Shown here one piece after another: positions 1-64,000 of a stretch of 64,000 nucleotides of DNA. The stretch lies in the NCBI GenBank assembly GCA_026394395.1, contig JAPKYK010000001.1:349940-413939 (forward strand). The letters are read 5' to 3'. Source of the DNA: Methanomassiliicoccales archaeon (GTDB lineage Archaea > Thermoplasmatota > Thermoplasmata > Methanomassiliicoccales > UBA472). The position numbers and the translations under genes are program-made. The number at the start of each line of letters is the position of its first letter. The first letter of the stretch is position 1. The notes under the pieces are model-generated. The model saw only the letters and a program-made list of their open reading frames with translations, was not told where the DNA came from and did not search any database.

Positions 1-496
1 GCACGAAGTACCAGTCGTCGGTGACCAATCGCGCCTCCTTCATGCGCAGCAACCCCCAAGAATGGGTGGTCTTCCCGGTCTTCGACGGAGCGATGAGCGT
101 TATGCCCTTCCCGCCAACGTCCAGGGCGGCCCCGTGCACCGAGAATATCTGGTGCTCGTCCTCCAGCACGTCCCCGGCCACGGCGAGCGCGACGCTCTTT
201 ATCCAGCCGTAATAATCGAAGTTGTAAAGGAACGCGGTCTTGGCCAAAGGCTCGTAAAGCACCTCGAGCGGTCGCCCCGGCTCCTCCAGGCATATGATCC
301 GCCCGTGGGAGCGCACGTTCTCCGACATGGAGAAGAAGTTGTCCTCCCACATGTCCTGCACCGCGTCGCTCAGGGTGTACAGCTTGATGCAGCAACCGTT
401 TACGTCCGCCTTGGCGGTGTGGAAGTTTAGCGAGGAATACTTATCGTATAATGCTTCCTTCTCCTCAGGCGTGATCAGCCGCACGGGGTAGCTCAT
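1..496 (-). CDS. HPr kinase-like P-loop protein (3' end outside window)
   Basis: About 165 codons are readable from an ATG at 496, preceded by a GGGGG Shine-Dalgarno-like run; the gene continues past base 1. Near residue 140 is a P-loop, APSKTGKTTHS, followed by LVTDDWYF. This arrangement, a hydrophobic strand then a P-loop then TDD, is typical of HprK/PEPCK-fold serine kinase-like proteins. The preceding phrase SVHGAALDVGGKG also fits that family. The substrate is unknown: archaea generally lack HPr, so the protein is probably a small-molecule or protein kinase of this fold. It lies downstream of cimA on the same strand but is separated by 15 bp. The missing C-terminus limits the assignment to family level. 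Confidence 0.75.
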   Translation of the reverse strand, partial: MSYPVRLITPEEKEALYDKYSSLNFHTAKADVNGCCIKLYTLSDAVQDMWEDNFFSMSENVRSHGRIICLEEPGRPLEVLYEPLAKTAFLYNFDYYGWIKSVALAVAGDVLEDEHQIFSVHGAALDVGGKGITLIAPSKTGKTTHSWGLLRMKEARLVTDDWYFV

Positions 497-511
497 GACC
501 CCCGATAGTAA

Positions 512-2167
512 TTACTGGCAGTTCAATTTACCGCCGCTGTTGACCCCGGCCTTCATGAGCTTGTACTCGATGCTGTCGATCAGCGCCATCAAGGACGCCT
601 CGATGATGTTCTCCGAGACCCCTATGGTGGTCCAAGTATGCGTCCCGTCGGTGGAGCTGATGAGCACTCGGACCTTGGCCGCGGTGGCTTCCTTGCCGTC
701 GATGACCCTGACCTTGTAGTCGATCAGGCGCACCTCCTTAAGCACGGGGTAGAATCGCTCCAACGCTTTACGCAGCGCGCGGTCCAGAGCGTTCACCGGC
801 CCGTTGCCGTCAGCGGCCGTATGCTCCACGGTGCCGTCGGAATCGACTACCCTGACCGAAGCTTCCGAGGTCATGACGTCCCCGGTCACGTCCATGAAGG
901 TGCGGAACCCTTCCAAATGGAACGGCGAGGTGTTCTGCCCCTTGAGCTTGCGTATCAACAGCTCCAGGCTGGCATCGGCGGCCTCGTACTGGAATCCCTG
1001 CGCCTCCAGCTCCTTCATCCTCTCCAGTATGGATCGCCCACCGTCCTTTTCGGTGTCTATGCCTAGCTCCCCCACCTTGACCATGATGTTGGAGACGCCG
1101 GAAAGTTCGGAGACCAGTATGCGCCTTTGGTTGCCCACTTGCTCTGGGTTAACGTGCTCATAGGTACGCGCGTCCTTCAGCATGGCGCTGACATGCAGCC
1201 CGCCCTTATGGGCGAAGGCGCTCTTCCCCACGTAAGGAGCGTGGGAGTTCGGTGAGACGTTGGCCATCTCGGCCACGAAATTGGACAGCTTGGTCAGTTG
1301 GTCCAGATCGCTGACGTTGGTCTGCACCTTCATCTTCAGCATAAGGTTGGGTATCACGGAGCACAGGTTGGCGTTGCCGCACCTCTCCCCCAGCCCGTTC
1401 ATGGTGCCCTGCACCATGGAGGCCCCGGCCTCCACCGCGGCCAGGGAGTTGCCCACGGCCAGCTCGCTGTCGTTGTGGGCGTGCATCCCCAGCGGTACTT
1501 TTATCAGCTTACGAACGCGAGAAACCGTCTGGAACACCTCGCTGGGGAACGCTCCCCCGTTGGTGTCACAGAGACATATCCAGTCTGCCCCGGCCTCCTC
1601 GGCCTGCTTCAGCACCTTAAGTGCGTAATCTGGATCGCACTTGTATCCGTCGAAGAAGTGCTCGGCGTCGAAGATCACCTTGCGCCCGTTCTTCTTGAGG
1701 TAGGCGACGGTGTCGTGCACGATATGCAGATTCTCATCCAAGGTCACCTGCAAAGCCTTCTCCACGTGCAGGTCCCAGGCCTTCCCAAATACGCTGACCC
1801 ATTCGGTCTTCGTGTCCAGGAGCGCGGCCATGCCCTTGTCTTCCTCCGGAGGCGTTCCCGGCCGGTGCGTGGAGCCGAAGGCGACCAGCTTGGCGTTCTT
1901 CAGCTTAACGTTTCTCGCGGCCTTGAAGAAGGCCTTGTCCTTAGGGTTGGAGCCGGGATAACCGCCCTCTATGAAGTCGATGCCGAACTCGTCCAGACGG
2001 CTCAAGATCTCCAGCTTGTCCTCGGTGGAGAAGCAGACCCCTTCGGTCTGGGAGCCGTCGCGCAGCGTGGTGTCGAAGATACTAGCCCTGGCGGGCAATA
2101 AATAAATCCCACCCGACGTTTGATTTCTTGACCATGTTGATGCCTCAGGCAAGTTATGCCTTATCAT
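512..2167 (-). CDS. cimA: (R)-citramalate synthase, CimA type
   Basis: A protein of 551 residues condensing pyruvate and acetyl-CoA to citramalate, the first step of the threonine-independent isoleucine route. Near residue 33 is DTTLRDGSQ, the metal/substrate motif of the DRE-TIM (isopropylmalate synthase) family. HAHND lies near residue 230, and the C-terminal third (from about 390) matches the LeuA-type allosteric dimer domain. The length of about 530-550 fits the long CimA subtype rather than LeuA. The ATG at 2167 lies 8 bp after the hom stop with an AGGT Shine-Dalgarno. The first 28 residues look poorly conserved, so a TTG at 2101 just before the catalytic motif is an alternative start. 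It is last in the ACT-hom-cimA operon. Confidence 0.92.
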   Translation of the reverse strand: MIRHNLPEASTWSRNQTSGGIYLLPARASIFDTTLRDGSQTEGVCFSTEDKLEILSRLDEFGIDFIEGGYPGSNPKDKAFFKAARNVKLKNAKLVAFGSTHRPGTPPEEDKGMAALLDTKTEWVSVFGKAWDLHVEKALQVTLDENLHIVHDTVAYLKKNGRKVIFDAEHFFDGYKCDPDYALKVLKQAEEAGADWICLCDTNGGAFPSEVFQTVSRVRKLIKVPLGMHAHNDSELAVGNSLAAVEAGASMVQGTMNGLGERCGNANLCSVIPNLMLKMKVQTNVSDLDQLTKLSNFVAEMANVSPNSHAPYVGKSAFAHKGGLHVSAMLKDARTYEHVNPEQVGNQRRILVSELSGVSNIMVKVGELGIDTEKDGGRSILERMKELEAQGFQYEAADASLELLIRKLKGQNTSPFHLEGFRTFMDVTGDVMTSEASVRVVDSDGTVEHTAADGNGPVNALDRALRKALERFYPVLKEVRLIDYKVRVIDGKEATAAKVRVLISSTDGTHTWTTIGVSENIIEASLMALIDSIEYKLMKAGVNSGGKLNCQ

Positions 2168-2175
2168 GGCACGAC

Positions 2176-3195
2176 CTATTTAACCCTGCCGTTAAGACAG
2201 GTGTCCCTCTTCATCAGTCCCACCAGGTCGCTCATTATGGCGCTGGCCGTCTCCTTTCTCCCGGCGCCTCTTCCGACCACGGTTATGGCCCCGGCCAGAT
2301 CGGTGTGCATGTGCAGCACGTTCAGCGTTCCCGAGATGGAAAGCGGATGTCCCAAGGGCACCATGCGCGGGCAGACCTCCACCCCGCCGCCGTTGACCTC
2401 GCCGATCAGCCGTATGACCTTCTTCTCCCTGGCGGCCAGATCCACCGCTTCCTGGGTCACGCGGCGTATGCCGGTGCGCCGCACGTCGTGGTAGGTTATG
2501 TCCAATCCCATTATCGCGTTAGCTAGTATCGCCAGCTTGCTGGCGCTGTCGATACCGTCGATGTCGTAGCTGGGGTCCGTCTCAGCGTAGCCCATCTCCT
2601 GGGCCTCCTTCAGCACGTATTCGAACGGCAGCCCCTCCTCGCCCATGCGGCTAAGGATGAAGTTGCAGGTGCCATTCAGGATCCCCTTCATCGACTCCAC
2701 CTTCTCAGCCATCAGCAGTTCTCGTGACAGGTTGATGATGGGAGTGGCCCCGCCCACGGTGGCCTCGAAGCGCAGCTCCACGCCGTTCTTTTTAGCCAGC
2801 TGGTCCAAGGAGCGGTATTTCAAGGCCAGCGGTCCCTTGTTAGAGGTGACCACGTCCTTCCCCGCCTTCAGCGCGGTGCACATGTGGGTATATCCCGGCT
2901 TCGCATCCACGATGTTGGTGGGGGTCATCTCCACCAGCACGTCATAGTCCAGGTCGCCGAGCATATCCGCGATGTCCTTCCTCCTGACCTTCCCCAGGCC
3001 TTTTCCGGCCATCTTCTTGGCCACCAGATCGAGCGGGTCCAGGCCCCGTACATCGTAGGAATAGGTCTTGGAGTCGAAGACGGCGACTATATCCAGTTCA
3101 GTGCCGAGGCGCTCTCGTATTAGCCCTTTCTTCATGGCCACGGCCTCGGCCAACCCCTGTCCGACGGTACCGAAGCCTACCAACGCCAAGCGCAT
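2176..3195 (-). CDS. hom: Homoserine dehydrogenase
   Basis: A protein of 339 residues that reduces aspartate semialdehyde to homoserine with NAD(P)H, on the way to threonine and methionine. It opens with a Rossmann GFGTVGQG nucleotide-binding loop at residues 7-14. Further on are the catalytic-domain phrases TSNKGPLA (about 117) and FEATVGGATPII (about 143), and the C-terminal half matches the homoserine dehydrogenase fold. There is no aspartokinase fusion and no C-terminal ACT domain. A separate ACT-domain protein is encoded one base upstream, so allosteric control is probably supplied in trans. The stop is TAG, showing that UAG is used as a normal terminator here. Confidence 0.95.
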   Translation of the reverse strand: MRLALVGFGTVGQGLAEAVAMKKGLIRERLGTELDIVAVFDSKTYSYDVRGLDPLDLVAKKMAGKGLGKVRRKDIADMLGDLDYDVLVEMTPTNIVDAKPGYTHMCTALKAGKDVVTSNKGPLALKYRSLDQLAKKNGVELRFEATVGGATPIINLSRELLMAEKVESMKGILNGTCNFILSRMGEEGLPFEYVLKEAQEMGYAETDPSYDIDGIDSASKLAILANAIMGLDITYHDVRRTGIRRVTQEAVDLAAREKKVIRLIGEVNGGGVEVCPRMVPLGHPLSISGTLNVLHMHTDLAGAITVVGRGAGRKETASAIMSDLVGLMKRDTCLNGRVK

Positions 3196-3196
3196 G

Positions 3197-3694
3197 TCAC
3201 ACCCCCATCCCGCGGATCAGGAGGAAGTCGTTGCGCTTGCTCCGGGCCTTCAGCAGCTCGTCTATCTGCTTCACCCGTTCCTTCTCCCGGACGTTGACCA
3301 GTAAGAGCACGGACTTGCTGTCCGTGGTGGTGGATAATGAGTATTGCAGGTCGATGGTCTCGATGCCCCCCATCTTCTCAATGCCCTCGGTGATGGAGCG
3401 CAGGGCGGAATGGCTCAGGTCGCCCAACAGAAGGTATTCGGCTGGATAGGTTCGGAATATCTCGCCCATCTTAGCCACCTCGACGCCCCTCTCCCTCCAC
3501 ATGGAGAAGATGGCGTCCAGCGACCGCTGGTCTGGGTACTCGAAGGTCACATTGACCGATATGCGTCCTCCGGTCACCTGCTCGTGGTTGTGTATGACCC
3601 CCACGATGTTCCCTTCGTTGAGCGATATCGGCTCCAGGGCCTTGATCAACTGCCCCGGGACGTCCTTCAAGCGCAGATCTACGTTGACCCTCAT
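3197..3694 (-). CDS. ACT-domain regulatory protein paired with homoserine dehydrogenase
   Basis: A protein of 165 residues from the ATG at 3694, chosen because GGAG lies 8 bases upstream and the protein then opens directly on an ACT strand (MRVNVDLRLKDVPGQL). The N-terminal ACT repeat, about residues 1-75, is followed by a second ACT-like half (about 85-160). ACT domains bind amino acids. Direct coupling to hom suggests it senses threonine or methionine and controls the pathway; that role is inferred from position. A longer reading frame extends to 3778 but crosses the likely promoter (a TATATG around 3750). Confidence 0.85.
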   Translation of the reverse strand: MRVNVDLRLKDVPGQLIKALEPISLNEGNIVGVIHNHEQVTGGRISVNVTFEYPDQRSLDAIFSMWRERGVEVAKMGEIFRTYPAEYLLLGDLSHSALRSITEGIEKMGGIETIDLQYSLSTTTDSKSVLLLVNVREKERVKQIDELLKARSKRNDFLLIRGMGV

Positions 3695-3813
3695 CTGGTC
3701 ATCTCCAGTTTTTTCGGGCAATATGCCAATGGGCGGTGCCCGGCCACATATATGGGTTCGATTATCTAATCCTTTCAATGCACAATGTCGCTGTTGGAAC
3801 GACTATAAGAAAA

Positions 3814-3914
3814 TGGCGCCGAGGGGGAGATTTGAACTCCCGAGGCGTTGCCGCCACGAGCTAGCTGGCGGAAATTTTCCAGGCTCGCGCCTTACCGGTC
3901 TGGGCCACCTCGGC
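3814..3914 (-). tRNA. tRNA-Ser(GGA) with a 14-nt intron
   Basis: The acceptor stem GCCGAGG/CCTCGGC closes with discriminator G and an encoded CCA (3814-3816). The T loop is TTCAAAT and there is a long variable arm, as expected for serine. The anticodon stem CGAGC/GCTCG is interrupted: CTGGAA is followed by 14 extra bases before the final loop A. CTGG pairs with a CCAG inside the intron, flanked by 3-nt bulges AAA and CTA. That is the bulge-helix geometry cut by the archaeal splicing endonuclease between positions 37 and 38. After removal the loop is CTGGAAA, anticodon GGA. Confidence 0.92.
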
Positions 3915-3939
3915 ACTTCTGCGGCGATAATCGTAACCT

Positions 3940-3950
3940 CATTTAAAAGT
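3940..3950 (-). promoter_or_regulatory. TATA box for tRNA-Ser
   Basis: On the minus strand the sequence reads CTTTTAAAT, 26-36 bases before the tRNA 5' end, which is the standard archaeal box A spacing. Confidence 0.65.
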
Positions 3951-3988
3951 ATTTGTCATTGGGCGCGGACGCCCAACTTTCAAGGGGT

Positions 3989-4771
3989 TCAGTGCAGGCT
4001 GCCCAGCGAGTCCCGAATGGTCGGCCGGGCCCGCCGGGCGAGGTCGTTCTGTGTCAGGTCCATGTCCACGACCTCTACCGATTCCTTCAGGTAGGGAAGC
4101 TTGCCCAGGAGCCGTCCGCGAGCGTCGTAGGCCTGGCTCCCGCCGAAGAACACCATGTTCAGCTGGCATCCCACGTTGTTCACGTAGGCGATGGGGCAGG
4201 TGTTCTCTACCGCACGCGCGGGTATGATCCTCTCGAAGGGCATGCGTGAGGTCATCGGGGAAGCGGCCAGGCACAGGAGTAGGTCCGCCCCCTGCATGGC
4301 GTAGGCTTTGCAGATCTCCGGGAAGAACAGGTCGTAGCAGATGCATACGCCCACGCCGCGCCCGCGGAACTGGAACATGCTGGGGACCTGCCCGGAAGTG
4401 AAATACAGTCCCTCCTCGAAGGGCCCGAAGTTGGCCGGATGCATCTTGTCGTACCTTTGGACGCTGCCGTCGGGGGAAACCATCACCGCACTGTTGGTAA
4501 TCAGCCCCCGATTGTCGGCGCTGTTCAGGGGCATGCCGAAGACCAGAGCCTTGCCGGTGCGGTCTGAGAGCTCGACCAGGGAGGAGACGCTATCCCCGTC
4601 GATGTCCTCGGCTAGGGTGACGAAGCGGTCCCGGACCATGTAGCCGGTGACGTAGGCCTCCGGGAAGATGAAAAGGTCGGCGTCGGTCCCCTGGACTATC
4701 GAGCGCATCCGCTCCAGATTTCCTTCCTTATCCCCGGGAACGCTCTTCAGCTGGCAGAGGGCCAATCGCAT
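3989..4771 (-). CDS. Nitrilase-superfamily carbon-nitrogen hydrolase
   Basis: A protein of 260 residues hydrolysing an unidentified amide or nitrile substrate. The Glu-Lys-Cys triad is visible: Glu-38 in FPEAY, Lys-109 in KMHP, and Cys-145 in ICYDLFFPE. I start at the ATG at 4771 because the family begins with a short strand like MRLALCQL; a TTG at 4801 adds ten unlikely residues. It is divergently placed 80 bp from nadE. In glutamine-dependent NAD synthetases the ammonia-producing domain is exactly this fold, so a link to NAD synthesis is possible. Omega-amidase or N-carbamoyl amidase activity is equally compatible. Confidence 0.88.
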   Translation of the reverse strand: MRLALCQLKSVPGDKEGNLERMRSIVQGTDADLFIFPEAYVTGYMVRDRFVTLAEDIDGDSVSSLVELSDRTGKALVFGMPLNSADNRGLITNSAVMVSPDGSVQRYDKMHPANFGPFEEGLYFTSGQVPSMFQFRGRGVGVCICYDLFFPEICKAYAMQGADLLLCLAASPMTSRMPFERIIPARAVENTCPIAYVNNVGCQLNMVFFGGSQAYDARGRLLGKLPYLKESVEVVDMDLTQNDLARRARPTIRDSLGSLH

Positions 4772-4851
4772 GATGGTGAGATTGAAGGTAACGTTATTCA
4801 ACCTTTGCCAGAAAGAGGATTAATTAACGGGAGGTCATTATCCTCATTCAT

Positions 4852-5652
4852 ATGCCGTCGAAATCGAAGGAGCTGACCGAGGAGACCATCAAGGAGTTCA
4901 TACAGGCCCAGGTTACCGGTTCTAAGGCCTCCGGAGTGGTAGTCGGACTATCCGGCGGCATCGACTCGGCCGTGGTCACCAAGCTCTGCGTGGACGTGCT
5001 CGGTCCAGACAAGGTGCTGAGCGTCTTCATGCCCTCACCGACCACCCCCAAGGAGGACCTGCAGGACGTGCAGAAAATGAGCCGGACCTGGGGCACCACG
5101 CTCCTGGTGTACGACATATGCCCGCTGCTGAAAGGTTACAGCACCATCATGCCCGGTTCCGACCGCAAGGAGGTCGCTGGGAACCTCATGGCCCGCATCC
5201 GCATGACCATTTTGTACGCCCACGCCAACGCGGAGAATCGTCTGGTCGTAGGTACGGGAAACAAGTCCGAGCTGCTCATGGGTTACTTCACGAAATACGG
5301 GGACGGCGGGGCGGACATACTGCCCATAGGCGACCTGTACAAGACCAAGGTCCGGGTGCTGGCGCGGGAGATCGGGGTGCCGGAGAAGATTATCGAGAAG
5401 GAGCCTTCCGCCGGGCTGTGGGAGGGGCAGACCGACGAATCGGAGATGGGCATCGCCTACGATGATCTGGATATGGTGCTGTCCGGGCTGGAGGAGCAGC
5501 TCGATCTGAGCACCATCGCCCGCAGGACCGGAGTGCCTATAGCCCTGGTGGAGATGGTAGCCGAGAAGAACGAGGCGTCCAGGCACAAGCGGCGGTTGCC
5601 ATTGATACCTAAGCTGGGACTTAGGACCGTGGGCTGCGATTGGCGGGAATGA
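4852..5652 (+). CDS. nadE: NAD+ synthetase, ammonia-dependent type
   Basis: A protein of 266 residues that adenylates nicotinate adenine dinucleotide and amidates it to NAD+. The N-type ATP pyrophosphatase loop SGGIDS lies at residues 34-39. GTGNKSELLMGYFTKYGDGG (about 139-158) and EPSAGLWEGQTDE (about 184-196) are the NaAD/ATP binding segments of the family. No glutaminase domain is fused, so free ammonia or a separate amidotransferase must supply nitrogen; a nitrilase-fold protein is encoded divergently next door. The gene converges with a PH-domain protein that starts its stop codon at the next base. Confidence 0.95.
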   Translation: MPSKSKELTEETIKEFIQAQVTGSKASGVVVGLSGGIDSAVVTKLCVDVLGPDKVLSVFMPSPTTPKEDLQDVQKMSRTWGTTLLVYDICPLLKGYSTIMPGSDRKEVAGNLMARIRMTILYAHANAENRLVVGTGNKSELLMGYFTKYGDGGADILPIGDLYKTKVRVLAREIGVPEKIIEKEPSAGLWEGQTDESEMGIAYDDLDMVLSGLEEQLDLSTIARRTGVPIALVEMVAEKNEASRHKRRLPLIPKLGLRTVGCDWRE

Positions 5653-6129
5653 TTAGCTCTTACTTATCGCGGCGATGAACCGTTCAGGCTCATTAACGTC
5701 CAAAACGACGGTCCTCACCTTCTTCCAGAATGATGATGGGACCCGAATCTCATTTTTCAATTCGATCCGCACTCCGTTCTTCTTACTACCCGTCATCACC
5801 AGGGTGCGGTTGAAGGCGTCCAGGATGACGCCCTCCTTGACCTCTATCTTATCCATTCTCTGAACGGAGCTCACTTGCTCCATCGGCATGACGACACGAG
5901 AATGCCATCCCTGGCGTATGATTATCTTGCCTTCCTCGACCTCGTGGGAGGTGAGCAGGGGGGAGACGCCCACCACGACCACGGCGATGACCAGCACTAC
6001 CCCGATGAGTAAAATGAACATCAGTTGATCCATTTGCAGCAGCACGAGCAAAGCTAGCAGCCAAACCGCGGCGATCAACCAGATCACGAGATTGGCGATC
6101 GCCGGACTCTTATCGTAATCGAAGTCCAT
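5653..6129 (-). CDS. Membrane PH-domain (bPH) protein
   Basis: A protein of 158 residues with two N-terminal membrane helices (about 12-32 and 35-57), followed by a cytoplasmic beta-rich domain with HEVEEGKIIIRQG and VRIELKNE, the pattern of bacterial pleckstrin-homology-like (bPH) domains. Function is unknown; such proteins are small membrane-associated modules in many prokaryotes. A TATA-like CATAATTAG lies near 6158-6166 on the minus strand. Assignment to the bPH group rests on layout rather than a diagnostic motif. Confidence 0.7.
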   Translation of the reverse strand: MDFDYDKSPAIANLVIWLIAAVWLLALLVLLQMDQLMFILLIGVVLVIAVVVVGVSPLLTSHEVEEGKIIIRQGWHSRVVMPMEQVSSVQRMDKIEVKEGVILDAFNRTLVMTGSKKNGVRIELKNEIRVPSSFWKKVRTVVLDVNEPERFIAAISKS

Positions 6130-6189
6130 AGATGTGGATGATAGTGAAATGGGGGCTAATTATGCCTTGCGTCCCTCGCTCGTCCGTAA

Positions 6190-6202
6190 GGTTTAATTAT
6201 GG
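6190..6202 (+). promoter_or_regulatory. TATA box for tRNA-Glu
   Basis: GGTTTAATTATGG is centred about 30 bases upstream of the tRNA 5' end. Confidence 0.6.
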
Positions 6203-6225
6203 CCATCTAATTTGGGGCCTTACAC

Positions 6226-6300
6226 GCTCCCGTAGTGTAGTCCGGCCAATCATGAAGCCCTCTCGAGGCTTCGACTCGGGTCCAAATCCCGACGGGAGCA
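6226..6300 (+). tRNA. tRNA-Glu(CTC), with C at position 55
   Basis: A cloverleaf with acceptor GCTCCCG/CGGGAGC and discriminator A. The anticodon stem is AAGCC/GGCTT with loop CTCTCGA, anticodon CTC. CCA is not encoded. The T loop reads TCCAAAT instead of TTCAAAT, putting C where the nearly universal U55 (pseudouridine site) belongs. The central part of the molecule is almost identical to tRNA-Asp at 46460. Confidence 0.88.
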
Positions 6301-6308
6301 CTTCACTC

Positions 6309-6469
6309 TTATCTTGATTCCTGAGCTCTTTCTTCAATTTCATGGTTTTCGTCCATCTCTAATGGCAGTTTTTCTTTTCTCCGGTACGATTCGATTTTTC
6401 CAATGCCCCCGAACTTGAAAATAAAGAGAGCCAGCAGATGCCCAACTAGAACTTGAGGTCCATCGGCAT
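6309..6469 (-). pseudogene. Possible frameshifted small membrane protein
   Basis: From an ATG at 6469 the frame gives MPMDLKF and then TAG. In another frame from that point the sequence reads on as one hydrophobic helix (VGHLLALFIFKFGGIGK) and a charged tail ending ENHEIEERAQESR at a TAA at 6309-6311. The helix-plus-charged-tail character and a TATA box about 22 bp before the ATG (6490-6497, shared with the divergent gene) suggest a real 50-55-residue protein with a 1- or 2-base lesion near 6450. It could also be chance; no canonical start exists for the downstream frame. Confidence 0.35.
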
Positions 6470-6489
6470 CTCCCTGTCCCCGAGGTAGG

Positions 6490-6497
6490 TTTAAATA
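6490..6497. promoter_or_regulatory. Shared divergent TATA element
   Basis: TTTAAATA reads as a TATA box on both strands. It lies 16-30 bases upstream of the small membrane protein on the plus strand and about 22 bases upstream of the possible mini-gene on the minus strand. Confidence 0.5.
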
Positions 6498-6520
6498 CTG
6501 TTAAAATGAGGGTTAACATC

Positions 6521-6850
6521 ATGGTCGAGGTAATTACTATCATAGGATTCCTCGTCGCCTGGTTGGTATCAACCATAGTGATTTTCTTTGTCACTAAACT
6601 ATTTGGGCAGACGGAAGGTTTCGGCAAAGCGCTCATGGCGGCTTTGATTGGCACGGTCATTTACATTTTAGCATATTTCTTGCTAGGCAGTGGTCTGCTG
6701 GCAGCGGTTGTAGCAGGAATCGTTTGGTTATTGGCTCTCAAGGGCCTGTACAAGATCGGTTGGGGCAAGGCACTAATCATCGCCATCATCATTTGGATAG
6801 TGGCAATTGTAATCGGTATCTTCCTTCCGACCCTTTCAGGTCCATTTTAG
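6521..6850 (+). CDS. Small four-helix membrane protein, function unknown
   Basis: A protein of 109 residues, nearly all hydrophobic. It contains about four membrane segments: residues 3-24, 35-57, 58-72 and 83-104. I prefer the ATG at 6521, which has GAGG nine bases upstream. An in-frame ATG at 6506 would give a leaderless start only nine bases after the TATA element, which is too close. I do not recognise the family. Base composition is lower in GC than its neighbours and the gene stands alone. Confidence 0.65.
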   Translation: MVEVITIIGFLVAWLVSTIVIFFVTKLFGQTEGFGKALMAALIGTVIYILAYFLLGSGLLAAVVAGIVWLLALKGLYKIGWGKALIIAIIIWIVAIVIGIFLPTLSGPF

Positions 6851-7153
6851 AACGGGAACTGAAGGGGACAAGGGGCCTGGACCGTTCGACCCCTTTAACC
6901 ATTTCTTCAAACTGAACTTATGGGAATAGGTGGGCAATGCTTTGCTAGTTTTCCGGTCGAGGGTCGAATTCTATGCTCACCGCTATCGAATCGCATGTTC
7001 CCTGAAAATCAATATTACATAGTATCTGGGTATTGCAATTAACATCAATGTATATTTATGCACATCATTAACAGTTTTAATACAAAGCCAGTCACATGTG
7101 AGCACATAATACGCTTTGGTTTAAAAGAACTACCTCGTGAAATCATCTATCAT
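6851..7153. other. Intergenic region without a recognisable gene
   Basis: About 300 bases between a plus-strand membrane protein and the end of a minus-strand gene. It is AT-rich from 7000 onward, with several TATA-like runs (TATATTTATG near 7050, TTTAAAAG near 7120). I see no open frame with a start and Shine-Dalgarno, no tRNA-like fold and no repeat. Confidence 0.6.
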
Positions 7154-8062
7154 TCATTTACAGCTCGACGAATCAATCGTGGACGCTAATGAGATCGGGT
7201 TCTTCGCTCGCCTTCCCTGCTGATCGTATACGTAACCTGTTTTCAGGGTCAGGTCACCGTTGACCAGCAACTTAACCGTCTCCATCAGGAGCGGCACCTC
7301 TCTCTTTGCTTCCCTGGCCCTGATAGCCTTGGCCAGCTCATCAATCGAGCCAACGGTTAGTCTCAGGTCGCTGATGTCGAACTTATCGTAGGCCACCACA
7401 GCCCCTCGGTCCAGCTCCGAGGTACAGACGTGGACCATTGAACCATACTTCTCATCGTCACCGGCCGCGACCCGGCGCACAATCTCCTCCCAAGTCCCTT
7501 GGTACGTATCAGGAAGCGCTGGATGGAGGTTAATGATGTCATACTTCTGGCAGGTCTTAGGGTCCAATATCAGCATGTACCCGGCCAGCACCCCAAAGTC
7601 CATTTTGTGTCCGGATATGCTTTCCCTCAACGTTTCTCCGTAGGCGTCCCTCCAGGCCACCAGGTCCTTCCTCTTCAGTTCCGGACGAAAGGTGTCCGAT
7701 GGCAGTATGATGACCGGCACGCCGTCCTCTTCGGCCATGACTTTAAGCTTCGCCCGGTACTGATTCCCCTTGACCTCCCGGTTGAGGAACACGAAGGCCA
7801 GCTGTGCGTCGATCTCCCCGCTCTTGATCTTGGACCGCATCGTGGTGAACAGTCCCAGAGAGCCTGGGCCCCGGCCGGTGGTGAACCATCCGATCCGCTT
7901 AATCGCCATCAGACCGTAATGGGAATCACCTTCATATTTTAACCGCGTCGTCCGAGCATTCCTTGGCGTGATGAAGATCAGGTCCGATCTTAGTTCAGAC
8001 CTCACCCTAGGCAGGATTAGTTTTTTACTATGACCAATGAATGCAATCTGAGGTGGGGTCAT
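7154..8062 (-). CDS. PurN-like formyltransferase-family protein
   Basis: A protein of 302 residues with the formyl-transferase core. LAGYMLIL (about 160) and NLHPALPDTYQGT (about 177-189) correspond to the catalytic Asn/His loop of glycinamide ribonucleotide formyltransferase (HPSLLPxFxG). A conserved acidic position follows in SELDRGAVVAYD. An N-terminal extension of about 100 residues replaces the usual compact Rossmann start, so this may not be a standard PurN. It may act on another amine, or simply be a divergent purine enzyme using formyl-tetrahydropterin. No purine genes are nearby. The start overlaps the 5' end of the degraded zinc-ribbon gene on the other strand. Confidence 0.7.
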   Translation of the reverse strand: MTPPQIAFIGHSKKLILPRVRSELRSDLIFITPRNARTTRLKYEGDSHYGLMAIKRIGWFTTGRGPGSLGLFTTMRSKIKSGEIDAQLAFVFLNREVKGNQYRAKLKVMAEEDGVPVIILPSDTFRPELKRKDLVAWRDAYGETLRESISGHKMDFGVLAGYMLILDPKTCQKYDIINLHPALPDTYQGTWEEIVRRVAAGDDEKYGSMVHVCTSELDRGAVVAYDKFDISDLRLTVGSIDELAKAIRAREAKREVPLLMETVKLLVNGDLTLKTGYVYDQQGRRAKNPISLASTIDSSSCK

Positions 8063-8719
8063 ACGAAGTGCAATAACTGCGGAAAGGACAATCCCAACGG
8101 CAATCTGTTCTGCGGAAGCTGTGGGGAGAGCATGGCCTCCTAATGTCCATCCGCTGCCACAATTGTTGGCAACACGCCCTTGGCGCAGCAGAACCTGGAG
8201 CCCGTGGAGAAGGTCCTATGGCAGGGCGGGCCGGAGTTCATGTCCTTCCTGCTCTCCGGGTTCAGGGGGATAATTCCAGGACTGATGTTCTTCGGTTTTT
8301 CATTGTTCTGGACCGCATCGACAAGCTCCACCAGGGCGCCTTCAGAGTTCCTCATCTTCGGTTCCATCTTCATGCTCATCGACCTCTTCATCCTATTCGG
8401 CGGGCCGATCATCCAGTGGCTGAGGTACAACAACACCGAGTACATCGTCACCGACCGCCGCATAATCACGCAGACCGGCGTTATCGGCCTGGACACCCGC
8501 TACATCGACAACGAATGGGTGCGCGAGGTGTACGTCAAGGTGGGCATCATCGACCGCTTCTTCGGCACCGGTTCGGTGATGGTCTCCACCGCCTCCGGGA
8601 TGGTCATGGAGGCCGGCCCGAACGCTACCCGGCCGGCCTTATGGTCCTTGAACGACCCCTATGGTGTGCAGTAGATAATCTGCGAAGCGGTGAAGAAGGC
8701 CCATCCGGTACACGAGTGA
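8030..8719 (+). pseudogene. Interrupted zinc-ribbon/PH-domain membrane protein
   Basis: One frame carries a full zinc-ribbon-plus-bPH protein broken at two places. First comes KCNNCGKDNPNGNLFCGSCGE (8066-8128), a four-Cys ribbon, ending at TAA 8141-8143. Then, in the same frame, comes a linker and a PH-type membrane protein (8180-8674) with QNLEPVEKVLWQGG, two helices (about 25-45 and 55-75) and YIVTDRRIITQTGVIG. It stops at TAG 8672-8674. The frame then continues IICEAVKKAHPVHE to TGA at 8717-8719, just what such proteins normally end with. GAGGTG precedes an ACG (8063) where ATG would be expected. The 8180 TTG frame might still yield a protein. Confidence 0.6.
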
Positions 8720-8742
8720 ATCACGGCTCAGCGTTCTGATCT

Positions 8743-9415
8743 CTAGAACTGGTCTAGCGTGCCCCGGCTGCGGGCCAGATATTCGAAGCCCCGGAACATG
8801 AAATAGCCGACGATGAGAACAGCGAACCCCACCAGGGCCTCCAGCCCCAACAGCCCGGATATCTGCGATAACGAGGAACCGTCCACAGCCATCCTGGCCG
8901 CTTCCGTCCCGTAGGTCATAGGAATGGCGTAGGAGACGGGCTGCAGCCACACCGGCAGGTAGGACACCGGGAAGTTGACCCCGCACACCAGCAGCCCGAT
9001 GAACAGGAAGACGTTGGCGATTATCATGGAGGTCCTGAGGAACAGCCCCAGCGAGCTAAGCATCAGACCGAACCCGGTCATGGCGAAGGTGGTGACCAGG
9101 ATGACCGCGGCCAGGGACACCAGGTCCGCCTGGGAGAAGTCCACGTTGAATATGAAGGCCGCGTAGAAGAAGGCGATGACCACGGTGGCGATGCCGTTGA
9201 CGATCTGGAACATGGCTCTACCGACGAACACCGAGAAGCGGTTGGCCGGCGACACTAGCAGGTTCTCGATGGTCCCCTGCTGCTTCTCCTCCCCGGTTAT
9301 GTTGCACACTGCGAAAATGCTGACCGAGGCCAGCGATTGCAGGGCGTTCCCGATGGCCACGTACGCCACGCTTATGTCGTCGTTGTTCACGAACGTCGCG
9401 ACGTAGACGAAGAAG
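8743..9415 (-). pseudogene. ABC-2 permease lacking its N-terminus (second half of broken exporter)
   Basis: About 222 codons in the frame ending GTLDQF encode the later part of an ABC-2 permease. After the remains of a first helix (AFFVYVATF) comes VAYVAIGNALQ, an ITGEEKQQGTIENLL loop and helices 3-6 with LPVWLQPVSYAIPMTYG. The usual 30-45 N-terminal residues are missing. No start codon with a ribosome site precedes it in frame; the frame merges at about 9413 with the upstream permease in another frame. With the 9387-10121 gene and the ATPase it would form one exporter. It looks like a deletion or assembly collapse joining two tandem permease genes. Confidence 0.65.
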
Positions 9416-10121
9416 GCCAGAGCAGGACCATGGCCAGCATGTCCCCCCAGTATCCCACCCACAGCCCCTGATCGTACCCGGACAAGGCCGCGTAGCGGAT
9501 GGCGTCTATGCCCCAGGTGGGCGCCAGGGAGAGAGAGAGCGGGCCGGTCCAGAAAGGCAGCAGGGCGATGGGGAACATGGTTCCCGTTCCGACGTAGATA
9601 GGGAACTCCAGCCCATTGGTCAGCACCTGCGCCGAGCGGGTGAGCACGAAGGCGGCGCTGAACAGCATCCCCAGGGCGGCCAGGGACAGCAGCGTAGTAA
9701 TGAAGGCCAGCAGGAACAGGGGCAGGTCGGCCACCTGGAACGGCATTTGATACGCGACGACGACCACGACGAGCACGAACAGCCCATTGAGGATACCAAT
9801 CAGAGCGTTCCAAAGCGTCCGTCCGCCGATGATCCATATGAGCGGGCTCGGCGCGCCGAATATGGCGTCCGCCGTGCCCCACCAGCGGTCCGACTGGATG
9901 GAAAATCCGGAAGCGTACAGGGTGTTCCCCCACATGCCCATCATCCCCCCGCCGAGCACGGCGTACAGCAGGGCGTCGGGGCCGGGGTCCTGGAACAGCA
10001 TCAGGACCACCATGGTGAATATGAAAGGGGCGATGATGTTCGGTATCAGCCACTGCGGCTCGGCCAAGAACATATTGGCCTGGTGGCAGAAGGAGGCGGT
10101 GAGCGCTCTCAGCCTAGGCAT
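9387..10121 (-). CDS. ABC-2 type permease with frameshifted C-terminus
   Basis: A protein of 244 residues whose first about 230 form a typical ABC-2 membrane subunit. Helices lie around 28-46, 52-72, 98-122, 128-155, 172-192 and 222-234. The loop SDRWWGTADAIFGAPSP is the conserved segment after helix 2. The last residues, PSSSTSRRS, are out of frame: shifting at about 9413 continues the helix and runs into a second permease. It overlaps the ATPase gene by 8 bases, so the two are coupled. Substrate is unknown; drug or lipid-like exporters of the DrrAB type share this architecture. Confidence 0.75.
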   Translation of the reverse strand: MPRLRALTASFCHQANMFLAEPQWLIPNIIAPFIFTMVVLMLFQDPGPDALLYAVLGGGMMGMWGNTLYASGFSIQSDRWWGTADAIFGAPSPLIWIIGGRTLWNALIGILNGLFVLVVVVVAYQMPFQVADLPLFLLAFITTLLSLAALGMLFSAAFVLTRSAQVLTNGLEFPIYVGTGTMFPIALLPFWTGPLSLSLAPTWGIDAIRYAALSGYDQGLWVGYWGDMLAMVLLWPSSSTSRRS

Positions 10122-11118
10122 CTTCCCTCACCAGCCACAGGTAGGCGTCCTCCAGCGTCGGTTCCTTGATCCGTATGCCGATGATCTTCTTCCCGTTGAG
10201 CAGGTTGGTCACCGATGGCAGCAGGGCGGAAGCGTCCCCGGCCTGTACCCTCAGGACCTGCTTGTCCTCGCTCATGTTGGCGGAGACGGTGCGTACGCCG
10301 GGGAGCGCCTTCAACGCGTCCAGGTCTCCGTTGGTGATGCCGAACCCCTCCACCTCGATGACCGAGGTGTCCTTCACCAGGGACTTAAGTCCATGGGGCG
10401 TATCGAGAGCCACGATCTTGCCGCGAGCTATGACCCCTATGCGGTTGCACAGCTCGTCGGCCTCGAACATGTAATGGGTGGTGAGCAGGACGGTCTTGCC
10501 TTCGGTAATGAGGTCCTTGGTCATCTCCCGCGCGTCACGGGCCGCCTGGGGGTCCAGGCCGATGGTGGGCTCGTCCATGAATATCAGCTCCGGGTCGTGG
10601 ATTATGCCCTTGGCGATGTGCAGGCGCTGCTTCATGCCCCGGGAGTAGTCCTCCACCCGGATGTCGGCCTTGTCCGTCAGGCCGACCTTCTTCAGGACCT
10701 CGTCAATCCTCTGGTCCCTAATGCTCAGGGGAACGCCGTAGATATCTGCGAAGTACCTCAGGTTCTGGCGCGCAGTAACGCGATAGTAAAGCCCCCTCTC
10801 CCCTCCCAGGATCAGACCTATGTGCTTCCGCACCTCCATGGAATCCTTGACCACGTCGTGGCCCAGGATCCTCACGCTGCCCTCCGTGGGCAGCAGCAGA
10901 GTGGTGAGCACCTTGATGGTGGTGGTCTTACCAGCCCCGTTCGGGCCCAGCAGACCGAACAGCTCGCCGCGCCGGACCTCCAGGTCGATATGGTCCACGG
11001 CCACGGTCTCCCTCCTCTTCTGATGGAACATACCGGAGGAACTGCGGTAGGTCCTAACCAGCCCCTTCACCTTGATTACGACCTCATTCCCACAGCTCAC
11101 GTATCTCCCCGTTCCCAT
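10114..11118 (-). CDS. ABC transporter ATPase, DrrA/CcmA-like
   Basis: A protein of 334 residues that powers the adjacent ABC-2 permeases. The Walker A motif GPNGAGKTT is near residues 60-68. An EDYSRGMKQRL signature lies around 158-168, Walker B IFMDEPTIGLD around 180-190, and the switch His in LLTTHYM. The C-terminal 90 residues form the accessory domain of DrrA-like exporters. A TTTATTAA box 14-22 bases before the ATG at 11118 suggests a near-leaderless transcript covering the ATPase and permease genes. Since the permeases are damaged, the complex may be non-functional. Confidence 0.9.
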   Translation of the reverse strand: MGTGRYVSCGNEVVIKVKGLVRTYRSSSGMFHQKRRETVAVDHIDLEVRRGELFGLLGPNGAGKTTTIKVLTTLLLPTEGSVRILGHDVVKDSMEVRKHIGLILGGERGLYYRVTARQNLRYFADIYGVPLSIRDQRIDEVLKKVGLTDKADIRVEDYSRGMKQRLHIAKGIIHDPELIFMDEPTIGLDPQAARDAREMTKDLITEGKTVLLTTHYMFEADELCNRIGVIARGKIVALDTPHGLKSLVKDTSVIEVEGFGITNGDLDALKALPGVRTVSANMSEDKQVLRVQAGDASALLPSVTNLLNGKKIIGIRIKEPTLEDAYLWLVREDA

Positions 11119-11284
11119 GGCAGAACTTAGACTTTAATAAACTTTTACTGGTATCGACCGAAGGTGCCCGGGCAGGGACACGATTCGTGGCATCCGATGG
11201 GCAGCGACCGTTGGTTCGAGCATTTCAAGTGTAGTAACGATATAATGATATGATGGAGAATACAACCTCTATTAGGTGTTAAAT

Positions 11285-11689
11285 ATGGCAGGCAAGATCA
11301 AGACCGCCCCTGGAGGCGAGGGACCGTGCCGCATGGCGGTGACCTGCGACGAGAGCGACCTGAAGGGTAAGATAGTCCCCATGGCCAGGAGCAAGTTCTT
11401 CATCATATTCGAGGGCGAACCGAAGAACTATCTGGTGATGGAGAACCTAGTAAGGAAGGCCGGAAGCGAATCCGGGCTCAAGGTGGCCAGTGAACTGGCC
11501 AAGCAGAAGGTGGACATTGTCATAACCGGGACCATCGGGCCAAAGGCCCTGAAGCAGCTGGAGATGTCCGGGGTCAAGGTCCACGCGGGATGCGACGGCA
11601 ATAAGGTCACGGACGTCTTGGATAAATGCCTCAAGGGTAAGCTACCGGTTTGCAAGAAGGCCACCTACAGCGGCTATCTGGGAACATAA
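11285..11689 (+). CDS. NifX/NifB-family (dinitrogenase FeMo cofactor-type) protein
   Basis: A protein of 134 residues with the NifX/NafY-like fold. It has an opening strand CRMAVTCDE, a central DIVITGTIGPKA and a GVKVHAGCDG segment, matching the small family that binds iron-sulfur or FeMo-cofactor intermediates. No nif genes are close, so it is probably one of the many stand-alone archaeal members with unknown cargo. The ATG at 11285 is preceded by AGGTG with 7-base spacing; an in-frame GTG at 11276 is less likely. Confidence 0.8.
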   Translation: MAGKIKTAPGGEGPCRMAVTCDESDLKGKIVPMARSKFFIIFEGEPKNYLVMENLVRKAGSESGLKVASELAKQKVDIVITGTIGPKALKQLEMSGVKVHAGCDGNKVTDVLDKCLKGKLPVCKKATYSGYLGT

Positions 11690-11694
11690 GTTCC

Positions 11695-12054
11695 TCAGCG
11701 CAAGGGAGCGCCGCAGAACTGGCATTGGGTAGCCCCATCGACGTTCTGCCCTCCACAGTAATCGCAGAGCAGGCGTTCCTTCTCCTTTTCCATCTTCTCC
11801 TCGTGATGCGCCCTGGTCCTCTTCCAGATGCGATAACCAGCGATGACCATCAGCCCGCCCACGAGCAATATGCCCAGGGCAGGGACGAGGAAGCCGCCCA
11901 CGCCAAGGCTGGCGACGAGGCCGAAGAAGAAGCCCATGAACAGCAGCATGCCCCCGACCGCGGCCAGCACAATCGCACTGACCGGGACAGGAGCTTGCTT
12001 TTCCGGTCCCGGTCCTTCAAGACCGTCATTGCCATTGTTCATGCTGCCAGCCAT
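11695..12054 (-). CDS. Two-helix membrane protein with C-terminal zinc ribbon
   Basis: A protein of 119 residues. It has a polar N-terminus, then helices at about 25-47 and 50-72, then a basic coil (WKRTRAHHEEKMEKEKER) and a zinc ribbon CDYCGGQNVDGATQCQFCG with four cysteines in CxxC pairs. The topology places the ribbon in the cytoplasm. Function is unknown; this type of small ribbon-tagged membrane protein recurs in this window (20414, 45172). It ends convergently with the NifX-like gene. Confidence 0.7.
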   Translation of the reverse strand: MAGSMNNGNDGLEGPGPEKQAPVPVSAIVLAAVGGMLLFMGFFFGLVASLGVGGFLVPALGILLVGGLMVIAGYRIWKRTRAHHEEKMEKEKERLLCDYCGGQNVDGATQCQFCGAPLR

Positions 12055-12173
12055 CTTTCCCCGGTATGGGTGCCTGAAGATTTATCCATTGCTGCCATGC
12101 CTTGGCATTCAAACAGGAAGCAATTTCCACTAAACTTATGTCCTCGAAGGGATGTTGTAATCTCACTGATACC

Positions 12174-12455
12174 ATGATGTCCAAGATACCCGTCGACCTG
12201 GAGAACCTCAACGCGGACCACCTGGACCGGGAGATCCTGAGAGCGGCCATCATCGCCGAGCTGGACGCTATTAGCTTATACGAACAGTTAGCTTCCATGA
12301 CCGGGGACCACAAGGTCCGCAAGATACTTTTAGATGTGGCCCGGGAGGAGAAGACCCACGTGGGGGAGTTCCAGACCTTGTTGCTCCTCATCGATCCGGA
12401 GCAGAGCGAGGAGCTGGAAGAGGGGCGAAAGGAAGTGGAGGAAGAGCTGGAATAA
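12174..12455 (+). CDS. Ferritin-like demi-domain protein (rubrerythrin/encapsulated-ferritin type)
   Basis: A protein of 93 residues. It contains REILRAAIIAELDAISLYEQLA (about 19-40) and LDVAREEKTHVGEF (about 56-69), the two halves of a two-helix ferritin-like unit with Glu-Glu and ExxH metal ligands. Such half-ferritins assemble as dimers or decamers to complete a diiron site, and related proteins are cargo of encapsulin shells; no shell gene is in the window. A likely role is iron or peroxide handling. The start is one of the tandem ATGs at 12174/12177, with no clear Shine-Dalgarno. Confidence 0.8.
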   Translation: MMSKIPVDLENLNADHLDREILRAAIIAELDAISLYEQLASMTGDHKVRKILLDVAREEKTHVGEFQTLLLLIDPEQSEELEEGRKEVEEELE

Positions 12456-12526
12456 GGGCAAGCCCCCTCTGGGAAAGCCCGCCTTCACCACTCGGTCTAT
12501 AAAAAGGAGGTAAGGGGTTTTAGAGT

Positions 12527-13063
12527 TCACTTGTAGCCGTACTTGTTGCGGAACAGCGCCAGGGAATCCGTGACGATCTCCGTGGCCCTAGCCCGTCCCT
12601 GCCAGCCTATGACGTTCGTCCCCTTCTTTTCTTCCAGCCTCTTGTAGGTCTTGAAGAACTCGGAGATCTCGTCCAGGTAGTGCTGGGGGATGTCCTCCAG
12701 CTCGAAGTACTGGTTGTTCTTGGGGTCGCCGCAGGCCACGGTCAGGATCTTGTCGTCCTGCCCCTTCTCGTCGCTCATCTCCAGCACTCCGATGGGACGG
12801 GCCTCGACCACGCATCCGGGGAAGGTCGGCTCGCTGATGAGCACCATGGCGTCCAAGGGGTCGCCGTCCTCGTAGAAGGTGCGGGGTATGAGCCCGTAGG
12901 CCAGGGGGAAGACCACGCTGGAGTGCAGGACGCGGTCCAGGAGCATGCAGTCGAACTCCTTGGAGACCTCGTACTTGTTCTTGCTGCCCTTGGGGGTCTC
13001 GATGATGACATTGACGATCTCAGGTGGATTCCTTCCCGAGGGGACCTCTTTCCATAATGACAT
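12527..13063 (-). CDS. ppa: Inorganic pyrophosphatase (family I)
   Basis: A protein of 178 residues that hydrolyses pyrophosphate and so drives biosynthetic reactions. Family I signatures are visible: KYE near residue 30, the DGDPLD acidic cluster near 66-71 that binds Mg2+, and DDKI further on, with a typical hexameric family length. The protein is cytosolic. The gene is divergent from the antiporter, with 179 bp between the starts. Confidence 0.96.
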   Translation of the reverse strand: MSLWKEVPSGRNPPEIVNVIIETPKGSKNKYEVSKEFDCMLLDRVLHSSVVFPLAYGLIPRTFYEDGDPLDAMVLISEPTFPGCVVEARPIGVLEMSDEKGQDDKILTVACGDPKNNQYFELEDIPQHYLDEISEFFKTYKRLEEKKGTNVIGWQGRARATEIVTDSLALFRNKYGYK

Positions 13064-13174
13064 TAATTTTCCTCTAGAAACTTCGATTGCCTTGGTTTAC
13101 TTATGTTTTTTGCCTTGACCCCCCGCCTTGTAACAGAGGTCGAACAGAGAAGCGATAAAAAATACCTTAACGAC

Positions 13175-13196
13175 CACCAGATTAAATTGACTGGTG
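13175..13196. promoter_or_regulatory. Inverted repeat upstream of antiporter promoter
   Basis: CACCAG, 10 AT-rich bases, then CTGGTG: a perfect 6-bp inverted repeat ending 14 bases before the antiporter TATA box. It is a candidate operator for the antiporter or for the divergent ppa. Confidence 0.35.
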
Positions 13197-13209
13197 TGCC
13201 TGTCAGAAC

Positions 13210-13219
13210 TTAATATATG
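13210..13219 (+). promoter_or_regulatory. TATA box for antiporter gene
   Basis: TTAATATATG is centred about 28 bases before the ATG at 13243, so the mRNA is probably leaderless. Confidence 0.6.
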
Positions 13220-13242
13220 ACCTAACGCATACTGTTAAAGCG

Positions 13243-14595
13243 ATGGGAGAGGCAGAGATTCAGTTGGTCTTGTTCCAGCTTTTCGTTATCATACTCCTGG
13301 TAGAAGTAGCCAGGATAGTATGCAACAAGACCAAGGTCCCATCGGTGATCGGCGAGATACTGGTGGGCATCATCATCGCCAATACCATCTTGATGGGCTT
13401 AATCGACCTGGATTCCGACATGGACTTCTTCATGATCCTCAAGAATCTGGGTGTGATATTCCTTCTGTTCTCCGTAGGTCTGCAAACGCCGTTCAGCACC
13501 ATCCGTAAGATAGGTGGGACCGCCATCCTAGTGGCCACTTGCGGGGTCCTCCTCCCGTTCTTCGCTGGTTACGGTCTCATGGTCGGCCTGGGCTATCCGC
13601 TTATCGAGTCCTTGTTCGTGGGGGCTGCGCTGGTAGCCACCAGCGTGGGCATCACCGCCCGAGTAATCAAAGACATGGACCTCATGCGCACCATCGAATC
13701 GCGAGTGATTATCGGGGCCGCAGTAATAGACGATGTGCAAGGCATGATCGTACTGGCCATCGTAGTCGGCATCGCTGGCGGAGGCGCCTTCGATATAGTC
13801 CAGGTGGGCCTGGTGTCCGTTGAGGCAGTGTTGTTCGTCCTGGCCATAATATTCATCGGTTCCCTTTTGCTGCCGAAGATGGTCAAGGGAAGGAGCGATA
13901 AGAGGAGGGCCAGTTTCGGAGATGACCGGCCCAGAGGATTGTTCTCTCGTCTGTTCCCCAATTATCCCAAGAAGCGCAGGGAGAAGAAGGCAGTCAGGCT
14001 CAGGACCACTGACCGCAGGTCCAAGGGCATCAGCCCCCTCCCGCTGGCTCTGATAATCTGTTTTGCTCTCTCCTTCGTCTCCTCGTACATAGGTCTAGCG
14101 GCAATTATCGGAGCCTTCCTGGCAGGAATGGCCTTCGCCGAGTTCAAGGACACCTGGCCCTGTGAGAGCAAGATTGAGCCCATCACTGAGTTCCTGTCTC
14201 CATTCTTCTTTGTTTTCGTGGGCATAAGTGTCGTACTGGCCGATTTCAAAGACGTAATAGTACTGGCCCTGGTGATAACCGGGATCGCTATCGTTACCAA
14301 GTTCATAGGGTGCGGGCTGGGAGCCAAGAAGCTCGGTGGGAAGTCTATGGCCATTATCGGGGTGGGCATGATCCCCCGTGGCGAGGTCGGCCTAATCGTT
14401 GCTAGCATCGGCATAACAATGATAGATAAAGGAACCGGTCTTCCATTCATTGAGCAGAACCTCTACAATGCCATCGTCTTCATGTCTGTGGCCACCACAT
14501 TAATGGCGCCACCGCTACTATCATACACGTTCAAAAGGAAACATGGAAAAAATCAAGCCCGGATCCCTGCAGATGTCGAGCAAAGGACCGAATGA
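13243..14595 (+). CDS. Cation:proton antiporter (CPA2, NapA/KefB-like)
   Basis: A protein of 450 residues with about 12-13 membrane helices, exchanging Na+ or K+ for protons. It opens with a helix containing LLVEVARIVCNKTKVPSVIG, the first inverted-repeat half of the family. VIIGAAVIDDVQGM (about 160-173) holds the paired Asp residues that bind the transported cation. A basic cytoplasmic loop of about 50 residues (about 215-265) separates the two halves. No C-terminal TrkA-N domain is present, which separates it from full Kef channels. The coupling ion cannot be read from sequence. Confidence 0.88.
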   Translation: MGEAEIQLVLFQLFVIILLVEVARIVCNKTKVPSVIGEILVGIIIANTILMGLIDLDSDMDFFMILKNLGVIFLLFSVGLQTPFSTIRKIGGTAILVATCGVLLPFFAGYGLMVGLGYPLIESLFVGAALVATSVGITARVIKDMDLMRTIESRVIIGAAVIDDVQGMIVLAIVVGIAGGGAFDIVQVGLVSVEAVLFVLAIIFIGSLLLPKMVKGRSDKRRASFGDDRPRGLFSRLFPNYPKKRREKKAVRLRTTDRRSKGISPLPLALIICFALSFVSSYIGLAAIIGAFLAGMAFAEFKDTWPCESKIEPITEFLSPFFFVFVGISVVLADFKDVIVLALVITGIAIVTKFIGCGLGAKKLGGKSMAIIGVGMIPRGEVGLIVASIGITMIDKGTGLPFIEQNLYNAIVFMSVATTLMAPPLLSYTFKRKHGKNQARIPADVEQRTE

Positions 14596-14606
14596 TCTTA
14601 GGACGT

Positions 14607-14774
14607 TTACGTCGGGTAGAGCGCGCTGGCCACCACGACCACGGCTATGGTTATCACGCACAGGGCGATGACCACATAGGGGCTCATCTTCAAGGCCTTC
14701 TCGTCCTCACTGTCAAAGTACCTGATGAGGCCTGCCGCGGACTGGAATCCCCCGGTCTTGTTTTCCTTAGCCAT
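14607..14774 (-). CDS. secG: Protein translocase subunit Sec61-beta (SecG)
   Basis: A protein of 55 residues, found by reading the minus strand. The N-terminus MAKENKTGG is followed by SAAGLIRYFDSEDE, the archaeal Sec61-beta signature just before the membrane. A single helix from about 32 to 51 and a short tail complete it. It is the small tail-anchored subunit of the SecYEG channel. A TATA-like TATTTTTATATCC lies at about 14803-14816 on the minus strand. The gene converges with the antiporter, with stops 11 bp apart. It is short enough to be skipped by length cut-offs. Confidence 0.92.
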   Translation of the reverse strand: MAKENKTGGFQSAAGLIRYFDSEDEKALKMSPYVVIALCVITIAVVVVASALYPT

Positions 14775-14900
14775 GTCGATCGGACCTGCTACCTACAAAA
14801 GGATATAAAAATATTTAGGAGGGGAGCGGAACACCCGATGTCAAAGGTCCAGGCTGCGAAACCCTTTTAATGCGGGGCGGTTTACACGGCCTGATAACAT

Positions 14901-16433
14901 ATGCATTGGGCAGACGTGATAGCTAACACCCTAGTGGCCAGGGGCGGCAAGCATCTCATTTCCACGGGCATCACCCCTTCCGGCTCCATCCATGTAGGCA
15001 GCCTGAGGGAGTCCATAACCGCCAACGCGGTCTACAAGGCCCTCAAGGACCAGAAGGCCGACGTGGACTTCATCTATCTGGTAGATTCGTACGATCCGTT
15101 ACGAAAGCGTTACCCCTTCCTCCCTGAATGCTTCGAGAAGGAGGTGGGCAAACCCATCTGCTACATTCCCTGCCCGGACGGCTGCCACGGCAGCTACGCC
15201 GAGCATTACATCACTCCCTTCCTGAACGCCATTGGCGAGCTGGGCATCAAACCCCGCATCATCTGGACGCACAAACTCTACGAGGAGGGCAAGTTCACCG
15301 AGATCGTGGACCTGGTCCTACGGGAACGGGCCCAGGTCGCCAGCATATTGGGCGAGGTCACCGGAAGGAAAATGCCCGAGGACTTCTGGCCGTTCTCTGC
15401 GGAATGCCCGAAGTGCGGCCTGTTCAGCGACAAGATAACCGGTTACGAGTTCCCCTACGTACATTTCCGATGCTCGTGCGGGTACGAGGGCGACGCCGAC
15501 ATACGCAAGGGAGAGGGCAAGATGCCCTGGCGCGTGGAATGGCCGGCCAAATGGAAGCTATTCGGAGTAACATGCGAACCGTTCGGCAAGGACCACGCCG
15601 CCGCCGGAGGGTCCTACGACAGCGGAGTGCGCTTGGCCAGGGAGATATACAAGGTGGAGCCGCCCCACCCGGTGCCCTACGAGTTCATCCAGTTCAAGGG
15701 AAAGGGCCAGATGCACAAGTCCACCAGCAACGTGGTCACCGGGACGGACGCCTTGCAGATCACCCCCGCCCCCGTGCTGGCCTTCAGCGTGATGCGCTAC
15801 AACCCGGAGAGGCACATCGACTACGACCCAGGCATAGGCATATTGGACATCGTGGACGAGTATGACAAGGTGGAAACGTTCTATTTCAACGGAGGCGAGG
15901 ACGAGAAGGAGAAGGACCTGTTGCGGGCTTACGAGATCGCCCAGCCCTCCGGGGTCCGCAAGAAGTTGCCCTTGCAGGTGCCCTACCGGCACCTGGTCAG
16001 TGTGGCCCAGATATCCGATTCGTTCGAGGGCGCGATCAACGTCCTCAAGCGCTCCATGAGCATAGACGACATTTCCAAAGAGGACATGGACGTCCTGGAA
16101 CAGAGGTTGGAATGCGTACGGCACTGGCTCAGCGTCTTCGCCCCCGAGGAGGTGCTCTACACCGTCAGCCAGGAAAGACCGGACGTGGAAATCACTGAGG
16201 AAGAGAAGGGTTACATCGCCAAATTGAGGGAACGCCTGGCCACCACCGAATGGACCGGAGACCACATCCACGACGCTATCTACGAGACGGCCAAGGGACG
16301 CGGGATGCAGCCCAAGGTATGCTTCCAGGCGCTTTACCGGCTGTTCATCGCCAGGCGCTCCGGCCCCCGGCTGGGCTTCTTCCTGTCCACCCTGGACAAG
16401 GAGTTCGTGCTCAAGCGACTGGCCGAGGCCTGA
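14901..16433 (+). CDS. lysS: Lysyl-tRNA synthetase, class I
   Basis: A protein of 510 residues charging tRNA-Lys. It is the class I enzyme typical of many archaea, unrelated to bacterial class II LysS. The HIGH-like SIHVGS lies near 29-34 within TGITPSGSIHVGSLRES. A four-cysteine zinc site (CPKCG, CSCG) lies about 172-196, and the KMSKS-like segment is KGKGQMHKSTSN (about 267-278). The C-terminal helical part recognises the anticodon. A T-run at 16464-16470 just after the stop probably ends its transcript. Confidence 0.96.
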   Translation: MHWADVIANTLVARGGKHLISTGITPSGSIHVGSLRESITANAVYKALKDQKADVDFIYLVDSYDPLRKRYPFLPECFEKEVGKPICYIPCPDGCHGSYAEHYITPFLNAIGELGIKPRIIWTHKLYEEGKFTEIVDLVLRERAQVASILGEVTGRKMPEDFWPFSAECPKCGLFSDKITGYEFPYVHFRCSCGYEGDADIRKGEGKMPWRVEWPAKWKLFGVTCEPFGKDHAAAGGSYDSGVRLAREIYKVEPPHPVPYEFIQFKGKGQMHKSTSNVVTGTDALQITPAPVLAFSVMRYNPERHIDYDPGIGILDIVDEYDKVETFYFNGGEDEKEKDLLRAYEIAQPSGVRKKLPLQVPYRHLVSVAQISDSFEGAINVLKRSMSIDDISKEDMDVLEQRLECVRHWLSVFAPEEVLYTVSQERPDVEITEEEKGYIAKLRERLATTEWTGDHIHDAIYETAKGRGMQPKVCFQALYRLFIARRSGPRLGFFLSTLDKEFVLKRLAEA

Positions 16434-16463
16434 GCTCTCGGAAACCGAACCTTCTTTCCACTC

Positions 16464-16474
16464 CTTTTTTATAT
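16464..16474 (+). promoter_or_regulatory. T-run / TATA element between lysS and dsrE-like gene
   Basis: TTTTTTATATC combines a T-rich archaeal terminator for lysS with a TATA box about 28 bases before the next ATG at 16497, implying a leaderless transcript. Confidence 0.5.
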
Positions 16475-16496
16475 CAACAGCATCAAACCAGCATAC

Positions 16497-16817
16497 ATGA
16501 AGCTCGGAATGGTTCTGTACTCTAACGACCCGGAGACCGTATTTCAAGCGTTCAGGATAGGCATTTATTCCTTGACCCAGGGCGACCAGGTCTACATGTT
16601 CCTGCTGGCCAAGGGCGTGGAATGTGAGGACCTGGGCAATGAGAAGTTCAACATCACCAAGGAGATCAAGGCTTTCATGGACGCCGGAGGAAAGACCTTC
16701 AGCTGCACGTCCTGCATGAAACTGAGGGCCAAGGGGGAGACCCAGGTCTGTGCACTATCAAAGATGGCCGATCTGTACAGGATAATCACCGAGAGCGACA
16801 GGGTGATCACTTTTTGA
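16497..16817 (+). CDS. DsrE/DsrF-like protein
   Basis: A protein of 106 residues of the DsrE fold. It opens MKLGMVLYSNDPETV; FSCTSCMKLRAKG (about 63-75) carries two cysteines where the family has its sulfur-relay cysteine. DsrE-type proteins carry persulfide sulfur in tRNA thiolation or sulfur oxidation. In archaea many single-gene members have unknown partners, and none is evident here. The window gives no neighbour with a clear sulfur-transfer role. Confidence 0.8.
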   Translation: MKLGMVLYSNDPETVFQAFRIGIYSLTQGDQVYMFLLAKGVECEDLGNEKFNITKEIKAFMDAGGKTFSCTSCMKLRAKGETQVCALSKMADLYRIITESDRVITF

Positions 16818-16849
16818 GCTGAGCATCGCCGTGTCCCCTCGCCAGGGGA

Positions 16850-17209
16850 TCATCTCTTCCTGATGGTGAAGAGCAGTATCGCCACGCCTGTCCATATCAG
16901 GAAGGCTATCAGCAGGAAGAACTGGTTCCCCGGGTAGGCGTAATTTACCATCCAAATGGTGCCGAAGGCTATCAGCAGGGTCCCCCAGAACATGAAGTAG
17001 TTAGCGTCGTTCCTTTCCCTGCGGACCAAGGACCCGGACCGCTGGCGCAGGCCGATGAAGAGGGCGAAGATTCCCCCCAGCAATAGCATGGCCGGTATGA
17101 ACAGGGTCCAGTCCTCCAGGACCCAGGCGATCATCAAGGCCGCGGCCGTGGCCATGATCATGTACGAGAGCGTCAAACTGGTCAACGTCACCGAGGTACG
17201 GTCGTTCAT
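16850..17209 (-). CDS. Four-helix membrane protein, function unknown
   Basis: A protein of 119 residues with helices at about 9-29, 34-52, 71-88 and 93-113, and a basic loop RQRSGSLVRRERND between the second and third. There are no conserved catalytic residues. It lies 53 bp downstream of top6A on the same strand and may be cotranscribed. I do not recognise the family. Confidence 0.65.
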   Translation of the reverse strand: MNDRTSVTLTSLTLSYMIMATAAALMIAWVLEDWTLFIPAMLLLGGIFALFIGLRQRSGSLVRRERNDANYFMFWGTLLIAFGTIWMVNYAYPGNQFFLLIAFLIWTGVAILLFTIRKR

Positions 17210-17262
17210 CGACTTCAGATGGAATAATGTGGGGCCGGATAATCAAACTTGCCCCGTCCAGC

Positions 17263-18357
17263 CTAGCGCAGGACGCCCATGTTGCCAAGCTTCTCCGGAA
17301 GATACTTGTCGGTCACGAAGTCCAGGCCGTATTTCGCCAGCGCTTGCTGCTCGGCCTTCTTGTTCAACTTGAGCATGGTCTCGATCTCGCCCCTCCAGTA
17401 CTCGTCGGCGAAGCGGGGGTCCTTCAGCTCGGCGTTGAGCGCTCGAACGTCCATGTCCGTCAGCTTGTCCGTCGGCAATTTGTAGTTGGTGATGTCCGAG
17501 GCGCTTATGCCCACGAACTCGGCCGTGGGCGTGGCCAGGTACTCGGAGATATGGGCGGTCTTGATGGCACCGTAGGCCACCGAGGCGAAGATGCGGAAGC
17601 TCCAGGGGTCACCGTCGGTGAAGACCACCACTGGCAGCTTCAGCTCCTCGTTCAGGCGCTTGATGAAACGGCGGGTGGAACGGGCCGGCTGCCCTTTCAG
17701 ATGCACTATGACCGCGTCGTTATCCTCGTCAAAGCGGTTCTCCACCAGACGGTCGAACATACCACCGGTCTCTATGGCTATCACGAACTTGGCGTTGGTG
17801 CTGAGCAGCTGCAGCTTCTCCTTCTCCACGTTGTAAGGGATGCCGTACCCGGAGTCGCCAACGTCGTCTCGGCAGTTGAATTTCTTCAACTTGCCCTTTC
17901 GGTCCATCTCGCTTAAGGTCAGGTCGCCGATGACCCGAGCCCCGTCCTCCTCCGGGCGCAGCTTGAAGTCCTCGCGCAGGCAGGTAGTGACGATCTCCAG
18001 GTCCTCGGCCAGCAGGTTGCTCTCGTCCTGCGAGGAGAACTTAGCTTTTTCCCAACCCTCGGAGATGTAGTACATCTCCCTCAAGGTGGAGGACTTGTTG
18101 GTGGCGATCATGTCCTCGATGAACTCCAGCACGTACATGGTGCGCAAAAGCATCATAGCCCCGTTGACCTTTTTAGCAGAACGGGCTCCGGTGGCCTTTC
18201 CGTACTTCCAGACGCCGTGCTTGGGATCGAAGCGGATGTTGCTCTTGGTCCTCAGCGGCAGGGTCATCTTCGGCACCCGGCCGGTATCTATCTGGTCGTA
18301 GATCGATTGGGCGATCTCCTTCAGCGAGCGCACTGCCTTGTTCTCTCCCTCAGTCAT
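17263..18357 (-). CDS. top6A: DNA topoisomerase VI subunit A (Spo11-like)
   Basis: A protein of 364 residues, the DNA-cleaving subunit of the type IIB topoisomerase. The winged-helix (CAP) domain contains [12 protein letters not shown], whose tandem Tyr 96/97 includes the nucleophile that attacks DNA. The Toprim domain shows [10 protein letters not shown] (Glu) and [10 protein letters not shown] (DxD-like) for Mg2+ binding. It is translated after top6B with an 8-base overlap, as usual for the heterotetramer. Confidence 0.97.
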
Positions 18358-20335
18358 CGTTGAGCGCCTCCGCGGACTCGTCGTAGTCGACCTCGTCCTC
18401 TTCTTCCTCGGCCACCGGCTCCTGCACGCTCTCCGTGACCTCGAGCCCCTTGACGTCCCAGTCGCCGGGCAGCGGTTCCGCGCCGATGATCATCACCGGA
18501 TTGATGCCCGAGGCGTAGATCTCGTTCTCGTCGTAGTCCTCTTTGTTAAGACCGGTGAGGGTGAATCTCAAATCTAGCTTGTCCGTGGACGCTATCTTCT
18601 GCAGTTCCCAAGAGGCCTTTCCGTCATCCCGCACCTCGGTGGGGAAGAACTGCAGGCCCTTGTAATCGAAGGATCCCGGGGGCAGCACCATGTGCAGGTT
18701 GAACCTCTGCGACTGCGGGGTGTAGTTGTATATGGACAGGTGCACCTTGTGCTTCCCCTTCTCGAACGTCACGGTGTCGTCAATCCAGACCACGTTCATG
18801 ATCTTGGTGATGGTGCCCCCGAGCTTCGGCACCGGCTTCCCAACTATCTTGGCGCTCTTCTGGGCTATGAGCGGCAATATCACCTGCACGATCTCGAACT
18901 TGACCCTGGTCTTGCTCTTGGTCTCCTTCTTGTTCAGATGGGACTTGAGAGAGCGCCCGCATATCTTGAGGGCGAGCTCCACCTCGGCCTGGATCTCCGG
19001 CAGGTTGGCGATGGCCTCCTTGGCCTCGGAGGTGAAAGGGACCTTGGTGGAGGCTACGTGCACCAGGATGATGGCCGGACCGTACGGTATGCCTGAGCCG
19101 CCGCGCTGCTCCAGCCCGTAGCGCCTCCAGTCGGTGCTCTCTATGGACTTGGTTATGACGCACGCTCCCTGCTGATACAGCAAGGGGACGCGGTTGGCGA
19201 AGCGCAGGATCTGCACCGGTTGGTCCTTGGGCAGGTCCCCGCCATAGACGATTCCGACCTCCACCAGGAAGGGGTTCCCGGAATGCACCTTGGGGTCCCT
19301 GGTCACCGGCTGGGCGTAGAACTCCGGCCGGACCTCGTCCAGCACGTTACGCAATCCTTTCTTGATGAGATGGGGACCGATGGGGGAAAGGCAGTCCGTG
19401 GGCGGGGCCATGATCTTGACCTCGCCGATGGCCTGCAGAAGCCTCTTGTGATCATCGAGGTTAAGCTTGGCCGGGTTCACCATCTGGTCCAGCCTGGCCT
19501 TCTCGCAGATCTCTTTGGCCAGGCGGTCGCTTATGCGGGAGAAGTCCAGCTGCAGGAACTTGGCCAGGTTCTTGTTCTTGGTCTCCTTGGCCATGTTCAT
19601 GAGGGTGCCCAGCTCCAGGCCCGAGGGGTGCGGCTTGATTTCCTTGGTCACCGGTGGCAGGTTGTCGGTGGCCCTCTCGAACGTGGTGCGCTTGCCGTCC
19701 GGGTCCACGAAAGTGATGCGGGAGTGCGGGTTCACGATGGCCGTCTGCTTCAGGTATTCCATGACCGACTGCTTGCCGCCCATGTACCGGCCGTTGATGT
19801 AATAGGTGATGCGCGTGCCGTGCTCCTTGCCGTCCCAGACGAAGGGGTCCTCCTTGAGCACGTCAGGCATGTTCTTCTTGGTATTGATCATGATGTCCAT
19901 GACCCAGGCCACATCGTCAGCTCCGGTCTTGGATACCACCGTGGCGGGCTTGCCGGTGGTGATCTGCCCATACATGACGGTGGCGGAGATGCCTATGCCC
20001 TGCTGACCGCGCGACTGCCGCACGGCGTGGAAGCGCGAACCGTAAAGAAGGCGCCCGAAGACGTTGGGAATTATCTTCTTGACGATGCCCGGTCCGTTGT
20101 CCTCCACGGTGACCCGGTACTCGTCCTTGTCCACCCTCTCCACCACGACCAATATCTCAGGAGGGATGCTGGCCTCCTCGCAGGCGTCCAGGGAGTTGTC
20201 CACCGCCTCCTTGATGCCCATGATGAGCGATTTCACCGGGGAATCGAAGCCCAGAATGTGACGGTTGCGCTCGAAGAACTCGGAGACGGAAATCTCCTTC
20301 TGCTTTTTCGCTAGCTCGTCAGCGATCGAACTCAT
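18350..20335 (-). CDS. top6B: DNA topoisomerase VI subunit B
   Basis: A protein of 661 residues, the ATP-gated subunit. The GHKL fold is clear: [14 protein letters not shown] (about 43-56) is motif N, VEDNGPGI (about 77-84) is motif G1, and [10 protein letters not shown] (about 109-118) is the ATP-lid. The transducer domain includes a KxKxR-type switch lysine region near 470. The acidic tail ([19 protein letters not shown]) is somewhat longer than usual. A 78-bp gap separates it from the upstream membrane protein on the same strand, so all may share one transcript. Confidence 0.97.
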
Positions 20336-20413
20336 TGGACATCCCTCTGAAAGTAAAAGGTAAGTTGCATCCCGGGGTGCATATCCCCGGGCGCAGTAAA
20401 AAGGTTTTGCGCC

Positions 20414-21385
20414 TCAGAGCTTCTTGCCACAGTTCCAGCACTTCTCGTCGGTCTTGAGAAGCTTGGCCGAGCATTGCGGGCACAGCAGCTCCTTCTCCTC
20501 TTCGAAGCTTGCGCCGCAGGCCGGACATTTGTCGGCGTCCGCCGGCACGTCGGCCCCGCAGTCAGAGCAGACGAACTTCTCGTCCACGGCCTTCTTCTCC
20601 TTTACCTTGGTCCTTTTCTGCTCCATCTCGTAGACCTTCTTCTTGGAGCGGTCCATCCACCAGGTCATGAGGACCAGGATGTAGAACAGCAAGGCCATGT
20701 CCACGTAGGACACTAGGATGCCGGAGACCAGGGAATTACTCAGCACCTTGTTCATGTCGGCGTTGACCGGCCCGAAGTTCTGATCAGTGATAACGTAGTT
20801 CGTGCCGTTGTCCAGCGTGTACTGATAATAATAGATGCCCTCGTCCAGGTCGTCAAGTTGCAGCTGATATACCCTACCCAAAGAACTGTTCGAGACCCAG
20901 AGCATGGTCAGATTGCGATTACCGTTCTCGTCCCCCCAATTGTTGGTGAGTAACAAACGCACCATCGAACTGTTGGAACCGCTGGTGAGGGTGACGTTAA
21001 AGGTGTACGTGTCCCCCGGCACACCATCTATGGGGGTGACCGTGCCCTGCACCAGAGTATTGTCATCCGAGCTCAACGGATCGCCCTCGTAGTTGGCGAT
21101 AGTGGTGTAGAGAGCAGCTCCGACGGACAGCCCTATTATCAGGAAGAGCACCAGACCGAAAACCGCCAGCTTCTTACGGTCCTTGAGGCCGAAATAGGTG
21201 GGTATCCCATAGGCCAATAAGGCCACGAGCATGGGCAGGAAGCACAATATGTCAGAGAGCCAGAGGTAGGAGACGACGGTCAGGAGCACCGTGACCAAGA
21301 CCGTCAGCACGAGCCCTACGATCAGGCCGTCCTTCGATTGGCGCAGCCCTTTCATCTTGTCATTGAACGCATCCAAGACCGACAT
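20414..21385 (-). CDS. Membrane protein with extracellular beta domain and double zinc ribbon
   Basis: A protein of 323 residues from ATG 21385; a TATTTATG box about 25 bases upstream supports this start over the longer frame to 21547. Helices lie at about 23-45, 49-67 and 75-95. Next is a 130-residue extracellular stretch (DTYTFNVTLTSGSNSS..., rich in T/N/S), then a helix near 225-245. The cytoplasmic tail has two zinc ribbons (CSDCGADVP..CPACG and CPQCSAKLL..CWNCG). It is probably a membrane sensor or scaffold; function unknown. Confidence 0.72.
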   Translation of the reverse strand: MSVLDAFNDKMKGLRQSKDGLIVGLVLTVLVTVLLTVVSYLWLSDILCFLPMLVALLAYGIPTYFGLKDRKKLAVFGLVLFLIIGLSVGAALYTTIANYEGDPLSSDDNTLVQGTVTPIDGVPGDTYTFNVTLTSGSNSSMVRLLLTNNWGDENGNRNLTMLWVSNSSLGRVYQLQLDDLDEGIYYYQYTLDNGTNYVITDQNFGPVNADMNKVLSNSLVSGILVSYVDMALLFYILVLMTWWMDRSKKKVYEMEQKRTKVKEKKAVDEKFVCSDCGADVPADADKCPACGASFEEEKELLCPQCSAKLLKTDEKCWNCGKKL

Positions 21386-21648
21386 CGGCCGCCCATAAAT
21401 ATCGCATCTTAATATCCTTTTGTATGGACAGGCGGGGGCGTGCGATGGCCGGGATGCACATCTGGAACCGACCAATACGGCTCCTGGGTCGAAAGCCGAT
21501 ATTTTAATAATAGTAACAGATGTTGAGGCCGTCAATCTGGATTTCACTATTGTAGACCCATGCCCTTACAGGAACGCACCCAGGTCGAGGGTGAACCTGT
21601 CCTTGGGAGGCGCGGTCACAAATGCCTGTGAAGTGAGGATAAACTAAG
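21386..21648 (+). promoter_or_regulatory. drg promoter and long 5' leader
   Basis: A TATA-like ATTTTAATAA at 21501-21510 would start transcription near 21530, giving drg a leader of about 120 bases, unusual in this window. The leader holds a 23-codon frame (ATG 21560 to TGA 21629-21631). A GTGAGG lies about 10 bases before the drg ATG. There is no other gene-like signal. Confidence 0.4.
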
Positions 21649-22764
21649 ATGGCCCTGACGATAGAAGAGCAGATCAAGCAGATCCAGGACGAGATCGACA
21701 AGACGCAGAAGAATAAGGCCACCGAATACCACCTCGGCAAGCTCAAGGCCAAGATGGCCAAGCTGCGCGACGACGTGGAGAAGCGGAGGACATCCGCCGG
21801 AGGCCCGGCCAAAGGTTATTCGGTCAAGAAAAGCGGGAACGCCACCGTGGCCCTCGTCGGCTTTCCCAGCGTGGGCAAGTCCACCCTGCTGAACACCCTA
21901 ACCGGGGCCAAGAGCGAGGTGGGCGCCTACGACTTCACCACCATCGACGTGGTGCCAGGGGCGTATGAGTACAATGGCGCTAAGATACAGGTCCTGGACA
22001 TGCCCGGGCTGATCCGCGACGCCTCCAAGGGTAAAGGCCGCGGCCGCGAGGTCATTTCCGTGGTACGATCATCCGACCTCATACTGTTCATCCTAGATTT
22101 CTACGATACCAACCTGCAGGTGCTGGTGCGGGAGCTAGAGAACGCTGGCATGCGCATCAATACCCGACCCCCGGACGTGGTCATTGCGAAGCGGGAAATC
22201 GGGGGCATAGACGTCAAAACGACCGTCAAGCTGACCAAGATAGACCTGGAACTGGCCAAGGCCATGATAATGGAGTTCGGCCTGGTCAACGCCGACGTGG
22301 TCATCCGCGAGGACATCGACCAGGACCAGCTAGTGGACGTACTGACCGGGAACCGCATATACATCAGCGCCGTGCTGGCCATCAACAAGATCGACATCTC
22401 CGACGAGACGTACCTCAAGGAGATACGCAAGAAGCTCAAGAATTGGGACCCGGTGCTCATCTCCGCGGTCAAGGACATCGGCATCGACGAGCTAAAGGCC
22501 AGGATATTCGACAAGCTGGAGCTCATCCGGGTCTACATGAAGAAGCAGGGGGAGGATGCAGACCTGGACGAACCGCTCATCGCCAAGAACGGCAGCACCG
22601 TGGGCGACGTCTGCAATTCCATGCACCGCGTGTTCCGGCAAAACTTTCGCTACGCCCTGGTGTGGGGCAAGAGCGCCCGCTTCCCCGGACAGATGGTGGG
22701 ACTGGAGCACAAGTTGGCCGACGGGGACGTCCTTTCCGTCATAATCAGGCGCACAGGCGAGTGA
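21649..22764 (+). CDS. DRG-family GTPase with TGS domain
   Basis: A protein of 371 residues of the developmentally regulated GTP-binding (Obg/DRG) group, which acts on ribosomes. An N-terminal helical coil (1-50) precedes the G domain: G1 GFPSVGKST (about 72-80), a DFTTIDVVPG switch, G3 DMPG (about 117-120) and NKID (about 245). A basic insert KGKGRGREV follows G3. The C-terminal TGS domain (about 295-371) ends LEHKLADGDVLSVII. The archaeal single-copy protein corresponds to eukaryotic DRG1/DRG2. Confidence 0.95.
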   Translation: MALTIEEQIKQIQDEIDKTQKNKATEYHLGKLKAKMAKLRDDVEKRRTSAGGPAKGYSVKKSGNATVALVGFPSVGKSTLLNTLTGAKSEVGAYDFTTIDVVPGAYEYNGAKIQVLDMPGLIRDASKGKGRGREVISVVRSSDLILFILDFYDTNLQVLVRELENAGMRINTRPPDVVIAKREIGGIDVKTTVKLTKIDLELAKAMIMEFGLVNADVVIREDIDQDQLVDVLTGNRIYISAVLAINKIDISDETYLKEIRKKLKNWDPVLISAVKDIGIDELKARIFDKLELIRVYMKKQGEDADLDEPLIAKNGSTVGDVCNSMHRVFRQNFRYALVWGKSARFPGQMVGLEHKLADGDVLSVIIRRTGE

Positions 22765-22809
22765 AGGGAACGATTATACCGACCCTGTGAGATTCCCTTG
22801 GCGATAGCT

Positions 22810-23973
22810 ATGAAAGGAATGTCCACCCGCTCCGTCCATGATGGCGACCTGTCCATGCGTTACGAAGGCGCTATCAACACCCCCATCTTCCAGAGCAGCA
22901 CCTTCGCCTTCCCCACCGAGAACCCCCGCACCTGGGAGGGGGAGGTGCCGAAGGGCACCTACATCTACAGCCGCTACAGCAATCCTACGGTGAAGGCGGT
23001 GGAGGACAAGCTGGCCTCGCTCGAGGGAGGGGAGGCGGCCCTTTGTTTCTCGTCCGGAATGGGGGCCATAAGCACCGCGCTGCTGTCCTTCCTGCAGAAG
23101 GGGGACCGGATGGTGGCCATGCAGGACCTCTATGGAGGCACGTACTCCCTGCTGAAGAACGAGATGCCGAAAATGGATATCGAGGTGGGTTTCGTCCCCA
23201 CCACCTCCGCCGAGGAGCTGTGTGCGGCCATCGACAACCGGACGAAGCTGGTCTACCTGGAAAGCCCCACTAATCCACTACTCAAGCTCATCGACATCCG
23301 AGAGGTGTGCCGCCTGGCCAAGGAGAAGGGCTGCATTGTCATGATCGACAACACCTTCGCCACCCCCATCCTGCAGAGGCCGTTGTCCATGGGCGTGGAC
23401 GTGGTTCTCCACAGCGCCACCAAGTACCTGAACGGGCACTCGGACGTCATCGCCGGGTTCGCCGTGGGCAGCAATGAGAACATGGAAAAGGTGCACGCCA
23501 AGCGCAAGGTCCTAGGACCGATCCTAGACCCCCTGCCCGCCTACCTTCTGGGACGGGGGATGCGCACCCTCGAGCTGCGCATGAGCCGGCACGTGTCCAA
23601 CGCCACGACCGTAGCGGGATTCCTGGAGTCGCATCCCCAGGTCAGCAAATGCATATATCCCGGGCTGCGCTCCCACCAGGACCACGAGCTGGCCAAGAAG
23701 CAGATGGACGGCTTCGGTGGAATGGTCACCTTCGAGGTCAAGGGGGGCAGGAAGGCGGCCGAGAGAGCGCTCAAACGCTTCCAGATTATCGCCAGCGCCT
23801 CTAGTCTGGGCGGAGTGGAATCACTGGCTAGCATGCCCATCAACACCTCCCACACCGCTTTCAGTAAGGAAGAGCGCAGCAAGCTGGGCATCGGGGACGG
23901 CATGATAAGGCTCTCGGTGGGAATAGAGGACGCCGAGGACCTGTGCCAGGACCTGGACCAAGCGCTGCGCTAG
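22810..23973 (+). CDS. Cystathionine gamma-synthase/lyase-type PLP enzyme
   Basis: A protein of 387 residues of the Cys/Met-metabolism PLP family. YSRYSNPTVKAVEDKLA (about 54-70) and SSGMGAIS (about 83-90) are the cofactor phosphate-binding region. The Schiff-base lysine is in HSATKYLNGHSDV (about 203-215). The family includes cystathionine gamma-synthase, gamma-lyase, O-acetylhomoserine sulfhydrylase and methionine gamma-lyase, which cannot be told apart by eye. ATG 22810 is chosen; ATG 22819 is possible. Homoserine supplied by hom at the window start would be an upstream substrate. Confidence 0.9.
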   Translation: MKGMSTRSVHDGDLSMRYEGAINTPIFQSSTFAFPTENPRTWEGEVPKGTYIYSRYSNPTVKAVEDKLASLEGGEAALCFSSGMGAISTALLSFLQKGDRMVAMQDLYGGTYSLLKNEMPKMDIEVGFVPTTSAEELCAAIDNRTKLVYLESPTNPLLKLIDIREVCRLAKEKGCIVMIDNTFATPILQRPLSMGVDVVLHSATKYLNGHSDVIAGFAVGSNENMEKVHAKRKVLGPILDPLPAYLLGRGMRTLELRMSRHVSNATTVAGFLESHPQVSKCIYPGLRSHQDHELAKKQMDGFGGMVTFEVKGGRKAAERALKRFQIIASASSLGGVESLASMPINTSHTAFSKEERSKLGIGDGMIRLSVGIEDAEDLCQDLDQALR

Positions 23974-24329
23974 TCAAGGATCCCCTGCACGAAGATCTCC
24001 GAGGAAAGGCCCCACTCCCGCACCAGCCCTTCGGCCTCCTCCAGACAGTCGAAGGGCACCAGCAGCATGACCACGTCCCCGCGGTAGGCGTAGCTCATGG
24101 CCCGGGAGAACATGTCGTTCCGCTCCAGGGACTCGCAGAACCAGATCTCTCCCACCAGCCTGCGGCCGTCCTTACGCCGAGCCACAATGTCCGGGACGTG
24201 CTGGCCAAAACCTTCCGGTTTTTCCGGGTACCGGTCCAAGTTCACCCGCAGCTCCGTGAACCCCTTACGGTCGAGGTCGTCGGCCCAAGCCCGCAGCAGG
24301 CGCTCCCTCCGTTCGTCATCCTCGAACAT
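23970..24329 (-). CDS. Hypothetical protein, possible PD-(D/E)xK-like fold
   Basis: A protein of 119 residues overlapping the end of the PLP gene by 4 bases, convergently. The stretch VPDIVARRKDGRRLVGEIWF resembles the PD...ExK core of restriction-endonuclease-like folds, but the final Lys is replaced by Trp, so catalysis is doubtful. The rest (MFSRAMSYAYRGDVVMLLVPFD) suits an alpha/beta protein. It is divergent from hisS. Function unknown. Confidence 0.6.
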   Translation of the reverse strand: MFEDDERRERLLRAWADDLDRKGFTELRVNLDRYPEKPEGFGQHVPDIVARRKDGRRLVGEIWFCESLERNDMFSRAMSYAYRGDVVMLLVPFDCLEEAEGLVREWGLSSEIFVQGILD

Positions 24330-24390
24330 GCTCTCAGCGAATCAGGCCCGAGGGTAATTATGGCTTTCCCTTGACCACCAGTCTCGCAAT

Positions 24391-24398
24391 GTTTATTA
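24391..24398 (+). promoter_or_regulatory. TATA box for hisS
   Basis: GTTTATTA is centred about 27 bases upstream of ATG 24422, so the transcript should begin at or near the start codon. This decides the start against upstream in-frame codons. Confidence 0.6.
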
Positions 24399-24421
24399 TC
24401 GCCCGTTCCTTCTCACGGTCC

Positions 24422-25669
24422 ATGATCCAAAGGCCCCGGGGGACCAGGGATTTCGGCCCGGACGAAATGGAGGTGCGACGGTACTTTGAAGGCATGATGC
24501 GCCAGGAGGCCGTGCTGCATGGCTTCCGCGAAATAGCCACCCCCATCTTCGAGCACACCGAGCTGTTCACCCTCAAGTCCGGCCCAGGGGTGGTGGAGGA
24601 GATATACGCCTTCCAGGACAAGGGAGGGCGGAAAATATGCCTCCGCCCGGAGCTGACCGCCTCGGTGATCCGCTTCTTCATCAGCGACCTGACCACCCTG
24701 CCCCGGCCGCTCAAGATGTTCTACTTCGGCCAGTGCTTCAGATACGAACGCCCGCAGGCTGGAAGGTACCGGGAGTTCTTCCAGTTCGGGGCGGAGATCA
24801 TCGGCAGCCCCACGCCGGAGACGGACGCCGAGGCCATCGGTCTGGCCGCGGCCATCCTGGAGAGGACGGGGCTGAAGGACTACCGCATCCGCATCGGCCA
24901 CATTGGCATTCTCAGGGAGCTCATAGCCAAGGCCGGGGTCCAGGGGGACCAGGCGCTACCGATCCTGCAGAAGCTGGACAAGAAGATGTACCCGGAGGCC
25001 GAGGAGCTGATGGTCCAGGCCGGCATCGGTCCGCAGGCCATCGAGGAGATAATCGCCACCACCAAGGTCACCGGTCCGGTGTCCGTGCTAGACTCCTTCG
25101 AGGGTCCGGCCCGTGACTACATCCGACAGGTATGCGACGTCCTACTGGCCATGGGCTTCAGCAATGTGAGCGTGGACCTAGGCGTGGTGCGCGGACTGGC
25201 CTATTACACCGGCATGGTCTTCGAGGTGGACGCCCCCAAGCTGGGGGCGGAGAAGCAGATCTGCGGTGGTGGTTCCTATTCCCTTTCCGAGCTCTTCGGC
25301 GGAGAGAAGGTGTTCTCCACCGGCTTCGCCATCGGTTTCGATCGTACGCTGATAGCATTGCAGACCGAGGGCGTGGAGTTCCCCCGTCCCCGGGTCACCG
25401 CCTTCGTCGTGCCGGTCAGCGACAGCGTTCGGACGAAAGCATTCCAGTTAACCTCGGAGCTCAGACGGGCGGGGATATCCGCCGACGTGGACCTCATGCG
25501 CCGCAGCGTGGGCAAGAGCCTGAAGTTCGCCGACACGGCGAAAGCAAGCTTCGCCATCATCGTGGGAGAGAAGGAGCTGGAGAGCGGTTCCGTAACGGTA
25601 CGGGACCTCATCAGCGGGGAGCAGACCTTTGTCGGTTGGAACGATGTCATCGACAAGTTGAAGAAATGA
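24422..25669 (+). CDS. hisS: Histidyl-tRNA synthetase
   Basis: A protein of 415 residues, class II. It starts MIQRPRGTRDFGP, the family opening, which together with the promoter position fixes the start at 24422. Motif 2 lies in FRYERPQAGRYREFFQFG (about 99-116). The histidine-binding phrase VRGLAYYTGMVFEV (about 258-271) and CGGGSY are visible. The C-terminal anticodon-binding domain begins near 325. It lacks any HisZ-like degeneration. Confidence 0.96.
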   Translation: MIQRPRGTRDFGPDEMEVRRYFEGMMRQEAVLHGFREIATPIFEHTELFTLKSGPGVVEEIYAFQDKGGRKICLRPELTASVIRFFISDLTTLPRPLKMFYFGQCFRYERPQAGRYREFFQFGAEIIGSPTPETDAEAIGLAAAILERTGLKDYRIRIGHIGILRELIAKAGVQGDQALPILQKLDKKMYPEAEELMVQAGIGPQAIEEIIATTKVTGPVSVLDSFEGPARDYIRQVCDVLLAMGFSNVSVDLGVVRGLAYYTGMVFEVDAPKLGAEKQICGGGSYSLSELFGGEKVFSTGFAIGFDRTLIALQTEGVEFPRPRVTAFVVPVSDSVRTKAFQLTSELRRAGISADVDLMRRSVGKSLKFADTAKASFAIIVGEKELESGSVTVRDLISGEQTFVGWNDVIDKLKK

Positions 25670-25761
25670 GGACGCCAGGGCCGGGATAATAGGGGGGATC
25701 TTATGGAGTTATTTAATGGGAGGATATGGCTCCTCCGGCTCCCGGCGCCTCGAAACGACGA

Positions 25762-25796
25762 AAATACATCTTGTATTTAAGCTTTTGTTAAAAAGC
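25762..25796. terminator. Two tandem hairpins between convergent genes
   Basis: AAATACA-TCT-TGTATTT (25762-25778) is followed by GCTTTT-GTTA-AAAAGC (25781-25796), both perfect. They lie between the ends of hisS and the RNase HI gene and could end transcripts from both sides. Confidence 0.45.
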
Positions 25797-25818
25797 GAGG
25801 GCGCCCGACGACGGTAGT

Positions 25819-26247
25819 TCAACGGTGAAGCTGACGGGCCAATGCATGTTGGTCCAGGGTCCAGTTGACCATGGCGTCGGCCTTGGTTATGGCCTCGTTC
25901 TCCCGGTGCAGATGGGTGACCTTGGCCATCGACATGCTCTCCAGTATCCTCAATGCCTCATCGTACAGCGGGACGAGGTTGGGAGCTTTCACTTGGTATA
26001 ACCCTTTCAGCTGCTTGATGGCCAGCTCAGAGTCCATGAACACCTCCACCTCGGTGCCGCCCCTCCGGATAATCTCCTTCAGCCCGGATAGCAGCCCATG
26101 GTACTCCGCCTCGTTGTTGGTCATGGTCCCCAGGAAGTTCGAGCCCGAGCCCACCTCCTTGCCCTTCTCATCGCAAATGATGTAGGCGTAAGCGGAGTCC
26201 CCGGGGTTCCCCCGCGATCCGCCGTCGCTGTACAGCCTGAATTTCAT
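25819..26247 (-). CDS. Ribonuclease HI-family protein
   Basis: A protein of 142 residues with the RNase H fold. It opens with LYSDGGSRGNPG (catalytic Asp near 8), then TNNEAEYHGLLSGL (Glu near 47) and FMDSELAIKQL (Asp near 72); ADAMVN supplies the last acidic residue near 130. This is the short archaeal/plant-like form that degrades RNA in RNA-DNA hybrids. An RNase HII is encoded at 59998, so the genome has both types. Confidence 0.9.
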   Translation of the reverse strand: MKFRLYSDGGSRGNPGDSAYAYIICDEKGKEVGSGSNFLGTMTNNEAEYHGLLSGLKEIIRRGGTEVEVFMDSELAIKQLKGLYQVKAPNLVPLYDEALRILESMSMAKVTHLHRENEAITKADAMVNWTLDQHALARQLHR

Positions 26248-26351
26248 CGGCGGAGTATGTGATTCGATATTAATCCATCATACCATGCGAAACTTTGACA
26301 ATATGCTATATTATACCCATTTCGCCGGACTAAGGCACGGACGTCGATAGC

Positions 26352-26624
26352 ATGGACCGAGAGACCATAGCCAGGGTGGCCAAGATGGCCAGGCTCGAGC
26401 TTACCGAGGAAGAGTTGGAACGCTACGCCAAGGACCTGGACGACATTCTTAATAATTTCTCGGTGCTGGACGAAGCGCCTACGAGCGACACCTACACCTT
26501 AAACCCCATACCGGTGGTGGACGTGCTGCGGGAGGACCAGCCAGCCCAGGACATAGACCCCCAGGTCCTCAGGGAGCAGATGGGCACCTACGAGGACTAC
26601 GTCAGGGGGCCCAGACTATCGTGA
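26352..26624 (+). CDS. gatC: Asp/Glu-tRNA amidotransferase subunit C
   Basis: A protein of 90 residues, the small stabilising subunit of GatCAB. It opens ETIARVAKMARLELTEEELERY, typical of GatC, and ends in the belt region that wraps GatA. A TATA box (CTATATTATACC) near 26300 would drive the gatCAB operon. The gatA GTG start overlaps the gatC stop (GTGA). Confidence 0.93.
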   Translation: MDRETIARVAKMARLELTEEELERYAKDLDDILNNFSVLDEAPTSDTYTLNPIPVVDVLREDQPAQDIDPQVLREQMGTYEDYVRGPRLS

Positions 26625-27937
26625 GCGCTTCCGTCACCCAAGGCCTCATACGGCTGGCCCAGCAGAAGTACCGGGCCTTCACCGAGACGGTCCCGATCGA
26701 GGAGGCCAAGTTCCATTTCTCGGCCAAGGACAACCTGTGCGCCATAGGCTTCCAGGCCCGGGCTGGGTCGGCGGTGCTCGAGAGCTACGCACCTCCCTTC
26801 GACGCCACCCCCATCAGGCGACTGAAGGACGCCGGGGGGCAGCTGGTCGGAAAGACCACCATGGACGAGTTCGGCTTCGGCACCTTCAGCGTCAACTCCG
26901 CTCATGGGATACCACTAAACCCGTTCGACATCACCCGCTCCTGCGGGGGGTCCTCCGGCGGGGCCGGGGCGGCCGCCTGCCTGATACCTGGACACGTCGC
27001 CCTGGGCGTATCCACTGGTGGCTCCATCTCCGGGCCGGCCTGCTTCTGCGGGGTGGTCGGTTTATCCCCAACGTACGGCCGCGTCTCGCGCTACGGTCTG
27101 ATCGATTACGGCAACTCACTGGACAAGGTGGGGCTCCTGGCCCGATCCTCCTCCTTGGTAAAGGAGCATTTCCGGACCATCGCCGGTCCCGACCCCAAGG
27201 ACCCCACCTCCTGCGCCCAACCCGTTCTCCCGACCCAGGGGGCGATGCCTGATTCCTTGGCGGTACCGACCGAGTCCCTGGTCAACCTGGACCCCGCGGT
27301 GCGCAAAGGCTTCCAGGAGGCCGTGGAAAGGCTGAAGGAAATGGGCGTCCAAGTGAGGGAGATATCCATGCCCTCCCTACGCTTCGCCATGCCCGCCTAC
27401 TACATACTGGCGACGTCCGAGGCGTCCACCAACCTGGCGCGCTACTGCGGCATGCGCTTCGGCCGCCGGGAGGAGGAGCTGAACCAGCATTTCAACGACT
27501 TCTTCACCGGGGTGCGTTCCGAAAGCTTCGGCGACGAGGCCAAGCGGCGCATTCTGCTCGGAACGTACTGCCGCATGGTCGGTTTCCGTTCCCGGTACTA
27601 TCTGAAATCGTTGGCGGTGAGACAGATGCTCATCGATGAGTACCGAAAGGTCTTGCAGGAGCACCAGGCGGTGCTCACTCCCACCATGCCATTTATAGCC
27701 CCCAAGTTCGAGGAGATTAGCCGCATGAAGCCTTTGGAGATGTACGGGGCCGACTTCCTCACCATCCCCCCCAACCTAACGGGGATGCCCCACATATCGC
27801 TGCCCTGCGCATATTCCGAAGGGCTGCCGGTGGGCATGCAGCTTGTGGCCGACCACTGGCACGAGATGGACCTGCTGGAGATGGCCGCGGCCTGGGAAGG
27901 CGCGTTCGCATACCATCACCCGGAGGCCAGACCATGA
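26621..27937 (+). CDS. gatA: Asp/Glu-tRNA amidotransferase subunit A
   Basis: A protein of 438 residues, the amidase-signature subunit that releases ammonia from glutamine. The catalytic Ser-cisSer-Lys set is visible: Lys-36 in KDNL, then the glycine/serine-rich GGSSGGAGAAAC (about 107-118) and STGGSISGPA (about 131-140). It starts with GTG, coupled to gatC by a GTGA overlap, and ends in an ATGA overlap with gatB. It is shorter than bacterial GatA (about 485) through trimmed loops, as in other archaea. Confidence 0.95.
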   Translation: MSASVTQGLIRLAQQKYRAFTETVPIEEAKFHFSAKDNLCAIGFQARAGSAVLESYAPPFDATPIRRLKDAGGQLVGKTTMDEFGFGTFSVNSAHGIPLNPFDITRSCGGSSGGAGAAACLIPGHVALGVSTGGSISGPACFCGVVGLSPTYGRVSRYGLIDYGNSLDKVGLLARSSSLVKEHFRTIAGPDPKDPTSCAQPVLPTQGAMPDSLAVPTESLVNLDPAVRKGFQEAVERLKEMGVQVREISMPSLRFAMPAYYILATSEASTNLARYCGMRFGRREEELNQHFNDFFTGVRSESFGDEAKRRILLGTYCRMVGFRSRYYLKSLAVRQMLIDEYRKVLQEHQAVLTPTMPFIAPKFEEISRMKPLEMYGADFLTIPPNLTGMPHISLPCAYSEGLPVGMQLVADHWHEMDLLEMAAAWEGAFAYHHPEARP

Positions 27938-29268
27938 AGATAGGACTGGAGATGCATTTCCAGCTGCCGACCAAATCCAAGCTGTTCTGTTCCTGCCCCA
28001 CCAGTTCGGCGGAGCCGAACCACAACGTGTGCCCGGTGTGCCTGGGCTACCCGGGGTCGCGTCCCTCTCTGAACCGTCAGGCCCTGGAAACGGGGGTGAG
28101 CATCGCCCGATTCATGAACTGCAAGATAGAGGGGAGGATCTGGTTCTCCCGCAAGACCTACTTCTATCCCGATCTGGTCAAGAACTTCCAGATAACCCAG
28201 TACGAATCTCCCCTGGGCACGGACGGTCACTTCGATGTCAACGGCCGGAGGATCGGGATCTGGCGGGTGCATCTGGAAGAGGACCCTGGGCGCATCAAGA
28301 GGGTAGGTCGGTCCGGAGAAGAGATAGCCTTCGTCGACTACAACCGCAGCGGAATACCGCTGGTGGAGATCGTCACCGCCCCCGACCTGACCTCCCCGGA
28401 GGAGGCCCGGTCCTTCATCGACCAGCTGATAATAGAGCTGCGCTCGCTGGTCGGACTGGAGGCCCAGGACGAGCAGAACGTGCGGGTCGATGCCAACATA
28501 TCCATGGGCGAGGAGAGGGTGGAAGTCAAGAACGTGCAGGGGCTGAAGAACCTGGAGCGTGCCCTGAGGTTCGAGGCCAACCGCCAGGCCAAGCTACTAG
28601 CGGCAGACAGGAAGGTGGTCCGGGAGACCCGGCGCTTCGACGAGGAGCGCAAGGTGACTATGCCCGCCCGGGAAAAGGAGACCGAGGAGGACTACGGCTA
28701 CATAGGGGAACCGGACTTGGGCGAGTTCCGCATCGGGGATATGGCCAGGGCGATGAACCTCAAAGAGACGCCGCTCGCTAGGGCTCGACGCCTGGTCGAT
28801 TCCCATGAGATCAACGAGGCCACGGCCAAGCAATTGGTGCTGACATCATCCACGCTGGCGGACCTCTTCGAGGAGCTATGCCGTTTCGTTCCGCCGGAGA
28901 AGGCCGTCACCTGGACCATGGGGCCGATATCTAGCAACTGGTCCGCCTTGCAGCGGCCCGAGCTCTGGCCCGAGATCACCAAAATCGTGAGGGCGGATGC
29001 CGAGGGCAGCCTGACCGACAACGAGGCCAAGCGTCGCATCCTGACCTTAGCTGGTGTGCAGCAGAAAGAAGCTGGAGCGAAGGAGAGCGACCTGAGCTTG
29101 CTCATCACCGATTGCATCGAGGCGCATCCGGAGGTCCTGGCCGATTACCGCAAGAACCCCAAGGCGGCCAACATGATCATCGGGCATATGATGAAGGAGA
29201 GCAAGGGGCGCCACTCATCGAAAGAGGTAGTGGAAGAGGTAAAAAAGGAATTGGATAAAAGGGTTTAG
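27934..29268 (+). CDS. gatB: Asp/Glu-tRNA amidotransferase subunit B
   Basis: A protein of 444 residues, the kinase subunit that activates the mischarged tRNA. It begins KIGLEMHFQLPTKSKLFCSC with the family's paired cysteines (CSCP..CPVC) forming a zinc site. DYNRSGIPLVEIVT (about 130-143) is the GatB signature. The helical and YqeY-like tail domains extend from about 285 to the end. Its stop overlaps the aspS stop on the opposite strand by 4 bases. Confidence 0.95.
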   Translation: MKIGLEMHFQLPTKSKLFCSCPTSSAEPNHNVCPVCLGYPGSRPSLNRQALETGVSIARFMNCKIEGRIWFSRKTYFYPDLVKNFQITQYESPLGTDGHFDVNGRRIGIWRVHLEEDPGRIKRVGRSGEEIAFVDYNRSGIPLVEIVTAPDLTSPEEARSFIDQLIIELRSLVGLEAQDEQNVRVDANISMGEERVEVKNVQGLKNLERALRFEANRQAKLLAADRKVVRETRRFDEERKVTMPAREKETEEDYGYIGEPDLGEFRIGDMARAMNLKETPLARARRLVDSHEINEATAKQLVLTSSTLADLFEELCRFVPPEKAVTWTMGPISSNWSALQRPELWPEITKIVRADAEGSLTDNEAKRRILTLAGVQQKEAGAKESDLSLLITDCIEAHPEVLADYRKNPKAANMIIGHMMKESKGRHSSKEVVEEVKKELDKRV

Positions 29269-31085
29269 TCTTCCTTGTCCTCTTCGGCCAGACAGAGAAG
29301 CTGCAGCTCGGTGAGCTTGGCCTCCTCCACCTTCGTTGGCGCGCCGTCAAGCAGGGACTGGAACTTCTTGTTCTTGGGGAAGGCGATCACATCGCGTATG
29401 CTCTCGCAGCCCAGCAATATGGAGCACAGGCGGTCCATGCCCATGCCGATGCCGCCGTGGGGCGGGGCGCCGTACTCCAAAGCTTCCAGGAAGAAGTCGA
29501 ACTCCCGCTGCATGGTCTCCTCGTCCATGCCCAGGATGCGGAACATACGACGCTGCATCTCCGGGTCGTGGTTCCTCAGGGAACCGGAGCCAATCTCGCT
29601 GCCGTCCAGGACCAGGTCGTAGGAGTGGCCTATGGCCTTCTCGCAATCCTTGCCCTCCGGGATGACGTCACCGACAGGTCGCACGAACGGATGATGGAAA
29701 CTGGTCAGACCGCCGGTCGCCGGGTCCTTCTGGAACAGAGGGCAGGATACCAGCCAGATGAACTGATGGGCTTTTCCGTCCAGCAGCCCCAGGTCCCGGG
29801 CCAGCTTAAGGCGCAGCTGTCCGCCGGCCTTGAGCGTGGATTCCCGCGGTCCGGCCAGGAACAGCAATAGATCGCCGTTCTCGGCCCCGGTCCTTTCGGC
29901 CAGGGCGGTCCGGACGCTCTCCGGGAAGTACTTCACGATGTTAGAGCTCAGTCCCTCCGGGGTCATGCGCATCCAGGTGAGCCCTCCCATGCCCTGGGAC
30001 TTGGCCCACTCTATGAGCCGGTCCACCTGCTTGCGCCCCACCGAGCCGTCGGCGTCCTGCTCCTTGAGCATGGACGACTTCAAGTTGATGCAGGTGACCA
30101 CACCTCCCTTGGCCAGGATCTTCTGGAATATCTCGTAGGGAGCTTCCCTGACCAGGTCGGTCACCTCCTTCATCTCCAGGCCGAAGCGCACGTCCGGGGC
30201 GTCCGTGCCATACTTGGCCAGGGCGTCCTTGAGGCTGATGCGCGGGAACGGGGTTGAGAGCGTCTCGTTGAACATGTCCTTCCACACGGAGACGTACATG
30301 CGCTCCACTATGCTCAGGATATCCTCCATCTCCACGAAGGACATCTCCAGGTCCAACTGGGTGAACTCCGGCTGGCGGTCCGCGCGGCTGTCCTCGTCGC
30401 GGAAGCAGCGGGCGATCTGGAAGTAACGCTCCACCCCTCCGACCATCAGCATCTGCTTGTAGAGCTGCGGTGACTGCGGCAGGGCGTAGAACTGCCCGGG
30501 CATGGTGCGGGAGGGGACCAGGAAGTCCCTGGCGCCTTCGCGGCTGCTGCGGGTCAACATGGGCGTCTCCACTTCCATGAAATCCTCGTTCTCGAGGAAA
30601 TGGCGGGTGCTCGAGATGATCTTGGAACGGAACCTGAGGTTGGCGTTCATCTCCTTCCGTCTCAGGTCCAGGTAACGGTACTTCAGGCGCAGGTCCTCGC
30701 CAGGCAGCATGGAGTTCTTCTGCTCGGCCACCTCGAAGGGTATGACCTTGGAGCGGCTGAGCACCTTGGCCTTCTCGATGAGGACCTCGATCTGTCCAGT
30801 AGGGTTGCGCGGGTCGGCGGTGCCCTCCACGCGGTCCCTGACCACGCCGGTGACGGTCAGGACGAACTCCCGACCGATATTATTCAAGGAAGTCTCCAAC
30901 CGTTCCAAGTCCCCGCTGTTGGTGGCCTCAGGGTCGAACACCGCCTGGGTGCTCCCGTGGGAGTCAGCTATGTCGTAGAAGAGCACGCCCCCATGGTCCC
31001 TGTAGAACCTTACCCAACCGGCGAGGGTCACTCGCTTGCCAAGGTCATCCTTACTCAATTGTCCACAATGGTGTGTCCTCAACAT
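29265..31085 (-). CDS. aspS: Aspartyl-tRNA synthetase, bacterial type with GAD insertion
   Basis: A protein of 606 residues. The start at 31085 gives the family opening [10 protein letters not shown] and has GAGG seven bases upstream. An OB-fold anticodon domain (1-110) precedes the class II core, with RYLDLRR (about 138) and [18 protein letters not shown] (about 215-232). About 140 residues (roughly 290-430) form the GAD insertion seen in bacterial AspRS and absent from normal archaeal AspRS of about 430 residues. The end [10 protein letters not shown] is motif 3. It probably came by transfer; lying against gatCAB, it is likely non-discriminating, charging tRNA-Asn with Asp for amidation. 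Confidence 0.94.
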
Positions 31086-31203
31086 TTCCATTCCTCTGGT
31101 TGGATATGGTCGGTGAGGCGGAGTAACGTGGATTCCCTATTAAATCCTTGTCCATTTAAAATAGAGCAAAATGCCCACATATGGCAATAAAATAATGATA
31201 TTA

Positions 31204-31218
31204 TTGTCACAATGACAA
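31204..31218. promoter_or_regulatory. Palindrome between lrp and aspS
   Basis: TTGTCA-CAA-TGACAA, a perfect 6-bp inverted repeat about 120 bp before aspS. It is a candidate binding site for a dimeric regulator such as the adjacent Lrp-family protein. Confidence 0.4.
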
Positions 31219-31259
31219 CATGCAAATAATAAGACGGACGGAATGTGTTTAAAAGAACC

Positions 31260-31724
31260 TCATTCCTGTTCAGCGTGGCTGAAGTCCGGCAGGAAGTTGA
31301 ACGGGTCCTTGATCACGTTCAGTATGACGTAGGTGTTGGTCTTCTTGACCCCGGGTATGGTCAGCATGGACTTCACCACCCGGCTGAACTCCTCGCGGGA
31401 ACGGCAGGCCACCCAGGCGATGGAGTCGCATTCCCCGGTAACGTCCAGGATGGCGACGACGTTCTTCAGCTCCTTGATACTCTTCTGAACGCCCATCAGG
31501 TCCCCTTCGACGTAGATGTGGACGATGGCCATGAACTCGTAGCCCAGCTTCATATAGTCCACGTTGGCCCGGTAACCCCTGACCACGTCCTGCTTCTCCA
31601 GGTTGCGGACGCGCTGAATGAAGGTGGTAGGATGGATACCCAAGCGCTTCGCTATAGCTCTGGAAGAACCCTGGCTAGACTTGCAAAGTTCCTCGATGAT
31701 CCTTTTATCCAATTCATCTAGCAT
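31260..31724 (-). CDS. Lrp/AsnC-family transcriptional regulator
   Basis: A protein of 154 residues. An N-terminal winged helix-turn-helix (about 1-50, LDKRIIEELC...SSRAIAKRLGIHPTTFIQRVRNLE) is followed by a RAM/ACT-like ligand domain (about 60-150). The order on the minus strand is glnA, lrp, aspS, so it is a plausible sensor of an amino acid and regulator of glnA. GGGGG lies 8 bases before the ATG, and a CTAATAAAATATATT box is near 31745-31765. The effector is unknown. Confidence 0.9.
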   Translation of the reverse strand: MLDELDKRIIEELCKSSQGSSRAIAKRLGIHPTTFIQRVRNLEKQDVVRGYRANVDYMKLGYEFMAIVHIYVEGDLMGVQKSIKELKNVVAILDVTGECDSIAWVACRSREEFSRVVKSMLTIPGVKKTNTYVILNVIKDPFNFLPDFSHAEQE

Positions 31725-31867
31725 GATGTGCCCCCTGAGATACTAATGGAATATATTTTATTAGATATATGTCTTTTAAGATTGATATAGTATTGTCCAA
31801 ATGTCTAAAGAAATCCTTCAAATAATGATGTGGCTCGTTTGACAGGAAAAGTTCAGTTGAGAACAGT

Positions 31868-31880
31868 ACCGTAATACGGT
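31868..31880. promoter_or_regulatory. 13-bp palindrome between glnA and lrp
   Basis: ACCGTAATACGGT is a perfect palindrome about the central base, 50 bp past the glnA stop and about 145 bp before lrp. It could be an operator for lrp autoregulation. Confidence 0.4.
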
Positions 31881-31929
31881 CACGAAAAATAAGGGGATGG
31901 AAAAGATTTGCTGGAGAGGGCCGTTCCCC

Positions 31930-33393
31930 TCACGCATCATAGTACAGGAAGTACTCGTACGGGTGCGGGCGGAGGCGAATGGCATCGTTCTCCTTATGAC
32001 GCTTATAGTCGATCCATGTTTCCAGCAGGTCCTTGGTAAACACTCCGCCCTGAAGGAGGTAGTCTTGGTCGCTCTCCAGGTTCTCCAACACCTTCTCCAG
32101 GCTGCCTGGGACGGTCTTGATGTTCTTCAGCTCCTCCTTCGACAGCTCGAAAAGGTCCATGTCGTGGGGTTCGCCCGGATGGATCTTCTTCTTTACGCCG
32201 TCCAGGCCAGCCATCAGCATGGCGGCGAAGGCCAGGTACGGGTTGCTGGTGGCGTCCGGGGGCCTGAACTCTATCCTCTTGCTCTTGGGGCTCTTGGAAT
32301 ACACCGGTATCCTGATGGCCGCGCTGCGGTTCCTCTTGGAGTACACCAGGTTCACTGGCGCCTCGAACCCTGGGACCAGCCGACGGTATGAGTTCGTCGA
32401 CGGGTTGGTGATCGCCAGAAGCGAGGGGGCATGATATAGCAATCCGCCGATATAGTACAAGGCGGTCTCGCTGAGCAGGGCGTACCCGTCCTTATCGAAG
32501 AAGATATTGTCACCGTTCTTGGCCAGGCTCTGGTGGACATGCATCCCGGTCCCATTGTCGTTGAACAGGGGCTTGGGCATGAAGGTGAGCGTCTTGCCAT
32601 GCTCCTTGGCGGTGTTCTTCAGGATGTACTTGTACATCATGGTGCTGTCGGCCATCTTGGTGATGGTCTGGAAGCGCATGCCTATCTCGCACTGCCCGGC
32701 GGTGGCCACTTCATGGTGATGTACCTCGCAGTCTATCCCCGCGTCCATCAGCTTCATGACGCACTCCGAGCGGAAGTCCTGCAGGGTATCGACCGGCGGT
32801 ACAGGGAAATAGCCTTCCTTGTTCCTGGGCCGGTGGGCCAGGTTCGGCTTCCCGTTCGCACCTGAGTTCCATATGCCCTCTTCGGAATCGATGTAATAGT
32901 ATCCTGAATGCTGGTTCTGATCGAAGCTCACCGAGTCGAACACGAAGAACTCCAGCTCAGGCCCGAAGTAAGCAGTGTCGGCGATGCCAGTGCTCTTCAG
33001 GTACTCCTCGGCCTTCTGCGCCACGTACCTCGGGTCCCTGGAATACCTCTTACCGTTCTCTGGGTCCGCGACATCGCAGATGATCGAGAGGGTCGGTATC
33101 TTGTTTACTGGGTCGATGATCGCGGTCGATGCATCAGGTATAAGGATCATATCGCTCTCGTTGATATGGGCAAACCCCCTGATGCTGGAGCCGTCGAAAC
33201 CATGGCCTTCTTTGAACTGGCTCTCGCTCAGCTTGTTCGAAGGTATAGAGACGTGCTGCAGCGTCCCAGGCATGTCGACGAACTTGAAATCGACCATCTT
33301 TACCTTGTCCGACCCGCACATTTTGAGCACTTCGTCGATCCGTTCCTTTCCGTCCATCTTAGGCGCTTTGTCCTTTCCGGTTGCCATCACCAT
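31930..33393 (-). CDS. glnA: Glutamine synthetase type I, beta-like
   Basis: A protein of 487 residues making glutamine from glutamate, ammonia and ATP. Start ATG 33393 is preceded by GGAGG with 8-base spacing; a GTG at 33408 is inferior. GFDGSSIRGF (about 71-80) is the beta-grasp domain. GPELEFFVFD holds metal ligands, HVHQSL the active-site His, and NPSTNSYRRLVPGFEAP the glutamate loop. The length of about 470-490 with an extra central insertion fits subtype beta, but the adenylylation Tyr region reads DLFELSKEE with no Tyr, so it is not controlled that way. Three repeated octamers precede the gene. Confidence 0.95.
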   Translation of the reverse strand: MVMATGKDKAPKMDGKERIDEVLKMCGSDKVKMVDFKFVDMPGTLQHVSIPSNKLSESQFKEGHGFDGSSIRGFAHINESDMILIPDASTAIIDPVNKIPTLSIICDVADPENGKRYSRDPRYVAQKAEEYLKSTGIADTAYFGPELEFFVFDSVSFDQNQHSGYYYIDSEEGIWNSGANGKPNLAHRPRNKEGYFPVPPVDTLQDFRSECVMKLMDAGIDCEVHHHEVATAGQCEIGMRFQTITKMADSTMMYKYILKNTAKEHGKTLTFMPKPLFNDNGTGMHVHQSLAKNGDNIFFDKDGYALLSETALYYIGGLLYHAPSLLAITNPSTNSYRRLVPGFEAPVNLVYSKRNRSAAIRIPVYSKSPKSKRIEFRPPDATSNPYLAFAAMLMAGLDGVKKKIHPGEPHDMDLFELSKEELKNIKTVPGSLEKVLENLESDQDYLLQGGVFTKDLLETWIDYKRHKENDAIRLRPHPYEYFLYYDA

Positions 33394-33703
33394 CTTGTTT
33401 TCCTCCACTCACGGCCTCATGTCGGAGGCGCACCTTTGTTGAACGAGGTAAGAGCAGCACTTGTCCGTCCTTTCACATCCCTTGAGGTCTTCAAGACGAC
33501 ATCTTATGTTCAACAAAAGGTGCTAATAGATAAATGTATAGTTAAAGCTTTTGTTGATAGTTACATGCGCATTAAATTATAATTTTACTATTCAATTGTA
33601 TATAATTTCATTCATTTGAAAATAATATGGCATAAACGGCCCAGCGGTCCTATTCCCTACGGCAGGTGATTAACTTTTTAGATGGAGGCAACGATTCCGC
33701 ATC
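33394..33703. promoter_or_regulatory. Divergent glnA/alaX control region with repeated TTTGTTGA
   Basis: About 310 very AT-rich bases. TTTGTTGA occurs at 33435-33442 (+), 33511-33518 (-) and 33550-33557 (+). The first two sit in a longer inverted repeat, 33431-33444 against 33508-33522 (14 bp with one extra A). TATA-like sequence for glnA lies at 33527-33545 on the minus strand, so the repeats bracket the start of transcription. TTTTTAGATGG near 33675 may serve alaX. No gene is seen. Confidence 0.55.
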
Positions 33704-34882
33704 ATGACCCATAAGCTTTACCAGGACGATCCATACATGGCCGAGTTCGAGGCCCGCGTCGACCATACGGACGGAGAATGGGTCGCCCTGGACCGCACGG
33801 CCTTATATCCAGGAGGCGGGGGTCAGAACAAGGACCAAGGGACCATCGATGGGCTGGATGTCAGCGATTCCAGGGTCAAGGACCGCATCGAGCACAGGGT
33901 ACCTGGACATAAGTTCAGCATCGGGCAGGTCGTCCATTGCCGGGTGGATTGGGCCCGCAGGTACGATCTCATGAGGTCCCACACCGGGGAGCACATGCTG
34001 TTCTCCGCACTATCGCGACGGACCGAAATCGAGCTGGTGAAGATCTCGCTGACCCCAGAGAAGAGATCGTTGATCGTCAAGGGCGATATCGATTGGGACC
34101 TAATCAAAGACGCACTCCAGGAGGTTAACGGCCTGATTCTCAAAGGGCAGGAGGTCAGGGCCGAGGTCCTTTCCAAGAACTGCGTGGACGGCTCAAGGAC
34201 GCGCATCAAGATGGACAGGATACACGGGGACAGCGTGCGGGTCATCAGCATAGGTGATTACGATGAGGCGGCCTGCACCGGTGTGCACGTCCACAACACC
34301 AGGGAGATAGGTTTCCTGATGATCACCAAGTTCACCTCCGCCAAGCCGGTAGGGGATTGGGAGATAGAGTTCCAGATAGGGGAGGCGGCGGCGAGGTCGT
34401 CATCAAGCTTCGCCGTGGAAATGCTCCGGGCGTCCGAGATCTTGGGGTCGAACCCGCAGGACTTCCGCGTGGCCTTCGAGAACCGCGAGTCCGAGCATCG
34501 GAAGGCCATGGAATCCTTGAAACAATACTCCAAAGTGGTGCTGAACGCCCTCGAACCGAACCTAGTTGGAGAGACCAAAGTATACGCCGCTCATTTCAGG
34601 GGCATCGACCGCAAGCTGCTGATGGACAAGGCCACCGACATAGTTTCTGGCACATGTTCCATCGCTATCCTGGTATCTGAGGAGGACAAGTCGTTCCTAG
34701 TGCTTTCCCGGTCCCCCGATCAGGACATCGATTGCGTCTCGATCGTCAATGAGGTCCTATCGGAGTTCGGAGGAAGGGGCGGGGGGAAGGCGGGTTTCGC
34801 CACCGGAGGCACGCCCGGGGCCGTGGAGGGGGGCATCATCATCTCCAAGGTGCTTCAGCATATAGGTCTGAAAGGCAAATGA
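33704..34882 (+). CDS. alaX: Alanyl-tRNA editing protein AlaX (long form)
   Basis: A protein of 392 residues that removes serine (or glycine) from mischarged tRNA-Ala in trans. It matches the editing and C-terminal parts of AlaRS without the catalytic core. ALDRTALYPGGGGQ is near residue 30. Zinc ligands are in SHTGEHMLF (about 92-100) and CTGVHVHN (about 193-200). The C-terminal oligomer/tRNA-binding (DHHA1) part ends with a GGRGGGKAGFATGG glycine-rich loop (about 354-367). It is divergent from glnA. Confidence 0.93.
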   Translation: MTHKLYQDDPYMAEFEARVDHTDGEWVALDRTALYPGGGGQNKDQGTIDGLDVSDSRVKDRIEHRVPGHKFSIGQVVHCRVDWARRYDLMRSHTGEHMLFSALSRRTEIELVKISLTPEKRSLIVKGDIDWDLIKDALQEVNGLILKGQEVRAEVLSKNCVDGSRTRIKMDRIHGDSVRVISIGDYDEAACTGVHVHNTREIGFLMITKFTSAKPVGDWEIEFQIGEAAARSSSSFAVEMLRASEILGSNPQDFRVAFENRESEHRKAMESLKQYSKVVLNALEPNLVGETKVYAAHFRGIDRKLLMDKATDIVSGTCSIAILVSEEDKSFLVLSRSPDQDIDCVSIVNEVLSEFGGRGGGKAGFATGGTPGAVEGGIIISKVLQHIGLKGK

Positions 34883-35001
34883 ACGGGGTATGTTCGAGCA
34901 CCGCTTCAATTGCAAAATGATTTATTTTTCATAAAATTGGCACATTCAAGTTCATTTGATGAAAAAATACGCCAATAATTGTTAATTCAGCATGCAGAAA
35001 G

Positions 35002-35017
35002 GTTTAAAAATATTATA
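35002..35017 (+). promoter_or_regulatory. TATA region for second glutamine synthetase
   Basis: GTTTAAAAATATTATA lies 16-31 bases before GTG 35033, implying a leaderless transcript and ruling out the in-frame ATG/TTG codons upstream. Confidence 0.55.
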
Positions 35018-35032
35018 TTATTACCATTGGTC

Positions 35033-36376
35033 GTGGCACCTAAAAAGGATATCTATGAGACTAAGGAGAAGATCCTTAAGGAAGTCAAACAGAAGAATGT
35101 AAAGTTCATCGAGATGCAGTTCTCAGACATAGTAGGAACCGTGAAGAGCGTCTCCATCCCCACCACCAGGGTAGAGAGCGTCATCGACGACGGCGTCTTT
35201 CTAGATGGCTCCTCGATCTTGGGATACGCGACCATAGAGGAATCCGATATGAGGGCCAACCCCATTCTGGATTCCTTCCAGATATACCCCTGGATCGACT
35301 CCAACGTCAAGACCGCCCGCTTCATGTGCACCATCGCCGACCACAGCGGCGTCCGTTTCAAGGGCGACCCACGCTACGCCCTGGAAAGGATGGTGGCCAA
35401 GGTCAAGGAGATGGGCTACGATTACAACGTCGGTCCGGAGTTCGAGTTCTTCATGTTCCCCATGGAGAACGGAGTGCCAGTTCCCGTCCCTTCCGACGCA
35501 GGCGGCTATTTCGATCTCATGCCTCAGGACAAGGGCGAGACCGCCCGCAAGGAGATGGTCCTGGCCTTCGATGAGCTGGGCTACGACATGGAAGCTGCGC
35601 ACCACGAAGTCGCCCCCGGTCAGTTGGAGATAGACCTGCGCTACCAGGACGCCCTGACGATGGCGGACCGCATGCTTACCCTGAAGTACGGCGTCAAGTG
35701 CATAGCCCAGAAGTACGGCCTGTTCGCCAGCTTCATGCCCAAGCCCCTGTTCGGGGAGAACGGCTCCGGCATGCACGTCCACCAGTCGCTGGCATCCAAG
35801 GACAAGAACGCCTTCTATGACCCCAATGGGAAGTTCGAGCTGAGCGATATGGCCATGCACTATATGGGAGGGCTCATGACCCACGCCCGGGAGAACTGCG
35901 CCATACTGGCATCCCATGTCAACTCCTACAAGCGCCTGGTGCCTGGATTCGAGGCGCCCTGCTACATCTCTTGGGCCAACAGGAACCGCAGCGCCCTGCT
36001 CAGAGTGCCAGCGGGCCGCGGCATGAGGACCAGGGTGGAACAGAGGAACCCCGACCCGGCTGGAAACCCCTACCTGCAGTTCGCGGTCATGCTGGCCGCC
36101 GGTCTGGACGGCATCAAGAACAAGACCAGCCCAGGCGAGCCGGTGGAGAAGGACATCTACCACATGAACACCGAGGAACGCCGCAAGAACAAGATTGTAG
36201 ACCTACCCATGAACCTAGGCGACGCCCTGGACATAATGTCCGAGAGCTCGGTGATGAAAGAGGCCCTGGGCGAGCACATATTCAACCACTACCTGCACAT
36301 AAAGCGCATAGAGTGGGACGAGTACCGCAAGTACGTCACCGATTGGGAGATCCAGCGGTACCTCAGAGTGCTCTGA
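35033..36376 (+). CDS. glnA: Glutamine synthetase type I, alpha-like
   Basis: A protein of 447 residues, second glutamine synthetase of the window. The start is GTG 35033 (or TTG 35027), fixed by the TATA box. VFLDGSSILGYATIEESDM, VGPEFEFFMF, HEVAPGQLEIDLRY, HVHQSL and NSYKRLVPGFEAP are all present, so it should be catalytic. It lacks the 25-residue insertion of the other copy and is the short alpha subtype, common in archaea and Firmicutes. Two subtypes side by side suggest different nitrogen conditions, or one with a different amine substrate. Confidence 0.94.
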   Translation: MAPKKDIYETKEKILKEVKQKNVKFIEMQFSDIVGTVKSVSIPTTRVESVIDDGVFLDGSSILGYATIEESDMRANPILDSFQIYPWIDSNVKTARFMCTIADHSGVRFKGDPRYALERMVAKVKEMGYDYNVGPEFEFFMFPMENGVPVPVPSDAGGYFDLMPQDKGETARKEMVLAFDELGYDMEAAHHEVAPGQLEIDLRYQDALTMADRMLTLKYGVKCIAQKYGLFASFMPKPLFGENGSGMHVHQSLASKDKNAFYDPNGKFELSDMAMHYMGGLMTHARENCAILASHVNSYKRLVPGFEAPCYISWANRNRSALLRVPAGRGMRTRVEQRNPDPAGNPYLQFAVMLAAGLDGIKNKTSPGEPVEKDIYHMNTEERRKNKIVDLPMNLGDALDIMSESSVMKEALGEHIFNHYLHIKRIEWDEYRKYVTDWEIQRYLRVL

Positions 36377-36434
36377 TCCGGAGCAAACCCCTTCCTCTCA
36401 AACCTTTTATCCTTTCTGAGTTCAATAGTGCATC

Positions 36435-37112
36435 ATGTGCGGCCGCTTCTCCCTCGGCCTGGTCTACGGTTTTTCTACCAGGTTCGGGGTCCCGGAGGAA
36501 TCTGGTCTCACGCCCCGTTATAACATCGCCCCTTTCCAGCAGATAGTGGTCATCGTCAGGGAGAGCCCCAATTCCCTGCGATGGATGCGCTGGGGACTGG
36601 TGCCCCGATGGGCCAAGGGCGAGGAGTTCGGACTGAAGCTCATAAACGTGCGCGCCGAGTCCGTACTGGACAAGCCAATGTTCAAGCCCCTGCTCAGCTC
36701 CCAGCGCTGCCTGGTGCCAGCCACCGGGTTCTATGAATGGTCGAAGCTGGGAACCAAGAAACGCCCGTTCAACTTCCGTTTGAAGGGTCAGGACTTCTTC
36801 GCCATGGCCGGGATATACGATGTCTGGAGGAAGGACGGGAAAGAGCTGATCACCTGCTCCATTATCACGACCCAGGCCAACGAGGAGGTGGCCAAGGTGC
36901 ACGACCGCATGCCGGTCATACTGTCCCGATCCTCCGAGGAGTCTTGGCTGTCCAAAGGGGCGCTTACCGAGAGCGCCCTCAGGGAGATAATGGATCCCTT
37001 CCCGGCCAACGGAATAGAGAGCTACCCGGTCTCGGACGCGGTGAACGATGCCAAAGCCGACGATCCGGACATGGTCGTTCCCTACAACATACGGCAAGCC
37101 ACTCTGTTCTGA
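36435..37112 (+). CDS. SRAP-domain protein (HMCES/YedK family)
   Basis: A protein of 225 residues that crosslinks to abasic sites in single-stranded DNA. The catalytic Cys-2 follows the initiator Met (MCGRFS), so it must be exposed after Met removal. RYNIAPFQQ supplies the conserved Asn, ATGFYEWSK the Glu, and KVHDRMPVIL the His of the active centre. It protects abasic sites at stalled forks. The gene stands alone; a TTTTAT box near 36406 gives a short leader. Confidence 0.93.
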   Translation: MCGRFSLGLVYGFSTRFGVPEESGLTPRYNIAPFQQIVVIVRESPNSLRWMRWGLVPRWAKGEEFGLKLINVRAESVLDKPMFKPLLSSQRCLVPATGFYEWSKLGTKKRPFNFRLKGQDFFAMAGIYDVWRKDGKELITCSIITTQANEEVAKVHDRMPVILSRSSEESWLSKGALTESALREIMDPFPANGIESYPVSDAVNDAKADDPDMVVPYNIRQATLF

Positions 37113-37140
37113 GAGCCGCCCATCGGGGATTTCCCAACCA

Positions 37141-37148
37141 TATTTATA
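37141..37148 (+). promoter_or_regulatory. TATA box for NAC
   Basis: TATTTATA, 30-37 bases before ATG 37178; it supports a start there rather than in the long upstream frame. Confidence 0.6.
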
Positions 37149-37177
37149 CAGGCAGCAATAATGCGTCGAGCGATCTC

Positions 37178-37546
37178 ATGATGCCAGGAATGGGAAGGGG
37201 GGTAAACCCGCGCCAGATGAAGCAGGCCATGAAGCGCATGGGCATCTCCCAGGACGAGATACAGGGCGTGGAGGAGGTCATCATAAGGACCGCCGACAAG
37301 GAGTACGTCATCAAGGACGCCGCCGTGTCGTGCATAACCATGCAGGGGCAGAAGACCTACCAGGTGGTAGGGGATGCCGAGGTGCGCCCCCGCCAAATGG
37401 TCAAGGAAGAAAAGCCCGGGATACCGGACCTGGACGTCCAGTTGGTCATATCCCAGACCGGAGCCTCCAAGGAGAAGGCCATCCAGGCGCTGAATGATTG
37501 TGACGGTCAACCGGCCGAGGCCATCCTGAAGATCATGTCCGGGTGA
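37178..37546 (+). CDS. nac: Nascent polypeptide-associated complex protein (alpha-NAC)
   Basis: A protein of 122 residues that binds nascent chains at the ribosome exit. After a short glycine/basic N-terminus (MMPGMGRGVNPRQMKQAMK) comes the NAC beta-barrel (about 25-75, with VIIRTADKEYVIKDAAVSCITMQGQKTYQVVG). A UBA domain follows (about 85-122, SQTGASKEKAIQALNDCDGQ). The homodimeric form is usual in archaea. The next gene, hypC, begins 5 bases after its stop. Confidence 0.94.
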   Translation: MMPGMGRGVNPRQMKQAMKRMGISQDEIQGVEEVIIRTADKEYVIKDAAVSCITMQGQKTYQVVGDAEVRPRQMVKEEKPGIPDLDVQLVISQTGASKEKAIQALNDCDGQPAEAILKIMSG

Positions 37547-37551
37547 GTGAA

Positions 37552-37776
37552 ATGTGCTTAGCTATGCCAGCCAAGGTACTGTCCATCGTGGGCGATGAGG
37601 CCGAGGTGGACTTCGGAGGTGTCATCAGGAAGACCAACGTGTCCATGGTGGATGCCAAGGTGGGCGAGTACGTCATCATCCACGCCGGTTTCGCCATCCA
37701 GAAGGTGGACGAGGATGAGGCCAGGGAGACCCTGAAACTTTGGAACGAGTTCCTGGACAGCTCCGAGGACGCCTGA
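37552..37776 (+). CDS. hypC: HypC/HupF-family hydrogenase maturation chaperone
   Basis: A protein of 74 residues. Start ATG 37552 gives MCLAMPAKVLSI with the essential Cys-2; the in-frame GTG at 37543 would bury it. GGTGA is 5 bases upstream. HypC carries the Fe(CN)2CO group with HypD to the large subunit of [NiFe]-hydrogenases. No other hyp gene or hydrogenase is in the window, so the partners are elsewhere. It is probably cotranscribed with nac. Confidence 0.93.
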   Translation: MCLAMPAKVLSIVGDEAEVDFGGVIRKTNVSMVDAKVGEYVIIHAGFAIQKVDEDEARETLKLWNEFLDSSEDA

Positions 37777-37831
37777 GTGGCAAACCTTTATGTGCTATTT
37801 CCTTCCCTAATCAACCCCGCAAGGATGGAGC

Positions 37832-38530
37832 ATGAGGATCGTCTACGGACCGATTAACTCCCTGGGCTTGGGAAGGGCTATTGCTGTTGACCCCATCAGC
37901 AGGCATCCCAAGGTCTGCAACTTCAACTGCATCTATTGCCGCCTGGGGCAGAGGGGTATGCTCCTTCTCGAAAGAACGGCGTTCATCGACGACTCCCAGA
38001 TACTGGACCAGGTGGGGGAATGCCTGTTCCGGGACGAGTGCGACGCGGTCATGTTCAAAGGGACGGGAGAGCCTCTCCTGGCCAGCAACATCTTCTCCAT
38101 GGCCAGAAAGCTTAAGCAGGCCGCCCCGAAGAAAGTGGCGGTCCTGACCAACTGCTCCCTGCTGCGCGACCCGGAGGTGCTGGACGGGCTGGACGCCTTC
38201 GACATCATCATCGCCAAGCTGGACGCCTCCACGGAGGAGACCTTCCAGCAGATCAACCGCCCCCACCCCTCCATCAAGCTGTCCGACGTGTTGGAGGGCA
38301 TGAAAGAAGCAAGGCAGTGCTTCCACGGATCGTTCCGGGTCCAGGTGACCCTGGTGCGGGAGAACCTATCCGAGCTAGAGAGCATCGCCCAGATCTGCCG
38401 GGAATTGTGCCCGGACTACGTCTACCTGAACGACCCGGAGCACTGCGACCCCTCCCACAAGCTCAACAAGCGGGAGGCGGAGGCGGCCTGGGACAAGTTC
38501 TTTGGCATCCGCTGCATGAACTCGAAATAA
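37832..38530 (+). CDS. Radical SAM protein
   Basis: A protein of 232 residues. The radical-SAM cluster motif CNFNCIYC (about 29-36) follows an opening MRIVYGPINSLGLGRAIAVD typical of a small archaeal subgroup annotated as MoaA-like or wyosine-biosynthesis-like proteins. FKGTGEPLLA (about 74-83) is the SAM-binding GGE-type motif. No second cluster motif is present. Product unknown. Confidence 0.85.
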   Translation: MRIVYGPINSLGLGRAIAVDPISRHPKVCNFNCIYCRLGQRGMLLLERTAFIDDSQILDQVGECLFRDECDAVMFKGTGEPLLASNIFSMARKLKQAAPKKVAVLTNCSLLRDPEVLDGLDAFDIIIAKLDASTEETFQQINRPHPSIKLSDVLEGMKEARQCFHGSFRVQVTLVRENLSELESIAQICRELCPDYVYLNDPEHCDPSHKLNKREAEAAWDKFFGIRCMNSK

Positions 38531-38552
38531 AAAAGGAAAGGTAAAGGGTTTC

Positions 38553-39491
38553 TCACATCTGGCAGAGCTTTTGCAGGGACGCCCACTTCTGGTCCACGCC
38601 CTGTTGTATCTCGTCGGCCACGGAGGTGAACTTGCCCTTCATCAGGTGCTTGAAGCGTCCCTGCGAGTTCAGCCACTCCGACACCGGTTTCTTCTCCTTG
38701 GTGCCCTGGGCGATGCGAAGGGACTCCCCGGTAAGTCTCCAGGTGCCGTTCTCGTACTCGTACAGAGGCCACACGCAGGTCTCCACCGCCAGTTTGGCCA
38801 TGGCTATGGTCTGCGAGCCGTCATGCCTCCAGCCGCGGGGGCATGGAGATATCACGTTGATGAACTTCGGTCCGTGGATCTCGAAGGCCTTGCGGGACTT
38901 TTCCACCAGGTCCTTCCAGTTGTGCGGCGACGCTTGCGCGGCGTAGGGCAGGTCGTGGGCGATGATGATCCTGGTCAGGTCCTTGGGAAACTCCTTCTTG
39001 CCCGGTGTGCAGGTACCGGACGGGCAGGTGGTGGTGGACGCTCCCCTCGGAGTCGCTCCGCTCCTCTGGATGCCGGTGTTCATGTACGCCTCGTTGTTGA
39101 AGCAGACGTAGAGGAAGTCATGCCCCCTCTCGATGGCTCCGGACAAGGATTGGAGGCCGATGTCGTAAGTGGCGCCGTCGCCTCCGAAGGCCACGAACTT
39201 GATCTCCTGATCGATCTTGCCCTGGCGCTTCAGAGCCTTGTAGGCCGCCTCCACCCCGCTCATGGTGGCTGGAGCGTTCTCGAAGGCGGTGTGTATCCAC
39301 GGTACCTCCCATGAGGAGAACGGATAAATGGTGGTCGACACTTCGAAACAGCCGGTGGCGTTGGCTACGACCACTGGTTTGTCCGTGCCCATCAATACCT
39401 GGCGAGCGATGATCGGTTCTGCGCATCCGGCGCAGAGGCGGTGTCCCTCACACATGCGCACCTCGCTGTGTGTCAGCTCCTTTAGGTTCAG
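38553..39491 (-). CDS. porB: Pyruvate:ferredoxin oxidoreductase beta subunit
   Basis: The thiamine diphosphate-binding subunit. GHRLCAGCAEP holds the first two Cys ligands of its [4Fe-4S] cluster. GGDGATYDIG (about 110) and CFNNEAYMNTG form the ThDP/Mg2+ site. The annotation-style start would be GTG 39461. However, the frame continues upstream as NLKELTHSEV to a CTG at 39489-39491 that overlaps the porA stop as CTGA and has GGTGA four bases upstream. I use that start, giving 312 residues. The complex interconverts pyruvate and acetyl-CoA plus CO2 with ferredoxin. Confidence 0.93.
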   Translation of the reverse strand: MNLKELTHSEVRMCEGHRLCAGCAEPIIARQVLMGTDKPVVVANATGCFEVSTTIYPFSSWEVPWIHTAFENAPATMSGVEAAYKALKRQGKIDQEIKFVAFGGDGATYDIGLQSLSGAIERGHDFLYVCFNNEAYMNTGIQRSGATPRGASTTTCPSGTCTPGKKEFPKDLTRIIIAHDLPYAAQASPHNWKDLVEKSRKAFEIHGPKFINVISPCPRGWRHDGSQTIAMAKLAVETCVWPLYEYENGTWRLTGESLRIAQGTKEKKPVSEWLNSQGRFKHLMKGKFTSVADEIQQGVDQKWASLQKLCQM

Positions 39492-40651
39492 ATCCTCACC
39501 CCCATGTAGTTCACGCGTTCGCCCTTGCCAGCGATTATCTCATCAAAGACTCCGATGAGCTGTCCAGGCATGACGTCCCGACCACCCAGGCCGTAGATGT
39601 AGTTGGAGACCCTGGGAGAGTCCTTCATCCTGGATATGGATTCCAGAACATCGAGGTACAGCACTCCACCCGTCCCCGGGCTCATGGCCCGGTCCATCAC
39701 GGCCACCGCCTTCTTGCCCTTAAGCAACTTGGCCATATCCTCGGCGGGGAAGGGACGGAACAGACGGACCTTTACGGCCCCGACCTTCATGCCCTTCTCC
39801 CTCAGCTGATCGACAACATAACGCAACGTGCCGGCGGTGGAGCCCATGGCCACGATAACGTATTCGGCGTCATCGGTGCGGTATCCTTCCACCAGATCGT
39901 ACTTACGCCCGGAGACCTTGGCGAAATCGGCCATGACCTCTCTGGTCACGTCCATGGCGGCTTCCATGGCCACGGCCTGCTGGTATTTGATCTCGAAGAA
40001 GTAGTCAGGCATGGCGATGGGACCGTAGGTCGTAGGGTTCTTAATGTCCAGCAGCGGCCTGGTAGCCTTGAACGGACCGACGAACTTCTTCACCACCTCA
40101 TCGTCCAGAGGTATTAAGCGCTCCAAGGCGTGGGTGATGATGAACCCATCGATGCAGGACATGATCGGCAATCGCACATTCATGTGCTCAGCGATGCGGA
40201 AGGACATCAGGGTGTTGTCATAGGCCTCCTGGACGTTCTCTCCGAATATCTGCACCCACCCGGAGTCCCTGGCACCCATGGAATCGCTGTGGTCGCAATG
40301 GATGTTGATAGGCCCGCTGAGAGTGCGGTTGGCAATGGCCATGACGATAGGCGTCCTCATGGATGCCGTTACGTACAACATCTCCCACATGAAGGCCAGT
40401 CCGGCCGAGGCCGTGGCCGTGGCCACCCTGGCCCCGGCGGCGGAGGCGCCCAAGCATATGCTCAGGGCGCTATGCTCCGACTCGGCGCAGACGTACTCAG
40501 TATCAACCTGACCGTCGGCCACGTATTCGGAGAAAGCCTCCACGATGATGGTCTGCGGAGTGATGGGGTAGGCCGCCACAACATCCGGATTGACCTGCTT
40601 CCAGGCCATGGCGATGGCCGTGTCTCCGTTGATCGCCATTGGTTCGCTCAT
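39488..40651 (-). CDS. porA: Pyruvate:ferredoxin oxidoreductase alpha subunit
   Basis: A protein of 387 residues, start ATG 40651 with GGAGG 10 bases upstream (longer in-frame reading overlaps porD). It has the pyrimidine-binding YPITPQTIIVE near residue 28 and TATASAGLAFMWEML near 80. SMGARDSGWVQIF lies at about 125-137. Together with G, D and B it forms the four-subunit enzyme of archaea. The operon order is G-D-A-B with one-base or short overlaps throughout. Confidence 0.95.
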   Translation of the reverse strand: MSEPMAINGDTAIAMAWKQVNPDVVAAYPITPQTIIVEAFSEYVADGQVDTEYVCAESEHSALSICLGASAAGARVATATASAGLAFMWEMLYVTASMRTPIVMAIANRTLSGPINIHCDHSDSMGARDSGWVQIFGENVQEAYDNTLMSFRIAEHMNVRLPIMSCIDGFIITHALERLIPLDDEVVKKFVGPFKATRPLLDIKNPTTYGPIAMPDYFFEIKYQQAVAMEAAMDVTREVMADFAKVSGRKYDLVEGYRTDDAEYVIVAMGSTAGTLRYVVDQLREKGMKVGAVKVRLFRPFPAEDMAKLLKGKKAVAVMDRAMSPGTGGVLYLDVLESISRMKDSPRVSNYIYGLGGRDVMPGQLIGVFDEIIAGKGERVNYMGVRI

Positions 40652-40932
40652 TATAGACCCTCCTCCTTCATGGTAATGGCCTTGGCCGGGCACTGGTTGG
40701 CGCAGATGCCGCAGCCCTTGCAATGGGTATACTTGAATCCAGCCATCTTCTCGTCCTTGATTATGACGCTGTTATCCGGGCAATAGATCCAGCAGGTCAG
40801 GCAGTTGGTGCACTTCTCCTTGTCCACCTCCGGCCTCTGGGACCGCCATTCCCCGGTGTGATACTTCTTCGAGCTGCCAGCCTCGGTGATCATACCGCCA
40901 GCCGGCAGGTCCTTGGACCTCTCATTGGCCAT
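40651..40932 (-). CDS. porD: Pyruvate:ferredoxin oxidoreductase delta (ferredoxin) subunit
   Basis: A protein of 93 residues with two [4Fe-4S] motifs, CTNCLTCWIYCP (about 41-52) and CKGCGICANQCP (about 71-82). These carry electrons from the ThDP site to external ferredoxin. Start ATG 40932 overlaps the porG stop and has GGAGG seven bases upstream. The N-terminal 35 residues are the usual docking extension. Confidence 0.95.
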   Translation of the reverse strand: MANERSKDLPAGGMITEAGSSKKYHTGEWRSQRPEVDKEKCTNCLTCWIYCPDNSVIIKDEKMAGFKYTHCKGCGICANQCPAKAITMKEEGL

Positions 40933-41492
40933 CACTGCACCTCCTCATAGGCCCTCATGATGGCCTTCAGGTTCTTCTCCACTACGTCCTTGCTAAGTTT
41001 GCTGGACATCTTGGCCCTCATCTCGTCGATGATGGAACCGATGGCCACCACGTTGGTGACCTTTACCAGTGCGCCCAACATGGCGGTGTTGGTCATGGGC
41101 TTGCCGATTTCCTCCAAGGCGATCTTGGTAGCGTTGACCGCATGAACGTTCTTGGTCCGGCCGACGATGGCCGCCAGCTTGGCATTGTCATCAGGGAAGT
41201 TGGCGATGACCGCCCCGTCCTCCTTCAGACCGTTCACGACCTTGCCTGCCTTCAGCAAGGTCGAGTCGATCACCAGGACGACGTCCGGAAAGTACACCTG
41301 GCTATGCACGGTGATAGGCTCGTCCGAGATGCGGGCGAAGGCTCGGATAGGCGCACCCATCCTTTCCGGCCCGAACTCGGGGAAGGCCTTGATGAACTTA
41401 CCCTCCTTGAGGGCAGCACCAGCCAAAATCTCGTTCGCGGTAACGGCTCCTTGACCGCCCCTTCCATGCCATCTAATCTCTATGGTGCTCAC
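40932..41492 (-). CDS. porG: Pyruvate:ferredoxin oxidoreductase gamma subunit
   Basis: A protein of 186 residues starting at GTG with GAGGAG upstream. It shows IRWHGRGGQGAVTANEILA near the start and FPEFGPERMGAPIRAFARI (about 37-55), the phrases of the gamma/CoA-binding domain. First gene of the porGDAB operon. A TATA box at 41523-41537 gives a leader of about 15 bases. Confidence 0.95.
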   Translation of the reverse strand: MSTIEIRWHGRGGQGAVTANEILAGAALKEGKFIKAFPEFGPERMGAPIRAFARISDEPITVHSQVYFPDVVLVIDSTLLKAGKVVNGLKEDGAVIANFPDDNAKLAAIVGRTKNVHAVNATKIALEEIGKPMTNTAMLGALVKVTNVVAIGSIIDEMRAKMSSKLSKDVVEKNLKAIMRAYEEVQ

Positions 41493-41522
41493 ATCAACTC
41501 CTCGTACGGTATTTCCTCTAAA

Positions 41523-41537
41523 ATGTTATAATATAAA
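41523..41537 (-). promoter_or_regulatory. TATA box for porGDAB
   Basis: On the minus strand TTTTATATTATAAC, 31-45 bases before the porG GTG, followed by GAGGAG. Confidence 0.6.
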
Positions 41538-41663
41538 ATCATTTCAGAAAATTGTTTACGAAAGCCACAATTAAACAGGAGAAATTCTTCGAAAATACGA
41601 GATACGCACAGTATTTGCGGAATCATCAAGTCTAAAACTAATCGTTTAAACCTCTATTTCAGA

Positions 41664-41858
41664 TTACGCTACGTACATAGAATAATTCCGTAGGATATTC
41701 CTAACGGAATCAACAACACTACCTTCCTCAAAGACCTCCGGTCTGGTCCGATCGACCATGGAATTCGGCGAAAAGACCAGGGCCTTTCTATGCTGGCCGA
41801 AGCCGTTGCAGAAGCACTTTCGCCACATGATGCCGAAAATCATCATAATCGGACTCAT
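41664..41858 (-). CDS. Doubtful small ORF
   Basis: A frame of 64 codons on the minus strand with TATTAATTTATC about 25 bases before its ATG. The product (MWRKCFCNGFGQHRKA..., ending RNILRNYSMYVA) has no feature I recognise. Its 3' part contains the 41685-41710 palindrome. The promoter-like sequence may belong to ppsA on the other strand, so this could be chance. Confidence 0.2.
   Translation of the reverse strand: MSPIMMIFGIMWRKCFCNGFGQHRKALVFSPNSMVDRTRPEVFEEGSVVDSVRNILRNYSMYVA
41685..41710. repeat. 26-bp near-perfect palindrome
   Basis: ATTCCGTAGGA, then TAT, then TCCTAACGGAAT: 11 paired bases per arm with one extra A. It is a strong hairpin or dimer-binding site between por and ppsA. Confidence 0.5.
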
Positions 41859-41979
41859 TCAGCACTTAGATAAATTAATAGACTCCCCACCTATTTTCCA
41901 TTCAGGTTAGGGCATTGACGGGCCGACGGCCCCGGTGAACTTGCCTGCATCGTACGTTCTTAGAGTGGTGAAAAATTCC

Positions 41980-44292
41980 ATGAAAAGGATAGTGAGCATA
42001 TCTGACCTAGGCAAGAACGACATCGACATCGCCGGAGGTAAGGGTGCCAATCTGGGAGAGCTCGTCTCCGCGGGATTCAACGTCCCACCCGGATTTGTAC
42101 TGACCACCGCCGCTTATGACTATTTTGTGGAGACCAGCAAGATCTCGGACCGGGTCAAGGATATCCTGGCCAAGGTCGATGCGGCCTCCGAGTCCTCGCT
42201 CAACGACGCTTCGGTCCGCATCCGGGAGCTCTTTGAGAAGATGGAGATACCGGACGACCTGAAGGAGCAGGTTCTGTCCTCTTACAAGACCATGTTCAAG
42301 GGGAAAAAGTCCGGCCTGGTGGCGGTGAGGTCCAGCGCCACGGCGGAGGACCTTCCCACGGCCAGCTTCGCCGGCCAGCAGGACACCTATCTCAACGTGG
42401 AAACGCCGGAGGACCTTCTGGACAAGGTCCGCAAGTGCTGGTCCTCTCTGTACACCCCCAGGGCCATCTACTACCGAGTGACCAAGGGTTTTGAGCACTC
42501 CAAGGTCAAGCTGGCGGTCGTGGTGCAGAAGATGATCAATTCCGAGATCTCCGGCATCATGTTCACCGTCGACCCCAATTCCGAGATGCCGCACATAATC
42601 ATCGAGGCGGGCTTTGGGCTGGGAGAGGCCTTGGTCGGAGGGAAGGTCACCCCCGACACTTACGTGGTCGATAAGTTCCACGACAAGATACTGAACAAGC
42701 GCATCGCCAAGCAGAGCTGGAAGCTGGTACGGGGAAAGAGCGGCGACACCGAGAAGGCCGACGTCCCCGAGGAGATGCGCGAATCCCAGAAGATGACCGA
42801 CGAACAGATACTGGCCCTCGGGGAGATTGGACGCAACATCGAGGCCCATTACGACAAGCCGATGGACATCGAATGGTGCGTGGAAGAGAAGGTCCTTTTC
42901 ATTGTGCAGGCTCGCCCGGTGACTACCCTCTCGACGAACGGGGTCAAGCCCGGCAGCAAGGCGGTCGATCATGGGTTGGCCAAGAGCGCCAAGGTGCTGG
43001 TGAAAGGAATGGGGGCCTCGCCCGGTCTGGCCGGCGGCCCCGTGCGCATAGTTTCCGATGAGATGAACCTGGAAGTGGTCAAGAAAGGAGACGTCATGGT
43101 CACAGCCATGACCTCGCCGGACATGGTCCCGGCCATGACCAGGGCGACGGCCATCGTCACCGACGAAGGTGGCATGACCTGCCACGCCGCCATAGTGGCC
43201 CGTGAACTGGGCATACCTTGCATCGTCGGCGCTTCCCACGCCACCGAGCTGCTAAAGGAGAACACCTTGATCACCGTGGACGGCAGCATGGGCGTGGTGT
43301 ACGAGGGCGTGGCCGCTCCCAAGAAGGCCGAGGAAAAAATAGCATCCGTCGCCGTGGCCCACGTGGCCCCGGTAACCGGAACCAAGGTGTTTGTGAACCT
43401 AGCCATCCCGCAGAAGGCCGAGGAGGTCTCCAAGCTCCCGGTGCAGGGCGTGGGACTGATGCGCATCGAGTTCCTTTTCACCTCCTACATCCAGGAGCAC
43501 CCCTGCGCCCTCATCGAGAAGGGCGAATCGAAGTTCCTGGTAGACAAGCTGGCGGACGGCATCTCTATGGTGGCCAAGGCCTTCTACCCCCGGCCGGTCA
43601 TCCTGCGCACCTCGGACTTCAAGACCAACGAGTACCGGGACATGGAGGGCGGGGAGAAGTTCGAACCTCACGAGGAGAACCCTATGATCGGCTGGCGCGG
43701 ATGCTCCCGCTACGTCTCCGACTCCTACCGCGAAGCTTTCAAGCTGGAGCTGAGGGCCATCAAGAAGGTGCGTGAGGAGATGGGCCTGAAGAACCTGCAT
43801 GTGATGCTACCGTTCGTCCGTACCATCGACGAGGTCAGGCAGATCACCGCCATGATGACCGATGTCGGTCTGGTTCGCAACCGCGACTTCAAGCTGTACC
43901 TGATGGCCGAGATCCCGTGCAACATCTTCATGGCCGAGGAGTTCGCAGAGTGGTGCGACGGCTTCAGCATCGGATCGAACGACCTCACGCAGCTGATCAT
44001 GGGCGCGGACCGCGACTCGGACGTGCTGGGCAAGATGGGCTACTTCGACGAGAGGAACGAGGCCATAAAGCGAGCCATCAAGATTCTGATCGAGGCCGCC
44101 CACCGCAAGGGATGCACCGTGGGAATATGCGGGCAGGCCCCGTCCGTCTACCCGGAGTTCACCGAGTTCCTAGTAAAGGCGGGGATAGACAGCATCAGCC
44201 TGAACCCGGACACGGTGATCAGCACGCAGGTCATCATTGCCTCGGCAGAACAGCGCATACTGCTGGAAGCGGCCAGAAAGACCCTTCACTAA
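41980..44292 (+). CDS. ppsA: Phosphoenolpyruvate synthase
   Basis: A protein of 770 residues converting pyruvate, ATP and water to PEP, AMP and phosphate for gluconeogenesis. Start ATG 41980 has GGTGA eight bases upstream; a TTG-led longer frame begins at 41935. The N-terminal ATP-grasp part (GGKGANLGEL at about 20; AVRSSATAEDLPTASFAGQQ at about 115) precedes the swivelling phosphohistidine domain (GGMTCHAAIVARELGIP) and the C-terminal TIM barrel (GICGQAPS near 715). It is divergent from porGDAB, forming an acetyl-CoA to PEP module. Confidence 0.95.
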   Translation: MKRIVSISDLGKNDIDIAGGKGANLGELVSAGFNVPPGFVLTTAAYDYFVETSKISDRVKDILAKVDAASESSLNDASVRIRELFEKMEIPDDLKEQVLSSYKTMFKGKKSGLVAVRSSATAEDLPTASFAGQQDTYLNVETPEDLLDKVRKCWSSLYTPRAIYYRVTKGFEHSKVKLAVVVQKMINSEISGIMFTVDPNSEMPHIIIEAGFGLGEALVGGKVTPDTYVVDKFHDKILNKRIAKQSWKLVRGKSGDTEKADVPEEMRESQKMTDEQILALGEIGRNIEAHYDKPMDIEWCVEEKVLFIVQARPVTTLSTNGVKPGSKAVDHGLAKSAKVLVKGMGASPGLAGGPVRIVSDEMNLEVVKKGDVMVTAMTSPDMVPAMTRATAIVTDEGGMTCHAAIVARELGIPCIVGASHATELLKENTLITVDGSMGVVYEGVAAPKKAEEKIASVAVAHVAPVTGTKVFVNLAIPQKAEEVSKLPVQGVGLMRIEFLFTSYIQEHPCALIEKGESKFLVDKLADGISMVAKAFYPRPVILRTSDFKTNEYRDMEGGEKFEPHEENPMIGWRGCSRYVSDSYREAFKLELRAIKKVREEMGLKNLHVMLPFVRTIDEVRQITAMMTDVGLVRNRDFKLYLMAEIPCNIFMAEEFAEWCDGFSIGSNDLTQLIMGADRDSDVLGKMGYFDERNEAIKRAIKILIEAAHRKGCTVGICGQAPSVYPEFTEFLVKAGIDSISLNPDTVISTQVIIASAEQRILLEAARKTLH

Positions 44293-44308
44293 ACCCCTTT
44301 GCTCATTT

Positions 44309-45109
44309 CTATTGCTCGCCCTTGAGCAGCCTGGTGGTGATCTCCACCAGGGGATGGTGCGAGCCCTCTATTATTTTCACGTCGTCCAGGGTATACAGTC
44401 CCTGCTCGTCCGCGCTGTGTTCCAGCCCAAGGTCGACATCCCGGCTGGGCTCCAGGACGAACGCGGAGAACTGCCGCACGCCCATCTGCTTGGAGGCCAG
44501 GGCGCGGTGATGTCCGTCCACGAGAATGAAATGGTCGTTCTTCTGGATGACGATGATCGGTTCGACCAGTCCGCGCTTGATCTCCTCCTTGCGGCCCATA
44601 AGCTCGTCGGCGTAGACCTCGCGCTGGGTGGGGCGCAGCAGCTCCACGGGGACGATGCGGCGCCGGACCATGATGGAGACGCCGTGCTTCGCCTCCAGGA
44701 AGTTCTTGATCATGGCCACCTTGTTCGGGGTGGCCCGCTCGATATGCGAACGCACGATGTCCAGGTTGGAGATGATGCCCAGCAGGATGCCGTCGTCGTC
44801 GATCACCGGCACATTCCTCAGACCGTAACGGAAGAGGATGCGGGCGGCGTCGTCCAGGTCCATCTTGGGATTGACGGTGACGGTTCCCTTGCGAATGATA
44901 TCTTTTATCGGCTGTTCGGGTGTGTGATAGAAGCGGAGCAGCTCTTTGGCGGTAATGAACCCCATGAGGTGCCCGTCCTCGGTCACTGGCATGCCGTGAA
45001 ACTCGGTGGATATGAGCAGGTCTACCGTCTGTTTCACCGTATAGTTGAGGGGCACGTGGACCACTTCCCTGATCATGTAGTCCTCCACCTTGAGCTTCCG
45101 TTCGGCCAT
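44309..45109 (-). CDS. CBS-pair protein with ParB/sulfiredoxin-fold domain
   Basis: A protein of 266 residues. Two CBS motifs (about 8-60 and 65-120) form a nucleotide-sensing module. They are followed by a ParB-like domain (about 145-225) with VEPIIVIQKNDHFILVDGHHRALASKQMG, including the DGHHR phosphate-binding signature. No DNA-binding HTH is present, so chromosome partitioning is unlikely. Stand-alone ParB-fold proteins with this signature include the ADP-dependent serine kinase SerK of Thermococcus. A serine or small-molecule kinase controlled by adenylates through CBS is therefore my inference. Confidence 0.8.
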   Translation of the reverse strand: MAERKLKVEDYMIREVVHVPLNYTVKQTVDLLISTEFHGMPVTEDGHLMGFITAKELLRFYHTPEQPIKDIIRKGTVTVNPKMDLDDAARILFRYGLRNVPVIDDDGILLGIISNLDIVRSHIERATPNKVAMIKNFLEAKHGVSIMVRRRIVPVELLRPTQREVYADELMGRKEEIKRGLVEPIIVIQKNDHFILVDGHHRALASKQMGVRQFSAFVLEPSRDVDLGLEHSADEQGLYTLDDVKIIEGSHHPLVEITTRLLKGEQ

Positions 45110-45171
45110 GTGATCCGCCGAACTAACCGCAGTCGGTGATTAATACTTTCCCTGATGGCCTATCAATCAGC

Positions 45172-46284
45172 TCAATATCTCCCCCGGCCGTTTTCCTTCG
45201 GCGGCTTAGGCGCGTCAAACGCCTGCCATATCTGCAATGCCAGGTAAGGCGCGGACATCAGGAGGGCGGTGAACACCCTGACCCCGAGGGAATATTCCGT
45301 CAGATCGAGGGCGACTATCCAGAACATCAGCGAAAAGAAGGCCAGAAACCCCCCGACGATCAGGAGGGTCACCCCTTTGGCCTTTTTCCCCATATAGATG
45401 TGCCCGACACCCATAAAGCCCATGAATCCCAGCCCCAATCCGAGAAAGAAAGCCTTCCGCCGGTCCTTGCCACCAGGATAGTTCAACGGCGCGTTAACGG
45501 GCAGAGGTGCTTGGTATGTCTCAGACGGCGCACGCTGATAGGGATTGTACGACGGGGTCGACGGAGCCGTCCATTGTCCGCCCTGAGGTTCAGATGGTGC
45601 AGACTTGAGTTCGAAGTTGGCGCCGCAGAAAGGGCAGAAGTTGAACCCCTGATCGTTTCCCTTGCCACATTGGGGGCAATAGATGGTATGGACGTTCACC
45701 TTGTGCGCCACATGCGCGGCCGTCTGCGGGGGCGAGGGAGAGTACGAGTTTTTCCTTTCCACCTTAAGCCCCCAGTTCCTCTCGATCCACTCGATGGCCG
45801 ATTCGACCTCGACCCGGTTCCTGGTTCCAGTATTGTTGATCCTGCCGGACTTGGTCTCGAAATAGATGGTTAGCAGGTCTCTCATCTCATCGGCCCTCGG
45901 TCCTTCCGAGAAGCTGGAGACAGAAATGGAAGCTACATCCTCCCGTCTGATGAAATCAGGCCGCCTAAGAACCCGGTTGAACAGAAAGGAATGGAACTCG
46001 AACCCGTTCGAATACAGGGTGACCGGATACGCGCCTTTCATCAGGACGGACTTCAGGAGGAGGTGCTGGGTGATGGTGGCCGCAGATATTATCGGCATCA
46101 TGGCCATAAATATCCATAGCATCGAAGGAACCAAGAACAGGCCGACGGATAGGAGCACGCCATTCAGAAAGAAAAGGTCCAGCAGTGCCAAATTGACTAT
46201 CAGTCTCTTCCTCTTGATTGAAGGGTCGCAGACCGAAAACGTCCTCACCAGCCCGCCCTTGTTGATAAAAGTCTCGTTCTTCAA
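45172..46284 (-). CDS. Membrane protein with PH-like, zinc-ribbon and TM2 domains
   Basis: A protein of 370 residues. Two helices (about 28-50, 53-75) and a PH-like beta domain (about 80-160) come first. A zinc ribbon follows (CPQCGKGNDQGFNFCPFCG, about 203-221). A Pro/Ser/Tyr/Gln-rich linker (about 230-270) leads to a TM2-type pair of helices with GFMGVGHIYMGKKAKG (about 286-301), and a last helix. It is probably a modular envelope-associated protein of unknown function, relative in style to the PH proteins at 5653 and 8030. Confidence 0.7.
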   Translation of the reverse strand: MKNETFINKGGLVRTFSVCDPSIKRKRLIVNLALLDLFFLNGVLLSVGLFLVPSMLWIFMAMMPIISAATITQHLLLKSVLMKGAYPVTLYSNGFEFHSFLFNRVLRRPDFIRREDVASISVSSFSEGPRADEMRDLLTIYFETKSGRINNTGTRNRVEVESAIEWIERNWGLKVERKNSYSPSPPQTAAHVAHKVNVHTIYCPQCGKGNDQGFNFCPFCGANFELKSAPSEPQGGQWTAPSTPSYNPYQRAPSETYQAPLPVNAPLNYPGGKDRRKAFFLGLGLGFMGFMGVGHIYMGKKAKGVTLLIVGGFLAFFSLMFWIVALDLTEYSLGVRVFTALLMSAPYLALQIWQAFDAPKPPKENGRGRY

Positions 46285-46422
46285 ATCCCCACCGCCAGGC
46301 CTATCTGCATCATCATTTATATGTATTTCTAACGATTTATAAAAAAAGGAAGTCCCGACCTATCCGTCGCCCGTCTGGATGACGTGAATGCAATGGTGCC
46401 AGCAATCCTACGGCACCTAAGG

Positions 46423-46432
46423 GTTAAATATT
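46423..46432 (+). promoter_or_regulatory. TATA box for tRNA-Asp
   Basis: GTTAAATATT, 28-37 bases upstream of the tRNA 5' end. Confidence 0.65.
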
Positions 46433-46459
46433 ACAATTCGATAAGGGGAAAGGCCGTAA

Positions 46460-46532
46460 GTCCCGGTAGTGTAGCGGCCTATCATGAAGCCCTGTCGAGG
46501 CTTCGACTCGGGTTCAAATCCCGACCGGGACG
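46460..46532 (+). tRNA. tRNA-Asp(GTC)
   Basis: Acceptor GTCCCGG/CCGGGAC with discriminator G. The anticodon stem AAGCC/GGCTT has loop CTGTCGA, anticodon GTC. The T loop is TTCAAAT and CCA is not encoded. Its D-arm to T-arm section is nearly identical to tRNA-Glu at 6226. The stop of the large surface protein on the other strand lies 5 bases downstream. Confidence 0.95.
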
Positions 46533-46536
46533 CTTT

Positions 46537-49500
46537 TCATCTCCTTCTCACCTGTACGATGACGACCGCAGCGATGGCTATTGTCGCGATGGTCAACGCT
46601 CCGACCAACAGCCACGGGAACTCGTCCGCTGAGGCGACCGGCGTTCCGGTCCACTGATTGTCGTCCAGGTCCGAATCCCAGCCTTCTTCCGTGATCACCG
46701 AGACCGTGAGGTCCCCTTCTGCGAAGTCCGTCAAAGGTATCTGGCAGGCGACTGATCCGCCTGCCAGGACCGTCACGTTCTTGCGGTACACTACGCCCCC
46801 GGCCTCTACCTCCACCACCACGTCCGCGTCCAGCGGGCCGTCGTTGGTCAGTACCGCACTGAGCGTCCATCCGTCATCCCCTTCGGTGCAGGTGGCGTTG
46901 TTCATCGCGATGTCCCCGGTCCTTACGCTCACCAGGGCGAAGGTGACGTTCCGCCCTCCGTGGTCGTCCGTGACCGTCAGGCTCACCCAGAAATCGCCAT
47001 CCAGCTCGTACCGGTGAACGATGCTCGGTCCTTCTCCCGATCCACCGTCGCCAAAGGCCCAGGTGTAGTTGGTCACGCTCCCATCCAGGTCCTCGGCGTC
47101 CGCGGTCAGGACCATATCTCGCGGATGGCCGGTTCCCTGTTCAGCAATTATTCGCGCCTCTGGTAGCAAGTTGAGCACGACCACCGTCGCCTCTGCCGTC
47201 GCTGACCCTCCAACGTCATCGACGCAGGTGAGGGCGACGGTATAGTTGCCCGGGGACGAATAAGCGTGTTCGACGGTCTCTCCTTCCCCGGTGCTACCGT
47301 CGCCGAAGTCCCAGTTGTACGACGCGATCGTTCCGTCCACGTCGCTCCCGGTCGCCTGGAGCTCTATCAGGTCCAGGGACCAGTGCTCCCCTTCCGGAGA
47401 GATGATGGAAGCCTCTGGCGGACGGTTGAGCACCACCACCGTCCTGGAGGCCGATCGGCTCGCGCCGTTCTGGTCGGTGACGGTTAGGACCACCAGGTAT
47501 TCGCCCGGAAGGGCGTAGGCATGGACGGGAGATGACGCGGTGGAACCGTTCCCGTCCCCGAAGTCCCAGCTCCAGTGGTCCAACGTACCTTCGCGGTCAG
47601 AGGAGGTGTCATTGAAGTGAACCTCTATCAAGCTCAGGACTGTTCCCGTGCATACGAAAGAGGCGGTGGGAGGGGAGTTGAGCACCGTCAGGCTCTTGGA
47701 GGTGGTGCTCGAAGCGCCATTATCATCCACAACCGTCAGGGTTACCTGGTAAGTTCCCAGCCTGGCATAGCGATGAACGACACTGCTTCCCGTCCCGCTC
47801 TGTCCGTCCCCGAAGCTCCAGGTCCTGGAAGCGATCGAACCGTCGCTGTCCGTGCTGCCGTCCGTGAAGGTCACCTGGTCCAGGCTGTAGATGGATGAAG
47901 GGGACCAGGAGAAGGCGGCCGTTGGCGCCATGTTCCCCACCGGAACGTTCCTGCTCCTCGTGGAGGTCCCACCATCCGCATCCAACACGGTTAAGGTGAC
48001 GGTGTAATCCCCGTTCAGCCTGAAGGCGTGGTTCGGCGAGGCCACATCGGAGGTGGTGCCATCGCCGAAGCTCCAGCTCCAGGTCACGACGCCTCCGTCA
48101 GCGTCCGATGAGTGGTCCGTGAAATGCACCAGGTCACCAGAACAAGGTTGCGTTGGGGAGTACGAGAAATCGCTGGTCGGGGCGTAGTTCACGATGTTCA
48201 GGTCCCGGTCACAGGTGCTGTTGAGCCCCTTGTGGTCGGTCACGATCAGCTCTACGATTATTGGGCCTTTCACGCTGTACCGGTGACTCACCTGGCTGCC
48301 GTAAGCCAGAGTTCCGTCCCCCAGGTCCCAGGTCCAGTTGGCGATGCCCGAGCCGCTGTCGCTATAGTCGGTGAATATCACGCTGACCAGGACGTCCGGG
48401 ACGGCGGGACTGACCGAGAAGTCGGCCTCCGGTTTATCATGAAATATGCTGCACAACGAGACCTTGGGATAATGGTCGTAGACGTCATCGGTGTCATAGG
48501 CCACGTCCACGATGCCGTCCGCACCGTAAATGCTCTGGGACACGCCGTTCCTGTGGTCAATAGTCAGGTGATCGGACCAGTGGTTCCCCCCGGCAGGATA
48601 GTCCTTGCCGAAGGTCAATGTTGACGACGTCCCGCAGACCTGCCGCTCGTTGTTCAACAGGTCGTTGCTCCAGATCAAGGCGTCCGAGCCCATCGCCCAT
48701 ATGCCGACCGAACAGTTCTCCACGGCGTTCCCGATCACCTCTATGCCAGTGCAGTCGACCAAGGTCAATCCCTGACCGCTGCCGCCCAGGCGCAGTCCGC
48801 GCACCACAGTATCGTGGCAGTCCACCAGGTACAACGCACCGATGTCACCCTCCACGGTGACGCCGTCCTCCTGATGCAGTATCACCACCGGGCCGAAGGT
48901 GACGTTCACCCTCTCCAGGTCCGGCAGGAAATGCGCCTCCAGCGTTCCCGAGATACTGAGGTCCGCCTCATTGTTCAGCAGTTCGATGTTCCGCAGCACC
49001 AGCCCGCTAGATGTATCGATGGTCAAGCCCACGGACCCTTCGGTCCAGGTCACATTGGACAGCTGGCCAGAGGAGCTCAGGAGGTAAAGCCCTCCTCCAT
49101 GTCCTGTGACGCCCTCAGCGACCAATGATGAGCCGTTGAACAGACATTCCGAGCTCTGGTCCAGCAACTGTGTTCCGGACAAGGTCACCGACGCGCCTTC
49201 CAGCGACCACCCCATCCCCCCATGGACGATGGTGTCCCGAAGCTCCAGCGACCCACCGTCCATCGTGCTCGGGGATGTCGTGGAGAGTCCTGAGAGGTCA
49301 CTGCCGCTGAACCTCACCACACCTCCGTTGGACATGAATACATAACTGGAACCGCTAAAGGAGGAACCGTTCACCAGCAACGTGCCGTTGACCTGGACCT
49401 GGTGGTCGCTCCCGGCCGAAAGGAACTCGATGGTGCAGTTGCGTATGTCCAGGGTCGCTCCATCGTCGATGATCAGGCTGCCAGCCAGTTCCTTATGCAG

Positions 49501-51627
49501 GTTCTCCCAGAGGGTGTAATTGGATATCCTCTGGTAGACCCGGACCTCCACACTAAGCTGGTCGTTCTCCGAGGTACCGTCAGTAGCGCATTCCACGACC
49601 GCGGTGAGGACGTATGGGCGCGCCTCCGTGGGGGTCCATGAGAGGGTCACCCAGGTGCTCTGCCCAGAGGTGATGGAGATCTTAGTCTGGTCCACCAGGA
49701 CGTCATCCGCCATCAGGCTGACGTTGCCTTCCTCCGGGAAATCGCCATTGTTGCTCACCAGCACGTTCACTTCCGTTTCCTCTCCCAGCACGTAGGCGTC
49801 CGCGGATATCTCCTGCACCGCCAGGTCGTGCGTCCCCTGCCCGGCCTTCTTCACGCTGGTCTCCGGATCCCCCAGAAGGTTTTGTTCCATGTACACCCAA
49901 CGGATGGTGTTCGCGGAGGATGCCGACCCCACCAATTCCTGTTTAGACTGGGACATAGCCTTGCCCAATTGCGTCACATCATCGTCGAACACCTGGCTGA
50001 AGAAGGACAGATCGAACTTCTGCGAAGACCCGGAGGTGCTGCCCTGGGAGTACCAGCCGTAGCGCGAGTTGCCGATGAAGGCCGCCGCGCCGTTCTCCCC
50101 GATGACGAACTCCTCAGCTATGCTGTCGTACGGGTAATCGGTCCCCTGGTCGAAGCCAGCTACCATGCAGGCCTGGGTGTAGACGATGAACGGATGCTCG
50201 TTGTTCAGGTTCGCGGCGTTCAAAACGCTGAGGCCGGCGAACGTCCCGTAGTTGCCATGGCCCATGTGGTTTATGATGTGCGGGCTGGTGTTCATCGCTG
50301 ATATGAAAGCGGAGGCGGAGAAGGTGTCATCCTTCGCGTACAGGGTGGTTAGGCTCAATCCTTTGTCGGCCAGAATATTGTCGTACACCTCGTCCTTGTA
50401 ATCATCGCCATAAGTTGGATAATCATCCAGATACTCGCCGACGAACAGCAGATCGACGCTGTATTGGCTAACGTATCCTTTCTCGTACTCAATGGTATTG
50501 TTGACGAAGTTCCAGGCCTCCTGGACGTTGGAAACCGGAGCGCGGCCGACGTAGACCTCGGCCAGCATATCGGTCCCATCCACATACGATTCCCCGTATA
50601 CGCCATCAAGGTCACTGTCCCAATCTCCGTCCAGACATGTGAAATAGATGTCAGCTGGCAGCTCATCGGAGTAAGTGCTATATGACACCCATACCTTCCG
50701 GGAAGGAATGACCTCCTCGTCCCCGCCTATGAGCACGTAGCTGACGCCCCATTCCTGATGGGCGGCGATGATGAAATTGCGGACGATGGTCTGGGTATCG
50801 TTGCCCGTGCCGTCATGCGAGGACGGCGTCCCCCAGAAAGCGCTCTGGGCCAGGATGAACTGCAATGTCACCACCACGCTGGTGATGTCCTGGGAGCTCG
50901 ACCCCCGCTCGTTCCTTTCCCCCTTCCACTCCGCCAGGGATAGGAACGGTGCCGTCAGGGCCTCATCGGTTATGATGAGGTGTTCGTAGCTTCCCGTAGG
51001 CAGAACGCCCTCCGGCACCAGGCGGTCCAAGTAGGGTACCTCGTCAGGGTTATCGACCATCTCCCGAACCATATCCAGGTCGCCCAGCCAATCGATGCCG
51101 GTCTCCTCGCTCACGATGGTGACGGTGAAATCGGATATGAAGGTCAGCTGTCCGGAGCGGCTGTCCCAGACCAAAGGACGCAGGTTCAGGCAAACGATCT
51201 CCACTCCTTCCAGCACATAGGTGCCGGCCAGGTCCCAGGACCCTCGATCGACGATCTCCTCGACCACAGTGCCGTTGCCCGCCGGGGACTCGAAGGGATT
51301 CCGAGGATAGTCGGAAATTATCTCCACCTTAGAAGGCGAGGACGAGCCCACCTCCAAATTCTTCAAGGTGTAGCCAGGCTGTAGAGCCAAAAGCAAGTTC
51401 TCCACCGGCAGTGAGGGGGCTCCGGCGACGGCGTCCTGCGACAGCCCCTGCAAGGTGAATGTCCGCTCGTCGCTCTCCAGGTCAACGGTGGGCGCAGAGA
51501 AATGATACTCATAGGACGTGGTCAGGTCCCCGTCCTCCGCGGACAGGCTGGCCGATGGAAGGGGGAGCACCATCAGGACCGCCAATATCACTATTGCCGC
51601 CCTGTGCAAGCTGGTCGACGCGTCCAT
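46537..51627 (-). CDS. Giant surface protein: C25-type protease, beta-helix, six PKD domains
   Basis: A protein of 1,696 residues from ATG 51627 (signal peptide, about 1-30, AAIVILAVLMVLPLPSASLS). A gingipain-like C25 peptidase occupies about 200-590, with catalytic His in NHMGHG (about 455) and Cys in TQACMVAG (about 487). A CARDB-like domain (about 625-730) is next, then a right-handed beta-helix (about 730-1060). Six PKD repeats follow (about 1066-1580, each with WxFGDG or a close variant). A beta domain and a C-terminal helix with RRR complete it (about 1670-1696). It should be anchored outside with protease outward. A role in protein degradation or adhesion is inferred. Confidence 0.88.
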   Translation of the reverse strand: MDASTSLHRAAIVILAVLMVLPLPSASLSAEDGDLTTSYEYHFSAPTVDLESDERTFTLQGLSQDAVAGAPSLPVENLLLALQPGYTLKNLEVGSSSPSKVEIISDYPRNPFESPAGNGTVVEEIVDRGSWDLAGTYVLEGVEIVCLNLRPLVWDSRSGQLTFISDFTVTIVSEETGIDWLGDLDMVREMVDNPDEVPYLDRLVPEGVLPTGSYEHLIITDEALTAPFLSLAEWKGERNERGSSSQDITSVVVTLQFILAQSAFWGTPSSHDGTGNDTQTIVRNFIIAAHQEWGVSYVLIGGDEEVIPSRKVWVSYSTYSDELPADIYFTCLDGDWDSDLDGVYGESYVDGTDMLAEVYVGRAPVSNVQEAWNFVNNTIEYEKGYVSQYSVDLLFVGEYLDDYPTYGDDYKDEVYDNILADKGLSLTTLYAKDDTFSASAFISAMNTSPHIINHMGHGNYGTFAGLSVLNAANLNNEHPFIVYTQACMVAGFDQGTDYPYDSIAEEFVIGENGAAAFIGNSRYGWYSQGSTSGSSQKFDLSFFSQVFDDDVTQLGKAMSQSKQELVGSASSANTIRWVYMEQNLLGDPETSVKKAGQGTHDLAVQEISADAYVLGEETEVNVLVSNNGDFPEEGNVSLMADDVLVDQTKISITSGQSTWVTLSWTPTEARPYVLTAVVECATDGTSENDQLSVEVRVYQRISNYTLWENLHKELAGSLIIDDGATLDIRNCTIEFLSAGSDHQVQVNGTLLVNGSSFSGSSYVFMSNGGVVRFSGSDLSGLSTTSPSTMDGGSLELRDTIVHGGMGWSLEGASVTLSGTQLLDQSSECLFNGSSLVAEGVTGHGGGLYLLSSSGQLSNVTWTEGSVGLTIDTSSGLVLRNIELLNNEADLSISGTLEAHFLPDLERVNVTFGPVVILHQEDGVTVEGDIGALYLVDCHDTVVRGLRLGGSGQGLTLVDCTGIEVIGNAVENCSVGIWAMGSDALIWSNDLLNNERQVCGTSSTLTFGKDYPAGGNHWSDHLTIDHRNGVSQSIYGADGIVDVAYDTDDVYDHYPKVSLCSIFHDKPEADFSVSPAVPDVLVSVIFTDYSDSGSGIANWTWDLGDGTLAYGSQVSHRYSVKGPIIVELIVTDHKGLNSTCDRDLNIVNYAPTSDFSYSPTQPCSGDLVHFTDHSSDADGGVVTWSWSFGDGTTSDVASPNHAFRLNGDYTVTLTVLDADGGTSTRSRNVPVGNMAPTAAFSWSPSSIYSLDQVTFTDGSTDSDGSIASRTWSFGDGQSGTGSSVVHRYARLGTYQVTLTVVDDNGASSTTSKSLTVLNSPPTASFVCTGTVLSLIEVHFNDTSSDREGTLDHWSWDFGDGNGSTASSPVHAYALPGEYLVVLTVTDQNGASRSASRTVVVLNRPPEASIISPEGEHWSLDLIELQATGSDVDGTIASYNWDFGDGSTGEGETVEHAYSSPGNYTVALTCVDDVGGSATAEATVVVLNLLPEARIIAEQGTGHPRDMVLTADAEDLDGSVTNYTWAFGDGGSGEGPSIVHRYELDGDFWVSLTVTDDHGGRNVTFALVSVRTGDIAMNNATCTEGDDGWTLSAVLTNDGPLDADVVVEVEAGGVVYRKNVTVLAGGSVACQIPLTDFAEGDLTVSVITEEGWDSDLDDNQWTGTPVASADEFPWLLVGALTIATIAIAAVVIVQVRRR

Positions 51628-51659
51628 ATGCAACCCCAGTCATATTCAGAAGGTACCCT

Positions 51660-51670
51660 TTGATATATAA
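51660..51670 (-). promoter_or_regulatory. TATA box for the surface protein
   Basis: ATTATATATC on the minus strand, 33-43 bases before ATG 51627, with GGGGTT between them. Confidence 0.6.
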
Positions 51671-51774
51671 TTCGATTCACATCGCTGTCAAGAAAATCGC
51701 ATCTTGGAAAATATTAGAATGACAAATCGTAATCGTTCGATTCTTGATCGGTTTAAGCATATTAGCAATTCAGC

Positions 51775-52854
51775 TCAGCGGATCATCGGGATGACCTCAT
51801 CAAATATGTAATCGAGGCGTTTGTGGAACTCGTCCTGCTGGACCTTCCATTTACGGTTCAGCCCCGAATCCTGCAGGAGATGCATTCCTTCCGGGTTCAG
51901 GGGAAACGATCCGGAAACGGTGCAGACCACGATGCTCCATATCCTCCGACAGGCGTCGACGGAATAACCGCCACCCCCGGTCACCAGGTACCTTCCGTCG
52001 CAATGGACGTGCGCCAGGCGGTGGGTGGCCTCGGCCATCTTTTCGAACGCTCTCGTTGACAGCCCCATGCCCACCAGGTGGTCGGTGTAGTGGGCGTCCG
52101 TGCCGAACTGATGGATGATTATCTCCGGATGATAGGCCTCTAAGGCGGCCGATACCACCTTCTCGTAGGTGGGCGCGTAGACGTCATCGGGCGTGCACCT
52201 GGGCATGGGCACGTTGATGGAGTAACCCTTCCCCTCGCCCTCTCCGATGTCCGTTACCGCCCCCGTCTCCGGGTAGAAGCCTGGACCGAAGCGATGGAAG
52301 GATATCGTCAGTATCTTTTCCCCATTAAATATGGACTGGGTCCCATCCCCATGATGGCCGTCGATGTCGATGATGGCGATGCGCTTGTAACCGTATTTCC
52401 GCTGCAGGCGGCGCACCGCTATGGATAGGTCGTTGAAGACGCTGAAACCGGCGGCCTGGTCGCGCCGGGCGTGGTGAAGCCCGCCCCCCGGGTTCATGGC
52501 ATGATCATATTCCCCCCGGGCAATGCCCTCCGCGCCGGCCAGGGTGGCCCCGACCATGGCCAGGGCGCCCTCGTACAGCCCTTTGCACACTGGGGTGTCC
52601 CCGTTGTCCAACAGGCCGACCCCCAGGCGGCTCATCCCCTTCACGTGATCGATGTACGATTGCACGTGGACCTCTCGAAGGTCCTCTTCGGTGGCCAGGG
52701 GCGATTCCACATAGATCAGTCGATGATCGAAGACGTCCAGCTCCCAAAGGGTGTCGCGGACCTTCTGGAACCGGATTGGTTGATAAGGATGCTTCGGACC
52801 GAACTGGTACTTGAGCATTTCATCATTGTAGAGGAAAGCTGTGGTTCCGCTCAT
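51775..52854 (-). CDS. Histone deacetylase-family (AcuC-like) hydrolase
   Basis: A protein of 359 residues of the arginase/deacetylase fold. The catalytic pair lies in NPGGGLHHARRDQAAGF (about 120-136). Zinc ligands are in DIDGHHGDGT (about 168-177) and FGTDAHYTDH (about 250-259). The family includes AcuC, acetylpolyamine amidohydrolases and eukaryotic HDACs. In archaea possible substrates are acetyl-lysine on proteins such as Alba, or acetylpolyamines. No acetyltransferase or histone gene is adjacent. The segment opens with YHPYQ-like GPKHPYQPIR. Confidence 0.9.
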   Translation of the reverse strand: MSGTTAFLYNDEMLKYQFGPKHPYQPIRFQKVRDTLWELDVFDHRLIYVESPLATEEDLREVHVQSYIDHVKGMSRLGVGLLDNGDTPVCKGLYEGALAMVGATLAGAEGIARGEYDHAMNPGGGLHHARRDQAAGFSVFNDLSIAVRRLQRKYGYKRIAIIDIDGHHGDGTQSIFNGEKILTISFHRFGPGFYPETGAVTDIGEGEGKGYSINVPMPRCTPDDVYAPTYEKVVSAALEAYHPEIIIHQFGTDAHYTDHLVGMGLSTRAFEKMAEATHRLAHVHCDGRYLVTGGGGYSVDACRRIWSIVVCTVSGSFPLNPEGMHLLQDSGLNRKWKVQQDEFHKRLDYIFDEVIPMIR

Positions 52855-52918
52855 CAGTGTGACCTTTCCGTTGGCCCTTTCAGCTTAGGCGTAGGATAGA
52901 CCATATAACTTTTGTCTA

Positions 52919-53248
52919 TCAATCGACAAAATGGATGGCCACGGAACCTTCCTTCGTCGCCAATCTCTTGGAGATCATGCCAGCCTCCACCCAGCAGACG
53001 TTAAAGACCGCAATGGGCACCAGGCAGGTCGGGGTCAGTATGCCGTCCTCTGCTTCCGTCAATATGCGGGAGCCCTTTTGTTCGTTAATGTCGTCCATGC
53101 TCACGCTATGCAAGTGCTCCGCGTAGTTCATAACGTTGGAGCAGTCCGATTCGATCTTAACCTTGATCCGGTCCTCCCCGTCCATCTCCGCGGTCACCCA
53201 GGTCTCGTGCGAGCAGATCGGGGTGACCACCTTGACCCTGGATGTCAT
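52919..53248 (-). CDS. Conserved hypothetical protein, resembles DUF6951
   Basis: A protein of 109 residues with regularly spaced cysteines: ICSHETW near 11-17, IESDCSNVMNYAEHL near 33-47, and TCLVPIAVFNVCWVEAG near 73-89. The layout, a strand TxE, then VxIESDC, then a C-terminal CPVPxA helix, recalls a small protein family of methanogens that I remember as DUF6951; this match is from memory and unverified. The cysteines suggest metal or cluster binding. Confidence 0.55.
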   Translation of the reverse strand: MTSRVKVVTPICSHETWVTAEMDGEDRIKVKIESDCSNVMNYAEHLHSVSMDDINEQKGSRILTEAEDGILTPTCLVPIAVFNVCWVEAGMISKRLATKEGSVAIHFVD

Positions 53249-53349
53249 TGAAACGATGAATCCGACTAGGGGTATAACACACTTATCTTGTAAGAAGTTG
53301 GCAGATCTCTATGGGACAGCCACAGGTCAATACCCGATATATTGATGAG

Positions 53350-53389
53350 TAACACGAACGTGTCCATTTTTAACATAATACTTTATATC
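53350..53389 (+). promoter_or_regulatory. Hairpin and TATA box before the importer genes
   Basis: ACACG-AA-CGTGT at about 53352-53363 is followed by a T-run and then CTTTATATC (53381-53389), which is 42-50 bases before ATG 53431. The short palindrome lies just upstream of the TATA box where a repressor or activator could bind. Confidence 0.45.
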
Positions 53390-53430
53390 AATAAAATGTT
53401 ACTGTGCCAATTCGAATCGATGGTGTCATC

Positions 53431-55443
53431 ATGAAATTCACGAAGGTAATCGCGATAATAGCCACCATTGCCATGCTGACCGTGGTCATTCCATTGGGTA
53501 CGATGGCTGACAGCACGGTCGACGGCAGCGGGAACATCAGCATCACAGATTCCCGTGGGGTCACGACCAACCTCACCGGACCAGCCACTCATGTGGCTTC
53601 GTTCGGGGCGTTCGTCACGAACACCCTTGTGGACATCGAGTTCCTTGAGAAAGCCGTAATCTTCGATGCTGGTTCAGAGTACAACAAGAGCGCCATACCA
53701 GAAATGATGGGCATGCCGCTGAACAAGTTCATAACCGTCAGTGCCGCGAACAAGGATGCGGTCATCCAGACCATGCTGGACATGGTGGATAACAGCACCT
53801 GGAACAAGACGACGGACGTGATCTTGGGATACGGTTACAATTCCTATTCGGTCATGTGGTCCGAGCTCGAGGGATACGGGTTCAACGTGGTCACATTCTA
53901 TCCTAACTCATATCTCGGTATCGTCCAAGTAGTAAGGGACATCGAGACCATCGTCGGAGCGAACCATAGCGTTTCCGAGCAGATGACATTTGTTAAAACA
54001 TACATCTCTGAAACCCTGAGCAATGCTGGAATCGACGAAACCTCGGAGAAGGTGACAGCCCTCTATGCCAGTTACAGCAGCAATACTCTGAAGCTCGGGA
54101 ACAACGGCTCGGTGACGGTCGATTTCATCAATTACGCCGGAGGCATCAATGTCGCCGAAGACCCGTCCAAGGCCTCTCCAACGTACGCTGTGGACTTTTC
54201 AGCAATACTGCAGCTTGACCCTGATTTCGTGCTTCTCGACGGTTATTATTCCGGGACAGCAAACGACTTCTCCACCCTGATCGGTAACTTGACAATGCCT
54301 GTCTATAAATTGAGCAAATCGTGGAACTCGTATTGTCCAGACGCGGCATTGGGACTGTGGACCGTTGCCTGTCTTTTCTATCCGGAACAGTTCAGCGGCA
54401 ATATGCCAATGGAGGGAGAGAATAATAACGGGACCATATCCATAACGGACTCGCGCGGAGTCACCACCAACCTGACCCAGCCCGCTCCGCATGTGGCAGC
54501 CTTCGGCGCCTTCGTCACCAACACCCTGGTAGACATAGAGGCCTTGGATAGCGCGGTCATATTCGACGCATCTTCCGCGTACTCCAGCAGCGGGATCAAA
54601 GAGGTGGAGAACTTCTCGGCCGACAAGTTCATTACTATCAGCTCCAGCAACAAGGACGCCGTCATCCAGACCATGCTGGACATGGTGGATAACAGCACCT
54701 GGAACAAGACGACGGACGTGATCTTGGGATACGGTTACAATTCCTATTCGGTCATGTGGTCCGAGCTCGAGGGATACGGGTTCAACGTGGTGACCTTCTA
54801 TCCAAACTCGTATGATGGCATAGTCCAGGTCGTAGAGGACATCGAGACCATCGTCGGAGCGAACCATAGCGTTTCCGAGCAGATGGCCTTCGTCAAGGAA
54901 TACATCGCTACGGTCCTTAGCGACCACGGCATCACCAACTCCTCGCAAAAGGTCACCGCGTTGTATGCCAGCTACAGCAGCAATACGCTGAAGCTCGGCA
55001 ACAATAGATCGGTGACCGTGGACTTCATCAACTACGCTGGTGGAGTGAACGTCGCCGAAGACCCGTCCAAGGCCTCTCCATCCTACGCCGTCGATTTCTC
55101 GGCCATACTGCAACTGCACCCGGAGTATGTGCTACTTGATGGGTATTACACTGGGAGCGCGGAGGATTTCTCAGCGCTGATAGGGGACAGCTCCATCATC
55201 GTCTACAAGATGAACAAGTCCTGGAACTCCTATTGCCCCGACGCCATGACCGGCCTGTGGACCGTGGCCAGTCTGCTCTATCCGAACTACTTTGAAGGGG
55301 GCATTCCCACGGAATATACGAATGAAACCGACGATGGGGGGATCGATACCAACACTCTGATGATAGCCGCTGGCGGGATATGCATAATCCTGCTAGCGGT
55401 CGGCGTGGTCATGATCACCAGGAGGAAGGGCAGGAAGGGGTGA
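53431..55443 (+). CDS. ABC importer binding protein, internally duplicated
   Basis: A protein of 670 residues with a signal peptide (1-26, KFTKVIAIIATIAMLTVVIPL). Two BtuF/FepB-type ligand-binding units of about 300 residues follow (about 30-325 and 330-625). A linker and a C-terminal helix (about 640-662, LMIAAGGICIILLAVGVVMI) anchor it. Each unit begins ISITDSRGVTTNLT and carries FGAFVTNTLVDIE and INYAGG. Residue identity between units is high. It heads an operon with permease and ATPase genes; the ligand is probably a cobamide, haem or Fe/Co chelate, as for all transporters of this class. Confidence 0.88.
   Translation: MKFTKVIAIIATIAMLTVVIPLGTMADSTVDGSGNISITDSRGVTTNLTGPATHVASFGAFVTNTLVDIEFLEKAVIFDAGSEYNKSAIPEMMGMPLNKFITVSAANKDAVIQTMLDMVDNSTWNKTTDVILGYGYNSYSVMWSELEGYGFNVVTFYPNSYLGIVQVVRDIETIVGANHSVSEQMTFVKTYISETLSNAGIDETSEKVTALYASYSSNTLKLGNNGSVTVDFINYAGGINVAEDPSKASPTYAVDFSAILQLDPDFVLLDGYYSGTANDFSTLIGNLTMPVYKLSKSWNSYCPDAALGLWTVACLFYPEQFSGNMPMEGENNNGTISITDSRGVTTNLTQPAPHVAAFGAFVTNTLVDIEALDSAVIFDASSAYSSSGIKEVENFSADKFITISSSNKDAVIQTMLDMVDNSTWNKTTDVILGYGYNSYSVMWSELEGYGFNVVTFYPNSYDGIVQVVEDIETIVGANHSVSEQMAFVKEYIATVLSDHGITNSSQKVTALYASYSSNTLKLGNNRSVTVDFINYAGGVNVAEDPSKASPSYAVDFSAILQLHPEYVLLDGYYTGSAEDFSALIGDSSIIVYKMNKSWNSYCPDAMTGLWTVASLLYPNYFEGGIPTEYTNETDDGGIDTNTLMIAAGGICIILLAVGVVMITRRKGRKG
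53761..53891 (+). repeat. 131-bp identical segment, copy 1
   Basis: Identical base for base to 54661-54791, exactly 900 bp downstream in the same gene, while flanking sequence of the two domains differs at many silent sites. A 45-bp (53941/54841) and a 30-bp (54151/55051) identical tract share the same offset. Confidence 0.95.
54661..54791 (+). repeat. 131-bp identical segment, copy 2
   Basis: Second copy of the segment at 53761, in frame with a 300-residue period. Identity that includes third codon positions points to recent gene conversion or recombination between the two domains. Confidence 0.95.
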
Positions 55444-55484
55444 CGGAACGCCCCATCCAAACCATTTAATCATCATCTTTTCTT

Positions 55485-56522
55485 ATGAGGGGAACCATGG
55501 ACGGCATCGCGAAGAAGCGTAAAAGGACTGTCGTGGTCTTTGCCGCCCTTTTCGTAATATTGTTCATATTCATGGTGCTGGACCTGACGCAGGCCTTCAT
55601 ACCACTGTCCTTCGAGGATGCCTTCTGGGCTCTTTTCGGCATCGGTTCCGAGACGGATGTAATAATCGTGCAAAGGATGAACCTGCCCCGGGTGATAATG
55701 GCCGTTTGCGTGGGTGCCGGTCTGGGCATCGCGGGCGCGGTCATGCAGGGACTGTTCCGCAACCCCATGGCCTCCCCTTACATACTGGGCCTTTCATCCG
55801 GAGCTTCCCTGGGCGCGGCCATCGGGCTGAGCTTCACCATATCCTGGCTCCCCTCTCTGATTACGATTCCCCTGTTGGCCTTCATAACCTGTATGGGAAC
55901 GCTGTTCCTGGTCTACTTCATATCCCAGGTGGGGGGAAGGGTGCCAACGGAGACCCTGCTCCTATCGGGCATCGCCGTGGGATCGTTGCTGTCCGCCCTG
56001 GTCTCCCTGCTGACCTACGTAGCCGGAGATCAGATGCAGGGCATAGTCTACTGGACCATGGGGAACCTGACCAACGCCAGGTGGGACAACATAATGATCG
56101 TGGCCCCGCTCATCATGGCCGGGTGCATCATCATGGTGTCCTGCTCCCGGGACCTCAACGCCATGATGCTGGGGGACGCCCACGCGCAGGACCTCGGCGT
56201 GGAGGTCAAGAAGGTCAGGCTCCAGCTCCTTATCGCCTCAGCGTTGGTGACCGCAGCGGCAGTGGCCTTCGTGGGTGTCATAGGCTTCGTCGGATTGGTG
56301 GTGCCGCACATATTGCGCATCCTCATGGGCCCGGACAACCGGGCTCTGCTACCAGCCTCGCTCATCGGCGGGGCGGCCTTTCTGATGATGTGTGATTACA
56401 TATCCAGGGTCATCGCGCCCAACATCGGCATCCTCCCGATTGGCATCGTAACAGCGCTCATCGGAGCGCCATATTTCATCTACCTGCTGCGCAGAAGGCG
56501 TAGCGATGTGGGGTGGGACTGA
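55485..56522 (+). CDS. ABC importer permease, FecCD/BtuC family
   Basis: A protein of 345 residues with about 10 helices. It shows NLPRVIMAVCVGAGLGIAGA (about 64-83), the conserved start of the BtuC fold. GLSSGASLGAA (about 101-111) and GVIGFVGLVVPHILR (about 263-277), the ATPase-coupling region, follow. A charged N-terminus MDGIAKKRKR precedes helix 1. It dimerises with the ATPase dimer below. It overlaps the ATPase start by one base (TGATG). Confidence 0.92.
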   Translation: MRGTMDGIAKKRKRTVVVFAALFVILFIFMVLDLTQAFIPLSFEDAFWALFGIGSETDVIIVQRMNLPRVIMAVCVGAGLGIAGAVMQGLFRNPMASPYILGLSSGASLGAAIGLSFTISWLPSLITIPLLAFITCMGTLFLVYFISQVGGRVPTETLLLSGIAVGSLLSALVSLLTYVAGDQMQGIVYWTMGNLTNARWDNIMIVAPLIMAGCIIMVSCSRDLNAMMLGDAHAQDLGVEVKKVRLQLLIASALVTAAAVAFVGVIGFVGLVVPHILRILMGPDNRALLPASLIGGAAFLMMCDYISRVIAPNIGILPIGIVTALIGAPYFIYLLRRRRSDVGWD

Positions 56523-57307
56523 TGCTGAGCGCCCAGGACATCAGTTTCATGTACCGGGAAAAGCCCGTCCTGGAGAACGTTGACCTTACGGTGAACAATG
56601 GGGAGATACTGGGCATTCTGGGGCCGAACGGGTGTGGCAAGACCACTCTCCTGAAGCTCTTGAACCGCAACCTCCACCCGCAGAGCGGGAAGGTGCTGAT
56701 GAACGGCACCGACCTCGAGGACGTTTCAAAGAAACACATCGCCAGGCACATTGCAGTGGTCCCGCAGAGCAATGAGATCAGGTTCGCCTTCTCGGTGAGG
56801 GACATAGTGACCATGGGGCGTATGCCGTTCCTCGACAGTTTCAGGGGGGAATCGTCTGACGACATGCGCATCGTGGAAGAGGCGATGGAGAAGACGGGCA
56901 TCACGGAGTTCGCCGACAGGCTCATCAACAACATGAGCGGAGGGGAGCGTCAGCGTGTGATCATTGCCAGAGCGATCGCACAAGAGCCGGATATACTGCT
57001 TTTGGACGAACCTACGCTGCATCTGGACATCAACCACCAGTTCGAGATCCTGGACCTGGTGAAGAAATTATCCGACAATGAAGGGCTGACGGTGGTCATC
57101 GTTTCGCACGATCTGCCTATGGTGACCAAATACTGCGATCGTATGGTGCTCATCCATGATCACAGGATATTCGCCGAGGGAACCCCGGGGGAAGTGCTCA
57201 CGAGGGAGAACATGAGAACGGCGTTCAACATCGATGCGGCATTCGAATACGATGAGACACTGAAAAGGAACAGTATCAAGATACTCGGTTCCTGCCCGAA
57301 GTATTGA
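56522..57307 (+). CDS. ABC importer ATPase, FecE/BtuD family
   Basis: A protein of 261 residues from ATG 56522. Walker A GPNGCGKTT (about 37-45), a signature NNMSGGERQR (about 138-147) and Walker B ILLLDEPTLHLD (about 158-169) are present. The VSHDL switch follows near 195. It is the third gene of the importer operon. The Thr/Leu-His-Leu Walker B extension is typical of siderophore/B12 importers. Confidence 0.94.
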   Translation: MLSAQDISFMYREKPVLENVDLTVNNGEILGILGPNGCGKTTLLKLLNRNLHPQSGKVLMNGTDLEDVSKKHIARHIAVVPQSNEIRFAFSVRDIVTMGRMPFLDSFRGESSDDMRIVEEAMEKTGITEFADRLINNMSGGERQRVIIARAIAQEPDILLLDEPTLHLDINHQFEILDLVKKLSDNEGLTVVIVSHDLPMVTKYCDRMVLIHDHRIFAEGTPGEVLTRENMRTAFNIDAAFEYDETLKRNSIKILGSCPKY

Positions 57308-57392
57308 GCCTTCATTCTTCCTTGGTCCCCAACGTTAACATGTTCCTGGAACTCACGGATTATCAGGGAAAGTTAGAAGAGGGAGATTTTTC

Positions 57393-57746
57393 TTGCATAG
57401 TTCCATGAGGCAGCTCCTGCGGGGAAAGATACACCGGGCCACGGTCACCGCCGCCGAGCCCGATTACGTGGGAAGCATAGTCATTGACCAGGACCTCCTG
57501 GACCGGGCAGACATCTGGGCGGGGGAGAAGGTACTTGTCTCCGACGTGGACAACGCCGCCCGTTTCGAGACCTACGCCGTTCCAGGCAAGCGGGGTTCGG
57601 GTGTCATAAGCGTCAACGGGGCCGCTGCGCACCTGGTGAAGGTCGGCGACAAGATAATCATCATGGCCTTCGAGATGACGGACCAACCCATACCCTCCAA
57701 AGTAGTGTTGGTAGACCAGGGCAACCGCTTCGTGCGCAACCTGTGA
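57393..57746 (+). CDS. panD: Aspartate 1-decarboxylase, bacterial pyruvoyl type
   Basis: A protein of 117 residues making beta-alanine for coenzyme [22 protein letters not shown] matches the proenzyme start; self-cleavage at Gly-Ser in DYVGSI would leave the pyruvoyl group on the small chain. Tyr and Arg of the active site follow in [21 protein letters not shown]. The TTG at 57393 has GGGAG seven bases upstream, so I keep it over ATG 57405. Most euryarchaea use MfnA-type decarboxylases instead, so PanD here may be an acquisition. Confidence 0.93.
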
Positions 57747-57809
57747 TGGCTAGCCCAGGGACCAAGAAAGCTTTATCATATCCCGTCCATTACTCGCACA
57801 AGTGATCTA

Positions 57810-58304
57810 ATGGCGTCCAGTGACTTCGACAAGTTGATGAAGCAAGGTTATCAGCTCATGGAAGAAGGGGAGTACTCTCAAGCCCTGTCCAAGTTCGACA
57901 AGGCGATCAAGATGGAACCTTCCGAGCCCTCGGCCTATCTGGCCAAGGCGGACGCCGGAGTACTAGTTCCAAAGGTCTCGCAGGAGGAGATCGTGGCGCT
58001 GTACAAGAAGGCCTCCGAGCTGGACCCCCAGAACCCGTTCATTTATCAGGGCTGGGGCGCGTTCTGCATGGACATCGGCCTGTTCAACGACGCCGAGACC
58101 TGCTACACCAAAGCCGCCCAGGTGGACCCGGAGAACGCCATCTACTACTACTCGGAGTTCGGCGTGGAGTACTACAAGAAGGCGCTGGTGGTCTACGAGC
58201 AGCGCCTGGACGAACAGACCCGGGCCATCATCGCCAAGAAAGCGCTCAAGTACCTGCTGAAGTCCATCGATTTGGACGAGGCCGGGGCCAAGAAGTTGCT
58301 CTAA
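57810..58304 (+). CDS. Tetratricopeptide-repeat protein
   Basis: A protein of 164 residues made of about four TPR units. Clear ones are QGYQLMEEGEYSQALSKFDKAIKMEP (about 11-36) and FCMDIGLFNDAETCYTKAAQVDP (about 90-112). It has no membrane segment and is probably a soluble scaffold for protein contacts. Partners are unknown. A TTTATCATATCC box near 57770-57781 gives a short leader. Confidence 0.85.
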   Translation: MASSDFDKLMKQGYQLMEEGEYSQALSKFDKAIKMEPSEPSAYLAKADAGVLVPKVSQEEIVALYKKASELDPQNPFIYQGWGAFCMDIGLFNDAETCYTKAAQVDPENAIYYYSEFGVEYYKKALVVYEQRLDEQTRAIIAKKALKYLLKSIDLDEAGAKKLL

Positions 58305-58306
58305 GC

Positions 58307-58486
58307 TTAATGCAGCAGCTCCTTTTCCGGCGGTCTTTCATGACCGCGGTCATGTCGGTCCGGTGAACAATTCTGGCACACGTGACCATATCGGTCGAAG
58401 TGCTGAGAACAGACCAGCCGACCGCACAGGCTACAGCTATATCTTGCCGGCTTTCCGCAATAGGAGCAGAGGCCCAGGACCTCCAT
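58307..58486 (-). CDS. Small zinc-finger protein
   Basis: A protein of 59 residues: MEVLGLCSYCGKPARYSC, then SLCGRLVCSQHFDRYGHVC, then QNC and a His/Arg-rich tail. Eight cysteines and two histidines in CxxC/CxxC...H...CxxC order suit a HIT- or B-box-like double zinc knuckle. A TATA box (GATATAAACC, 58508-58516 on the minus strand) lies about 25 bases before the ATG, inside the 3' end of the phosphatase gene. It is convergent with the TPR gene, stops 3 bp apart. Function unknown, but it reads as a real gene. Confidence 0.75.
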   Translation of the reverse strand: MEVLGLCSYCGKPARYSCSLCGRLVCSQHFDRYGHVCQNCSPDRHDRGHERPPEKELLH

Positions 58487-58524
58487 GGAATTCCATTGTT
58501 CGGTCGGTTTATATCATTAACGCC

Positions 58525-59205
58525 TCAGAGCATCTTCAGGTGCTCCAGGCCTTCCAGCACGCCCTCGGAGTGCTCTTTCTTCGCCACGTAGTCCGCCGCT
58601 TGCTTGGCCAGCTCCGAGGCGTTCCCCACTGCCACCCCGTAGCCGCACCCCCGCAGCATGATGGCGTCATTGTCCGCGTCCCCGAAGGCCACCACCTCCG
58701 AGGGGTCCAGGTCCAGCAACTGGCAGGCCTTGGCCACTCCGGCCATCTTGCTGTGCCCCTTCTCCATCATGTGGATGGCGAAGCCGGTGGCCTCGATGTC
58801 CACTGGCCATCCTGATAGCAGCTCCCGCACCTTCACCAGGTCGGCGCTGCGGTTGAGCGCCACCTCGGTCTGCCGCCACTGGTCGGTATAAAGGCGCTTT
58901 ATCCCAGGTATCTTCTTTTGAAGATGAGCAAAGGCCCTGAGGGGCTCCTCGTTGGAAAATAGTCGATGTACCTCGTCCCGGTACGAGACGATGCCGCCGT
59001 TCTCCGCCACTACCGGTCCTTGGAGACCGATGAAAGTTGAAAGGCCGTAGGCGATAGGGAGAACGTTCCCGCTGGCCAGCATGACCATGTATCCTTTGTC
59101 CTGCACTTTCCTCAACGTCTCTATCCCCAGGGTCTGGATGACCCTGCGGGGATCGGTGATGGTGCCGTCCACATCGCACACCATCGCCCGATATCGCATC
59201 TTCAT
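58525..59205 (-). CDS. Phosphoglycolate phosphatase (archaeal HAD IIB type)
   Basis: A protein of 226 residues from ATG 59205, which overlaps the mptA stop (ATGA). HAD motif I is MVCDVDGTIT (about 8-17). Motif II lies in MLASGN (about 43-48), and motifs III/IV in KMAGVAKACQ...VVAFGDADNDAIML (about 165-186). The Cof-type cap and length match the archaeal PGP family, which removes phosphate from 2-phosphoglycolate; other sugar phosphates are possible. Confidence 0.88.
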   Translation of the reverse strand: MKMRYRAMVCDVDGTITDPRRVIQTLGIETLRKVQDKGYMVMLASGNVLPIAYGLSTFIGLQGPVVAENGGIVSYRDEVHRLFSNEEPLRAFAHLQKKIPGIKRLYTDQWRQTEVALNRSADLVKVRELLSGWPVDIEATGFAIHMMEKGHSKMAGVAKACQLLDLDPSEVVAFGDADNDAIMLRGCGYGVAVGNASELAKQAADYVAKKEHSEGVLEGLEHLKML

Positions 59206-59834
59206 TCCGAATCCCGTCGCAGCTCGCCGAGGGTGGTGATCCTCTCGGCCATGGCGTTGTGCTTGTGGATGGACTCCTTGCTCTCCGACCGCACGATGAC
59301 CTCGGTCGTGTCGGGCAGGTCGCTGTAGCGCTCCACGACGGCCTTGAGGATGTCGCGCACGATGTCCTCGACGAACTTGTCCACCGACTCCATGGCGCAG
59401 GGGCAGGCGGTCATGCCTATGACCCGCACGCCGATCATCTTGGTCATGCCATTGCCCCGTTTGTGGCTGGCCTTGGCCACCAGCTTGTAGGACTCTATGC
59501 TCTTGCGTCCGGTCGGCAAGGTCCTCTCCAGGAAGTAGTCGGCGTTTATGTGCACCTCGGCGTAGGTGGCGTAATCGTGGCGCTCCAGCAGCTTGCGGCA
59601 CACGTCCGCGGCCAGGACCTCCAGTCCCTTGATCGGCTGGCTTACCCCCTGCTCCACGATCTCCGAAATGACCTCCAGGTTCCGGGAGAGGTGGGAGCCC
59701 CTCTGGGTGGAAGGCAGGTCGACGAAAACGTCGATATCGCAGTTGAGGCAGGTGTCCTTGCCCCCGCGGTGCACCCGCACCGGCTTCTTGACCCCGGTGA
59801 CCCCCACCCGGGTCAATTTGAACCCATTGGTCAA
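59202..59834 (-). CDS. mptA: GTP cyclohydrolase MptA/FolE2-type, internally shortened
   Basis: Converts GTP toward the pterin of tetrahydromethanopterin in the normal family. LTRVGVTGVKKP, FVDLPSTQRGSHLSRN, GMTACPCA and ESIHKHNAMAERITTLGELR are all family phrases. From the TTG at 59834 it has 210 residues against roughly 300 normally. The stretch of about 80 residues after CPCA, including the THNQR motif, is absent. The true start may be an ATT at 59864 with GGTGA five bases upstream, since DVQN before the TTG matches the family's N-terminus. Function of the shortened form is uncertain. Confidence 0.85.
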   Translation of the reverse strand: MTNGFKLTRVGVTGVKKPVRVHRGGKDTCLNCDIDVFVDLPSTQRGSHLSRNLEVISEIVEQGVSQPIKGLEVLAADVCRKLLERHDYATYAEVHINADYFLERTLPTGRKSIESYKLVAKASHKRGNGMTKMIGVRVIGMTACPCAMESVDKFVEDIVRDILKAVVERYSDLPDTTEVIVRSESKESIHKHNAMAERITTLGELRRDSE

Positions 59835-59969
59835 ATGCCGGTTCTGAACATCGCTCTTAGAAATTCACATCACCGCTTCCTCCATCCGGGGATTCATTTT
59901 ATATCTTAGCCTATCAACAATTTTTTTGGTAAACGATGTTCCAACTGGTCGAACTTCCTTCAGCAGTCA

Positions 59970-59977
59970 TTTATACG
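59970..59977 (+). promoter_or_regulatory. TATA box for rnhB
   Basis: TTTATACG lies 21-28 bases before ATG 59998, supporting a leaderless start there. Confidence 0.6.
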
Positions 59978-59997
59978 GAATACAAAATCACCATACG

Positions 59998-60639
59998 ATG
60001 ATATGTGGCCTTGACGAAGCTGGCCGGGGTCCGGTCATGGGACCCCTGGTAGTGGCCGCAGTGCTGGTGGAGGACGACCGGCTCTTCCGCGAATGGGGGG
60101 TCAAGGACTCCAAGCAGCACAAACCGGAGGAGAGGGAACGGCTATCTGAGCTGATCAAGGCCTATTCGTCCTGGAAGGTGGTGGTCATCACCCCGGAGTC
60201 CATCGACGACCGGAAAGGGTCCACCTCGCTCAACACCCTGGAGATAAGGGCCTTCGCCTCCCTCCTGGACGACCTGCGCCCGCAGAAGGCCTTCGTGGAC
60301 GCCTGCGATGTGAACGAGGTCAACTTCCGCCGTCTGCTCATGAGGCAGACCAAGTGCGGAGCGGAGCTGGTCTGCGAGCACAAGGCGGACGAGAACTATC
60401 CTGTGGTCTCCGCAGCCTCCATCATAGCCAAGGTCCATCGGGACGAGGCGATGCGCTGCATCGGGGCAGAGCTGGGAGATGTCGGCAGCGGTTACACCTC
60501 CGATCCCAAGACCAGGGCCTTCCTGGAAAAATGGATAAGGGAGAAGGGGGATTTGCCACCCCATACCCGGAGATCATGGGCGACGGCCAAGGAGATGCTT
60601 GGCGTGTCCAAGGTCTCCAAGCTGGACGAATGGGAGTGA
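59998..60639 (+). CDS. rnhB: Ribonuclease HII
   Basis: A protein of 213 residues. MICGLDEAGRGPVMGP at the very start holds the DE catalytic pair. KAFVDACDVN (about 102) and AASIIAKVHRDEAM (about 140-153) supply the remaining acids, and GSGYTSDPKT the substrate loop. It removes RNA primers and single ribonucleotides from DNA. The start is set by the TATA box 21-28 bases upstream. Confidence 0.96.
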   Translation: MICGLDEAGRGPVMGPLVVAAVLVEDDRLFREWGVKDSKQHKPEERERLSELIKAYSSWKVVVITPESIDDRKGSTSLNTLEIRAFASLLDDLRPQKAFVDACDVNEVNFRRLLMRQTKCGAELVCEHKADENYPVVSAASIIAKVHRDEAMRCIGAELGDVGSGYTSDPKTRAFLEKWIREKGDLPPHTRRSWATAKEMLGVSKVSKLDEWE

Positions 60640-60643
60640 TTTT

Positions 60644-60976
60644 ATGGCGGTCAAACAACACCTGCTCAACGCTATCGACAAGTTCAACGAGAAGATGCAG
60701 TGCGACGCCCAGCTGCGGGAAGAGGTGGGCGCCCTGAAGAAGCAGGTCAACATCGACCTGGGGACGGAGCATTACTCCTTCCTCCTCAAGGACAGCTGCA
60801 TATCCCATTTCGACGAAGGGGTGCTGGAGTGCCCGGACATCGTGGTGTGCTCGGACCCCCAGACCATCGAGGACCTTTTCACTGGCAAGCTGAAGCCCAT
60901 GAAGGCCTGGGCCTTGCGCAAAGTGGTCATAAAAGGTTCGCTCGAGGACGTGTTGAAGCTGCGCAAGTTCTTTTGA
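60644..60976 (+). CDS. SCP2-like (sterol carrier) domain protein
   Basis: A protein of 110 residues: an N-terminal helix (LLNAIDKFNEKMQ), then strands VNIDLGTEHYSFLLKDSCISHF and DIVVCSDPQTIEDLFTGKLKPMKAW, then VIKGSLEDVLKL. This order matches the SCP2 lipid-binding fold, whose small archaeal members have no proven ligand. Start ATG 60644 is 4 bases after the rnhB stop, so they are probably cotranscribed. Confidence 0.8.
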   Translation: MAVKQHLLNAIDKFNEKMQCDAQLREEVGALKKQVNIDLGTEHYSFLLKDSCISHFDEGVLECPDIVVCSDPQTIEDLFTGKLKPMKAWALRKVVIKGSLEDVLKLRKFF

Positions 60977-61002
60977 ACCAGCCTTCCATCGCAGGTAGAA
61001 AG

Positions 61003-61010
61003 GTTTATAA
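61003..61010 (+). promoter_or_regulatory. TATA box for initiator tRNA
   Basis: GTTTATAA, 30-37 bases before the tRNA 5' end. Confidence 0.65.
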
Positions 61011-61039
61011 CCGGCCTAAGCATGATGGGGAAATACCAT

Positions 61040-61114
61040 AGCGGGGTAGGGTAGCCAGGACATCCCGTCGGGCTCATAACCCGGAGACCGGTCGTTCAAA
61101 TCGACCCCCCGCTA
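61040..61114 (+). tRNA. Initiator tRNA-Met(CAT)
   Basis: Acceptor AGCGGGG/CCCCGCT begins with A and ends with T, the A1-U72 pair typical of eukaryal and archaeal initiators. The anticodon stem ends in three G-C pairs flanking loop CTCATAA. Anticodon CAT, T loop TTCAAAT, discriminator A, CCA not encoded. Confidence 0.95.
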
Positions 61115-61185
61115 CTTCTTCTGAACTCTTCGGTCCTCTCAACTTCCATATACGTTCTCCTCCATTCCATATCGCCGGACGACAT

Positions 61186-62712
61186 ATGCGGAAGGAAGTG
61201 CTGGTCATAGGGGGCGGAGCTACCGGGGCCGGGGTGGTCCGAGACCTCGCCCTCCGAGGCGTGGACTGCGCCCTGCTGGAGATGGGCGACTACTGCCACG
61301 GGGCCAGCGGCGGCAATCATGGGCTTCTTCACAGCGGCGGGCGCTACGCGGTCAAGGATGCCTCCTCGGCCAGCGAGTGCGCCCATGAGAACGCCATACT
61401 GAGGAGGATCGCCCCCTTCTGCATCGAGACCACCGGTGGCCTTTTCGTTTCCCTGCCCGATGACGATCCCAATTTCCCCGAGACCTTCGGCAAGGCCTGC
61501 CAAGTGACCGGAGTACAGGCCCAGGAGGTCACGGTAAAGGAGGCGCTGTCGTTGGAACCAGGCCTCAGCCGTGACGTCGTGCGCTGTTTCGAGGTCCCGG
61601 ACGGTTCCATCGACCCATTCTCCCTGGTCCTGGCAAACCTGGACCAGGCCCGGGAGGGCGGCGCGTGCGTGCTGAACCATTGTCAGGTCACCGCCCTGCA
61701 TATGGACGGTGAGCGGGTGGACCGGGTCGAGTACCTGGACGGGCGGGACGGTCAGAAGCACGCGGTCCTCCCGGAGGTCGTGGTGAACGCCGCGGGAGCC
61801 TGGACGCCGACCATCGCCAAGATGGCCGAGGTGGAAATGCCCATGGCGTTGGACCAGGGAAGCATGCTGGTGCTGGACGGCCGCCTCTGCGGCCGTGTGA
61901 TCGACCGGCTGCGCCCCCCGTCCAACGGGGACATCGCTGTGCCCAACCATACTTCCACCGTCCTGGGCACGACGTCCGCCTCCGTGGACTCGCCGGAGAA
62001 GGCCGAGGTCACCGCCAAGGATGCCGGACTGCTGTTGCACGAAATCTCAGCTATGTTGCCTGAGTGCCGCAGCGCCCGGGTCGTACGGGCGTACTGCGGG
62101 GTCAGACCCCTGCTGGGCGGAACGGGGGGCCGGGAGGCCAGCCGGTCCTTCAGCATAGTCCGGAACGAGAGAGCGGAGAACCTGCTGAGCGTGGCCGGAG
62201 GAAAGCTGACCACCTATCGCCTCATGGCCGAAAAGGTCTCCGACCAGGCCTGCGCGTTGCTGGGTAAGACATGTCATTGCCGGACCCACATCGAAACGCT
62301 CGGTCCTGACACCCCCGTCCTGGGCAAGGGAATCGCCTTGGCCAGACTGCACCGCAAATACGGTGATAGAGCACTATCCATACCCATAGCCGATCAGCGT
62401 CTGATTTGCTCCTGCGAACAGGTGCTGAGGTCCGAGGTCCAATACGTCATGGAGGACCCGGACGTCCTGACCATGACCGACGTCATGCGCCGGACCAGGG
62501 CCGGCATGGGCTATTGCCAGGGCCTGGACTGCTCCCTCGGCGTACTGGAAATGTTCGTGGAGGCCAGGGACGCGGACCCCATGTCCACGCTCGCCGAGTT
62601 CCTGGACGAGAGGGATAAAGGCGCATCGGTCCCCGGGGAACAGTCGAGGCAGGAACTACTGCGCAGGCATCTGCTCCAAGGCGTATACGGCGTCAGGAGG
62701 CTGGAGCGATGA
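61186..62712 (+). CDS. glpA: Anaerobic glycerol-3-phosphate dehydrogenase subunit A
   Basis: A protein of 508 residues, the FAD subunit oxidising sn-glycerol-3-phosphate to dihydroxyacetone phosphate. VLVIGGGATGAGVVRDLALRG is the FAD-binding start. SGGNHGLLHSGGRYAV (about 43-58) lines the active site and SVAGGKLTTYR (about 337-347) closes the fold. The C-terminal about 90 residues form a BFD-like [2Fe-2S] domain with CSCEQ (about 406) and GYCQGLDC. glpB begins by an ATGA overlap. Confidence 0.93.
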   Translation: MRKEVLVIGGGATGAGVVRDLALRGVDCALLEMGDYCHGASGGNHGLLHSGGRYAVKDASSASECAHENAILRRIAPFCIETTGGLFVSLPDDDPNFPETFGKACQVTGVQAQEVTVKEALSLEPGLSRDVVRCFEVPDGSIDPFSLVLANLDQAREGGACVLNHCQVTALHMDGERVDRVEYLDGRDGQKHAVLPEVVVNAAGAWTPTIAKMAEVEMPMALDQGSMLVLDGRLCGRVIDRLRPPSNGDIAVPNHTSTVLGTTSASVDSPEKAEVTAKDAGLLLHEISAMLPECRSARVVRAYCGVRPLLGGTGGREASRSFSIVRNERAENLLSVAGGKLTTYRLMAEKVSDQACALLGKTCHCRTHIETLGPDTPVLGKGIALARLHRKYGDRALSIPIADQRLICSCEQVLRSEVQYVMEDPDVLTMTDVMRRTRAGMGYCQGLDCSLGVLEMFVEARDADPMSTLAEFLDERDKGASVPGEQSRQELLRRHLLQGVYGVRRLER

Positions 62713-63764
62713 GAAAGGCCTTGGTCGTGGGGATGGGCGCCTCCGGTCTGTTGGCCTCCACCTTGCTGGCCCTTAAAGGCTGGAAGGTGACCGCCGTCGG
62801 TCGGGGCACACCGGCGAGCGCCATGTCCACTGGCTGCGTCAGGGGCGTTCTCCACCCAGAATGCATGAAGGAGGTTCAGACCCTGTTCCAGGCGGCCGGC
62901 ATGCCCATGGTCGGCAGGAACGAGACCAGGACGGGAGCTACCAATATAGGCACCCGATTCGAATGTACGCTGTCCCCTCAACGTTCCACCTGGGACCAGG
63001 GAGATGGGCCGAAAAGCCTGACCGTCCTGGGATCGGACGGACACCCTTCCATGCGTCCCATGCTCGCCGCCTCGGTCCTGAACACCTGGGGACCCAAGAC
63101 CAAAGGGAGAAAGCTGGAGCTCAAGGTTCCCGCGGACATATCCCTGTCCACGATCTTCCGTTCAGAGGGCATGATCGATTATTTGGTGAACGAGGTCCAG
63201 CAATGCTCGGGCGAAGCGGTCCTGCTGCCATCGTTGTTCTCCTTATCGGATTACGGGCGATGGCAGGAACTGGAACGCCGCAGCGGGAGGAAGGTGCTGG
63301 AGGCAGTGACCCCCCTCGGAGAGCCAGGGCTGCGGTTCGTTCAGGCGCTGGAGGCCGGTGCGGCTCGTTCAGGGGTCGAACTGTGGCCTGGCCGCAAAAT
63401 GACCTCATTGAAAGTTAAAGGGAATGCTCTCTTGGAGGCCGAGGTACAAGGCGAACTCGAATCCAGATGGGTCGAGGCGGACGCGGTGCTCATGGCCTCC
63501 GGCGGACCTCTGGGGGACGGGCTGCTGCTACGGGAAGGCATGACCGATCCGTTCGGCACCTTCCGTTTGGCCAACGCCGGTCCAGCTATCGAGAACGGTT
63601 ACGCTCATCGCCAAGGAAGGCTGCTGGCGAAGGACGGGTCGGTAATGGAGAACGTGTTCGGTGCCGGCGACTGTTTGGCCTCCCCGAAAAGGAAGTACGG
63701 ACAAGGGCTGGCCGAGGCGCTCAACGATGCCTGGGACATCGTACAGGCCATGGAGGCCGTATGA
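62709..63764 (+). CDS. glpB: Anaerobic glycerol-3-phosphate dehydrogenase subunit B
   Basis: A protein of 351 residues, the second flavoprotein subunit. It opens KALVVGMGASGLLASTLLALKG, a nucleotide-binding loop. NVFGAGDCLASPKRKYGQGLAEAL (about 316-339) is the typical C-terminal flavin-contact segment. GlpB helps anchor GlpA and pass electrons to GlpC. It starts and ends in ATGA overlaps with its neighbours. Confidence 0.9.
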   Translation: MRKALVVGMGASGLLASTLLALKGWKVTAVGRGTPASAMSTGCVRGVLHPECMKEVQTLFQAAGMPMVGRNETRTGATNIGTRFECTLSPQRSTWDQGDGPKSLTVLGSDGHPSMRPMLAASVLNTWGPKTKGRKLELKVPADISLSTIFRSEGMIDYLVNEVQQCSGEAVLLPSLFSLSDYGRWQELERRSGRKVLEAVTPLGEPGLRFVQALEAGAARSGVELWPGRKMTSLKVKGNALLEAEVQGELESRWVEADAVLMASGGPLGDGLLLREGMTDPFGTFRLANAGPAIENGYAHRQGRLLAKDGSVMENVFGAGDCLASPKRKYGQGLAEALNDAWDIVQAMEAV

Positions 63765-64000
63765 ACGAAGGGCGCTGCATCAAGTGCGGCAGCTGCCTGC
63801 GGGCCTGTCCGGTTCTAAACGATCACGCTGGAAGGTCCTTCCCCGGGCCCAGGACAGTGGGGGTGGACGCCCCCCGCTTCCCCGAACAGTACAGCATAGG
63901 CAGCGACGCCCTGATGTGCACCATGTGCCACGCCTGCGAGTGGGCCTGCCCTTCGTCCATTACCCTCACCCGCTCCATGGCCAAACTGAGGGAGGGACTG
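63761..64000 (+). CDS. glpC: Anaerobic glycerol-3-phosphate dehydrogenase subunit C (3' end outside window)
   Basis: The first 80 residues are present. Two [4Fe-4S] motifs, CIKCGSCLRACP (about 6-17) and CTMCHACEWACP (about 53-64), head the GlpC/HdrD-like electron-transfer subunit. The CCG domains expected later are beyond the window. It overlaps glpB by ATGA. With glpAB it would feed glycerol-phosphate electrons to a membrane quinone or other carrier. Confidence 0.85.
   Translation, partial: MNEGRCIKCGSCLRACPVLNDHAGRSFPGPRTVGVDAPRFPEQYSIGSDALMCTMCHACEWACPSSITLTRSMAKLREGL

Follow-up and report, generated by a model that had tools for sequence, protein, structure and literature searches.

GTP cyclohydrolases of the IB type include the archaeal protein MptA. 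In passages that concern its pathways, the literature describes MptA and MptB as catalysing the first reactions on the archaeal route to archaeosine (PMC5485725), gives 7,8-dihydroneopterin 2',3'-cyclic phosphate as the product of MptA (PMC3087415), and places MptA in the part common to folate and methanopterin synthesis (PMC8305020). In the bacterial enzyme GCYH-IB of N. gonorrhoeae, the residues that serve as landmarks here are numbered on chain 3d2o as Cys 147, His 159, Glu 201, Glu 216 and His 246. We take Cys147, His159 and Glu201, matched here by numbering, to be the metal ligands of this enzyme, and Glu216 and His246 are presumably active-site residues.

Here we report an mptA gene that, as assembled, lacks part of this set. 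It lies in a stretch of 64,000 nucleotides (the window) from the genome of a Methanomassiliicoccales archaeon, for which a preliminary description, made from the DNA alone, had proposed an MptA missing its middle segment. We confirm that positions 59202-59864 on the minus strand encode MptA, of the GTP cyclohydrolase IB type, with an internal deletion. If the deletion is real, this is a methane-producing archaeon with archaeosine and pterin genes and with no GTP cyclohydrolase I that has a recognisable active site, and it lends itself to testing either whether GCYH-IB can function once the canonical metal site is gone, or whether the pathway has a first step that has so far escaped recognition.

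Results

An in-frame deletion in mptA

The gene is one open frame of 220 codons, running from an in-frame ATT (59862-59864, minus strand) to a stop (59202-59204). Profile PF02649 matches it in two pieces, at model positions 3-154 and 221-260 of 260, with no stop in the frame between them and no match to positions 155-220; the score is 155.8 bits over the two stretches (cut-off 25). In a codon alignment each of nine same-genus relatives has 289 codons counted from the DVQ motif, as against 216 in the window. The missing 73 codons, exactly 219 bp and in frame, lie between ESVD and KFVED, so that the frame reads ...GMTACPCAMESVD|KFVEDIVRDIL... across a junction at 59379/59380 (minus strand), where one base (C) is assignable to either side. 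Upstream of the junction, the part at 59380-59864 encodes the complete first tunnelling-fold module and the first strand of the second; the part at 59202-59379 encodes the second module's final helix together with two of its strands. The codon alignment and the single open frame thus bear out the clean in-frame deletion, free of any frameshift, that had been proposed. It had been sized at about 80 residues, which overstates the 73 codons absent, and placed at about 59395-59410, some 15-30 bases from the true site; the THNQR motif said to be missing does belong to the lost segment, where the genus has SHNQR or THNQR.

No N run interrupts the contig sequence at the junction, which answers the concern that an assembly gap might lie there, though an assembly error that left no such run keeps some likelihood. 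Comparison with five relatives revealed no repeat in register with both deletion ends, and the longest words common to the two ends measure 5-8 bases (57-60 bases considered around each end).

The start of mptA is an observation in its own right. In nine of the ten genomes of the genus no ATG, GTG or TTG precedes the DVQ motif, and in nine of ten ATT TCN AAG AGC GAT GTT CAG follows immediately on an in-frame TGA, behind GGTGAT; the window's start (59862-59864, minus strand) is at the same place in L007, L009-L011 and L013-L016. Among 83 distinct upstream sequences, 25 contain no ATG, GTG or TTG within 20 codons before DVQ, and several of these show GGTGATnnnATC, ATT or ATA. The pattern points to a conserved non-canonical AUU or AUC start of mptA, of which a literature search found no report.

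Copy number and distribution

The window's assembly comprises 1,643,772 bases in 6 contigs (completeness 99.85). A profile search of the whole 1.64-Mb assembly found a single PF02649 locus, and neither this search nor one with a lost-segment peptide found a second full-length mptA or a split gene elsewhere in it. The peptide, taken from L010 and spanning the lost segment, matched only the two flanks of the same mptA at E <= 10, so no partner protein carrying the missing segment was found in the assembly at that threshold. The second full-length copy that was thought capable of undermining the initial proposal therefore did not turn up in the searches of this assembly, although one might conceivably lie in sequence that was left unassembled.

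All nine same-genus relatives have a full-length mptA, leaving the deletion in one of ten genomes of the genus. Across the order, 114 of 116 genomes have a PF02649 match (those without any are G064 and G109), and in 110 of the 114 it is unbroken, starting at model position 1-3 and ending at 260. The other incomplete matches, in G022 (2-227), G043 (81-260) and G050 (two pieces, 3-73 and 79-260), all still cover the segment lost from the window's gene; every one of the 113 other matching genomes of the order covers that segment, and the search for the same deletion found none among them. At class level, a match is present in 185 of 203 genomes of at least 90% completeness. The 18 without PF02649 (G121, G176, G185-G189, G206-G208 and G213-G220) include all eight listed members of genus g62, three of genus g59 and five of family f19. 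A literature search of open-licence papers found no published MptA variant of this kind. The deletion, seen in one genome, is tentatively read as species-level.

Fourteen homologues with low-scoring, incomplete or multiple matches were inspected in detail, 13 from class genomes among the matches listed and one from G050. The incompleteness in G022 and G050 looks like frameshifts, and that in G140 and G148 like contig edges. None of the 14 is without the segment deleted in the window's mptA. The HNQR histidine is present in all 14 (as HSQR in one), nine of which have 25-38% identity to L023, and the LKRxxE glutamate in 12. Two full-length MptA relatives, L150 and L151 (G209 and G210, genus g60), have Ser in the Glu201 column and retain CPC, HNQR or HSQR and the last His motif, while the very divergent L153-L156 and L158 (G223-G225, G231 and G232; Pfam 82-105 bits) retain CPC, HNQR and the last His motif. 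The LKRxxE glutamate may thus be dispensable, because L150 and L151 have Ser there; the metal site is not readily so, because all 14 of these divergent or incomplete homologues keep the HNQR or HSQR histidine.

Residues lost and retained

Of the positions aligned, 68 are invariant in 39 relatives. The lost segment holds 16 of the 68 (HNQRN, I, E, S, T, LKR, E, V, A and H). Outside the gap 51 of the remaining 52 are present in the window's MptA, namely 33 of 33 before it and 18 of 19 after it, the exception being a V to I change, and both flanks are as well conserved as had been claimed. Among the motifs kept and aligned are CPC (59397-59405, minus strand), whose first Cys aligns with Cys147 of the N. 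gonorrhoeae enzyme, the Glu of KFVED (59367-59369, minus strand), aligned with Glu216, and the HKH of SIHKHNA (59259-59267, minus strand), aligned with His246 and His248. The residues aligned to His159 (in HNQR) and Glu201 (in LKRxxE) are absent, and the protein does not have a contiguous PF02649 domain that includes the segment with these two motifs. On the basis of the ligand roles assumed above and the matched numbering, two of the three metal ligands would be gone. With that loss, the known Fe2+-dependent way of opening the GTP ring should be closed to the shortened MptA.

Predicted structure

Structure prediction had been put forward as a way to see whether the active site can form. The AlphaFold2 model of the full-length relative L023 has a mean pLDDT of 86.8 and a pTM of 0.83; that of the shortened MptA has a mean pLDDT of 79 and a pTM of 0.71, with residues 157-162 at the junction below 50. 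In the L023 model the second half is built from strands at 139-154, 180-193, 261-269 and 278-284 and helices at 156-165, 200-210, 221-233 and 238-252. The deletion corresponds to residues 163-235 of L023 and, in this predicted model, removes strand two along with the helices as far as residue 233. In the shortened model the first module is retained, and of the second there remain three strands and one helix. Strand 2 and the helices preceding KFVED are absent from it; the predicted chain therefore does not contain two complete tunnelling-fold modules. Its best matches in the PDB are GCYH-IB structures (Z 13.8-14.4), including 3d2o_B (Z 14.4, 185 residues aligned, rmsd 3.1). The first module alone also matches dihydroneopterin aldolases at Z about 12-13, a difference of only about 1 Z or less from the weakest of the GCYH-IB matches.

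Divergence and selection

The two parts of the gene differ in their rate of change. Rates were compared over the pairs that contain the window, G016 or G018 (24 of 45). Before the gap, dN between the window and its nine relatives is ordinary (0.064-0.110, with 0.073-0.114 in the 15 other reported pairs); after the gap it is raised, at 0.226-0.283 as against 0.051-0.111 in the other reported pairs, and dS there is similar (0.45-0.91 for the window's pairs, 0.43-1.45 for the other reported genus pairs). Where the other nine genomes agree, the window has a unique residue at 1 of 116 positions before the gap and at 9 of 44 after it (Fisher P 4e-5). A modest rise in change is seen immediately ahead of the gap as well, with 16-19 versus 3 nonsynonymous differences in the last N windows. 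As a control, 582 segments of 55 codons were drawn from 25 other genes of the window, 9 of the 34 listed genes being left out for stop codons or for want of a partner in both relatives; 39 of the 582 match or exceed the after-gap excess, 12 reach at least the after-gap ratio, and 3 of the 225 segments that are about as conserved between G013 and G015 reach the after-gap level. Thus 1-7% of the control segments, according to the measure chosen, are as extreme, which makes the excess unusual. Since this wider control weakened a within-gene test that looked strong, the excess is supporting evidence and not decisive.

The 16 changes at 54 positions after the gap struck only 1 of 19 invariant positions (hypergeometric P 0.003). 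These substitutions avoid family-invariant positions, which argues against free decay.

A foreign origin of the C-terminal part was considered and rejected. Its best match among the gathered sequences is 75%, with no close source; its synonymous distance to the genus (0.45-0.91) lies within the range of other pairs (0.43-1.45) and is larger to three genomes outside the genus (1.06-1.12).

Several other features of the window were noted in passing. The protein encoded at 33698-34858 (plus strand) has changed much faster relative to G013 and G015 than most window genes and accounts for seven of the eight 55-codon segments with the greatest excess, at dN about 0.43-0.65. At 46576-51684 (minus strand) a protein of about 1,700 residues is encoded, with about 46% identity to its G013 and G015 counterparts, and the protein encoded at 13243-14580 (plus strand) carries an insert of 22-28 residues relative to those in G015 and G013. 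ARAGORN predicts a tRNA-Phe of 101 bases with anticodon AAA at 3814-3914 (minus strand), in which both anticodon and length are unusual and possibly reflect an intron or a miscall.

Pathway context

Genes for the routes that use the product of MptA are in place. QueE, QueC and QueD are clustered on contig 3 (L125 2387-4168), all as open frames, and their dN and dS against five relatives lie inside the range seen in other pairs or at its edge; TGT and MptD (PF04038) are also present in the genome. The downstream neighbour of mptA, a HAD phosphatase of the archaeal phosphoglycolate phosphatase type (58525-59199, minus strand), is part of this locus in each of the nine relatives and shows ordinary divergence. 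Since QueD, QueC, QueE, TGT and MptD are present and QueD, QueC and QueE evolve in an ordinary manner, demand for the MptA product seems to persist.

Two ways around MptA were examined and set aside. Neither a FolE-type protein (PF01227), which might replace MptA, nor an importer of the YhhQ type (PF02592), which might bring in preQ0, was found in 22 genomes of the family, the window's included. The PF02649 and PF01227 searches of the genome brought up no type I GTP cyclohydrolase besides the shortened MptA.

The preliminary description stood up well on the deletion, its flanks, the single copy and the conservation of the remainder. Its further suggestion, of a link to the loss of tetrahydromethanopterin C1 chemistry, is not supported by the distribution given above, with a PF02649 match in 114 of 116 genomes of the order and a whole one in 110 of the 114. 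As MptA is kept throughout the order, it presumably has another job there, and the window's genome does have the QueD, QueC, QueE, TGT and MptD genes.

Discussion

Three facts about this genome conflict: its MptA has lost the metal segment, the remainder of that protein is retained, and so are the downstream genes. The reading that we tentatively prefer, while granting it somewhat less than an even chance, is a real species-level deletion in a pterin-fold protein that has been retained in an altered role, without the known GTP-opening mechanism. The in-frame loss of 219 bp would have stripped the second tunnelling-fold module of its second strand and of the helices and loops that come after that strand, and with them the HNQR histidine and LKRxxE glutamate of the species' only MptA. 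Selection would still maintain the rest, that is, the first T-fold module and a remnant with the pterin-side Glu and the His pair, and the protein would most likely persist as a guanine- or pterin-binding T-fold protein with a changed role. Such a retained but altered protein accounts for the lost metal segment and the kept remainder; it requires that the intermediate for the intact archaeosine and pterin genes be supplied by a source not yet recognised.

An error of assembly or consensus, or a minority strain variant taken into the consensus, would leave the organism with an ordinary full-length MptA; we consider this unlikely. It readily explains the intact QueD, QueC, QueE and MptD, the ordinary evolution of the first three, the nearly complete retention of family-invariant residues and the presence of the deletion in only one of ten genomes of the genus. 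Against it, there is no in-register repeat to collapse, the words shared by the two ends in five relatives being 5-8 bases long, and a random loss would be in frame only one time in three. Good local assembly is supported by the window's 55 conserved stretches as aligned to three relatives, a set in which several entries have stop codons or early ends (shadow or upstream readings and one tRNA): none of the other 54 shows, in its best alignment, a gap of more than 7 residues in the window. Under an assembly error, the rise in change beyond the gap would also be coincidental, which the control allows at the 1-7% level. A real deletion that recently inactivated the gene, in a cell that copes without MptA activity or has just lost it, is quite unlikely in our judgement. 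The loss of 16 invariant residues, with two of the three presumed metal ligands, should destroy the enzyme, and the raised change after the gap fits a gene on its way out. However, the frame has no stop or frameshift, the invariant residues outside the gap are present but for one, and dN before the gap is ordinary; the after-gap excess is left unexplained if the pseudogene is young, and QueD, QueC and QueE show no decay. Inactivation thus explains the lost metal segment, and neither the kept remainder nor the kept downstream genes.

The intact QueD, QueC, QueE and MptD, which an inactive MptA does not explain, suggest that the MptA reaction is still running, and the shortened protein might itself be a working GTP-opening enzyme or an essential subunit of one. 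The metal site could have been rebuilt, for example from the CPC cysteines, the KFVED glutamate and the HKH histidines, or a T-fold enzyme such as QueD could give ligands in a mixed oligomer; taken jointly, we regard these two versions as improbable. In their favour, this is the only type I GTP cyclohydrolase candidate found by PF02649 and PF01227 in a genome with the genes of both downstream routes, it has the CPC motif, the equivalents of Glu216, His246 and His248 and every invariant residue before the gap, and the Glu201 equivalent is Ser in two distant relatives. A rebuilt site, though chemically bold, would explain all three conflicting facts. Yet the HNQR or HSQR histidine persists in all 14 divergent or incomplete homologues, including the nine at 25-38% identity, QueD shows no clearly unusual change, and model confidence collapses at the junction. 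As the shortened MptA is without the metal-site feature of its family, its annotation as a GTP cyclohydrolase should wait for an assay; the retained protein with an altered role continues to be the reading that we tentatively favour.

Comparison with known systems

The shortened protein can be set beside three described groups. With dihydroneopterin aldolase, a single-module T-fold protein, its first module shares the fold (PDB 5f3m; Z 13.1, 111 residues aligned, rmsd 2.2), but identity is 11%, a likeness of fold only and not of sequence membership. Bacterial GTP cyclohydrolase IB (FolE2) supplies the best structural matches of the shortened model (PDB 3d2o, 5k95, 8g6c, 8g8v, 8tcc and 2r5r) and matches a full-length MptA relative in sequence, whereas the shortened MptA is without the equivalents of His159 and Glu201. 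Archaeal MptA itself (TIGR00294; M. jannaschii MJ0775 type) differs in having the 73 codons with HNQR and LKRxxE, and the curated profile nonetheless labels the window's protein a GTP cyclohydrolase in spite of the missing metal-site segment (236.3 bits over two stretches, cut-off 220). Judged from its sequence, the shortened protein is by descent MptA, and it shares with the MptA of its genus the same downstream HAD phosphatase neighbour and 51 of the 52 invariant residues outside the gap.
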